Source of the DNA: Deltaproteobacteria bacterium
Lineage (GTDB): Bacteria; Desulfobacterota; B13-G15; RBG-16-54-18
NCBI GenBank assembly: GCA_019308925.1
Contig: JAFDHG010000023.1
Span: forward strand, 1 to 36,712
Length of the DNA stretch: 36,712 nt
Direction of reading: 5' to 3'
This document shows positions 1 through 36,712 of the stretch, piece after piece. Under the pieces are notes generated by a model. It was given only the letters and a program-made list of their open reading frames with translations, was not told where the DNA came from and did no database searches. The position numbers and the translations under genes were made by a program. The stretch's first letter is position 1. Every line of letters starts with the position of its first letter.

Positions 1-302
1 ATATTATCAAAAACGCCATGGAGGCAATGCCTGAAGGTGGTTGCCTCGCAATTAAGACTTACAAGAATCGAGAGGCTACTATTGAGATTAGCGATACTGG
101 AAAAGGCATTTCGCAAGATGCCTCAGACAAGGTATTCAATCCCTTTTTCACCACAAGAAAAGAAGGCACAGGCTTGGGGCTTTCCATTTGTCATAAGATT
201 ATTACTGCCCATCAAGGTACAATTTTCATTAGTAGTGAAGGTGTAAACAAAGGCACTAATGTAGTCATTCGGTTGCCCCTTGTTGCCAACCAGCCGACAT
301 AA
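1..302 (+). CDS. Sensor histidine kinase, C-terminal ATPase end (partial)
   Basis: This is the 3' end of a two-component sensor kinase; the 5' part lies outside the window. The reading frame is open from base 3 and ends at TAA 300-302. Visible in order are the end of an N box (IIKNAMEAM), the G1 box (DTGKGI), the F box (VFNPFFTTR) and the G2 box (GTGLGLSI), so this is the HATPase_c catalytic domain that binds ATP for autophosphorylation. The G2 form and the FFTT motif are usual for NtrB/AtoS-like soluble or PAS-coupled kinases. The sensing domain, the phosphorylated His and any partner response regulator are not visible. Base composition looks more AT-rich than the genes from 3 kb onward. Confidence 0.93.
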   Translation, partial: IIKNAMEAMPEGGCLAIKTYKNREATIEISDTGKGISQDASDKVFNPFFTTRKEGTGLGLSICHKIITAHQGTIFISSEGVNKGTNVVIRLPLVANQPT

Positions 303-453
303 AAGTGGAAAACGTAGGGAGAGTCATAGCTCATAACATCCAAAACCCTCGCCAGCAAGAGGGAAAGGATATCTGCCTCATAGCTGTTGTTTTTAACCAG
401 GAATAGGACGGTGCCAACAATGTCAAAAAAGAGGGATTGGGGGAGAGGGGAAG

Positions 454-851
454 GTGACAAGGACTAAAATCGGCCTGGCCTTGGGTGGTGGGGCGAGGGG
501 CCTCGCCCATGTGGGGGTCTTACAGGTGTTAGAAATGGTCCCTGTACCTGCGGCAAGAAAAATGGGTGCTCAGATTGTCATCGCCGTGGATGTGGGGATG
601 GATTGGAGGAGACGCTTAGGACCATAGACATCATGTGCTACAGTCTGAAGCGGGTGGGCCTGCAGGGGGCGGGCGTCGTCATCAGACCCCAGGTCTCTGA
701 TTGCCATTGGACGGACTTCCCTAGCGCCCGTGAGTGTATAAAAGCAGGAAGAGAAGCTGCCCTGCAGAAGATCAGAGAGATCCACAGGGTGATGCGGTAT
801 GGGAATATCTGCCAGATATTCTCCAAGACCAGGGCCTTTTGGGCCTCTTAA
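454..851 (+). pseudogene. Patatin-like phospholipase (RssA type), internally deleted and frameshifted
   Basis: A GTG at 454 with an AGGGGAAGG ribosome site opens a frame reading KIGLALGGGARGLAHVGVL, the N-terminal oxyanion-hole motif of bacterial patatin-like esterases. About 26 residues later the text jumps to VPAARKMGAQIVIAVDVG, which in this family lies far downstream, so the middle of the protein, including the GxSxG nucleophile, is missing. The frame stops at 625-627. A second frame from about 603 to 851 continues the same family (LRTIDIMCYSLKR, VVIRPQV, HWTDF, CIKAGREAA), so there is also a frameshift near base 600. With both lesions the product cannot be catalytic. Family assignment is from motif recognition only. 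Confidence 0.8.
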
Positions 852-942
852 GACATGCGTTCACTTTCACCACTGAGGAAAAGATCTTGAGAGATCCTCT
901 AGGCAAAGGTTGTTTTTTGGCGTAAAATAGTTCAATAAATTG

Positions 943-1119
943 AGAGGCTGTTCAATAATAAGAGAGACTACGTCATGGGCTGCGCCCCTGAAACCCCAAC
1001 TAAGATAAAGGAAGGTGAAAGGAAAGTATTTGACAGGAGATATCGAAAAAAATTGGAGCGAAAATTTCCAGGAGCTTTGTAATTGATTTTAAGAGAAAAG
1101 AGGCTGTTGGACAGCCTCT
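943..1119. repeat. Segment bounded by 9-bp inverted repeats, possible miniature element
   Basis: AGAGGCTGT at 943-951 and its exact reverse complement ACAGCCTCT at 1111-1119 bound a 177-bp segment. The left motif also recurs at 1099-1107, forming a perfect 9-bp hairpin with 1111-1119 across a 3-base loop. Inside is a 35-codon frame (975-1082, ATG to TAA, rich in Lys/Arg) that I do not recognise. The arrangement resembles an IS relic or miniature inverted-repeat element, but no transposase and no clear target duplication are seen. The hairpin may simply act as a terminator-like structure before the next gene. Confidence 0.35.
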
Positions 1120-1138
1120 AAATTAACAGGAGGAGGGG

Positions 1139-1417
1139 ATGTCAAAATATTGCCGTATATGCGGTAGGCCAATGAAGAAAGAGGGTGATATCTGCGAAGC
1201 CTGTCAGGAGAGCATTAGGGCAGAGGCGATGGGAAGGCAGAGGAGGGTCGCCAAAGAAGCCCAAAAGGAGTTGGATAGGTTGAGCGTACAACAGAGGAAG
1301 GGTGCCAAGACCAAAGAGGACCTCTTCGTACCTAAAGAGGAAGAAGAGGAGAAAAGGCCCCATCACTTCAAGAGCATGGCGGAATATCTGGAATACTTGA
1401 AGGAAAAGGGGAGGTGA
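1139..1417 (+). CDS. Small zinc-ribbon protein, function unknown
   Basis: A 92-residue protein with a strong AGGAGGAGGGG ribosome site just upstream of the ATG. Cys5-x2-Cys8 and Cys19-x2-Cys22 form a treble-clef/zinc-ribbon-like knuckle. A charged region (about 28-75) that is probably helical follows, then a short conserved-looking tail (HFKSMAEYLEYLKEKGR). No enzymatic motif is visible. Proteins of this shape are common as uncharacterised small genes in deltaproteobacterial genomes, which is a recollection rather than a search result. Zn binding is likely, and a role in protein or nucleic-acid contacts is only a guess. It faces the convergent acetyltransferase gene 4 bases downstream. Confidence 0.8.
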   Translation: MSKYCRICGRPMKKEGDICEACQESIRAEAMGRQRRVAKEAQKELDRLSVQQRKGAKTKEDLFVPKEEEEEKRPHHFKSMAEYLEYLKEKGR

Positions 1418-1421
1418 AGGC

Positions 1422-1877
1422 CTACTTGATCCTATATTCCAGGTTTATCATATCACCTCTGGTAAACCCACTGGCCCTGAAAAAGCACATCAGATCCCAG
1501 TCCTCCCATCCGACCAAAGTATAGATATTTTCTACCCCATCTTTTTTAAACTTTTCCAAGATCGCCTTGAATAAGAGGGTAGCCACCCCCCTCTTTTGAT
1601 AATCTGGGTCGACCCCTATGGTGTCTATCCAGCCGATGGTATTAGGGACCCCAAACTCCCAGCCGCTGACTGTCCCCATAATGAATCCCACCACTCTTCC
1701 ATCAAGCTCGGCCACCAGGGACTTAGAAGGATGTTTGTTCCCCATCTCCTCAATCTTCTGGCGCCAATAAGAAGGTCGCCTCGTCCCCAATACCCTATAG
1801 TCTATTTCCACTATGGCATCTAGGTCATCTAATTTGAGTCTCCTGGTCGTTATCTTTTGCAATAAATCACCGTTCAT
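1422..1877 (-). CDS. GNAT-family N-acetyltransferase
   Basis: A 151-residue single-domain GNAT protein. The acetyl-CoA pyrophosphate-binding motif A is clear: IGVDPDYQKRGVATLLF, with the QxxGxA-type loop, preceded by the beta-4 strand region WIDT. The N-terminus (ITTRRLKLDDLDAIVEID) matches the usual GNAT beta1-alpha1 start. On the minus strand a GGAGG sits about 9 bases before the ATG. Proteins like this transfer an acetyl group from acetyl-CoA to a small amine or a protein N-terminus/lysine; RimI-like candidates have similar length, but the substrate cannot be read from sequence. A poor promoter candidate (TTGACA at 1941-1946 on the minus strand, no good -10) lies upstream. Confidence 0.88.
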   Translation of the reverse strand: MNGDLLQKITTRRLKLDDLDAIVEIDYRVLGTRRPSYWRQKIEEMGNKHPSKSLVAELDGRVVGFIMGTVSGWEFGVPNTIGWIDTIGVDPDYQKRGVATLLFKAILEKFKKDGVENIYTLVGWEDWDLMCFFRASGFTRGDMINLEYRIK

Positions 1878-2094
1878 CGCTTTTATCCTCCGTCACACAG
1901 AAACATTGATAAAAAATTCACTAACACAATAGAAAGATTATGTCAACAGTAGATTTATTTGCCCTTTTTACCATTGTTAGAAAATTTATAAGGAGACGAT
2001 GAGGGTGTCTCTTCGGTCCAACCCCAAAGAGTTATTGATTTGTGCGCTTTATTTCTTTAAACTACATTCCCAAAAATCTATAATGAGGGATTCC

Positions 2095-2853
2095 ATGGAG
2101 ATAGCGAGGTTTCTACACAAAGAGAGGGAGCGGTTTGGGGTTGTGAAAGGTGACGAGATCAAGGTGGCAGAAGGGGACATCTTTAGGGGATTCAAGCTCA
2201 CCCGACAGGTTTGCTCCTTAAAAGAGGTCAAGCTCTTGCCTCCTACCCATCCCTCCAAGATCGTGGCCTTGGGATTGAATTATAGGGACCACGCCGAAGA
2301 GGTCGGGCTGAAGTTGCCCGATGAACCCCTCATCTTTTTAAAACCGAGCTCCGCTGTCATCGGTCATCTGGATCATATCATCTACCCTCCTACATCCCAG
2401 AGGATCGACTACGAAGGGGAGTTGGGGATAGTGATCGGGAAGGAGGCCAAAGGGGTTTCCGAAAAGGGGGCCGAGGAGTTCATCCTGGGGTATACCTGCT
2501 TTAACGATGTGACCGCCAGGGACCTGCAGAAGAAGGATAGACAATGGACCAGAGGGAAGGGGTTTGATACCTTTGCACCTATAGGTCCCTGGATCGAGAC
2601 GCAGATAGACCCCGCAGGCCTAAGGCTGGAGACCTTTCTGAACGGTGAGCGCAAACAATCCTCCAATACCTCAAACCTCATCTTCAAACCCCGGCAATTG
2701 GTGGGTTTCATCTCGCAGATAATGACCCTCTATCCAGGGGATGTAATCGCCACCGGTACACCCTCAGGGATAGGCCCCATGGAGGTAGGAGATAGGGTAG
2801 AGGTCGCAATAGAGGGGATAGGGAGTCTGATAAACTTCGTCAAGAAGGGATGA
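2095..2853 (+). CDS. Fumarylacetoacetate hydrolase (FAH) family protein
   Basis: A 252-residue FAH-superfamily enzyme, which hydrolyses or decarboxylates C-C bonds of acylpyruvate-type or catechol-degradation intermediates using a divalent metal. Expected metal ligands are present: Glu107 and Glu109 in YEGELGIVIG, and Asp138 in CFNDVTARD. Other hallmarks are GLNYRDHA, the TxGKGFDTFAPIGPW-like block and GDVIATGTPSGIG. I chose ATG 2095, with GAGGGA 5 bases upstream, because family members begin about here (MEIARF). An in-frame ATG at 1999 has a good AAGGAG site and would add a 32-residue leader without family resemblance. The precise substrate is unknown; acylpyruvase and 2-hydroxyhepta-2,4-diene-1,7-dioate isomerase-like activities are both possible. 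Confidence 0.92.
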   Translation: MEIARFLHKERERFGVVKGDEIKVAEGDIFRGFKLTRQVCSLKEVKLLPPTHPSKIVALGLNYRDHAEEVGLKLPDEPLIFLKPSSAVIGHLDHIIYPPTSQRIDYEGELGIVIGKEAKGVSEKGAEEFILGYTCFNDVTARDLQKKDRQWTRGKGFDTFAPIGPWIETQIDPAGLRLETFLNGERKQSSNTSNLIFKPRQLVGFISQIMTLYPGDVIATGTPSGIGPMEVGDRVEVAIEGIGSLINFVKKG

Positions 2854-2905
2854 GTTCCCCAATCCAGGTTGAAACCTCTCAAAAAATCCTTTTTTAAATT
2901 TTTTC

Positions 2906-2960
2906 TTGACAATCTCTAGGGTCCACCTATATATTTAAACTTTAATATTTAAAATAAAAT
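2906..2960 (+). promoter_or_regulatory. Promoter and AT-rich operator-like region of the ligase/importer operon
   Basis: TTGACA at 2906-2911 is followed by TATATA (2928-2933, 16-base spacer) or TATATT (2930-2935, 18-base spacer). The -10 region lies in AT-rich sequence with palindromic ATATTTAAA/TTTAATATTT blocks. The same arrangement precedes the intact padR gene at 7338, so this is the duplicated padR promoter, now left in front of a padR stub and driving the ligase-permease gene. Inference: PadR made from the right copy could still bind here and control the operon in trans. Confidence 0.65.
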
Positions 2961-2979
2961 AAGATTATAGATCTTTTTG

Positions 2980-3135
2980 GCCAGGAGGAGAGAACATATC
3001 ATCACCACTCACAACCTCTGGGTGGCTGAGGCTGAGATGGAGTTTGTCCAAGATTTGATCGAGGAGTTCTCCCGAGGCGGATTTAATAAGATCAAACCTA
3101 TTGATGGGATAGAAGAGGACCATGATAGTCGGTGA
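2980..3135 (+). pseudogene. 3' remnant of a padR-type regulator gene
   Basis: The frame from 2980 to TGA 3133-3135 encodes 51 residues matching residues 142-192 of the intact PadR protein at 7396-7974 (ITTHNLWVAEAEMEFVQDL against ITTHNLRVAETEMEFVQDL). The wing-helix DNA-binding part is absent, and the break falls exactly at the former start codon behind the retained promoter. GAGGAGAG lies within the stub, but no in-frame start is evident, so it is probably not translated as a regulator. Its last codons overlap the start of the ligase gene by 14 bases, which suggests the two were translationally coupled in the ancestral operon. Confidence 0.85.
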
Positions 3136-5410
3136 TCACCTGAAAAGGCAGGCCCAAGAGAGGCCGGATAAGGTGGCTGTCGTCTGTAACGAGGTGAGGC
3201 TGAGCTTCTCCGAGCTCAACCTCCAGGCCAACAGGCTGGCCAATTGGCTTCTTGCACAAGGGTTAAAAAAGGGTGACAGGGCGGTGATGCTCCTTCCCAA
3301 CTGCGCCGAGTTCGCTGTGGCCTACTTTGCCCTCATGAAGATCGGGGTCATTGCGGTGATCCTCGATTTTCGCCTCAGTCCTCCGGAGATGGCCCCCCTC
3401 TTCGACGAGACAGAGGCGAAGGCCCTCATCACCCACTCCAGACAGAAGACCTTTGCCGTGAGGATGCTGCGAGAAAAGGAGGATCTGCGATATGTTGTCA
3501 TTATAGGCGAAGAAAAGGGGGAGGAAAACGGCATTTACCCCTATGAAAGGATTGTTGATGGGGGGGATTCTCAGCAGCCAACTATCCCCATAAACGAGGA
3601 GGATGAGGCCCTCTACCTCTATACATCGGGTACCACGGGAAGGCCAAAAGGGGTGGTTCTCACCTACGACCACTACACCTATTTTCCCGAGTCCATGAGG
3701 GCCTTTCATCCTATAAACGGTCAGTACGTAGAGGGCGCTGTGCTCCCTATGTCCCATATCTCAGGGCCGATCGTCCTCAACCTCATGGTGGACGTGGGCC
3801 TCACCTTGGTGATCATCGACGAGATAAGGCCCAAAAAGATCCTGGAGGAGGTACAGAGGAATAAGATCACATTCTTCCACGCCGTGCCCCCCATCTTTCA
3901 GATGATCCTCAATCTGCCCAGCCGTGACCGTTACGATTTGAGCAGCCTCCGCTATATTGCCATGATGGGGACGGTGGTCGCGGAAGAGCTCATGGAGGAG
4001 TGGGTTGAGGAGTATCCCCATATCGTGGCCCTGCAGGGGTACGGGGCCACGGAGACCTCCCCCCTGCTCACCCTCACCCGCTATGAGGATGCCCCCCATA
4101 AGATGGCCAGCGCCGGCCGACCTTGTCCCAGGGCCGAGGTCAAGATCGTGGACAAAGAGGGTAAAGAGCTACCCCCAGGGGAGGTAGGAGAGGTGATCGC
4201 CCGCGGCCCCCAGATCATGACGGGATACTTTAAAAACCCCAAGGCCACAGCGCTGAAGATCAAGGATGGCTGGTATTACACCGGTGACCTGGGTAGGTTC
4301 GACGATGATAGCTATCTTTATATCCTGGGTAGGGCCGATGACATGATCATCACCGGGGGGTCGAACGTCTATCCCTCAGAGGTAGAAAATGTCCTTATCG
4401 CTCATGACAAGGTGGCTGAGGCAGCGGTGGTGGGGGTACCGGACTCGGGGAGGGGTCAGGCCTTGAAGGCGGTAATCGTCCCCAAGGTGGGGGAAGAGAT
4501 CTCCAAAAGGGAGATTTTGAAATTCTGCAGGGAGAGGCTCGCCAGCTTTAAGATACCCAAGGTCGTGGATTTTCAGGACAGCCTCCCCCGCTCCCGCACG
4601 GGCAAGGTGGCCAAAAGGGAGTTAAAGGTCGTCGAGGGGGAGTTGAAAAAGTACTGGGAATTCCTGGCAGAACACAAGAAGTTCCTGGGGCCTTTAATCC
4701 TCATTACCCTCTGGTTTCTGGTCACTGTCTTCAAGATGGTGGACCCCTTCTTTCTCCCCTCCCCTGTGAAGGTAGGAAGACAGCTTGCGGAACTCCTCAG
4801 CACCGCATCGATCTACGAACATCTTTTTAAGACCTTTTACCGCATGATGGCAGGGTATTCCTTAGCTGTGGTCATTGGGGTACCGTTGGGCATTGTGCTC
4901 GGCTATTGGGAGAAGGTCTACGAATCAGTAGAGTTCATCATCGACTTCTTCCGTTCCTTCCCCGCTACAGCCATGTTCCCCCTCTTTATGCTCGCCTTTG
5001 GGATAGGGGATGGTTCCAAGATCGCTTTAGTAGTCTTCGGCTGTTCTTTGTTGATCTTGGTCAACACCACCTATGGGGTCCATGGCTGTAGCCGGACCCG
5101 CAAGATGGTGGCCGAGACCATGAAGGCATCGGAGGCATATATCATGGCCAGAGTCGTCTTGCCTGAGGCCCTCCCCCAGATATCGGCAGGGCTGAGGCTG
5201 GCCCTCTCCCTGAGCCTCATCATCATCGTGGTCTTGGAGATGTTTATCGGGACGAAAAAGGGGTTAGGATTTCTGATCTATAACGCCCACATGACATACC
5301 AGATAGCTGATATGTACGCCTTCATCATCCTGGCCGGCCTCATCGGCTATTTCATCAACCAGGGGTTTGTAAAGCTGGAGGATAAGGTTATACATTGGGC
5401 AGGTAGATAA
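3122..5410 (+). CDS. Acyl-CoA ligase fused to an ABC-importer permease
   Basis: One uninterrupted 762-residue frame. Residues 1-507 form a complete adenylate-forming (AMP-binding) acyl-CoA synthetase: P-loop YTSGTTGRPKG at 167-177, GYGATET at 306-312, YYTGDL at 385-390 and the A10 motif RTGKVAKREL with catalytic Lys495. Residues about 515-762 are a SsuC/TauC-type permease with several membrane segments (first about 520-540), PFFLPSP, and an EAA-type loop around 664-690 ending VVLPEALPQISAGLRLAL. The ligase would make an acyl-AMP and then an acyl-CoA in the cytosol; the permease forms the importer channel with the binding protein and ATPase encoded next. A TTG at 4643 preceded by GAGGGGGAG could also start a separate permease. 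ATG 3122 overlaps the padR stub. The fusion is unfamiliar to me; the substrate is unknown, with aromatic or aliphatic carboxylates plausible. Confidence 0.9.
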   Translation: MIVGDHLKRQAQERPDKVAVVCNEVRLSFSELNLQANRLANWLLAQGLKKGDRAVMLLPNCAEFAVAYFALMKIGVIAVILDFRLSPPEMAPLFDETEAKALITHSRQKTFAVRMLREKEDLRYVVIIGEEKGEENGIYPYERIVDGGDSQQPTIPINEEDEALYLYTSGTTGRPKGVVLTYDHYTYFPESMRAFHPINGQYVEGAVLPMSHISGPIVLNLMVDVGLTLVIIDEIRPKKILEEVQRNKITFFHAVPPIFQMILNLPSRDRYDLSSLRYIAMMGTVVAEELMEEWVEEYPHIVALQGYGATETSPLLTLTRYEDAPHKMASAGRPCPRAEVKIVDKEGKELPPGEVGEVIARGPQIMTGYFKNPKATALKIKDGWYYTGDLGRFDDDSYLYILGRADDMIITGGSNVYPSEVENVLIAHDKVAEAAVVGVPDSGRGQALKAVIVPKVGEEISKREILKFCRERLASFKIPKVVDFQDSLPRSRTGKVAKRELKVVEGELKKYWEFLAEHKKFLGPLILITLWFLVTVFKMVDPFFLPSPVKVGRQLAELLSTASIYEHLFKTFYRMMAGYSLAVVIGVPLGIVLGYWEKVYESVEFIIDFFRSFPATAMFPLFMLAFGIGDGSKIALVVFGCSLLILVNTTYGVHGCSRTRKMVAETMKASEAYIMARVVLPEALPQISAGLRLALSLSLIIIVVLEMFIGTKKGLGFLIYNAHMTYQIADMYAFIILAGLIGYFINQGFVKLEDKVIHWAGR

Positions 5411-5432
5411 ACAAAAAAAAGGGGGTATGCTT

Positions 5433-6389
5433 ATGAAGAAAGGATTGGTTTGCTTATTGGTCTTAGGTCTGCTGTTGCCCTTGGCCCTTTCCCCAGGGGT
5501 CGAGGCCAAGGAGCGGGTAGTGCGAATCGGGTATCTGCCGCTGGTGATGAGCCTTCCCACCTTCGTGGCGGCGGAAAAGGGCTTCTTTGCGCAGGAGGGC
5601 CTGGAGGTGGAGCTTGTGCGTTTCCAGTCGGGGACAACGGTCGTAGACGCCTTGGTCGCCGGAAGGATCGACGCCAACTGCGGTAGTGCCATCGTTACAC
5701 ACTGGTTCGCCGAGCAGAATGTGTCGGGGAGATTCAAGATTTTTCTCCTATATGGGACTGATTCAATGGAGGATGACAACACCTTTGTGGTGGTGGTCAA
5801 GAAGGACTCCCCCATCAAGGAGTTGAAGGACCTCAAGGGGAAGAAGGTGGCACACTTCCCTGGGGTTACGAATTTATCTCTGGCCAAGGCGATCATCCGC
5901 ACACAGATAGATCCCGAGGGGGTCATCTTCACAGAGATCCCCCCTCCCAACCTGGTCCCGGCCCTGGCTGCAGGCCAGATCGATGCCTTCTTCACCCCTG
6001 AGCCCTTCGGGATGATGGCCGTCTCCAAAGGGGTGGGAAGATACCTCAGAAAGAGTCCTCTTACTGTTTTAAATTTGGAGAAGGGGATTCCGGGAGGGGC
6101 CTTTTCCTTCTCGGCCAAGTTCCTGAAGAAGAACCCTGAGCTGGCCATAAAGGTCAAGACTGCTGTAGAGAAGGCTGTGGATTACATGAAGACTCATGAG
6201 AAGGAGGCGAGGGGATATCTGGCCAAGTATACCCAGCTCCCTCCGCCCGTGGCCATGGGGATACCCTTTGATAAGTGGATAAAGATCGAGGAGCTCAATA
6301 AGGGGGCTGGACAGGGTTACTTCGACGTACTATACAAAGAGGGTGCATACAAAAAGAGGATAGATACTACCAAATTGTATTACGAATAA
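5433..6389 (+). CDS. ABC transporter substrate-binding protein (NMT1/SsuA-like)
   Basis: A periplasmic solute receptor of about 318 residues. A cleavable signal peptide is clear (MKKGLVCLLVLG, hydrophobic to about residue 20, AxA-type site before KERVVRIGY), and no lipobox is placed correctly. The mature protein shows the NMT1/SsuA pattern: RIGYLPL, FVAAEKGFFAQEGLEVELV, DALVAGRIDA, ELKDLKGKKVA, ALAAGQIDAFFTPEPF. Such receptors serve importers for nitrate, sulfonates, taurine, thiamine precursors or aromatic acids. I prefer ATG 5433, 7 bases after the AAAGGGGG site, over ATG 5427, which is only 1 base from it. It lies 22 bases after the ligase-permease stop and ends one base before the ATPase start. 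The ligand cannot be read from sequence. Confidence 0.92.
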   Translation: MKKGLVCLLVLGLLLPLALSPGVEAKERVVRIGYLPLVMSLPTFVAAEKGFFAQEGLEVELVRFQSGTTVVDALVAGRIDANCGSAIVTHWFAEQNVSGRFKIFLLYGTDSMEDDNTFVVVVKKDSPIKELKDLKGKKVAHFPGVTNLSLAKAIIRTQIDPEGVIFTEIPPPNLVPALAAGQIDAFFTPEPFGMMAVSKGVGRYLRKSPLTVLNLEKGIPGGAFSFSAKFLKKNPELAIKVKTAVEKAVDYMKTHEKEARGYLAKYTQLPPPVAMGIPFDKWIKIEELNKGAGQGYFDVLYKEGAYKKRIDTTKLYYE

Positions 6390-6390
6390 G

Positions 6391-7215
6391 ATGGCCCAGG
6401 AAAGACCATATCTCTATGTCCGCGGCGTGAACAAGCACTACGACGCGGCCCCTGACCCTCGGATGGGGAGTGGGGGCCTTCGGGTCCTGGACAACATCTC
6501 CTTCACCGCTCAGAAGGGGGAGTTTGTCACCATCGTGGGCCCCAACGGCTGCGGCAAGACCACCTTCTTCCGCATGCTGGCTGGCCTCGATGATATGGAC
6601 TACGGGAGGATTCTCATTGGGGGAAAGACCATCGAGGAGGCGAAGGTCGGATATGTCTTTCAGAACTACCGGGAGTCCCTCTACCCCTGGCGCACCTGCC
6701 TGGGCAACCTGATAGTCCCCCTCGAACTCGATGGTATCCCACGCAGGGAGAGAAAGAAGAAAGTGGAGGAGTTCCTCTGGCGGCTCGATATGAGCGTGCG
6801 AGAGGACGCCTATCCGTATGAGTTGAGCGGTGGCCAGCAGCAGATGCTTGGCATCCTCAGGGCCCTCATCTATGAGCCCGATATCCTCCTTCTGGATGAA
6901 CCCTTCAGCTCCCTCGATTTCCAGACCACCCTCTACATGCACGATAAGATCATGGAGGTCTGGCAAAAGACAGGAGTAACCATCCTCTTTATCTCCCACA
7001 ATATCCATGAGGCGGTCTATCTGGCGGACAAGGTGGTGGTCTTCAGTAAAAGGCCTGCCCGGGTGGTGGAGGTAATAGAGACCAATCTTCCCCGTCCCCG
7101 CGACTACAAGGTAACCGAAAGCGATCAGTTCTTCGAGGTGAGAAACCGGGTTACGGAACTCTTCCGGGAGGAGATCATGGACAGCTTCCTCTTCATGGAG
7201 CTGAGCGGGTTTTAA
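6391..7215 (+). CDS. ABC transporter ATP-binding protein (SsuB/TauB-like)
   Basis: The 274-residue ATPase of the importer. All motor motifs are intact: Walker A GPNGCGKTT (50-58), Q-loop VFQNYRESLYPW, signature LSGGQQQ (145-151), Walker B ILLLDEP with Asp169 and Glu170, D-loop SSLD and the switch His in FISHN. It is expected to dimerise beneath the permease half of the ligase-permease protein and drive import. The N-terminus has a short insertion (AAPDPRMGSGG) before the first strand, and the C-terminus carries about 40 residues beyond the core. The start lies 1 base after the receptor gene stop with no good ribosome site, so translational coupling is likely. The last 7 codons recur in the right duplication copy at 8061-8083. 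Confidence 0.94.
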   Translation: MAQERPYLYVRGVNKHYDAAPDPRMGSGGLRVLDNISFTAQKGEFVTIVGPNGCGKTTFFRMLAGLDDMDYGRILIGGKTIEEAKVGYVFQNYRESLYPWRTCLGNLIVPLELDGIPRRERKKKVEEFLWRLDMSVREDAYPYELSGGQQQMLGILRALIYEPDILLLDEPFSSLDFQTTLYMHDKIMEVWQKTGVTILFISHNIHEAVYLADKVVVFSKRPARVVEVIETNLPRPRDYKVTESDQFFEVRNRVTELFREEIMDSFLFMELSGF

Positions 7216-7240
7216 AGTCAAGGTTTGAGGATTCTAGCGG

Positions 7241-7287
7241 TCAAGGGTTCATAGGCGTTTATAGGCTATATGTTACTCCACCTCCGG
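7241..7287 (-). pseudogene. Remnant of the 3' end of the acyltransferase gene
   Basis: On the minus strand this reads similarly to the last codons and downstream flank of the LpxL-type gene that ends at 8117 (CGGAGGTGG...ACATATAG..TATAAAC..CTATGAA). It is the scar showing that the duplicated unit originally ended inside that gene. It is far too short to encode anything. The perfect palindrome CCTCCGGCCGGAGG (7281-7294) marks the end of detectable homology. Confidence 0.6.
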
Positions 7288-7337
7288 CCGGAGGAAGACT
7301 CCCCTTCGTTATACCAGCTATGAATTCGTTTTTTTCC

Positions 7338-7380
7338 TTGACAATTTTTAGGGTTCGTTAAATATTTAATTTTGAATATT
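7338..7380 (+). promoter_or_regulatory. padR promoter with palindromic operator-like sequence
   Basis: TTGACA (7338-7343) and AATATT (7361-7366) are separated by 17 bases. AATATT recurs at 7375-7380, giving an AT-rich imperfect inverted repeat (TTAAATATT...AATATTAA) over the -10 and start region. PadR-family repressors usually bind such palindromes and regulate their own genes, so autorepression is a reasonable inference. The leader before ATG 7396 is only about 20 bases and has no convincing ribosome site. Confidence 0.6.
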
Positions 7381-7395
7381 AAGATTTAGAATAAA

Positions 7396-7974
7396 ATGGA
7401 CCTTCGGCTGGTGATAATGGGGCTCTTGGTGAAAGGGCCCAGTCATGGTTATGATTTAAAACTGACCCTGGAGAGGGAGCTGAGCCCCTTTGTTGAGGTC
7501 TCCTCAACCCCCATCTACTATACCCTGAAGAAGTTGGAACAGGAGGGATTGGTCACCAAGTGGAGCACCGTCTCCGGCAGGCGGCCGCAGAAATTTGTCT
7601 ATAGTCTGACTGCCAGAGGGCAGGAGGAGATAAAGGAACTCCTCCTCAAAAACATCACACAGTTGCAGCGCCCCTCCTTTAACCTCGACGTCTCCCTGTA
7701 CTTTCTCAACCTTCTTCCTGCTCAGGATGTGATGGAAACCTTGAAGGGGAGGTTGAGGGAGCTGCGCAAATTGAGGTTTTTGCTTAAAAGGCAGAGGAGG
7801 GGACTGGAGTCCGATTCTGCCAGCAGGAGGGAGCATGTGATCACCACGCACAACCTCCGGGTGGCCGAGACCGAGATGGAGTTTGTCCAGGACCTGATCA
7901 CGGAGTTCTCCCGAGGGGGATTTAATAACGCTAAACCCATTGATGAGATAGAAGAGGGCCGTGATCGTCGGTGA
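7396..7974 (+). CDS. PadR-family transcriptional regulator
   Basis: A 192-residue PadR protein. The winged-helix domain occupies residues 1-75: LVIMGLLVKGPSHGYDLK, then STPIYYTLKKLEQEGLVT (recognition helix region), then the wing SGRRPQKFVYSLTARGQEE. The rest is a mostly helical C-terminal region of the kind that dimerises in this family. PadR proteins are repressors, often responding to phenolic acids or other toxic small molecules. Here it is the only intact copy after the duplication, and its natural target is probably the importer/ligase operon, whose promoter at 2906 looks like its own. It overlaps the ligase remnant by 14 bases, the same overlap as between the padR stub and the intact ligase. 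Confidence 0.93.
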   Translation: MDLRLVIMGLLVKGPSHGYDLKLTLERELSPFVEVSSTPIYYTLKKLEQEGLVTKWSTVSGRRPQKFVYSLTARGQEEIKELLLKNITQLQRPSFNLDVSLYFLNLLPAQDVMETLKGRLRELRKLRFLLKRQRRGLESDSASRREHVITTHNLRVAETEMEFVQDLITEFSRGGFNNAKPIDEIEEGRDRR

Positions 7975-8083
7975 TCACCTGAAAAGGCGGGCCCAAGAGA
8001 GGCCGGATAAGGGGACCCTCATCTGTAATGAGGTGAGGCTGACCTTGTCCGAGTTCAGCTTCATGGAGCTGAGCGGGTTTTAA
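7961..8083 (+). pseudogene. Chimeric 40-codon remnant: ligase N-terminus joined to ATPase C-terminus
   Basis: The frame starts at GTG 7961. The first 33 codons (VIVGDHLKRRAQERPDKG...) match the start of the ligase-permease at 3122. The last seven (FMELSGF) are identical to the C-terminus of the ABC ATPase ending at 7215. The join is in frame and the ATPase stop codon is used. It is the scar of a deletion of about 4 kb. It retains the coupled start over the padR stop, so it may still be translated into a short peptide, but no function is expected. Confidence 0.82.
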
Positions 8084-8116
8084 AGTCAGGGTTCGAGGGT
8101 TCTAGTGGTCAAGGAT

Positions 8117-9049
8117 TCATAGATGTTTATAGTCTATATGTCTCTTCCACCTCCGGTGCCACCACCACCACTGTTCAGGAAAGCGCTCGATATATCCTTC
8201 GGTGAGCTTCATCAGAAGGGCTAGATTGCGGGCGACGTCCTGCTCCTTATCCCCGGTGATCTCCAGGGGGAAGGGCCTTTCAATGATCATCTTGTGCCTC
8301 CAGTCTCTATCAGCCAAGATAAAGGTGGGCAGGATAGAGGCCCCTGTCCTCATGGCCAGGACCACCGGCCCCTTGAAGGAGGGGACAGGGTAACCGAAGA
8401 AATCCACCATGATCTCTTTATAGGGGGGATTTTGATCCAGCTGGACAAGGAGTACCCCCCCTTGACGTAGTTGTTGCAGGGAACCTTGAGCCGCTGTCCT
8501 CCTCTTTCCACCATCGATAAAGCCGATCCCTACCTTATCACGACAGTGGTTAAAGAGCCCTGTCAGATACCTGTTTTTTGGATTCTTGGCGATGACTGCA
8601 AAGGGATAGCCCTCCAGGGCCAATTTGAAACAGATGAGGGGAAAATTGCCCAAATGGACGCTTATGGCGACGATCCCCTTTCCCTTCTTTAGGGCCTCAT
8701 CGAGGTTTTCTTTTCCTACGATCTCGATGCGTTTCTTCACCACCTCTGCTGGGAGAAAACAGAACTTCAACAGCTCCAGAAAGCTGATGACCGTATTGGT
8801 AAGACATCCTTGATAGATGGCCTGGATCTCCTGTTCGTCTTTTCTTTTACCGAAGACCAACCGCAGGTTGGCCAGGGCGATCTTCTTGCGCCTTCCCAGG
8901 CCGATGCGGCCCAGTTGTGCCAACGTCCTGCTCAAAGGATAGACCCAGGATAAGGGGATAAGCCTGATCAGGAGGATGAAGGCAGGGGCAAAAACAAAGG
9001 TCAACCCTTCACCCACGGCCTCCCATCTTCGGCGCCACTTTTTTTTCAT
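8117..9049 (-). CDS. Lysophospholipid/lipid A acyltransferase family protein (LpxL/HtrB-like)
   Basis: A 310-residue protein of the bacterial lipid A biosynthesis acyltransferase family, which adds a secondary acyl chain to Kdo2-lipid A precursors at the inner membrane. Features: an N-terminal membrane-associated stretch (about 15-40), the active-site region ISVHLGNFPL with His132, KNPKNRYLTGLFN, GGVLLVQLDQNPP, FFGYPVPSFKGPVVLAMRTGA and the C-terminal PEQWWWWHRRWK. The usual H-x4-D/E motif reads HLGNFP, with Pro137 where an acid is expected, so activity or substrate may differ. The last codons lie in the duplicated flank of the importer operon. It is transcribed divergently from the radical SAM gene. 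Confidence 0.88.
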   Translation of the reverse strand: MKKKWRRRWEAVGEGLTFVFAPAFILLIRLIPLSWVYPLSRTLAQLGRIGLGRRKKIALANLRLVFGKRKDEQEIQAIYQGCLTNTVISFLELLKFCFLPAEVVKKRIEIVGKENLDEALKKGKGIVAISVHLGNFPLICFKLALEGYPFAVIAKNPKNRYLTGLFNHCRDKVGIGFIDGGKRRTAAQGSLQQLRQGGVLLVQLDQNPPYKEIMVDFFGYPVPSFKGPVVLAMRTGASILPTFILADRDWRHKMIIERPFPLEITGDKEQDVARNLALLMKLTEGYIERFPEQWWWWHRRWKRHIDYKHL

Positions 9050-9079
9050 AGTAATGTCGCCCTCTCAGTTTCCTGAAAT

Positions 9080-9109
9080 ACTATATTTTCTTCTGTTGTT
9101 GTTTGTCAA
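9080..9109 (-). promoter_or_regulatory. Promoter for the acyltransferase gene
   Basis: On the minus strand TTGACA (9109-9104) is followed after 18 bases by TATAGT (9085-9080), about 30 bases before the ATG at 9049. This is a good match to a sigma-70-type promoter. Confidence 0.6.
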
Positions 9110-9182
9110 GGACAGGAGGATAATAAAGATATTAGACCACAGTGGCCTGAGTAATGTCATAAAAGGTTTAAAGAGGTAGATC

Positions 9183-10541
9183 TTGAAGAGCAGAGACCTC
9201 CTCCTGATCAACCCCTGGGTCTACGATTTCGCCGCCTATGACCTCTGGGCCAAGCCTCTGGGGCTCCTCTATCTGGCCGCCCTCTTAGAGAAAAATGATT
9301 GGGAGATAAGCTACATCGACTGCCTCGATGTCCACCACCCTGCCCTAAAGGGGGGATTTAAACCACCAAAAAGGAGGCCAGACCATCGGGGGCATTTTTA
9401 CAAAGAGGTAGTGGATAGACCACCCCCTTTACAGGAGATCCCCCGCCGGTTTCATCGGTTTGGCATCCCTCCTGATGTCTTCAAGGAGACCCTACAATCC
9501 CTTCCCACGCCCCAGGCCATCCTGGTCACCTCAGGGATGACCTACTGGTATTTGGGGGTGCAAGAGGTCATCAAGGTTGTCAAAGAGGTCTTTCCGCATG
9601 TGCCCCTGATCTTAGGGGGGATATACGCCACCCTCTGTTCGGACCACGCAGAGAGGGGTTCGGGGGCTGATTTCATCATCAGGGGGTGGGGGGAGGTCCA
9701 GATCCTGGAGCTCTTGGATGAGTTGACAGGGGTCTCCCCCTCGTTCCTCCCTGACCTAAATGACCTCAATGACCTTTCCTATCCGGCCTTTTATCTTTAC
9801 CCCAGTCTAGACTACGTCTGCGTCCTCACCTCCAGGGGGTGTCCCTTTAAGTGCACCTATTGTGCCTCTCCCATCCTCAATCCTGGATTTTTAAAGAGAG
9901 ATCCCGCCAAGGTGGTTGAGGAGATCGCCCATTGGGTGAGGAGATACGGTGTGGAGGATATCGCCTTTTACGACGATGCCCTCTTGGTTGATGGACAATT
10001 CGCCATCTCTCTGTTGAAGGGGATAAAAGAAAGGGATATCGAGGCCAGGTTTCACACCCCCAATGGGCTCCATGCCCGAGGGATGACCGAAGAGGTGGCC
10101 AAACTGATGCGCCAAGTGGGATTTGCTACGGTCCGTCTCGGATTGGAGACCTCCAACCAGGAGCGCCAGTTGGCTACTGGTGCCAAGGTGAGCAATGATG
10201 CATTCAAGGAGGCAGTGCGGAATCTCCAACGGGCGGGCTACTCCCCTTGGGAGATAGGGGCCTATATCCTGGTGGGGCTCCCCGGCCAGAGCAAAGAAGA
10301 GGTAGAGGAGACGATCTGCTTTGTCTGGGAGAGTGGAGCTAGGCCATATCTGGCGGAATACTCCCCCCTTCCCGGTACCCCCTTGTGGGAAGAGGCAATG
10401 AAGGTTTCCCCCTTTGATCTGGAAGGGGAACCCCTGTTTCACAACAACACCATTTTGCCCTGTCGCTGGAAGGGATTGAGCTGGGAAGATCTGCGGGCCC
10501 TGAAGGGCATGGTCCAAAAGGAGGTTCCCGTTGCAACCTAA
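9183..10541 (+). CDS. B12-binding-domain radical SAM protein
   Basis: A 452-residue protein with the two-domain layout of cobalamin-type radical SAM enzymes. Residues 1-190 resemble a B12-binding Rossmann region (LLLINPW, PLGLLYLAALLEKNDWEISYIDC, VPLILGGIYATL, ADFIIRGWGE). From about 205 follows the radical SAM barrel with the 4Fe-4S triad Cys220-x3-Cys224-x2-Cys227 (SRGCPFKCTYCASP), then FYDDALL, RLGLETSN and GAYILVGLPGQSKEEVEET. The start is TTG 9183, with GAGGT about 8 bases upstream; no closer ATG fits the family N-terminus. Substrate is unknown: members methylate or rearrange diverse molecules, including membrane lipids. It is divergent from the lipid acyltransferase, which is suggestive but not proof of a lipid role. 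Confidence 0.88.
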   Translation: MKSRDLLLINPWVYDFAAYDLWAKPLGLLYLAALLEKNDWEISYIDCLDVHHPALKGGFKPPKRRPDHRGHFYKEVVDRPPPLQEIPRRFHRFGIPPDVFKETLQSLPTPQAILVTSGMTYWYLGVQEVIKVVKEVFPHVPLILGGIYATLCSDHAERGSGADFIIRGWGEVQILELLDELTGVSPSFLPDLNDLNDLSYPAFYLYPSLDYVCVLTSRGCPFKCTYCASPILNPGFLKRDPAKVVEEIAHWVRRYGVEDIAFYDDALLVDGQFAISLLKGIKERDIEARFHTPNGLHARGMTEEVAKLMRQVGFATVRLGLETSNQERQLATGAKVSNDAFKEAVRNLQRAGYSPWEIGAYILVGLPGQSKEEVEETICFVWESGARPYLAEYSPLPGTPLWEEAMKVSPFDLEGEPLFHNNTILPCRWKGLSWEDLRALKGMVQKEVPVAT

Positions 10542-10589
10542 AGGCAAAGATGATATAAGATAGGACTATTCGTTGACCAAGTGGAGAAG

Positions 10590-11372
10590 ATGCCTCTAAA
10601 AGGAAACAGATATTGGAAGGTATTACCCTTTTTAGGGCTGATCTTCGCCCTCATCCTTACCCCCCTTCAGGCCCAGGGGCAGAAGTTCCCCCCGCCGGTG
10701 GAGGCGGTCAACGACTTTGCTGAGGTGATCTCGCAGGAGTATGAGGCCCAGATGAATCAACTGGCCAGGGCCCTCTGGGACCAGACAGGAAGCGCCTTGG
10801 TAGTTGCCACCTTTCGGGACCTGGGAGGTGAGAGCCCGGAGGAGTTCGCCACCAGGCTCTATGAGGCGTGGGGGATCGGTAGAAAGGGCGAGGACAAGGG
10901 GATCCTTATCCTAGTAGCCCTGAAGGAGAGGCGGGTAAGGATCGAGACCGGTTATGGCGTAGAGGGAATCCTTCCTGATGCCAAGGTGGGGGGGATTATG
11001 GATCAATACATCGTCCCCTTTCTGCGCCGGGGTGAATACGGGAAGGGTCTGCTCAATGGAATGATGGCCTTGGCCCAGGTGGTGGCCCAGGATGCCGGGG
11101 TAAAACTCGATCTAGACCGATATGCCCCCAGGCCAGCGGTGCAACCCAAGGCGAAGAAGGGGCTTCCCCTCTTCCCCATCCTCTTCCTCCTCTTCGTCAT
11201 CTTCGGCCTTTTGGGCCGTGGTATGGGTTTTCTCCCCTTTTTGTTTTTCCCCTGGATCTTTATGGGAGGAGGTGGAAGGGGGATGGGCGGTGGCTTTGGT
11301 GGCTTTGGCGGAGGTTTCGGTGGCTTTGGCGGTGGGATGAGTGGAGGTGGTGGAGCCACCAGGGGTTTCTAA
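10590..11372 (+). CDS. TPM-domain membrane protein (YgcG-like)
   Basis: A protein of about 260 residues: signal peptide (to about residue 30, ending around QAQG), a TPM domain (about 35-165) with VNDFAEVIS, GSALVVATFRDLGGESPEEFATRLYE, WGIGRKGEDKGILILVA and RIETGYGVEGILPD, then a proline/lysine linker, one or two membrane segments (about 195-230) and a glycine-rich tail (GGGFGGFGGG repeats). The domain faces the periplasm in related proteins and its exact function is not established. LemA, commonly found beside TPM proteins, is encoded two genes downstream. ATG 10590 has GGAG 3 bases upstream; GTG 10581 in the same frame is the alternative. Confidence 0.86.
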   Translation: MPLKGNRYWKVLPFLGLIFALILTPLQAQGQKFPPPVEAVNDFAEVISQEYEAQMNQLARALWDQTGSALVVATFRDLGGESPEEFATRLYEAWGIGRKGEDKGILILVALKERRVRIETGYGVEGILPDAKVGGIMDQYIVPFLRRGEYGKGLLNGMMALAQVVAQDAGVKLDLDRYAPRPAVQPKAKKGLPLFPILFLLFVIFGLLGRGMGFLPFLFFPWIFMGGGGRGMGGGFGGFGGGFGGFGGGMSGGGGATRGF

Positions 11373-11385
11373 CAGGAGGATAGAG

Positions 11386-12117
11386 ATGGCAAAGACGCCC
11401 AAAAGACCGGAGGATATATTTCCTGAGTTCATTAAAGACTACCAGGAGACATACGGAGATGACCTGCTCTCCATCGTCCTTTACGGAAGTGGGGCCAGGG
11501 GGGATTACATCCCGAGAAGGTCGGACCTCAATTTCCTCATTGTCCTTACGGAAGAGGGGATCAAGGGGCTACGCAGGGCCTTTAAGGTAGTGGCCAAATG
11601 GCGTAAGCGCCGGGTAACCACCCCCCTCTTTATGACCGAGGAGTACATAGCCACCTCCCTGGATGCCTTCCCCTTAGAGTTTTTGAACATAAAGAGACAT
11701 TACCGGGTGGTGTGGGGGGATGACCCACTGGCCGAGATCTCCATCCATAAGAAACAACTGCGCCTCCAATGTGAGCGGGAGGTAAAGGGGAAGCTCCTCC
11801 AACTGCGGGAGGCGTATCTCTCCAGTGAGGGGAGGGGGAGGGATCTAGTGGCAGTCGCCTCCCAATCCATCACCGCCTTTATCTCTATCTTCCAGGGGAT
11901 CCTTTACCTGCGCGACCGAGAGATCCCCGATCGAAGGGGGGAGGTCATCTCCAAGATAGCGGCGGAGACGGGATTGGACGAAGGCCCCTTTTTGCAGTTA
12001 TTGCAGGTAAAGGAAGGGAAGGCCAAGCTTTCCTCGAAGGAGATGCAGGCCCTCATGGATGGTTATATCGAAGAGGTGAGGCGTCTCGCCTTTTGGGTGG
12101 ATGAGTTGAGGAATTAA
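11386..12117 (+). CDS. Nucleotidyltransferase-fold protein, function unknown
   Basis: A 243-residue protein starting at ATG 11386, with AGGAGGA 5 bases upstream and the TPM gene stop 14 bases before. Residues 26-60 carry the polymerase-beta nucleotidyltransferase signature LYGSGARGDYIPRRSDLNFLIVL: Gly34-Ser35 and Asp47 are present, but the second metal-binding Asp is Asn49. The remaining 180 residues are mostly helical, as in relatives with a C-terminal substrate-recognition bundle. The Asn may mean an inactive or altered enzyme. Its position between TPM and LemA genes suggests a link with that envelope module, but the role is not known. Confidence 0.75.
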   Translation: MAKTPKRPEDIFPEFIKDYQETYGDDLLSIVLYGSGARGDYIPRRSDLNFLIVLTEEGIKGLRRAFKVVAKWRKRRVTTPLFMTEEYIATSLDAFPLEFLNIKRHYRVVWGDDPLAEISIHKKQLRLQCEREVKGKLLQLREAYLSSEGRGRDLVAVASQSITAFISIFQGILYLRDREIPDRRGEVISKIAAETGLDEGPFLQLLQVKEGKAKLSSKEMQALMDGYIEEVRRLAFWVDELRN

Positions 12118-12132
12118 CGAAAGGAGGGAGAG

Positions 12133-12708
12133 ATGGGAAGAGGGACAAAGGTTGGCCTGATCATCGTAGCCATAGTCCTGGTCTTGGTCCTGGGCTCCTA
12201 TTCTTATATCAAGGGGACCTATAACGAACTGGTGACCTTGGACGAAGGGTTCAAGGCGGCCTGGGCCCAGGTGGAAAACCAGCTCCAGCGCAGGATGGAC
12301 CTCATCCCCAATTATGTGGAGACAGTAAAGGGGTATGCCCGACATGAGCAGGAGGTCTTTCTGAAGGTCACTGAGGCGCGGGCCAAGGTCGCGGGGGCAG
12401 GGAGCATATCCAAAAAGATAGCGGCCAACAACGAGCTGACAGCGGCCCTGGGCAGGTTACTGCTGGTGGTGGAACGGTATCCCGACCTCAAGGCCAATCA
12501 GAACTTCATCCGCCTCCAGGATGAGCTGGCCGGTACCGAGAATCGCATCGCGGTGGAGCGCAGGAGGTATAACGAGGCGGTCAGGGCCTATAATGTTCGC
12601 ATTCGGAGATTTCCCACCAACATCTTGGCGGGGATCTTCGGCTTCACCAGGGCCCCTTTCTTTGAGGCCCCTGAGGAGGCCACGAAGCCACCAAAGGTCA
12701 AATTCTGA
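12133..12708 (+). CDS. lemA: LemA family protein
   Basis: A 191-residue LemA-type protein. One N-terminal membrane segment (about 7-25, VGLIIVAIVLVLVLGSYSY) precedes the coiled helical LemA domain with its hallmarks YNELVTLDEGFKAAWAQVENQLQRR, DLIPNYVETVKGYARHE, YPDLKANQNFIRLQDELAGTENRIA and RRRYNEAVRAYN. The N-terminus is short and the bulk is outside the membrane. AAAGGAGGG precedes the ATG. LemA proteins commonly occur beside TPM proteins, as here. Their biochemical function is not settled. Confidence 0.95.
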   Translation: MGRGTKVGLIIVAIVLVLVLGSYSYIKGTYNELVTLDEGFKAAWAQVENQLQRRMDLIPNYVETVKGYARHEQEVFLKVTEARAKVAGAGSISKKIAANNELTAALGRLLLVVERYPDLKANQNFIRLQDELAGTENRIAVERRRYNEAVRAYNVRIRRFPTNILAGIFGFTRAPFFEAPEEATKPPKVKF

Positions 12709-12748
12709 GCCCTTCCCTTTTTCTTCCTCCCCTTTTGGGGTTGAGTTG

Positions 12749-13708
12749 ATGAAGGCTATGATCCTGGCCGCCGGTCGGGGGACCAGGGTGGGGCCGCTGA
12801 GCAGGCTCAGGCCCAAACCCCTCTTTCCCGTGCTGAACCGATCCCTGCTGGGAATCATCATCAGGCAACTAAAGCGGATGGGGGCAGGGGAGGTTATCAT
12901 CAACGCCCACCACTTGGTCGAAAAGGTGGAGGAGTTCGTGCACAGGGGAAGGTGGGGCCTGAAGGTGGAAGTGAGGGTTGAGCCTGAGATCCTGGGCACT
13001 GGTGGGGGGATCAAAAACTGCGCTGACTTTCTTCAGGATGCGCCCTTCTTCTTGGTGGTGAACGCAGATGTTTATCATACTTTCGATCTGAGCCCTGCCC
13101 TTACATATCATTTAGAGGCAAACAACCTCGCCACCTTGGTCCTCTGCGATTATCCCCGTTTTAATCAGGTGGGGGTGGATGGGGAGGGGAGGATCGTCAG
13201 TATTAGGGGGAGGGAGGTGCAGAGGCCCCTTTCTCTCCACCGTATCCTGACCTTTACGGGGATTCATATCATCTCGTCTGGGCTTTTTGGATACACCCCG
13301 TCTGATGAATATTTTGATATTATAAAGCTATATATTGATCTTGCCTCCCGAGGGGAGGCCATCAGGGGCTATCAGGTAAAGGGGGGATATTGGCGGGATA
13401 TAGGGAGGGTGGAAGACTATCGCGCCCTGCATCAGGACCTCTTGGCAGAGCAGGGGAAGCCGGTCATCCATCCCACGGTCCATCTGGAGGAGGATGTCCA
13501 GTTGGAGGGGGTCGTCTGTGTGGGAAGGGAAGCCCATATCGGGCCTGGTTCATTGATTAAAGACTCCATCCTCTGGGAGGAGGTCTCGGTCCAAGAGGGG
13601 AGTATAGTGGAAGGGTGCGTCGTGGGGGATGGAACGCAAGTAAGGGGTGAACATAGGGGGGAGGTCTTGACCCCAGGGAGGGAAGGTGCCTACAGGAGCG
13701 AAAGATGA
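12749..13708 (+). CDS. Sugar-1-phosphate nucleotidyltransferase (MurU/GMP-type) with beta-helix tail
   Basis: A 319-residue nucleotidyltransferase starting at ATG 12749. The longer open frame upstream lies inside lemA. The N-terminal Rossmann domain shows LAAGRGTRVGPLSRLRPKPLFPV (residues 6-28, with Lys23 as the second signature Lys), ILGTGGGI and the metal-binding VVNADV. From about 240 the sequence becomes hexapeptide-like (HPTVHLEEDVQLEGVV, GREAHIGPGSLI), a left-handed beta-helix tail not found in minimal MurU. It overlaps the next gene by 23 bases. Beside an AmgK-like kinase, LdcA and Mpl, formation of UDP-MurNAc from MurNAc-1-P is a reasonable inference; GDP-mannose or other NDP-sugar synthesis is the alternative. 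Confidence 0.82.
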   Translation: MKAMILAAGRGTRVGPLSRLRPKPLFPVLNRSLLGIIIRQLKRMGAGEVIINAHHLVEKVEEFVHRGRWGLKVEVRVEPEILGTGGGIKNCADFLQDAPFFLVVNADVYHTFDLSPALTYHLEANNLATLVLCDYPRFNQVGVDGEGRIVSIRGREVQRPLSLHRILTFTGIHIISSGLFGYTPSDEYFDIIKLYIDLASRGEAIRGYQVKGGYWRDIGRVEDYRALHQDLLAEQGKPVIHPTVHLEEDVQLEGVVCVGREAHIGPGSLIKDSILWEEVSVQEGSIVEGCVVGDGTQVRGEHRGEVLTPGREGAYRSER

Positions 13709-14732
13709 GATAAGAGGTGCTCCTGCACCTGAGTTGGTTCGGTTTGTCCGGGGACATCTGCCAGAGGGTGGCCTCTCATGGGAGGAGATAGCCGGGGATG
13801 GTTCGGGAAGGCGCTTTTATCGGGTCAGGGGAATGGGGAGGAGCTTGGTGGCCATGGTTCAAGATCGTCCTCCGAAGGATCAGCGTGGGGTAAGCGAGAA
13901 CGATTCCTTTCTCTATATTGCCCAGCACCTAAGGAAAAAGGGGATTCCCGTGCCGGAGATCTATTCTTACGAGAAGGAGAGGGGTTGGTTCCTCTTGGAG
14001 GATTTGGGAGATCTTCACCTCCAGGCCGAGGTCATGCGGGTAAGGGGAGATCAACAGAGTCTAAAGGAGATCTACCAAAGGGTAATAGACCTCCTCACGC
14101 TCATCCAGGTAGAGGGGCGAAAGGGCTTTGACCCCGCCAGGACCCATAATCCACCCTATGACGAGGGTTTTATGCTGGCGTGGGAGTCGGGGTATTTTCA
14201 TTTCGCCTTCTTGGTGGGCTATCTCGGCCTCTCTATCCCCGACGAAGAACTCAGGGATGAGCTGGAAGACCTGGCCCAGAGGGCGGCGCAGGCGCAGGGG
14301 GGTTATTTCCTGTATCGGGATTTCCAATCCAGGAACATCATGGTAAGGGATGGGGAGTTGGGCTTGCTCGACTTTCAAGGGGCCAGGTTGGGCCCCCTCC
14401 AATATGACCTGGCTTCGCTCCTGCTGGACCCCTATGTGGAACTGCAGGGGGAGATTCAAGAAGAGCTTATGGCGTATTACCTGCTGAGGATACAGGAGCG
14501 GGTCCTGTTGGATCCACAGGGCTTTCGGGAACTCTATCCCCTGGTTGCGCTCCATCGCAATATGCAGATCTTAGGGGCCTTCGCCTTCCTGATCCAAGCT
14601 AGGGGAAAGGAATTTTACCGGAGATATATCCCCCCTGCCCTGAAGAGCCTGCGGATCCTTCTAGGGAATCAGATGTTCAACGCTTATAGGAGATTGAGAA
14701 GGGTGGTCTTTGAGGAGATTAAGGGGATATGA
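13686..14732 (+). CDS. Aminoglycoside-phosphotransferase-fold sugar kinase (AmgK-like)
   Basis: A 348-residue APH/choline-kinase-fold protein. Key residues: Asp212 and Asn217 in the catalytic loop YRDFQSRNIM (Tyr replaces the usual His, as is frequent in this subgroup) and Asp229 in LLDFQGA, the metal-binding triad. The N-terminus (DGSGRRFYRV, then PPKDQRGVSENDSFLYIAQHL) matches the AmgK group, whose Pseudomonas member phosphorylates MurNAc/GlcNAc at the anomeric position. The start is GTG 13686 inside the previous gene, with GGGAGGGA upstream. Its ATGA stop/start overlap with the LD-carboxypeptidase gene indicates coupled translation. Function as a MurNAc kinase is inferred from fold and neighbours. 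Confidence 0.82.
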   Translation: MPTGAKDEIRGAPAPELVRFVRGHLPEGGLSWEEIAGDGSGRRFYRVRGMGRSLVAMVQDRPPKDQRGVSENDSFLYIAQHLRKKGIPVPEIYSYEKERGWFLLEDLGDLHLQAEVMRVRGDQQSLKEIYQRVIDLLTLIQVEGRKGFDPARTHNPPYDEGFMLAWESGYFHFAFLVGYLGLSIPDEELRDELEDLAQRAAQAQGGYFLYRDFQSRNIMVRDGELGLLDFQGARLGPLQYDLASLLLDPYVELQGEIQEELMAYYLLRIQERVLLDPQGFRELYPLVALHRNMQILGAFAFLIQARGKEFYRRYIPPALKSLRILLGNQMFNAYRRLRRVVFEEIKGI

Positions 14733-15652
14733 GGGGATGTCGTCGTCTAAGGAAGACTCCTCTCCTTTTTCCTGGTGATACCGTCGGCATCATAGCGCCG
14801 GCCAGCTACCTCCCCAAAGGGGATGAAGGATATCTGCAGCGGGGGGTGGAGAGGTTGAGGGAGATGGGATTCGCGATCAAATATTCCCCTTCCCTCCTGA
14901 AGAGGAGGTACCTCTACTTGGCCGGAGAGGACGGGGAGCGGGCCCAAGAACTTATGGGGATGTTTCTGGATCCTGAGGTCAAGGCCATCCTTTGCACCCG
15001 TGGAGGCTATGGCGCCCAGCGGATCATCCCCTATTTAGATCCAGACCTCATTCGGGATCATCCCAAACCCTTTGTGGGGTGTAGCGATATAACAGTCCTG
15101 CTCATCTATTTACTGCAAAGGTGTTCTTTGACCCCCTTTCATGGTCCTAACGTGGCCACCCGCCAGTTTGTGGAAGGGGATGAAGCAGTGAGAAGGTCCC
15201 TAAAGCAGGCCCTGACCTCTCCCGATACCTTAGGTGAGGTCAGATGTTCTGTCCTTCGTAGGGGAGAGGCCCAAGGGGAGATCATAGGGGGTTGTTTTTC
15301 TTCCCTGGTGACCACCCTGGGGACCCCTTATGAAATAGATCTGAGAGGTAAGATCCTCTTTTTGGAGGATGTGGATGAACCCCCCTACAAGATAGACCGG
15401 ATGCTCACCCACCTGAAGAGTGCGGGGAAATTGATGGGGGTGAAGGGGATTATCTTTGGCCAGATGCCCGGGTGTGATTCAGGGGACGACCTCTTGCAAG
15501 AGATGATCTTGGACGTCTTTGGGGACTTCGAGGGTCCCCTCCTGTTTGGTTTTCCCTCTGGGCATGGAACCCTGAACCTTACCATCCCCCTCGGGGTAAA
15601 CGTACTGGTGGAAGAGGGGGTGGTGACCTTTCAGGAGGGGGGAGTAGAATGA
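14729..15652 (+). CDS. ldcA: LD-carboxypeptidase (peptidase S66)
   Basis: A 307-residue S66 serine peptidase of the LdcA/MccF family. The Ser-Glu-His triad is visible: Ser119 in VGCSDIT, Glu213 in LFLEDVDE and His279 in FPSGHG. Other signatures are GDTVGIIAPAS and CTRGGYGAQRI. LdcA cleaves the terminal D-Ala from the tetrapeptide of recovered murein peptides in the cytoplasm, giving the tripeptide that Mpl uses. No signal peptide is evident, consistent with a cytoplasmic enzyme. It overlaps both neighbours by ATGA junctions. The MccF-like alternative (immunity to microcin C) is unlikely with Mpl immediately downstream. Confidence 0.92.
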   Translation: MRGCRRLRKTPLLFPGDTVGIIAPASYLPKGDEGYLQRGVERLREMGFAIKYSPSLLKRRYLYLAGEDGERAQELMGMFLDPEVKAILCTRGGYGAQRIIPYLDPDLIRDHPKPFVGCSDITVLLIYLLQRCSLTPFHGPNVATRQFVEGDEAVRRSLKQALTSPDTLGEVRCSVLRRGEAQGEIIGGCFSSLVTTLGTPYEIDLRGKILFLEDVDEPPYKIDRMLTHLKSAGKLMGVKGIIFGQMPGCDSGDDLLQEMILDVFGDFEGPLLFGFPSGHGTLNLTIPLGVNVLVEEGVVTFQEGGVE

Positions 15653-17079
15653 TCGGGATAGAGAAGGGGCAAACGATTTATTTCCTTGGCATAGGCGGGA
15701 TCGCCATGGCCCAAACCGCCCTCCTTCTGCAAGAGATGGGATATGAGGTGAGGGGGTCGGATGTCTCCCTTTATCCCCCTACAGATCGACTTCTGCAAGA
15801 GGGAGGGATTGCTATAGAGGAGGGGTATGACCCTGCCCATCTCTTCCCTCATCCCGATCTGGTGGTGATCGGTAACGCCGTATCCAGGGGTAATCCAGAG
15901 GTGGAGGCCGTCCTGGATGATGGAATCCCCTATCTCTCGCTGCCCGAGTTGGTCCAGGAGGTCCTCCTGCGGGAGAGGCAATCGATGGTAGTGGCCGGCA
16001 CCCATGGAAAGACCACCACGGCATCCCTGCTCGCCTGGCTCCTGTTCAAGGGTGGTCTTGACCCCTCTCTTTTGATTGGGGGGATCCCCCTGAACTTCGG
16101 CCAAGGGTTCCGTTTTGGTAAGGGGGATTGGGTGGTCCTGGAGGGGGATGAGTATGACAGCGCCTTTTTTGACAAGCGCCCCAAGTTTCTTCATTACCTT
16201 CCCCAGGTAGTGATTTTGAATGACATCGAATACGATCATGCCGACATCTACCAGGATCTGGAGGAGGTGAAGCTCTCCTTCCGCCGTCTTCTAGACCTCA
16301 TCCCCCGCAAGGGGATCGCCATCGCCTGTATTGATGATGAAGCCGTAAGAGAGGTGATCTCCCGAGCCCCTTGCCGGGTGGATACCTTCGGGGCAGAGGG
16401 GAGATGGTCGCCAAAGGGGGTAAGGGTGACCCCAAAGGGGACAAGCTTTTGCCTTTACAGGGGAGAGGAGGATCTGGGGGAGTTTGAGATCCCCTTATGG
16501 GGTGAGCACAATCTGAGAAATGCCATGGGGGCTGTGGTAGCTGCCTGCCTCCTTGGCCTTTCCTTGCCGGATATACGGCAGGGGTTGCGGACCTTTCAAG
16601 GGGTCAGGCGTCGGATGGAGGTGGTCGGGGAGGCCCGGGGGATAACGGTAATAGACGACTTTGCCCATCACCCCACTGCCGTGCGCGCGACCCTGCGGGC
16701 GGTAAGGTCCCGTTTTTCCAATGGGCGTCTTTGGGCCATCTTCGAACCCCGCACCCAGACCATGCGCAGGGGGTTTCTGCACAGGGAGCTCGCTTTAGCC
16801 CTGGGGGAGGCCGACCGTGTGGTAATAGGGAGTGTTCCCTCACCCCCAGCCCAGGGAAGTAGATTGGACCCCCAAAGGTTGGTGCAAGATATCAAGGGGG
16901 CTCAGGGGACTGCTGCCATCTACCTGGAGGATCCAGAGGAGATCACCGCCCATTGTGTCGCAGGGGTGGCCCCTGGAGATGTCATTGTGGTTATGAGCAG
17001 TGGCTATTTTGCTGGCCTTCCAGGGAGGATATCCAACGCCCTAAACCCTCGTGAGGGTTTACACTCACTCCGCCCATGA
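15649..17079 (+). CDS. mpl: UDP-MurNAc:murein tripeptide ligase
   Basis: A 476-residue Mur ligase. The N-terminal Rossmann domain (YFLGIGGIAMAQTALLLQEMGY, GSDVS) binds UDP-MurNAc. The ATP P-loop GTHGKTTT is at residues 117-124. The LEGDEYDSAFFDKRPKFLHY block is diagnostic of Mpl rather than MurC, with ILNDIEYDHADIY and the C-terminal domain signatures DDFAHHPTA and FEPRTQTMRR following. Mpl reattaches the recycled tripeptide L-Ala-D-Glu-meso-DAP to UDP-MurNAc. The last 15 or so residues (NALNPREGLHSLRP) are encoded by the first hairpin of the repeat array that starts at 17043, so the C-terminal tail is probably repeat-derived. Confidence 0.93.
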   Translation: MIGIEKGQTIYFLGIGGIAMAQTALLLQEMGYEVRGSDVSLYPPTDRLLQEGGIAIEEGYDPAHLFPHPDLVVIGNAVSRGNPEVEAVLDDGIPYLSLPELVQEVLLRERQSMVVAGTHGKTTTASLLAWLLFKGGLDPSLLIGGIPLNFGQGFRFGKGDWVVLEGDEYDSAFFDKRPKFLHYLPQVVILNDIEYDHADIYQDLEEVKLSFRRLLDLIPRKGIAIACIDDEAVREVISRAPCRVDTFGAEGRWSPKGVRVTPKGTSFCLYRGEEDLGEFEIPLWGEHNLRNAMGAVVAACLLGLSLPDIRQGLRTFQGVRRRMEVVGEARGITVIDDFAHHPTAVRATLRAVRSRFSNGRLWAIFEPRTQTMRRGFLHRELALALGEADRVVIGSVPSPPAQGSRLDPQRLVQDIKGAQGTAAIYLEDPEEITAHCVAGVAPGDVIVVMSSGYFAGLPGRISNALNPREGLHSLRP

Positions 17080-17358
17080 AAACACCTCGCTCCAAGGTTC
17101 GGCCTCCCGTTGAGGGGGTTCACTCCCCTCAAACTTCCCCGACAGGTCTTCGACCTGTCTCTGGGGGGAATTCTCCACTCCCCTACAAAGGATGTGCCAA
17201 GGCACATCTCTCTGGGGGCGCAGCCCCCAGGCCCCCAAAAAGGAATTTCCTTATTGAGGTATTAGGGGGTTAAAGCCCCCTAAAGAAACGACCTGAAGGT
17301 CGTCAGGGTTTCAGGGGGTTTGCCCCCTGAAGTAGGGGTTTCAAAAAACCTTGAGGTT
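17043..17358 (+). repeat. Array of about ten consecutive short hairpins
   Basis: Perfect or near-perfect stems follow one another: AAACCCTC/GAGGGTTT (17043-17060), TTGAGGGG/CCCCTCAA (17110-17132), GACAGGTC/GACCTGTC (17141-17159), GATGTGCC/GGCACATC (17191-17208), CTGGGGGC/GCCCCCAG (17212-17230), AAGGA/TCCTT (17240-17252), TTAGGGGG/CCCCCTAA (17262-17283), ACGACCT/AGGTCGT (17288-17303), TCAGGGGG/CCCCCTGA (17311-17330) and AACCT/AGGTT (17347-17358). The third is also nested inside TTCCCC/GGGGAA. Loops are mostly 2-7 bases. Stems differ in sequence, so this is not a simple tandem repeat. It fills the gap between mpl and the CCA-adding enzyme gene, and I see no coding frame. It may act as a terminator or RNA-stabilising element or be a mobile repeat of unknown type. 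Confidence 0.8.
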
Positions 17359-17378
17359 GAAGGAACTTTCATGTTATC

Positions 17379-17412
17379 AATTTATCGTGAAAAGGTATTT
17401 TCACGGTAAATT
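17379..17412 (+). promoter_or_regulatory. 15-bp inverted repeat upstream of the CCA-adding enzyme gene
   Basis: The left arm 17379-17393 (AATTTATCGTGAAAA) pairs with 17398-17412 across a GGTA loop, with one G-T wobble. A TTGACA at 17414-17419 follows directly, but I find no good -10 at the right distance. The size and position suit a protein-binding operator or an RNA hairpin in the leader of the gene at 17453. Unlike the adjacent array, it is AT-rich. Confidence 0.5.
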
Positions 17413-17452
17413 CTTGACATCTTCTGCCCTGATCTGGCACAGAGATGAGACT

Positions 17453-18847
17453 ATGGTCAGCGAGATAGAGGATCCTGGCAAGGTGGAAAAGAGGATCTTG
17501 GATGATCCCATCATTCAGCGGGTGGTGGAGCTTGCCCGCCGGAGGGAGGCACACCTCTATCTGGTGGGAGGCGCTATCCGCGACTTCCTCCTGGACAAAG
17601 AGGTCAGGGATTACGATTTTGTCATGCAGGAGATGGAGATATCCTTTCTGGATCAATTGGGGGCCCTCTTTGAGGCCACCTATTTCTCCATGGGTAAGGG
17701 GAGGCAGGAGCAGGCTTACCGTCTGGTCAAGGAAGAGAAGACCCTCGACTTCACCGTGATGGTGGGTAATAATATCCATCAAGACTTGATGAGGAGGGAC
17801 TTCACCATCAACGCCATCGCCTATTCCTTTGACGAACGACGGTTTTACGCCCCCTCTCAGTCCATGAAGGACCTGAAAGAGTGTAAGATCGATCTCATCT
17901 CCCCCCAGGCCGTGGAGATGGACCCGCTGCGCATGCTCAGGGCGATCCGCTACCGATGCACCTTGCCCCATTTTGATCTTACCGAAAGGTTGAGAGAGGA
18001 GATCAGGCGCCAAAAGAGGTTGGTCCAGGGGGTGGCCCCGGAGAGAATCAGAGGAGAGATGGACGAGATCATCCTCTCCCCTTCCCCTGCCCAAGGCCTG
18101 CAGTTGATGCGCGGCCTAGGGCTCCTAACCGAAATCTTTCCGGAGATGGTTCCCCTGGAAGGCCTCCCCCAGGGGCGACATCACACCACCGATGCCCTCT
18201 CCCATACCATCGAGGTAGTGGGAAAGGTAGTTGAGATCATTAGAGAGGGTCCTCCTTTTTCTTTCCAACCCTCCATGCAGGAGCGCCTCATCCTGGGATA
18301 TGGCGCCTTGTTCCATGACCTTGGTAAGCCCGCCACCAAGATGATAGATGAAGGGGGTGAGGTGCATTTTTATGGTCACCCTCAGCACTCCTCCCGCCTG
18401 GCCCAGGGGATCATGAGGCGTCTGAAGTTCCCCAACAGGTTGAGGGCTGAGGTCATCCTCCTGGTGGAGAACCACATGCGCATCCTCACCCTCTCAGCAG
18501 AGGCACCCAAGGATAAGGCCTTGCGGAGGCTCATCCACGCCATGGGAGAAGGGATCAGATCGTTGCTGCTGCTGGGTCTAGCCGAGATAGAGGCCAAAGG
18601 GGGCGGAGATGAAGGGGAAAAGGGGCGATTTATGGACCTCTGTCAACGGATATGGGATCTATACGAGGAGGAGGACCTCATCGAGCCCATGCCTTTGCTG
18701 AAGGGGAGGGATCTTTTGACATTGGGCTATTGTCCAGGTCCGCGCCTGGGTGAGATTCTCAAAGAGGTGAAGAGGCGGCAGATTGCAGGGGAGCTGAAGA
18801 ACAGGGAGGATGCCCTGAAGTTCGTCCAGGAAGAATACCCCCTTTAA
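17453..18847 (+). CDS. CCA-adding enzyme / poly(A) polymerase family protein with HD domain
   Basis: A 464-residue class II nucleotidyltransferase. The head domain has LVGGAIRDFLL (Gly39-Gly40, Arg43-Asp44) and the metal-binding Asp53-x-Asp55 in RDYDFVM, then LMRRDFTINAIAY and the DPLRMLRAIRY RNA/nucleotide-binding block. A C-terminal HD domain (LFHDLGKP, His288-Asp289; FYGHPQHSS; LVENHMR) may add phosphohydrolase activity. It probably repairs or builds tRNA 3' CCA ends; a poly(A) polymerase or an A-only/CC-only enzyme cannot be excluded. ATG 17453 is chosen because the homologous region begins about 25 residues later and the upstream frame runs through the inverted repeat. Ribosome site is weak (GAGATGAG). 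Confidence 0.88.
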   Translation: MVSEIEDPGKVEKRILDDPIIQRVVELARRREAHLYLVGGAIRDFLLDKEVRDYDFVMQEMEISFLDQLGALFEATYFSMGKGRQEQAYRLVKEEKTLDFTVMVGNNIHQDLMRRDFTINAIAYSFDERRFYAPSQSMKDLKECKIDLISPQAVEMDPLRMLRAIRYRCTLPHFDLTERLREEIRRQKRLVQGVAPERIRGEMDEIILSPSPAQGLQLMRGLGLLTEIFPEMVPLEGLPQGRHHTTDALSHTIEVVGKVVEIIREGPPFSFQPSMQERLILGYGALFHDLGKPATKMIDEGGEVHFYGHPQHSSRLAQGIMRRLKFPNRLRAEVILLVENHMRILTLSAEAPKDKALRRLIHAMGEGIRSLLLLGLAEIEAKGGGDEGEKGRFMDLCQRIWDLYEEEDLIEPMPLLKGRDLLTLGYCPGPRLGEILKEVKRRQIAGELKNREDALKFVQEEYPL

Positions 18848-18870
18848 CCTTCCGCCGAGGTCAAGGACAT

Positions 18871-18900
18871 TTGACACCCAAGGGGCACATCTTTTATAAT
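18871..18900 (+). promoter_or_regulatory. Promoter for coaD-ispG
   Basis: TTGACA (18871-18876) and a perfect TATAAT (18895-18900) are separated by 18 bases. The coaD ATG lies 42 bases downstream, with a GGAGGAGG ribosome site between. A strong sigma-70-type promoter. Confidence 0.75.
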
Positions 18901-18942
18901 AAGTTATTAGAACCCGTAACCCCTTGATGCCGGAGGAGGAGT

Positions 18943-19449
18943 ATGGAGGAGAAGATCGCAGTCTATCCCGGGTCCTTTGACCCTGTCACCTACGGTCACA
19001 TCGACATCATCAAGCGGGCGCTCAAGATCTTTGACAAGGTCATCGTGGCCGTGGCCCATAACTACGACAAGAAGTTCCTCTTCACCCCCGGGGAGAGGGT
19101 GGAGATGATCGAAGAGGCGTTGAAGGGCTCCCACAATGTCATTGTGGAGAGCTTTGAGGGGCTCCTGATGGAATACATGAAGGGGACCAACGCCAAGGTG
19201 GTATTGCGTGGGCTTAGGGCAACCTCGGACTTCGAATATGAGTATCATATGGCCTCTATGAACCGCAGCCTAAACAAAGATATCGATACCCTTTTCATGG
19301 TAACGGGCAAGGACTACTTTTTCATCAGTTCCAGGACCATCAAGGAGGTGACCAGTCTTGGAGGGTCGGTGGAGGGATTGGTGCCGGAAAATGTGGCCCG
19401 GAAGCTGAGGGAGAAGTTTGCCCCACTCCACCGTCCTCACCATAAATGA
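18943..19449 (+). CDS. coaD: Phosphopantetheine adenylyltransferase
   Basis: A 168-residue enzyme for the penultimate step of coenzyme A synthesis, transferring AMP from ATP to 4'-phosphopantetheine. The family pattern is complete: YPGSFDPVTYGHIDII with the T/HxGH nucleotidyl-transfer motif, FTPGERVEMI, VVLRGLRATSDFEYEY and the ATP-binding ISSRTIKE. Length is normal. GGAGGAGG precedes the ATG. The stop overlaps the ispG start as ATGA, so the two are co-translated. Confidence 0.97.
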   Translation: MEEKIAVYPGSFDPVTYGHIDIIKRALKIFDKVIVAVAHNYDKKFLFTPGERVEMIEEALKGSHNVIVESFEGLLMEYMKGTNAKVVLRGLRATSDFEYEYHMASMNRSLNKDIDTLFMVTGKDYFFISSRTIKEVTSLGGSVEGLVPENVARKLREKFAPLHRPHHK

Positions 19450-20504
19450 TCCCAAGAGAAAAGACCCGACAGATCTCCGTAGGGGGGGTCCTGATTGGTG
19501 GAGGGGCCCCAATAGTTGTGCAGTCCATGACCACTACCCATCCCCTTGATGTGGCCTCCACCATGGGGGAAATCGAGAGGATGGAAAGGGCCGGATGTGA
19601 GCTCGTTCGGGTGGCTGTACCGGATAAGAAGGCCATCAGGGGATTGCAGCAGGTCGTCCGCAGCTCACCTCTGCCCCTCATTGCCGATGTCCACTTCGAT
19701 CATCGCCTGGCGCTGCTGGCCCTGGAGGCAGGGGTGGATGGCCTGAGGATCAATCCAGGTACCATCCCCCATAGGGATAGATTGCGGGAGATCATCGTTG
19801 AGGCCAGTGGGAGGGGGGTGCCGATCAGGATTGGGATAAATACGGGCTCGTTGGAGGGCCACATCCTGGATAGATTTGGCCGGGCCACCCCTGAAGCCAT
19901 GGTGGAAAGTGCCTTGGAGTGCATCAAGCTCTGTGAGGACGTAGGGCATAGGGCCATCAAGGTCTCTCTGAAGGCCTCTGACGTCCCCAGGACCGTGGAG
20001 GCCTATCGCCTCTTCTCTCAGAGGTCAGATTATCCCCTCCACCTGGGGGTCACCGAGGCGGGTCCCCCCTTCAGCGGGGTCATCAAGTCAGCGGTGGCCC
20101 TGGGGGTCCTCTTGGGCGAAGGGATAGGGGATACCATTCGGGTCTCCTTGACCGGTGACCCGGTGCTGGAGGTAAGGGCGGCGTACGATATCCTGCGGGC
20201 CCTGCGCATAAGGGAGCGAGGAGTGGAGATCATCTCATGCCCCACCTGTGGGAGGTGTGAGGTGGAACTCATCCCCCTGGTGGAGGAGGTCCAGGAAAGG
20301 CTGGAACATATCCAGACCCCTCTCACCGTGGCTGTGATGGGTTGTGTGGTGAACGGTCCGGGGGAGGCTAAGGAGGCCGATGTGGGGATCGCCGGAGGGA
20401 AGGGGATGGGTCTCCTTTTCAAAAAAGGTAAGGTCATCGAGAAGGTAAAAGAGGGGGAATGGGTGAAGAGGTTGGTCGAGGAGGTGGAGAGGATGATTGG
20501 TTAA
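19446..20504 (+). CDS. ispG: 4-hydroxy-3-methylbut-2-enyl diphosphate synthase
   Basis: A 352-residue IspG (GcpE) of the MEP isoprenoid pathway, converting MEcPP to HMBPP with a 4Fe-4S cluster. Features: VGGVLIGGGAPIVVQSMTTT at the N-terminus, LIADVHFDHRLAL, LRINPGTI, GINTGSLE, and the C-terminal cluster ligands Cys265 and Cys268 (SCPTCGRC) with Cys300 and the Glu of GCVVNGPGE. It is the short two-domain bacterial form. The start is coupled to coaD. The TAA stop shares TTAA with the stop of the opposing CDP-alcohol phosphatidyltransferase gene. Confidence 0.97.
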   Translation: MIPREKTRQISVGGVLIGGGAPIVVQSMTTTHPLDVASTMGEIERMERAGCELVRVAVPDKKAIRGLQQVVRSSPLPLIADVHFDHRLALLALEAGVDGLRINPGTIPHRDRLREIIVEASGRGVPIRIGINTGSLEGHILDRFGRATPEAMVESALECIKLCEDVGHRAIKVSLKASDVPRTVEAYRLFSQRSDYPLHLGVTEAGPPFSGVIKSAVALGVLLGEGIGDTIRVSLTGDPVLEVRAAYDILRALRIRERGVEIISCPTCGRCEVELIPLVEEVQERLEHIQTPLTVAVMGCVVNGPGEAKEADVGIAGGKGMGLLFKKGKVIEKVKEGEWVKRLVEEVERMIG

Positions 20505-21079
20505 CCCCCTTTCAGCATTTTTCTGGTATAGAGGATTCTATGGATGACGGTGATATGGGTGAGGATGGTTAGGATCAAGAGGATGGGGATCATCCAGTCC
20601 AAAAGGGCACCACAGGCAAGCAGGATGATCCTCTCCGGCCGCTCCATGATTCCCACCTTACAGGAGGGGATGACCGTTTCCGCCCTCGCCCTGGTAAAGG
20701 GGACCAAGGAACTCCCCATGGCGGCCAGGGAGGTCAAGAGGGTTAGATAGGGGTGCCCTGTATAGGCATAATAGAAAAATAACCCCACAAAGAGGGAGAA
20801 GTCGGAGTACCTATCTATTACCGAGTCGAAAAAGGCGCCAAAGGGGGTTACCCTTCCCTGCGAACGGGCCACTGCCCCATCCAGCAGATCAAAGAGCCCC
20901 GCCACAAGGATGGCTATCCCGCCTACCTTCCATCTCCCCACGGCCAGGGCAAAGGCTGCTCCTAAAGTGACCAGCAGGCCGATGAGGGTCAGGTGGTTGG
21001 GTTTGATAAGGCCCCTGGACCACTCTGCCAATTTATAGAGATAAGGGTCTAACCTATGATTTAACCAGGAGTCCAACAT
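20501..21079 (-). CDS. CDP-alcohol phosphatidyltransferase family protein
   Basis: A 192-residue integral membrane enzyme that joins a CDP-activated alcohol (usually CDP-diacylglycerol) to an acceptor alcohol. The signature D-x2-DG-x2-AR-x8-G-x3-D-x3-D is complete at residues 64-89 (FDLLDGAVARS, GAFFDSVIDRYSD), inside about six hydrophobic segments. I chose ATG 21079 (MLDSWLNHRLDP, GGAGG about 9 bases upstream) because this is the usual family N-terminus; a TTG 75 bases upstream is the alternative. The acceptor, inositol-phosphate or glycerol-phosphate type, cannot be assigned. It converges with ispG with overlapping stops and diverges from the activase gene. Confidence 0.9.
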   Translation of the reverse strand: MLDSWLNHRLDPYLYKLAEWSRGLIKPNHLTLIGLLVTLGAAFALAVGRWKVGGIAILVAGLFDLLDGAVARSQGRVTPFGAFFDSVIDRYSDFSLFVGLFFYYAYTGHPYLTLLTSLAAMGSSLVPFTRARAETVIPSCKVGIMERPERIILLACGALLDWMIPILLILTILTHITVIHRILYTRKMLKGG

Positions 21080-21162
21080 GGAGTTGCGCCTCCAACGATA
21101 GGTCTCCCCTATTATAGGGTTTAGGTGGGAAAAGTCAAAATAAAACTCTGTCAAATTTCTCC

Positions 21163-21190
21163 TTGCAAAAAGATGACAAAATCTTATAAT
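21163..21190 (+). promoter_or_regulatory. Promoter for the acyl-CoA dehydratase activase gene
   Basis: TTGCAA (21163-21168), a 16-base spacer and a perfect TATAAT (21185-21190) lie 44 bases before ATG 21235, with GAAGGGAGGGG as ribosome site. Confidence 0.7.
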
Positions 21191-21234
21191 AACTTTCTTC
21201 CAATGATAGTGGTCGTATAAGAAGGGAGGGGAAA

Positions 21235-24200
21235 ATGGAGCCGCTCTACTTGGGGATAGATGTGGGGTCGGTAAGCGCCAATACTGTGATAATAAACCGG
21301 GCGGGTGATATCTTGGAGGAGTATTATACCCGCCTTAGGGGTCAACCCCTGAAGAAGGTGGAAGGGGTCTTGGAGGAGATCCTCTCCCGCATCCCCGGCG
21401 AGAGGTTTGAGGGGATAGCCTTTACCGGCACCGGAGGAAAGGGCCTAGCGGAGCTTTTGGGAGGAGAGTTCTACAACGAGATCATCGCCCAATCTAAGGC
21501 CATCGGACGCCTCTACCCTCAGGTGAGGACGATCATCGACATCGGGGGGGAGGATTCCAAGCTCATCATTCTGGAGATGGAGGGTGATAGATTCAGAATA
21601 GAGGACTTCTCCATGAACACCCTCTGCGCCGCTGGTACAGGGTCCTTCCTCGATCAGCAGGCATCCCGGCTGGGGCTCACCATCGAAGAGTTTGCCCAAC
21701 TGGCATTGAAGTCGCAAAATCCGCCGCGGATCGCTGGCCGGTGCAGTGTTTTTGCCAAGACGGACATGATTCACCTCCAGCAGATCGCCACCCCAGACTA
21801 CGATATTGTGGCCGGGCTCTGCTACGCCCTGGCCAGGAACTTCAAGAGCAATATCGGCAAGGGGAGGGAGTTCCGCCCACCCGTGGCCTTTCAGGGGGGG
21901 GTGGCGGCCAATGCGGGGATGAAGAGGGCCTTCCTCGACATCTTGGAGCTGCAAGGGGATGAGCTCATCATCCCCCAACATTATGCCTCGATGGGGGCCA
22001 TCGGGGCGGTGTTGCTCGCCCTAGAGGAGGGGAGGTTTGAGGGGAAAGTATTTGAAGGGATAGGACGCCTCCAGGTGTATATCGACCAGCAGCGGGACAT
22101 AAAGAGGGAAGGGCGAGAACCCCTGACCCTTTCCCCCAGACACCTGGAGGAGAAGGAACGGGTCTACAAACCCAAGGCCCAAAACGGGAAAATCCCTGCC
22201 TATTTGGGGCTGGATGTGGGTTCCATCAGCACAAACTTGGTGGTTATCGACGAAGAGGAGCGGGTCCTCGCTAAGAGCTATCTGATGACGGCGGGCAGGC
22301 CCATCGAGGCCATCCGTCAGGGGTTGCAGGAGATCGGTGAGGAGGTCGGAGACCTGGTGGATATCCAAGGGGCGGGCTCTACGGGGTCCGGCAGATACTT
22401 GACAGGAGACTTTGTGGGGGCAGATATCGTCCGCAACGAGATCACCGCCCAGGCCACCGCAGCGGCCAACATCGATCCAGAGGTAGACACCATCTTCGAG
22501 ATCGGGGGGCAGGACTCCAAATATGTCAGTCTCGACAAAGGGGTCATCGTCGACTTTGATATGAACAAGGTATGTGCTGCTGGTACTGGTTCATTCCTAG
22601 AGGAGCAGGCGGAGAAGCTCGGTATCTCCATCAAGGGGGAGTTTGAGGAAAGGGCCCTGCGGGCCCCCTCCCCAGTGAGGATGGGGGAGAGGTGCACCGT
22701 CTTCATCGAATCTGATCTTGTCCACCACCAGCAACGAGGGGCAGGTACCGACGACCTGGTGGCCGGCCTCTGCTACTCCATCGTCCAGAATTATCTTAAC
22801 CGAGTGGTGGGGGATCGCCGAATAGGCAACAAGATCTTCTTCCAGGGGGGGACTGCCTTCAACAAGGGGGTGGTGGCGGCCTTCGAGAAGGTCTTGGGCA
22901 AAGAGGTCACCGTCCCTGAAAATCACGACGTGACAGGGGCCATCGGGGTGGCCCTCTTGGCAAAAAAGGAGCGCACCTGGGAGAAGAGCAGCTTTAAGGG
23001 TTTTGATCTGAGCCAGCGCCACTATGAGATCACCACCTTCGAGTGCAAGGGTTGTCCCAACATGTGCCTCATCAGAAAGGTGAGCATAGAGGGGGAGAAG
23101 CCCTTATTTTACGGGAGCCGTTGTGAGAAGTACGATGTGGTCCGCAGGAGCAAGGGGAGCCATCTGCCGGATCTTTTCGCCGAGCGGGAGGAGCTCCTCT
23201 TGGGTCCCTACCCAGGTGATGAGACCTTGGGAGATGATGTCCCGATCATTGGCATTCCTCGTGCCCTTCTATCCCATGAACTCTTCCCATTTTGGAAGGC
23301 CTTCTTCACGGAGCTGGGCTATAGGGTAGTTCTGTCTGACCCTACCAACAAGGAGTTGATCCGCCGGGGGGTGGAGGCGGTGGTGGCCGAGACCTGTTTC
23401 CCCGTCAAGGTGGCCCATGGTCATGTTATGAATCTATTGGAGAAGGGGATAAAGAGGATCTTCCTCCCCAGCATCATCAGTATGGAGAAGTTTCGGGAGG
23501 ACTTCGAACAGTCCCAGACCTGTCCCTATGTCCAGTCCTTGCCCTATACCGTGCACTCCTCCATCGATTTTAAAAGGTACGGGGCTCAGGTCCTGCAGCC
23601 TGTGATTCCCTTTGGCATGGGGTCCAAGGAGGTGGAGCAGGCCCTGATAAAGCTGGGGAGAAGATTGAAGAGGGGGGCAAGGGATATCCGCAGGGCCTAT
23701 GCCCGGGCACAAGAATACCAGAACAGGTTTTATCAAGCCATCGCCGCCCGGGGGAAAGAGATCCTGGAGGGGCTCAGGGAAGGGGAAAAGCTCATGGTGA
23801 TTGTCGGGCGTCCCTACAATAGTTGCGACCCAGGGCTGAACCTCGACATCCCCAAAAAGCTACGGGATCTAGGGGTGCTCTCCATCCCCATGGACTTCCT
23901 CCCCCTGGAGTCCATGGCCGGGCAAGAAGGGCTCAAAGATATGTACTGGAAATATGGCCAGAAGATCCTGGCTGCTGCCCACCTGATCAAAGATGATCCC
24001 AGGCTCTTCGGGGTCTACATCAGCAACTTCGGCTGTGGGGCCGATTCCTTTATCAACCACTTCTTCCGTGATATCCTAAATGGGAAGCCATACCTGCAAC
24101 TGGAGATAGATGAACATAGCGCCGATGCCGGGGCCATCACTAGGTGCGAGGCCTTCCTCGACAGCCTGAAGCATGCCCAAGGCCCCAAAGAAGAGAAGCG

Positions 24201-25437
24201 CCGAAGGGGGGAGATAAGGGGGGATGCTACCCGCACAATCTATATCCCTTATATGTGCGACCACGCCTTTGCCTTTGTTGCGGCCTTTGAGGCCTGTGGC
24301 CTCTCGGCCCGGGTCTTTCCTGAATCGGACCAGGAGACCCTCTATTGGGGCAGGAAATACACCACCGGAAGGGAGTGTTATCCCTGCATCCTGACCACAG
24401 GGGATATGATCAGGGTGGTCAAAGGCCCGGATTTCGACCCCCAACGGGTGGCCTTCTTCATGCCCTCGGGGAACGGCCCCTGCCGTTTCGGGCAGTATCA
24501 TCGTTTACACCGTCTTATCTTAGACGAATTAGGGTATGCCGATGTCCCCATCTACTCTCCTAACCAGGATGAGACCCTCTATAAAGAACTGGGGATCCTC
24601 GGTTCCGAATTCGATAAGCTCGGGTGGTGGGCAATAGTGGCGGTGGATCTCCTGATCAAAAAGCTCCACGAGACCAGGCCCTATGAGCAGAATACCGGGG
24701 AGACAGACCGAGTCTATAAGGAGTGCCTCGATCTGGTCTGTGAGGCCATCCGCACAGGGGGTGGGGAGCTGGAGAGATTGGAGGAGGCCCTCCGCGAGGT
24801 CCGGGAGAGGTTTGAGCGGATACTGGTGGTGGATCCCGGGAGCAAGCCGAAGATAGGAGTCGTGGGAGAGATCTATGTGAGGTCCAATCGCTTTGCCAAT
24901 GAGCACGTCGTCCGCAAAATAGAGGCCTTAGGCGGCGAGGCATGGCTTGCCCCTTTCGTTGAATGGATCCACTATATCAATGCCATGGCCCGCAGGCGTA
25001 GCTTTAACAGGAAGCATTTCTCCAATTTGCTCAGGATATTTTTGACCGAATACTACCAGAACAAATATGAACATAGGCTGGAACGCATATTTAAGGGGAG
25101 TATTAATAACCTTGAAGAGCCGAAGACTGCTGAAGTCCTTGAGCTGGCCAAACCCTATCTCGATTCATCGTTCGAGGGTGAGGCAATTTTGAGCATCGGC
25201 AAGACAGTGGACTTCGCCCTGAGGGGAGCCAGTGGGGTGGTGAACGTGATGCCCTTTACCTGTATGCCGGGGACCGTGGTGAGCGCCATCCTGAAGAGAT
25301 ATCGAGAGGAGAACAATAACCTGCCCGTCCTGAACATGGCCTATGATGGTCAGGAGCAGAGCAACATCATGACCCGCCTGGAGGCCTTTATGTACCAGAC
25401 CAGACAATATCAGGAGCACTGTCTGCGCCGGAGATAA
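21235..25437 (+). CDS. Large acyl-CoA dehydratase activase-related protein
   Basis: A 1400-residue protein. Two BadF/HgdC-type ASKHA ATPase domains stand in tandem, about 1-290 (LGIDVGSVSANTVII, DIGGEDSKL, Cys131 in LCAAGTGSF, Cys170 in GRCSVF) and 323-590 (LGLDVGSISTNLVVI, EIGGQDSKY, Cys447, Cys487). In HgdC the equivalent cysteines hold a 4Fe-4S cluster between two subunits; here the two halves may do this within one chain. A DUF2229-type region follows (CKGCPNMCLI, IGIPRALLSHELFPFW, AETCFPVK), then a half resembling the dehydratase component (GRECYPCILTTGDM, NGPCRFGQYHR). Such proteins probably use ATP to deliver low-potential electrons. No separate dehydratase subunits are nearby, so its target is unknown. 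Confidence 0.92.
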   Translation: MEPLYLGIDVGSVSANTVIINRAGDILEEYYTRLRGQPLKKVEGVLEEILSRIPGERFEGIAFTGTGGKGLAELLGGEFYNEIIAQSKAIGRLYPQVRTIIDIGGEDSKLIILEMEGDRFRIEDFSMNTLCAAGTGSFLDQQASRLGLTIEEFAQLALKSQNPPRIAGRCSVFAKTDMIHLQQIATPDYDIVAGLCYALARNFKSNIGKGREFRPPVAFQGGVAANAGMKRAFLDILELQGDELIIPQHYASMGAIGAVLLALEEGRFEGKVFEGIGRLQVYIDQQRDIKREGREPLTLSPRHLEEKERVYKPKAQNGKIPAYLGLDVGSISTNLVVIDEEERVLAKSYLMTAGRPIEAIRQGLQEIGEEVGDLVDIQGAGSTGSGRYLTGDFVGADIVRNEITAQATAAANIDPEVDTIFEIGGQDSKYVSLDKGVIVDFDMNKVCAAGTGSFLEEQAEKLGISIKGEFEERALRAPSPVRMGERCTVFIESDLVHHQQRGAGTDDLVAGLCYSIVQNYLNRVVGDRRIGNKIFFQGGTAFNKGVVAAFEKVLGKEVTVPENHDVTGAIGVALLAKKERTWEKSSFKGFDLSQRHYEITTFECKGCPNMCLIRKVSIEGEKPLFYGSRCEKYDVVRRSKGSHLPDLFAEREELLLGPYPGDETLGDDVPIIGIPRALLSHELFPFWKAFFTELGYRVVLSDPTNKELIRRGVEAVVAETCFPVKVAHGHVMNLLEKGIKRIFLPSIISMEKFREDFEQSQTCPYVQSLPYTVHSSIDFKRYGAQVLQPVIPFGMGSKEVEQALIKLGRRLKRGARDIRRAYARAQEYQNRFYQAIAARGKEILEGLREGEKLMVIVGRPYNSCDPGLNLDIPKKLRDLGVLSIPMDFLPLESMAGQEGLKDMYWKYGQKILAAAHLIKDDPRLFGVYISNFGCGADSFINHFFRDILNGKPYLQLEIDEHSADAGAITRCEAFLDSLKHAQGPKEEKRRRGEIRGDATRTIYIPYMCDHAFAFVAAFEACGLSARVFPESDQETLYWGRKYTTGRECYPCILTTGDMIRVVKGPDFDPQRVAFFMPSGNGPCRFGQYHRLHRLILDELGYADVPIYSPNQDETLYKELGILGSEFDKLGWWAIVAVDLLIKKLHETRPYEQNTGETDRVYKECLDLVCEAIRTGGGELERLEEALREVRERFERILVVDPGSKPKIGVVGEIYVRSNRFANEHVVRKIEALGGEAWLAPFVEWIHYINAMARRRSFNRKHFSNLLRIFLTEYYQNKYEHRLERIFKGSINNLEEPKTAEVLELAKPYLDSSFEGEAILSIGKTVDFALRGASGVVNVMPFTCMPGTVVSAILKRYREENNNLPVLNMAYDGQEQSNIMTRLEAFMYQTRQYQEHCLRRR

Positions 25438-25440
25438 TTT

Positions 25441-26094
25441 TTATTCGGTTTTGGTTATAAAGGGTGTATATCCGTTCTTAGCCAGGCGCATGGCAAACTG
25501 ATAGGCCTCTTCCCTGTTACTGAATCTTCCCAGCCTTACGCGGTAATATCTGTTCTCTGGTGTCTTCAATACGGCGATGTAGGCTCCTTTATGTACCTTC
25601 TTTAACTCCTCCATCAGCCTGAGGGCATTGGATCGGAGGATGAAGGAGCCTACCTGGATTGTGAAAGGCCCTTCAGCAGGGAGAGGTGAAAGGCCCCTTT
25701 TTCCTAAGGGCTCCACCCTCACCCAGGCCACCCCCTCCTCGACCATCCCCAGGACCTGCGCAGCGGCATAGGAGAGGTCGATAATCCTTCCCTTCACGAA
25801 TGGTCCGCGGTCGTTGATGGTCACCATTACCGACCTGCCGTTCTTGAGGTGGGTAACCACCACCCTAATTCCCATGGGGAGGGCCCGATGGGCAGCGGTC
25901 AACTGATACATATTGTAGACCTCACCACTGGAGGTGCGCCGTCCATGAAACTGCCTTCCGTACCACGAGGCCCATCCATACTCTACCCTCCGGGTCACCG
26001 GGGGGACTTTTGGAGGGGGGATCTTTACCTCCCTCTTGGGTGCACATCCCCAGAAGACGATCAAGATGAGAAATATCCACAATACTCTCTTCAT
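25441..26094 (-). CDS. rlpA: RlpA-family lipoprotein with SPOR domain
   Basis: A 217-residue outer-membrane lipoprotein. The signal peptide ends in a lipobox (VFWGC, Cys17) when ATG 26094 is used; an upstream in-frame ATG at 26121 overlaps the preceding gene and gives a poorer signal. The double-psi beta-barrel domain has GWASWYGRQFHGRRTSSGE, the catalytic-type NDRGPF and RIIDLSYAAAQ. The C-terminal SPOR domain (about 140-215; FTIQVGSFILRSNALRL, YYRVRLGRFSNREEA) binds denuded septal peptidoglycan. RlpA acts as a lytic transglycosylase on glycan lacking stem peptides during cell separation. It follows the radical SAM gene by 17 bases. Confidence 0.92.
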   Translation of the reverse strand: MKRVLWIFLILIVFWGCAPKREVKIPPPKVPPVTRRVEYGWASWYGRQFHGRRTSSGEVYNMYQLTAAHRALPMGIRVVVTHLKNGRSVMVTINDRGPFVKGRIIDLSYAAAQVLGMVEEGVAWVRVEPLGKRGLSPLPAEGPFTIQVGSFILRSNALRLMEELKKVHKGAYIAVLKTPENRYYRVRLGRFSNREEAYQFAMRLAKNGYTPFITKTE

Positions 26095-26111
26095 CCTTGT
26101 AGCCTCACGAA

Positions 26112-27146
26112 TTATACACAAAGGGAGATCGTCCCCCTCTCCCTTTTGGGGTCGGTTTGCACTTTTACCTCTTTTAAACCAAAGGCCTCCTTAAGTCTCT
26201 TTATATTTCGTCTTCCTTGTCCGTAGAAATTGGATATATCCTGGGGTGAGAGCAGAAAGATGGGGGAGCTCCTCTCCTCTGTGCGTGAGCTGGCCAATAG
26301 AGAGGCCGCCTGTTCGTAGAGTATAGAGCCCTCTACTAGTTGTCGGAAGGCCGGATGGTAGGGGCCGGCAACAATGGTGCCTTTTGTCTCCAGGGAGGGG
26401 GTGGGCTGAAGCCCTACCCTGATTACCGGGATCTGGGCCTGGCGAAACCTCTGTAAGGCCCCCTTGGTTATGTTTACCGCCTCTTCCAATGAGATGGGGC
26501 GGTACCGCCCTTCATGAAACCACCTCTCCAACACTGTCCCCTTGATCACCAAGGTAGGGTAGATCCGGACAAAATGGGGTTTTATTCCGATTACCTCCTC
26601 TATGGTAGAGGAGAACTTCTCCGGTGTGTCCCCTGGTAGGCCCACCATGAGCTGGACCCCTACCTCAAAACCCCTCTGATTGAGCTCCCATATGGCCCTC
26701 TTTATCTCCTCCCTTCCATATCCCCTCCGAGAGGTCTTTAGGACCTCGTCATCCATGGACTGGACCCCCAGTTCAACGGTAGTTACCTTGTTTGTCTTGA
26801 GGACTTCCATGATCTCGGGGGAGATATAATCGGGTCTGGTGGATAATCGAAGGGAATGGACTCTTCCCTCCCTCAGAAAGGGGGCGATGCTGTGCAAAAG
26901 CCCCTCTTGGGTCTCCTGGGCTAGGGCGGTGAAGCTCCCCCCATAAAAGGCCACCTGTATTGTTCGGACATCTCTTCGCTTGCGTACGCCCACCCTCAGG
27001 TACCACTCGATCTCTTTGCGCACCTCCTCAGGGCTGGGGAGCGCCGAGGCAGGGCGGGCTATCCGGTGTTGATCGCAATATACACACCTGTAGGGACATC
27101 CAAAATGGGAGATAAAGATGGGGATGATAAATCTTTTGCCTTTCAT
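26112..27146 (-). CDS. Elp3-like radical SAM protein without acetyltransferase domain
   Basis: A 344-residue radical SAM protein. The N-terminus reads PIFISHFGCPYRCVYCDQ, with Cys17-x3-Cys21-x2-Cys24 for the cluster; QVAFYGGSFTAL, RLSTRPDYI, VELGVQSMDDEVL and GVQLMVGLPGDTPEKF follow as in the Elp3 and HemN/YtqA families. It is about 200 residues shorter than true Elp3 and lacks the GNAT half. It starts 3 bases after the RNase III gene stop, so it is co-transcribed with that RNA-processing gene; a tRNA-modification role is plausible but not shown. Confidence 0.88.
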   Translation of the reverse strand: MKGKRFIIPIFISHFGCPYRCVYCDQHRIARPASALPSPEEVRKEIEWYLRVGVRKRRDVRTIQVAFYGGSFTALAQETQEGLLHSIAPFLREGRVHSLRLSTRPDYISPEIMEVLKTNKVTTVELGVQSMDDEVLKTSRRGYGREEIKRAIWELNQRGFEVGVQLMVGLPGDTPEKFSSTIEEVIGIKPHFVRIYPTLVIKGTVLERWFHEGRYRPISLEEAVNITKGALQRFRQAQIPVIRVGLQPTPSLETKGTIVAGPYHPAFRQLVEGSILYEQAASLLASSRTEERSSPIFLLSPQDISNFYGQGRRNIKRLKEAFGLKEVKVQTDPKRERGTISLCV

Positions 27147-27149
27147 CCC

Positions 27150-27839
27150 TTAATCCTCGCTCAAGGACCTTAAGGCTTCTTCAGCCGCCCGTTGCTCGGC
27201 ATCCTTTTTGCTCCTTCCTCTTCCCCTCCCGTATAGCTTTCCCCCTATGGAGATGGTTACCTCAAAGGTCTTGTCGTGGTCTGGCCCCTCCTCTCCGGCC
27301 ACGATATAGTGAGGGGTGGTGTTCAGATATTTTTGGGTATATTCCTGGAGTCTGGTCTTGAAATCCGCGTCCTTTAGTCCCCTTTTCATCTCCTCTAAGA
27401 GGGGGGTGTATAATTGTTCTATCATCCGGAAGACCTCCTCATATCCGCCATCCAGATAAACGGCGGCCACCAGCGCCTCCATGCCCCCGGCCAGGATGGA
27501 GTCTTTCTCCTTCCCCCCGGTCTCCTCTTCCCCCCGGCCCAGCCGCAGAGTCTCTCCCAATCCAACTCCTTGGGCAAGGGAGGCCAGGGTAGCCTCCTTG
27601 ACCAGAGAGGCCCTGGCCTTTGATAGTCCCCCCTCGGTGAGGTGGGGAAAGCGGGCTAGCAGGAGATGGCTCACCACCAACTCTATAACTGAGTCCCCCA
27701 GGAACTCCAGCCTCTCGTTATCCTCCCCTTCTTCGTTTTTCTGAGAGAGGTAGGACCGATGGGTGAGGGCCTGTATCAAGAGCTGAAGATCCCGGAAGCG
27801 GTAAGAAATCCCTTCTTGCAAATCCTTTAACAGGGACAA
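27150..27839 (-). CDS. rnc: Ribonuclease III
   Basis: A 229-residue double-strand-specific endoribonuclease. The catalytic domain has NERLEFLGDS (Glu42, Glu45, Asp49) and the helix AGGMEALVAAVYLDGG, where the conserved Glu is present but the Asp normally three residues before it is Gly. The C-terminal dsRNA-binding domain is typical (FKTRLQEYTQKYL, YIVAGEEGPDHDKTFEV, GRGRSKKDAEQRAAEEAL). The start is probably TTG 27839, one base after the preceding gene, with no obvious ribosome site, so coupled translation is likely. It processes rRNA precursors and structured mRNAs. Confidence 0.95.
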   Translation of the reverse strand: MSLLKDLQEGISYRFRDLQLLIQALTHRSYLSQKNEEGEDNERLEFLGDSVIELVVSHLLLARFPHLTEGGLSKARASLVKEATLASLAQGVGLGETLRLGRGEEETGGKEKDSILAGGMEALVAAVYLDGGYEEVFRMIEQLYTPLLEEMKRGLKDADFKTRLQEYTQKYLNTTPHYIVAGEEGPDHDKTFEVTISIGGKLYGRGRGRSKKDAEQRAAEEALRSLSED

Positions 27840-27840
27840 T

Positions 27841-28191
27841 TCACGGACCTTGGACTATCTCTACCCGGGTGGCCTTGAGGAACCCCCTATCGTTGATGTA
27901 TTGGACCTTTATGGTCTCTCCAATGCCGGGGTAGCGAGGGGGATAATATACGGTCCTAGCACCCACATAGAAGGTGTAAGTCGTCCCCGTTTGATCGCTT
28001 TTGACTACGATGGTCCCCCGGCGGAAGACATTGGTCTGGATGGAGAGGACCTTTCCCTGTACCTCATTGGGGCCTATCTCCTGGGCCTGGGCGATCTTGA
28101 TGGGGGAGAAGGTGGCCCCAATGCCCATTCCCGCCAGGGAGAAGATCATTATGAAGACTAACATAGCCTTTTTGTGTGTCCTCCTGTCCAT
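27841..28191 (-). CDS. Small exported protein, function unknown
   Basis: A 116-residue protein. I chose ATG 28191, with GGAGG 7 bases upstream; a longer frame runs further back without a ribosome site. An N-terminal signal peptide (MDRRTHKKAMLVFIMIFSLAG, cleavage near AQAQE) precedes a small, probably all-beta domain (VQGKVLSIQTN, GTIVVKSDQTGTTYTFYVG, GETIKVQYINDRGFLKATRVEIV) resembling OB-fold or SH3-like periplasmic proteins. I do not recognise the family. It lies at the head of the four-gene minus-strand run ending with rlpA. Confidence 0.75.
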   Translation of the reverse strand: MDRRTHKKAMLVFIMIFSLAGMGIGATFSPIKIAQAQEIGPNEVQGKVLSIQTNVFRRGTIVVKSDQTGTTYTFYVGARTVYYPPRYPGIGETIKVQYINDRGFLKATRVEIVQGP

Positions 28192-28307
28192 TGTAGAACC
28201 TCCATTTTTAAAGATATATTTAAACACGCATGAGGGTTTACCATTAACCCTGCCAATGAAGATATCATCTTTCAAAGAGGGATTCAAGGATTCAAGTCAT
28301 AGGGTTT

Positions 28308-28332
28308 TAGGGGGCAAGACCCCCTGAAGTAA
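28308..28332 (+). repeat. G/C-tract hairpin related to the 17.3-kb array
   Basis: AGGGGG (28309-28314) pairs with CCCCCT (28320-28325) across CAAGA and is followed by GAAGTA. The same layout, GGGGG-loop-CCCCCTGAAGTA, occurs at 17314-17334 in the hairpin array, so the two are probably copies of one repeat type. The rest of the 28192-28486 gap holds no coding frame that I can support. Confidence 0.5.
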
Positions 28333-28447
28333 TACCGAGAAGGGATTGAAGTATGAAATAGCATTCAGGGTTCCTTTATACCATCTATTGTTACTCGGAA
28401 CTTTGTATATCAAATCAGCACCGTGATGTCAAAGAAGGTAAAATTTA

Positions 28448-28477
28448 TTGACTTAGTAAGGGTATTATCTCTAGAAT
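28448..28477 (+). promoter_or_regulatory. Probable promoter of the interrupted endonuclease III gene
   Basis: TTGACT (28448-28453), an 18-base spacer and TAGAAT (28472-28477) precede ATG 28487 by only 9 bases. The leader would therefore be very short, which lowers confidence in either the promoter or that start codon. Confidence 0.45.
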
Positions 28478-28486
28478 AAAGATTAA

Positions 28487-28658
28487 ATGTCTATTTTCCC
28501 TGCTGCCATCCAGGACAGAGCGCTTGCCCTAGAGAAGGTCGTCGAGGCCTTGGAGGGGAGATACGGGGTCCCGTACAAAGATTCTCCCTCTGACCCCTTG
28601 GAGGTATTGATATCCACCATACTTTCACAAAACACCAATGGTCAAAACCGAGATCTGC
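28487..28658 (+). pseudogene. nth: 5' fragment of an endonuclease III (nth) gene, left of the insertion
   Basis: From ATG 28487 the frame gives ALALEKVVEALEGRYG, DPLEVLISTILSQNTNGQNRDL, the N-terminal part of endonuclease III. After 28658 the sequence switches to unrelated DNA, and the frame ends at 28708 in nonsense. The region from 28517 on is repeated almost exactly at 30154. This fragment lacks the helix-hairpin-helix, the catalytic residues and the iron-sulfur cluster. Confidence 0.85.
28517..28658 (+). repeat. 142-bp direct repeat, left copy
   Basis: Identical to 30154-30295 except for two adjacent bases (TC against CT, in GGTCGTCGAGG). Both copies are nth coding sequence and both end at the same GATCTGC. 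They flank the 1.5-kb segment carrying the methyltransferase remnant and the nucleotidyltransferase/HEPN pair. Confidence 0.95.
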
Positions 28659-28659
28659 C

Positions 28660-28952
28660 TACGAGGTGCATCATTCGAATGGGGACGATGTCCATGCATG
28701 GTTTTTAGATAGCGATTATAATGACTTGGCTTTTTGTGTCAGCCAGGCCTTTTTCCCACATACCAAAGCATGGTATAGTCTGAAAAAGGCGCTTAAATGA
28801 ACTTATGACGACACCGTCTGGGAGTATTTGGCAGGCACGGTAAGCGAACCATTTACTACCGGTGAAAACCAGAGGATTGCGATCAAGGTCATTGATGACC
28901 GGGGAAAGAATTGATGATGGTGAAATCCCTCGATGAAGCAGAACTGGGATAA
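28660..28952 (+). pseudogene. C-terminal remnant of a site-specific DNA methyltransferase (type III Mod-like)
   Basis: The frame from 28660 reads YEVHHSNGDDVHAWFLDSDYNDLAF, continues to KKALK, is stopped by TGA 28798-28800, then continues YDDTVWEYLAGTVSEPF and QRIAIKVIDDRG. A one-base loss near 28910 shifts the end (LMMVKSLDEAELG, stop 28950-28952). The pattern matches, from memory, the extreme C-terminus of Mod-type adenine methyltransferases (VRSG..AAWFIDTDY..., IAVKVI). The catalytic domain is absent. With a stop and a frameshift it is clearly dead. Confidence 0.55.
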
Positions 28953-28964
28953 ATTATTTTGGGC

Positions 28965-28993
28965 TTGCTATTGTAGTCATTATTTACTACAAT
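28965..28993 (+). promoter_or_regulatory. Promoter with embedded perfect palindrome, before the nucleotidyltransferase/HEPN pair
   Basis: TTGCTA (28965-28970), a 17-base spacer and TACAAT (28988-28993) make a promoter 22 bases before ATG 29016. ATTGTAGT (28970-28977) and ACTACAAT (28986-28993) form a perfect 8-bp inverted repeat with an 8-base spacer, lying exactly between and over the promoter boxes. This is the classical position of a toxin-antitoxin autorepression operator. The winged-helix domain of the first gene is the likely binder, by inference. Confidence 0.7.
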
Positions 28994-29015
28994 TGTATTC
29001 AAAAGGGGCATAGAA

Positions 29016-29591
29016 ATGCTGGAACTTCCAAATCTCTTATCATCGAAACTTCGACAAAAACTCTTTCGCCTCTATTTTTCCCAAACCAACGGAAGGTATT
29101 ACCTGAGAGAACTGGAGAGGTTGTTGCATGAGCCGGTGGGCAATATCCGCCGAGAACTTCTTAGATGGTCCAAAGCAGGCCTTTTTCTCAGAGATAAGGT
29201 GGGTAACCTTACCTACTATTCACTGGACAAATCGTTCCCCCTTTATGAGGAATTAAGGAAAATAGTTTCGAAGACAATAGGAATTGAACATACCCTAAGG
29301 GAAGGCTTGAAGAAGATAAAAAACATTGAGACGGCTCTTATTTATGGTTCTGTGGCCAGTGGTGAGGATACGGGGAATTCAGATATTGATGTTCTATTGA
29401 TCGGAAACCCTGATATGGATGAATTGGTCAATGATATTCAGGAAATGGAAGAAGAATTGGGGCGCGAGATCAATTATGTCCTCTATACTCCTGAAGAATT
29501 TAAGCGTAAAAAGGAAACAGAAAACTCTTTCATTATGGATGTCTTAAGAAATCCAAAGGTTTTTATCATCGGAACCACAAATGATCTATGA
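29016..29591 (+). CDS. Winged-helix nucleotidyltransferase-domain protein (antitoxin-like, MNT)
   Basis: A 191-residue protein. The N-terminal 75 residues form a winged helix-turn-helix (LRQKLFRLYFSQTNGRYYLRELERLL, VGNIRRELLRWSKAGLF, YYSLDKSF). Residues 105-165 carry a minimal nucleotidyltransferase: LIYGSVASGEDTGNSDIDVLLIG with Gly111-Ser112, Asp123 and Asp125 intact. In MntA/HepT-type systems such enzymes AMPylate and silence the HEPN toxin. The fused DNA-binding domain would let it also repress its own promoter. AAAGGGG is the ribosome site. It overlaps the HEPN gene by 11 bases. AT-richer than the surrounding genes, consistent with acquisition. Confidence 0.85.
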   Translation: MLELPNLLSSKLRQKLFRLYFSQTNGRYYLRELERLLHEPVGNIRRELLRWSKAGLFLRDKVGNLTYYSLDKSFPLYEELRKIVSKTIGIEHTLREGLKKIKNIETALIYGSVASGEDTGNSDIDVLLIGNPDMDELVNDIQEMEEELGREINYVLYTPEEFKRKKETENSFIMDVLRNPKVFIIGTTNDL

Positions 29592-30042
29592 AAAAAGGAT
29601 AAATCAATGGTTGGATAAGGGATTGGTTAAAAGGCAGGAAAAACCTTTTAATCAGATAAGAAATCTCCTTTCTCGGGCCTTAAAGGATATAAAAACAGCC
29701 GAACAGAATCTGCCTATCGATGAAGAGGCCACCTACACTTTTGCATATTTAGCTATGCTCCGAACAGGAAGGGCCATTATGTTCCTCTCTGGATATCGCC
29801 CAGACGACGGGGAACAGCATAAAACCACGGTGGAGTTTGCCAGCCTGGTGTTAGGAGAGAAATTTCGTACCCTAACTCGTAGATTCGACCAGATGAGGAG
29901 AAGGCGAAATCTCTTTACCTATGACCCAATGGACAATTTGACGGAAAAGGAAGCTCTGGAGGCCTTAAAGACAGCTAAACGATTTGTACATGAGGTTGTT
30001 CAATGGATAAAGGAAAAAGACCCGCAATTGGAATTATTCTAA
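29581..30042 (+). CDS. HEPN-domain protein (toxin-like partner)
   Basis: A 153-residue helical protein of the HEPN superfamily: paired helices FNQIRNLLSRALKDIKTAEQ and TYTFAYLAMLRTGRAIMFLSGYRP, then TTVEFASLVLG and RFDQMRRRRNLFTYDP. HEPN toxins are RNases using an R-x4-6-H motif; here the region has Arg106-Arg109, Asn110 and Tyr114 but no clear His, so the RNN-Y variant or loss of RNase activity are both possible. Its start overlaps the nucleotidyltransferase gene, the normal layout of a MNT-HEPN module. It ends 17 bases before a long hairpin. Confidence 0.8.
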   Translation: MIYEKRINQWLDKGLVKRQEKPFNQIRNLLSRALKDIKTAEQNLPIDEEATYTFAYLAMLRTGRAIMFLSGYRPDDGEQHKTTVEFASLVLGEKFRTLTRRFDQMRRRRNLFTYDPMDNLTEKEALEALKTAKRFVHEVVQWIKEKDPQLELF

Positions 30043-30059
30043 TGAGCAAAACAGAGGGT

Positions 30060-30100
30060 AGGTGAAGAGGAGACGGGATGTTCTCGTCCTCATTTCACCT
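30060..30100 (+). terminator. Long imperfect hairpin after the HEPN gene
   Basis: AGGTGAA (30060-30066) pairs with TTCACCT (30094-30100). Inside, GAG/CTC and GACGGGA (30072-30078)/TCTCGTC (30082-30088, one G-T pair) close a TGT loop. The total is about 17 paired positions. No U-run follows, so it is not a classical intrinsic terminator, but it may end or stabilise the toxin-antitoxin-like transcript and marks the right side of the inserted segment. Confidence 0.45.
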
Positions 30101-30123
30101 CACGAAGAAGCTTTTTCAAACCG

Positions 30124-30754
30124 ATGACTTCCCTTTCAGGGTTGACACCCATTAGAGCGCTTGCCCTAGAGAAGGTCGCTGAGGCCTTGGAGGGGAGATA
30201 CGGGGTCCCGTACAAAGATTCTCCCTCTGACCCCTTGGAGGTATTGATATCCACCATACTTTCACAAAACACCAATGGTCAAAACCGAGATCTGCAAGGT
30301 AGGGGGGCTGGCCCAGCAGAAGGCAGGCAGGATAAGGGAGATCCTCTGTTGGGTGCGGGAAAGATGGGGTAAAGTGACTCTCTCCCCTATCTGTGAGATG
30401 GGGACGGAAGAGGCCATGGGGGTCCTCCTAGGTTTGAGGGGGGTAGGTCTTAAGACTGCCAGCTGTGTATTGGCCTTTGGTTGTGGGAGGGAGGTCTTCC
30501 CGGTGGACACCCATATCCTGAGAATCACCAAGCGGTTAGGACTGGTTCCCGCCAAGGTGACGGCAGAGAGGGCCCATGGACTCCTGGCCCCTTTAATCCC
30601 CACTGGGAAGGCCATCTCCCTGCACCTCAATCTCATCAGATATGGGAGGCAGATCTGTCGGGCTCGCCAGCCGATATGTGGTCTATGTCTCTTTCCTGAA
30701 CTTTGTACCCTACCTTTGGAGCAGAGAGGTGAAAGAGGACTGGTTCGAAGATAA
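30124..30754 (+). pseudogene. nth: Endonuclease III (nth) gene with internal deletion and frameshift
   Basis: The frame from ATG 30124 encodes the N-terminal nth residues to NGQNRDL and then goes out of frame. The rest is in another frame from about 30296: VGGLAQQKAGRI, the helix-hairpin-helix LLGLRGVGLKTASCVLAF with the catalytic Lys, FPVDTHILRIT with the catalytic Asp, and the 4Fe-4S loop C-x6-C-x2-C-x5-C (CRARQPICGLCLFPELC). About 25-30 residues expected between the two parts are missing. The active-site half survives, but a full base-excision glycosylase cannot be made. Part of the mfd start region overlaps its 3' end. Confidence 0.85.
30154..30295 (+). repeat. 142-bp direct repeat, right copy
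   Basis: Second copy of 28517-28658 with two adjacent mismatches. Here the repeat leads into the remainder of nth after an internal deletion. Together with the left copy it brackets the inserted segment. Confidence 0.95.
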
Positions 30755-33700
30755 GGGAAGTCCCTATGGGATCGAGGAGCTCCTGCACCTGACGAAAAGG
30801 GCTTGGGAGAGGGGAGGAGAGCTTCATGTCTCAGGATTGAAGGGAGGGACAAAGGGTTTCTTCATCAGCCTCCTGCGCAGGGAACTCTCCCCCCTGTTTG
30901 TCATAACCCCTGATCAAGATGGGGCTGAGGCCTTATGGGAGGATATCCTCTTCTTTACTCCCCCTGAGGAGGAGGAAGGTGTCCTCCTTTTTCCCTTCGA
31001 TGGTATCCCTTACGGGGACCTCCTTCCCCCCTGGGGTCTTTGTGCCCAAAGGATGAAGGTACTGCGGATGCTCGGTGGGGGGAGGGCCTCCTTGGTCGTT
31101 GCCCCCATCCAAGGGCTCCTGGGCAAGGTAATCCCCAAGGATGCCCTTTTTTCATCCCTGATAAGGATCGAGGTAGGGCAAGACAGGGACAGGGAAACCC
31201 TGGCAAAGGAACTCATATCCCTGGGCTACACTCGGGTGGAGATGGTGGAGGAGAGGGGGGAGATGAGTCTGCGCGGAGGGATTATGGATATCTATTCCCT
31301 CGATCAGGACCTCCCCATCAGGATAGAGTTCTTCGGAGACCAGGTGGACTCCATTCGCACCTTCGATTTGGAGACGCAAAGATCGGTGCAGCGGGTTGAG
31401 GAGGCCGTCATAACACCCCTAAAGGTAGAGGGGGAAGGCACCCTGTTCGAATATCTCCCATCCCGGGCACTCGTCTTTATAGATGGTCCCTTAGAGACCT
31501 ATAAGGAGGCGGAGGAGTTCTGGGAACAGGTGCGCAGACGCGCAACGGAGGATCAGTATCTCCCTTCTCAGACGGTTATGACCATGATCACACAGAGGCC
31601 GAGGGTGGAGATAGGGGGCTGGGAGCTTGCCCCCCAGGGAGACCGAGTCCCCCCTCGGGTCACCCTACTTGCCTCCTCTAACGAGGAGCTCAAGAGGGAG
31701 GTCAGGACATCTGGTCTGAGGGTCTTGGCGCAGAAGGTCCAAGGGTGGATAAAGGGGAAGTGGGCAGTCTACATCGTCACGCAAACGCCAGGGCAGGCCA
31801 AGAGGCTGGGGGAGCTCCTGGAGGATTTAGGTCTGAGGGTGGTGTTTAGGGATTTCTTCCCCTCCCACCCCTTGAGGGATCGTGGTTCCCTGACCATCGT
31901 GGTGGGGGACTTAAAGGCTGGTCTCTGCCTCCCCTCGGAGGGGCTGGCGGTGGTGACCGAAGAGGAGATCTTCGGTCTGAAGAGGAGGGTCGGTCGAGGC
32001 AAAAGGGCGCAACCCACCCCCTTTTCCGACTTTGAGGGCCTCAGAATGGGGGATTATGTGGTCCATATCGATTATGGGATAGGGGTCTATCAAGGGTTGG
32101 TGAAACTGGAGGGGGAGGGGGTGGAGAACGATTACCTCCTGATAGAGTACGAGGGTGGAGACAGGCTCTACGTTCCGGTGGATAGGCTCAATCTGGTCCA
32201 TAAATATATTGGGACAGGAGATAGGTCACCTAAGCTCGATAAGCTGGGTGGAATCTCTTGGAAGAGGACCACAAAGAAGGTGAAACAGGCGGTCCAACAG
32301 GTGGCCAAAGAACTCCTGGATATCTATGCCGCCCGTAAGGCCTTTCAGGGGTTTGCCTTTTCCTCTCGAGATGTCTACTTTAAGGAGTTTGAGGCGGCCT
32401 TCGAGTATGAGGAGACCCCTGATCAGGGGGAGGCCATCGAGCAGGTGATGGAGGATATGGAGGAGCCCAAGCCCATGGATAGGTTGATCTGTGGGGATGT
32501 GGGTTATGGTAAGACAGAGGTGGCCATCAGGGCGGCCTTTAAGGCTGCCCTGGACAACAAACAGGTGGCCGTTTTGGTCCCTACCACCGTCCTGGCCCAG
32601 CAACACTACCTGACCTTCACCTCCAGGCTTAAGGACTACCCGGTGATAGTGGAGAGTCTGAGCAGGTTTAAAACCCCTGTCCAGCAGAGGGAGCTCCTGC
32701 AGCGACTAAGGGAGAGGAAGATCGATATCATCGTCGGAACCCACCGCCTCCTCCAAGACGATGTCTCTTTTCAGGAGCTGGGTCTGTTGATCATCGATGA
32801 AGAGCATAGATTCGGAGTCTCCCATAAAGAAAGATTAAAAGAGATGAGGAAATTGATGGATTGCCTCACCCTTACCGCCACCCCCATCCCCCGGACCCTA
32901 CAGATGTCCCTGTTGGGGATCAGAGACCTGAGCTTGATAAATACCCCTCCCCCCAATCGTCAGGCCATCCGCACCTATATCGTCAACTTCGACCAAGAGG
33001 TGATCAGGGAGGCAATCCTCAAAGAGGTCGACAGGGGTGGCCAGGTCTTCTTTGTCCACAACAGGGTGAAGGACATCGAAGGGGTGGCTTCTATGTTACG
33101 GGGACTGGTCCCCGAGGTACGTTTGGCTGTAGCACATGGGCAGATGAGGGGGAGGACCTTGGAGGAGGTGATGATGAAGTTTGTGGGAGGGGAAATAGAC
33201 CTCCTGGTCTGTACCAGTATAATTGAGTCAGGTCTAGACATCCCCGACGCCAACACCATCATCATCAATCATGCAGAACGCTTTGGATTGGCCGACCTCT
33301 ACCAGCTCCGGGGGAGGGTGGGGAGATCTGCCCAGCGGGCCTTTGCCTATTTGATCGTCCCGCCCCCTCAGCAACTCTCCCGGGAGGGCCTCAAAAGGCT
33401 CAGGGCCATTCAGGAGTTAAGCGAATTGGGTTCCGGCTTTAGACTTGCCATGAGGGATCTGGAGACCAGGGGGGCGGGTAACCTCTTGGGGCATGTCCAA
33501 TCAGGTCATATAGCTGAAGTGGGCTTTGAGTTGTACAATAGCCTCTTGGAGAAGGCCATAAGGGAGCTGAAGGGTGAGGAGGTGAAGGAGCGGGTAACAC
33601 CTGAGATCAGTTTGCCCATAGATGCCTTCATACCCGCTGAATATATTGCCGATAACAATCAGCGTCTTATCTTTTACAAAAGGCTTTCCATCCTGGAGGA

Positions 33701-34028
33701 AGAAGAAGAGATAGAGGAGATAAAGGTGGAGATGCAAGACCGCTTTGGCCATCTCCCTCCATCCCTGTTGAACCTCTTGGAGGTCATCAGATTGAAGATA
33801 TGGCTTAGTAAATTCTCCGTCCAGAGATTTGAGTTCAGGGATAACATGGCAGTGTTGAGCTTCACCCCGGGAGGGATGATCTCCCCGGAGAAGGTGGTGG
33901 ATCTCATTGAAAGAGGGGATAGTAAGTATAGGCTAACCCCGGAGATGAGGTTGATCTATACGTCCGAGGCAAAGGATTGGAGGGGGGTGTTGGAGGAGAC
34001 CAGAAATATCTTGCAAGGGTTGACGTGA
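30729..34028 (+). CDS. mfd: Transcription-repair coupling factor Mfd
   Basis: A 1099-residue Mfd, the ATP-dependent translocase that removes RNA polymerase stalled at lesions and recruits UvrA. In order: UvrB-like N-terminal region (VITPDQDGAEALWEDILFF, FPFDGIPYGDLLPP), RNA-polymerase-interaction domain about 430-500 (MGDYVVHIDYGIGVYQGL, YLLIEYEGGDRLYVPVDRL), RecG-like helicase with Walker A GDVGYGKTE (589-597), DEEH box at 690-693, TATPIPRTLQM, QLRGRVGRS, and the TRCF C-terminal domain. The start is GTG 30729, with GGAG 7 bases upstream, overlapping the decayed nth. The longer frame upstream reads through nth and is not supported. Length is slightly below the usual 1150. Confidence 0.96.
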   Translation: MKEDWFEDKGSPYGIEELLHLTKRAWERGGELHVSGLKGGTKGFFISLLRRELSPLFVITPDQDGAEALWEDILFFTPPEEEEGVLLFPFDGIPYGDLLPPWGLCAQRMKVLRMLGGGRASLVVAPIQGLLGKVIPKDALFSSLIRIEVGQDRDRETLAKELISLGYTRVEMVEERGEMSLRGGIMDIYSLDQDLPIRIEFFGDQVDSIRTFDLETQRSVQRVEEAVITPLKVEGEGTLFEYLPSRALVFIDGPLETYKEAEEFWEQVRRRATEDQYLPSQTVMTMITQRPRVEIGGWELAPQGDRVPPRVTLLASSNEELKREVRTSGLRVLAQKVQGWIKGKWAVYIVTQTPGQAKRLGELLEDLGLRVVFRDFFPSHPLRDRGSLTIVVGDLKAGLCLPSEGLAVVTEEEIFGLKRRVGRGKRAQPTPFSDFEGLRMGDYVVHIDYGIGVYQGLVKLEGEGVENDYLLIEYEGGDRLYVPVDRLNLVHKYIGTGDRSPKLDKLGGISWKRTTKKVKQAVQQVAKELLDIYAARKAFQGFAFSSRDVYFKEFEAAFEYEETPDQGEAIEQVMEDMEEPKPMDRLICGDVGYGKTEVAIRAAFKAALDNKQVAVLVPTTVLAQQHYLTFTSRLKDYPVIVESLSRFKTPVQQRELLQRLRERKIDIIVGTHRLLQDDVSFQELGLLIIDEEHRFGVSHKERLKEMRKLMDCLTLTATPIPRTLQMSLLGIRDLSLINTPPPNRQAIRTYIVNFDQEVIREAILKEVDRGGQVFFVHNRVKDIEGVASMLRGLVPEVRLAVAHGQMRGRTLEEVMMKFVGGEIDLLVCTSIIESGLDIPDANTIIINHAERFGLADLYQLRGRVGRSAQRAFAYLIVPPPQQLSREGLKRLRAIQELSELGSGFRLAMRDLETRGAGNLLGHVQSGHIAEVGFELYNSLLEKAIRELKGEEVKERVTPEISLPIDAFIPAEYIADNNQRLIFYKRLSILEEEEEIEEIKVEMQDRFGHLPPSLLNLLEVIRLKIWLSKFSVQRFEFRDNMAVLSFTPGGMISPEKVVDLIERGDSKYRLTPEMRLIYTSEAKDWRGVLEETRNILQGLT

Positions 34029-34061
34029 TATGGTAGCTTTTTAAAAAAGAAAGGGCATAAG

Positions 34062-34928
34062 ATGGCAATAAAAGGGAAATTTTGGGGGATGGTGTTGCTT
34101 CTTTTTTTATTTCTTTCCACCTTCGCCTGTGACAAGGCTGAATCCCCTAAAGGGAAGGAGTTGGCCAAGGTAAACGATAGGGAGATCACCCTTGAGGAGT
34201 TTAACCAAGAGATGGAACATCTCCCGACTTATCTAAAACCAATGATGGTCTCAGCAGAGGCGAGGAAGGAGTTTTTGCAAAACCTCATAGACCGGGAACT
34301 CCTCTTGCAGGAGGCGAAGAAGAGGGGTTTGGACAGGGATAAGCAAATACTGGCCAAGCTGGAGAGGTTTAAACAGGGGTTGGTCATCGAGGCCCTTCTA
34401 GGAGAACTCTTTAAAGGGAAGGATGAGGTCAGCGACGAAGAGGTGGAGGCTTACTATCGGGAGAACAAGGAGAAGTTCTTGGTGGGGGAAAGGATAAGGG
34501 TGAGGCATATCTTGGTGAAGACCCTGCCGGAGGCCAAGGAGATCAAGAGGAGACTGAGTCAAGGGGAGGACTTTATCAGATTGGTGAAGAGATATTCCAT
34601 CAGCCCCAGCAGGGATAAGGGTGGGGATCTAGGCTATATCGAGAGGGGAAAGACAGGCAAGGAGTTTGAGCGAGCTGCCTTCTCCTTGAAGAGGCCGGGG
34701 GAGATAAGCGAGATTGTCAAAGCGAGCTTTGGCTATCACGTTATCCGCCTTGAAGACAGGAAGAAACCCCATCAGCGGACATTTTCCGAGGTAAAAGAGG
34801 AGATCAAGGGCCTTCTCCAGGAAAAGAAGAGGGAGAAAATCCTCACGGCATATCTGAAAGAGTTGCGGAAGGGATCTAAGATCGTCGTTAATGAGGAGTT
34901 GTTGGCCGTGGAGGAAGGGGGTAAATGA
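34062..34928 (+). CDS. Parvulin-type peptidyl-prolyl isomerase lipoprotein 1
   Basis: A 288-residue lipoprotein: signal sequence with lipobox STFAC (Cys23), an N-terminal SurA/PrsA-like chaperone helix region (VNDREITLEEFNQEM, LIDRELLLQEAKKRGL) and one PpiC domain (about 143-235; RVRHILVK, DFIRLVKRYSISPSRDKGGDLGYI, FGYHVIRLEDRK). It should sit on a periplasm-facing membrane leaflet and help fold outer-membrane or secreted proteins. The stop overlaps the start of the next parvulin gene (ATGA). It follows mfd by 33 bases; the ribosome site is weak. Confidence 0.93.
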   Translation: MAIKGKFWGMVLLLFLFLSTFACDKAESPKGKELAKVNDREITLEEFNQEMEHLPTYLKPMMVSAEARKEFLQNLIDRELLLQEAKKRGLDRDKQILAKLERFKQGLVIEALLGELFKGKDEVSDEEVEAYYRENKEKFLVGERIRVRHILVKTLPEAKEIKRRLSQGEDFIRLVKRYSISPSRDKGGDLGYIERGKTGKEFERAAFSLKRPGEISEIVKASFGYHVIRLEDRKKPHQRTFSEVKEEIKGLLQEKKREKILTAYLKELRKGSKIVVNEELLAVEEGGK

Positions 34929-35893
34929 GACATTTCTTAAGGCCCTTTATCCTAATCCTCATGGTCTGGGCCGTGGTGACCTCATGTCAGAGTAATCTAC
35001 CCTCACAGGTGGTGGCAGAGGTCGATGGTGACCCTATTACTGCCGCGGAGTTCACCGAGGAACTCTCTCCTTTGGTCGAGGGCTACCACATTCCTCTTTC
35101 CTTACAAGAGCAGGAGGCCTTAGAAAGACTGAAGGAAGCCCTCCTGGGTCAGATTATCGAGAAGAGGCTTATCATCCACGAGGCCCGAAAAATGGGGATA
35201 ACGGTGAACGATGAGGAGCTGGAGGAGGCCTTTACCACCATAAAAGGAGGTTATCCTGAAGGGGGATTTGAGGAGGTTGTAAAAAAGGGGGGGATCCCCC
35301 TCCCCCAATGGAAAGAAAGGCTGCGTCAAAGGCTCCTGATCGAGAAGGTCATCAACCGGGTTTCCCAGGTTACCTCCCCCATCGATGAACCCACTCTGAG
35401 GGAGTATTATGAGGAGCATAGAGTGGAGTTTGTGGTGCCCGAACAGGTGAGGGTGCGGCAAATCGTGGTCCGTAATATCAAGGATGCAAAGATAGTCCTG
35501 AGGAGGCTCAAGAGGGGAAAGCCCTTTGAGGAGCTGGCGCGTAGATATTCCAGCGGGCCGGAGGCTGAAGAAGGGGGTGACCTGGGATTTTTCGGTCGGG
35601 GGGAGATGCCGGAGGAGCTTGATGTGGTCTTTTCTCTGAAGGTGGGGGAGATAAGCTCCATCGTGCAGAGCCCCTATGGCTATCATATCTTTCAGCTGGT
35701 GGCCAAGCAGGAACAAGCTAAATTGGGCTTTGAGGAGGTGAAGGAGGAGGTCAGGGAGAGGATCTTGCGGGAAAGGGAGGAGGGGGCCTTCCAAGATTGG
35801 TTGGCAGGGGTTAAGGAAAAGGCACGGATCAGGATAAACCAAAAGGCCTTAGAGGAGATAAGGCCTCCTACCCCTAAAAGGGGGGGAGAATAA
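34925..35893 (+). CDS. Parvulin-type peptidyl-prolyl isomerase lipoprotein 2
   Basis: A 322-residue paralogue with the same architecture: lipobox VVTSC (Cys21), chaperone helices (VDGDPITAAEFTEEL, LLGQIIEKRLIIHEARKMGI) and a single PpiC domain (about 175-265; VRVRQIVVRN, FEELARRYSSGPEAEEGGDLGFFGRGEMP, SPYGYHIFQLVAK). It is co-translated with parvulin 1 and only about 14 bases separate it from the third. Divergence from its neighbour is large, so the duplication is old and the clients may differ. Confidence 0.93.
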   Translation: MRHFLRPFILILMVWAVVTSCQSNLPSQVVAEVDGDPITAAEFTEELSPLVEGYHIPLSLQEQEALERLKEALLGQIIEKRLIIHEARKMGITVNDEELEEAFTTIKGGYPEGGFEEVVKKGGIPLPQWKERLRQRLLIEKVINRVSQVTSPIDEPTLREYYEEHRVEFVVPEQVRVRQIVVRNIKDAKIVLRRLKRGKPFEELARRYSSGPEAEEGGDLGFFGRGEMPEELDVVFSLKVGEISSIVQSPYGYHIFQLVAKQEQAKLGFEEVKEEVRERILREREEGAFQDWLAGVKEKARIRINQKALEEIRPPTPKRGGE

Positions 35894-35907
35894 AGGGGTA
35901 TCGGTTA

Positions 35908-36712
35908 ATGGAGAAAAGGGTTTTCTGTTTATTGTTCGTCTTTTTTTTGTTGATGCCTTTCCCCTCCGCAGGGAAGGTGTTGGATCGGGTAGTAGGGGTA
36001 GTGGACGGGGAGGTGATCACCCTTTCTGATCTCGAAGAGGCCATGGGGAGATATGGGAAGGCCACCCTCGGCAGTGAGAAAAACCCCTTGGAGAGGGAGA
36101 TAAGGCTGTCCCAGGTCCGCAAGGAGGTCCTGGAGATGCTGATCGAGGAGAAGCTCTTGCAGAAGGTGGCCCTCAGGTTTGGCATCAAGGTCAAGGATGA
36201 AGAGGTGGAGAAGACCATCGAGAGGATGAAGAGAGAGGGGAAGATAACCGATGCCCAAATGGAGACGGAACTCACCTCCCAAGGGTTCACCTTGGAGGGG
36301 TACCGCCATTTTCTCAAGGCGCAGATAAGAAAGGCCAGGATAATACAGAACTTCATCAAACCCAAGATATCCATGGATGAGGGGAAGATAAGGGAATATT
36401 ATCGACATCATGTAAAGAGATATCAACGTCCCCCCCAAATAAGGGTGAGGCATATATTGATCAAGGTACCACCTGATGCCAGCCCCGAAGGGTTGGAGAT
36501 GGCCAAAGAGAAGATGAAAAGGGTGTTGCAGAGGTTGCGGGAAGGGGCGGAATTTGAGGAAGTGGCCATCCTCTATTCGGAGGATCCATCAGCCCGCTCA
36601 GGAGGTGACCTCGGCTTTTTTAAAAAGGGGGAGATGGTCCCTGCGCTCGAAGAGGTGGTCTTCAAGATGGAAACAGGAGAGGTGAGTGGGGTCATAAGGT
36701 CTTCCCAGGGGC
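35908..36712 (+). CDS. SurA-like parvulin chaperone 3 (partial at window end)
   Basis: ATG 35908 opens a frame that runs beyond the window; 268 codons are visible. The signal peptide (MEKRVFCLLFVFFLLMPFPSA) has no lipobox, so the protein is probably soluble and periplasmic. DRVVGVVDGEVITLSDLEEAM and LEMLIEEKLLQKVALRFGI are typical of SurA N-terminal domains, and a PpiC domain begins near residue 170 (IRVRHILIKVP, EFEEVAILYSEDPSARSGGDLGFFKKGEMVP). SurA escorts outer-membrane proteins to the BAM complex. As the only non-lipidated one of three, it is the best SurA candidate, but a second PpiC domain cannot be judged. Confidence 0.9.
   Translation, partial: MEKRVFCLLFVFFLLMPFPSAGKVLDRVVGVVDGEVITLSDLEEAMGRYGKATLGSEKNPLEREIRLSQVRKEVLEMLIEEKLLQKVALRFGIKVKDEEVEKTIERMKREGKITDAQMETELTSQGFTLEGYRHFLKAQIRKARIIQNFIKPKISMDEGKIREYYRHHVKRYQRPPQIRVRHILIKVPPDASPEGLEMAKEKMKRVLQRLREGAEFEEVAILYSEDPSARSGGDLGFFKKGEMVPALEEVVFKMETGEVSGVIRSSQG

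Follow-up and report, generated by a model that had tools for sequence, protein, structure and literature searches.

A conserved fusion of an acyl-CoA ligase with an SsuC/TauC/NrtB-type ABC permease: a possible case of enzyme-coupled uptake

ABC importers are textbook transport systems that move their substrates without modifying them. In SsuABC, TauABC and NrtABC-CmpABC, a permease works with an ATPase and an NMT1/SsuA-type binding protein, and no enzyme domain is present on the known permeases. Where members of this importer group have been characterised, the solute is mostly nitrate, bicarbonate, a sulfonate or a thiamine precursor, and the known ligands of NMT1/SsuA binding proteins are small polar or heterocyclic molecules. 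NrtC and CmpC do have an extra domain, which is binding-protein-like and is located on the ATPase. Transport and substrate activation come together in vectorial acylation, in which the uptake of a solute is tied to its conversion to a thioester on the trans side of the membrane. FadL/FadD and Comatose with its synthetases are separate proteins, and FATP/SLC27 works without an ABC transporter. The fold of Comatose is of the exporter type, CouPSTU belongs to the branched-chain amino-acid type of importers, and Aas carries an acyltransferase domain in addition to its adenylate-forming domain and makes acyl-ACP. Acyl-CoA synthetases are associated with the peroxisomal ABC transporter Comatose and have been proposed to complete vectorial acylation (PMC6642094). 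In Rhodopseudomonas palustris, the aromatic-acid ABC importer CouPSTU works with the p-coumarate:CoA ligase CouB (PMC3610893), each encoded by separate genes. Covalent linkage of a transporter to an adenylate-forming protein has also been described, as LplT and Aas are fused as one ORF in some bacteria (PMC11416262).

The locus described here lies in the window, by which we mean the whole 36,712-nucleotide stretch of contig JAFDHG010000023.1 (assembly GCA_019308925.1, Deltaproteobacteria bacterium) that was analysed. An earlier note had read a complete adenylate-forming ligase, including catalytic Lys495, running without a stop into a complete permease, with the binding protein and the ATPase next in the operon. 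All of these points were borne out. The translation of the gene contains a single stop, which is terminal. Pfam AMP-binding matched residues 7-370 over its full profile (1-384 of 384, E = 1.9e-89), AMP-binding_C matched residues 420-495, again over the full profile (1-76 of 76), and BPD_transp_1 matched residues 586-743 of the same chain (1.6e-17, profile positions 1-165 of 184). The ligase motifs are intact, comprising the P-loop YTSGTTGRPKG, QGYGATE, TGD, GRADD and Lys495 in PRSRTGK (codon 4604-4606). The genes for the binding protein and the ATPase follow on the same strand (Table 1), the former matching NCBIfam SsuA_fam with 6.3e-42, a score below the cutoff of that model.

Table 1. Features of the fusion locus and its surroundings in the window
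Feature	Position	Strand	Basis or remark
Fumarylacetoacetate-hydrolase-family protein	1999..2853	+	Pfam 3.2e-69
PadR remnant, C-terminal 51 residues	2980..3135	+	overlaps ligase start; tblastn 78% to PadR residues 142-192
Fusion gene, acyl-CoA ligase + ABC permease	3122..5410	+	762 aa; full-length relatives
Adenylate-forming (ANL) acyl-CoA ligase domain	3122..4630	+	residues 1-503; Pfam, motifs
Junction/linker	4628..4684	+	about residues 503-521; alignment, pN/pS, AF2
Complete SsuC/TauC/NrtB-type ABC permease domain	4637..5407	+	Pfam, alignment, AF2, PDB relatives
Solute-binding protein, NMT1/SsuA-like, apparent signal peptide	5427..6389	+	Pfam NMT1_2 9.7e-33
ABC ATPase, SsuB/TauB/NrtD type	6391..7215	+	Pfam ABC_tran 5.5e-30
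Intact PadR-family regulator	7396..7974	+	Pfam PadR 2.7e-15
Remnant of duplicated ligase start	7962..8057	+	89% to first 97 bases of fusion gene
Duplicated ATPase-gene end + 3' flank	8059..8156	+	89% to 7191-7287
LpxL/lipid-A-type acyltransferase, convergent	8117..9049	-	Pfam PF03279 8.1e-44

Permease, ATPase and binding protein are thus all of the same kind as in SsuABC, TauABC and NrtABC-CmpABC, whereas the ligase on the permease has no equivalent in the known permeases and differs from the extra domain of NrtC and CmpC in both its nature and its place. As in LplT-Aas, a transporter is joined to an adenylate-forming domain; LplT, however, is an MFS flippase and not an ABC importer, and the transporter comes first in LplT-Aas while the ligase comes first here. 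Pfam found neither MFS transporter nor PlsC-type acyltransferase domains in the 762-aa protein, and the fusion is therefore not a member of the LplT-Aas family. In contrast with FadL/FadD, Comatose and CouPSTU/CouB, the link is covalent, and, unlike FATP, it involves a binding-protein-dependent ABC importer, of a family other than that of CouPSTU. Coupling of uptake to thioester formation, the hallmark of vectorial acylation, is for the fusion a proposal. An analogous arrangement with separate genes was found on a plasmid of Neorhizobium sp. EC2-8, where unannotated binding protein, ATPase, permease and ligase genes are adjacent ORFs on one strand. These are the same four kinds of parts as in the fusion operon, but the ORFs are separate, the ligase is last and the identity is only about 28-36%.

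The fusion gene is real and conserved. An uninterrupted ligase-permease architecture is present in 10 genomes including the window, at 78-91% identity. A six-frame search of 59 genomes yielded stop-free fusions of 762-765 aa in G001, G002, G003, G004, G006 and G008, and a further one in G007 whose 5' end is missing because the contig stops there. A scan of named genomes, which used two peptide patterns only and would miss independent fusions with other permease types, returned nine fused loci besides the window (L038-L046), L040 being among its additions. They come from several 'Deltaproteobacteria' MAGs, a 'Desulfobacteraceae' MAG and a 'Syntrophobacterales' chromosome, all named relatives being metagenome-assembled genomes. 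The last of these is a 2.07-Mb single contig (L041, the same genome as G392 of the phylum search); as the sole carrier among the 23 searched genomes of its class, it may owe the fusion to horizontal transfer or to mis-binning. At the order level, eight of ten genomes have the fusion, and the two without it are 80% and 68% complete. The earlier note had asked whether close relatives might always keep the two genes apart; neither the 395 phylum genomes nor the named-genome scan yielded an unfused close relative above 50% identity. On plasmids, no full-length fusion was found among the 60 best-ranked records; one plasmid record was counted as covering at least 80% of the query.

Could the fusion still be an artefact, either of an assembly that lost a stop or gained a frameshift or of a message from which an internal start yields two proteins? 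The members are metagenome assemblies, and the TTG at 4643, which the earlier note had considered as a start for a separate permease, follows a purine-rich run. However, ten assemblies agree, and for that reason an assembly error was rejected. The junction is, moreover, coding sequence under purifying selection: over columns 496-530 the mean pairwise pN was 0.132 and pS 0.621 (pN/pS about 0.21), as compared with 0.116 and 0.564 for the ligase (about 0.21) and 0.084 and 0.529 for the permease (0.16). In three of the eight aligned genomes, TTG 4643 is replaced by CTG (G004, G007) or CTC (G008). No start codon in the linker was seen to be conserved among the eight, and the Shine-Dalgarno-like run directly abuts the TTG. 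A separate permease start is therefore unlikely, and the TTG was discarded as an internal start since the codon is not conserved. Taken together, an artefact of either kind is very improbable.

The ends of unfused relatives define what has been joined. The shared ligase core closes with RELK (residue 502), and stand-alone cousin ligases extend beyond it by no more than about 11 residues; stand-alone permease relatives start shortly before the GPLILI... segment that forms TM1 of the fusion. Two whole proteins are thus connected by about 17-20 extra residues (VVEGELKKYWEFLAEHKK). In the AF2 model, a helix at residues 495-518 runs to TM1 at 522-536; because pLDDT is low in the linker (about 36-57 near the junction) and in much of the ligase half, this helix is a suggestion only. 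The permease was modelled with helices over 522-756 and pLDDT mostly 58-92. The ligase half was modelled poorly from a shallow alignment (pLDDT often <50), and no geometry was taken from the model. The N-terminus of the fusion is probably cytoplasmic, given a Lys-rich stretch (KKYWEFLAEHKK) ahead of TM1 and the dependence of the ligase on ATP and CoA.

The closest profile models and PDB relatives of the ligase half are CoA ligases, the best in PDB being FadD5, feruloyl-CoA synthetase and FadD13, with 4-coumarate:CoA ligases also among the best. Fatty-acyl and feruloyl/coumaroyl ligases score alike against it, and reading the substrate from the ligase sequence was dropped on that account. The core motifs (YTSGTTGxPKG, GYGxTE, TGD, GR-DD and the C-terminal Lys) are invariant in the seven fused ligases aligned. 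In the ligase tree, the fused ligases form one clade with support of 100/100, and their stand-alone cousins are 42-50% identical to the fused ligase where measured by blastp. In one other family, that of G021, G058, G093 and G121, such a cousin is encoded in a cluster of a PadR gene, the ligase and then one to three LpxL-type acyltransferases, the PadR being 45-47% identical to that of the window. Two other cousins (L131 and L133) cluster with a LolA-like/DUF1329 protein and a DUF1302 protein, joined in L131 by an MMPL transporter; such a cluster is likely a module for transport of hydrophobic compounds. No SsuABC-like importer was found beside the closest stand-alone ligases, and no close ligase homologue beside the closest stand-alone permeases. 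The partnership of ligase and importer is therefore seen in the fusion itself and in one distant example, the Neorhizobium plasmid. In the simplest history, with root and direction inferred, an SsuABC-like importer was acquired by a PadR-ligase unit, and ligase and permease were fused once.

As judged from its sequence, the permease belongs to the NitT/TauT (SsuC/TauC/NrtB) group, its nearest solved relatives in PDB being CmpB (1.5e-23) and NrtB (4.5e-20). Identity to the permease of the window is 80-94% among fused permeases, while the best stand-alone permease found reaches 49%; stand-alone relatives are mostly at 41-49% and align with the fused permease end to end. In the coupling loop, aligned for the window (4622-5407) and L038-L046, the VVLP end is present, and the Gly of the EAA loop is replaced by Lys or Arg (MKAS/MRAS) in all fused permeases. 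The Gly is present in 12 of the 13 aligned stand-alone relatives, and the replacement may reflect an altered coupling to the ATPase. The ATPase is 88-96% identical among fused relatives, and every one of them has binding protein and ATPase genes downstream of the fusion. Binding-protein genes number one to three in tandem per operon, which suggests several, perhaps small, ligands for one permease; in L042, L043 and L044, two or three of them separate the ATPase gene from the fusion. G004 encodes, between the fusion and the binding protein, a protein of 674 aa (L027:6069-8093, minus strand) that is apparently secreted and matches nothing in Pfam.

The fused group shares a gene order of PadR, fusion, binding protein(s) and ATPase, usually with a convergent LpxL-type gene. 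PadR is directly upstream of the fusion in seven relatives. An LpxL-type gene is near the fusion in 7 of the 10 genomes (the window and six others), and L041 has a different LpxL-type gene immediately downstream of the ATPase. A fumarylacetoacetate-hydrolase-family gene upstream is common to the window, G003 and G002. The window departs from this order, as the PadR sequence directly upstream is only a remnant. By sequence matches of 7819-8057 to 2980-3218 (85%) and of 7331-7397 to 2899-2960 (75%), the PadR-fusion-binding protein-ATPase unit appears to have been tandemly duplicated and then to have undergone complementary deletions. Copy one kept the fusion, the binding protein and the ATPase and lost the N-terminus of PadR; of copy two, PadR survives together with the end of the ATPase gene and some 96 bp from the start of the ligase, the rest having been lost. 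Because of this duplication the intact PadR is now downstream, from where it would act in trans. Elsewhere in the window, 9183-10541 encodes a B12-binding radical SAM protein that no NCBIfam model matched above cutoff, and 21235-25437 encodes a 1400-aa BadF/BcrA-type CoA-enzyme activase with a DUF2229 domain, of a type common in anaerobes.

We consider it probable that 3122-7215 encodes a NitT/TauT (SsuABC/NrtABC)-type importer with an acyl-CoA ligase on its permease, by which the imported acid is thioesterified. Conservation of the fusion, with purifying selection on both halves, makes a joint function of ligase and permease very likely. Their partnership would be more than an accident of fusion, as Neorhizobium has the same four kinds of parts in adjacent but separate ORFs. 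Enzyme-coupled uptake, or vectorial thioesterification, is the natural reading of such an arrangement, plausible but unproven. The interpretation in the earlier note is thus supported in part: its internal TTG start has fallen away, and that the imported solute is the substrate of the ligase, that the product is a CoA thioester and that uptake becomes irreversible are still proposals. The known solutes of the NitT/TauT/Nrt group, however, are mostly not substrates of CoA ligases.

In the scheme that we infer, which includes single-chain expression, the stoichiometry, the direction of import, the identity of the substrate and the hand-over between domains, the binding protein would catch a carboxylic acid in the periplasm, and a permease homodimer, assumed because there is a single permease gene, would release it with two ATPases at the cytoplasmic face. 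One of the two tethered ligases would then turn the acid, ATP and CoA into acyl-CoA, which would trap the substrate and commit it to lipid acylation or catabolism. The C-terminal subdomain of ANL ligases rotates during the catalytic cycle, as is established for the family. The tether starts just past Lys495, so this mobile subdomain would be the membrane-anchored part of the ligase. A tighter version, in which import and thioesterification of the same solute are conformationally coupled within one polypeptide as a covalent importer-ligase machine, is doubtful at present. As the substrate we slightly favour a small hydrophobic monocarboxylate; it is probably a hydrophobic aliphatic or aromatic one. 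The lipid-side context, with LpxL near the fusion and LpxL, MMPL and LolA-like neighbours of the cousin ligases, points to fatty or lipid acids, and the gene context of the stand-alone permeases was uninformative, giving no clue to the substrate.

Two versions of this importer-ligase reading differ in the substrate. If the acids were aromatic or other small organic ones, imported for anaerobic degradation through CoA thioesters much as CouPSTU supplies CouB, several observations would fit: feruloyl-CoA synthetase and 4-coumarate:CoA ligases rank high among the structural relatives, three genomes have the fumarylacetoacetate-hydrolase-family gene upstream, each operon has from one to three different binding proteins, and the BadF/BcrA-type activase lies further along the window. 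We regard this as a serious possibility, though short of probable, as genes for ring cleavage or beta-oxidation are missing from the conserved core of the locus, the activase is about 14 kb off and of a type common in anaerobes, and ligase specificity is unreadable from sequence at such a distance. Alternatively, a fatty or lipid-derived acid might be imported or flipped and its acyl-CoA fed to the neighbouring LpxL-type acyltransferase, so that the system would parallel LplT-Aas in function, with an ABC permease as its transporter. The recurrence of LpxL-type genes near the fusion, the PadR-ligase-LpxL clusters of unfused cousins, the MMPL, LolA-like and DUF1302 neighbours of others and the ranking of FadD5 and FadD13 argue for such lipid salvage. 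It is nevertheless the somewhat less likely substrate: the LpxL gene of the window is convergent and outside the operon, LpxL enzymes normally use acyl-ACP, NMT1/SsuA proteins are known for ligands of another kind, and feruloyl-CoA synthetase is as close in score as the fatty-acyl ligases.

It is also conceivable that nothing is channelled, the ligase being just tethered to the membrane or acting as a sensor domain that controls the importer, and the imported solute not being its substrate. The Nrt/Cmp group offers a precedent in the regulatory domain fused to the ATPase of NrtC and CmpC, and the related ligase does occur with PadR and LpxL without an importer. A pure sensor, however, would not need the full set of catalytic motifs, which are intact and under purifying selection, and importer and ligase also exist as a set of separate ORFs; we therefore hold this explanation to be rather improbable.

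The earlier note knew of no described ABC importer with a ligase domain, and our search of the open-access literature agrees, having found no description of a protein combining AMP-binding with BPD_transp_1 or of an enzyme-fused ABC importer. Fusion of a transporter to a ligase thus has a precedent in LplT-Aas, whereas an ABC importer of this kind was not found described in that literature. If the conformationally coupled version is true, the system would be, to our knowledge, the first case of an ABC importer altering its substrate chemically in the course of import, in other words a group-translocating ABC system. In a conserved importer with an activating enzyme on its channel subunit, primary active transport and group translocation would come together. 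Arguments on vectorial acylation have until now relied mostly on separate proteins, FadL/FadD and the ABCD transporters with their synthetases among them, and the fusion would offer a compact system for testing whether physical coupling is needed. For the uncultured bacterial lineage that carries it, the fusion predicts feeding on organic acids or recycling of lipids.
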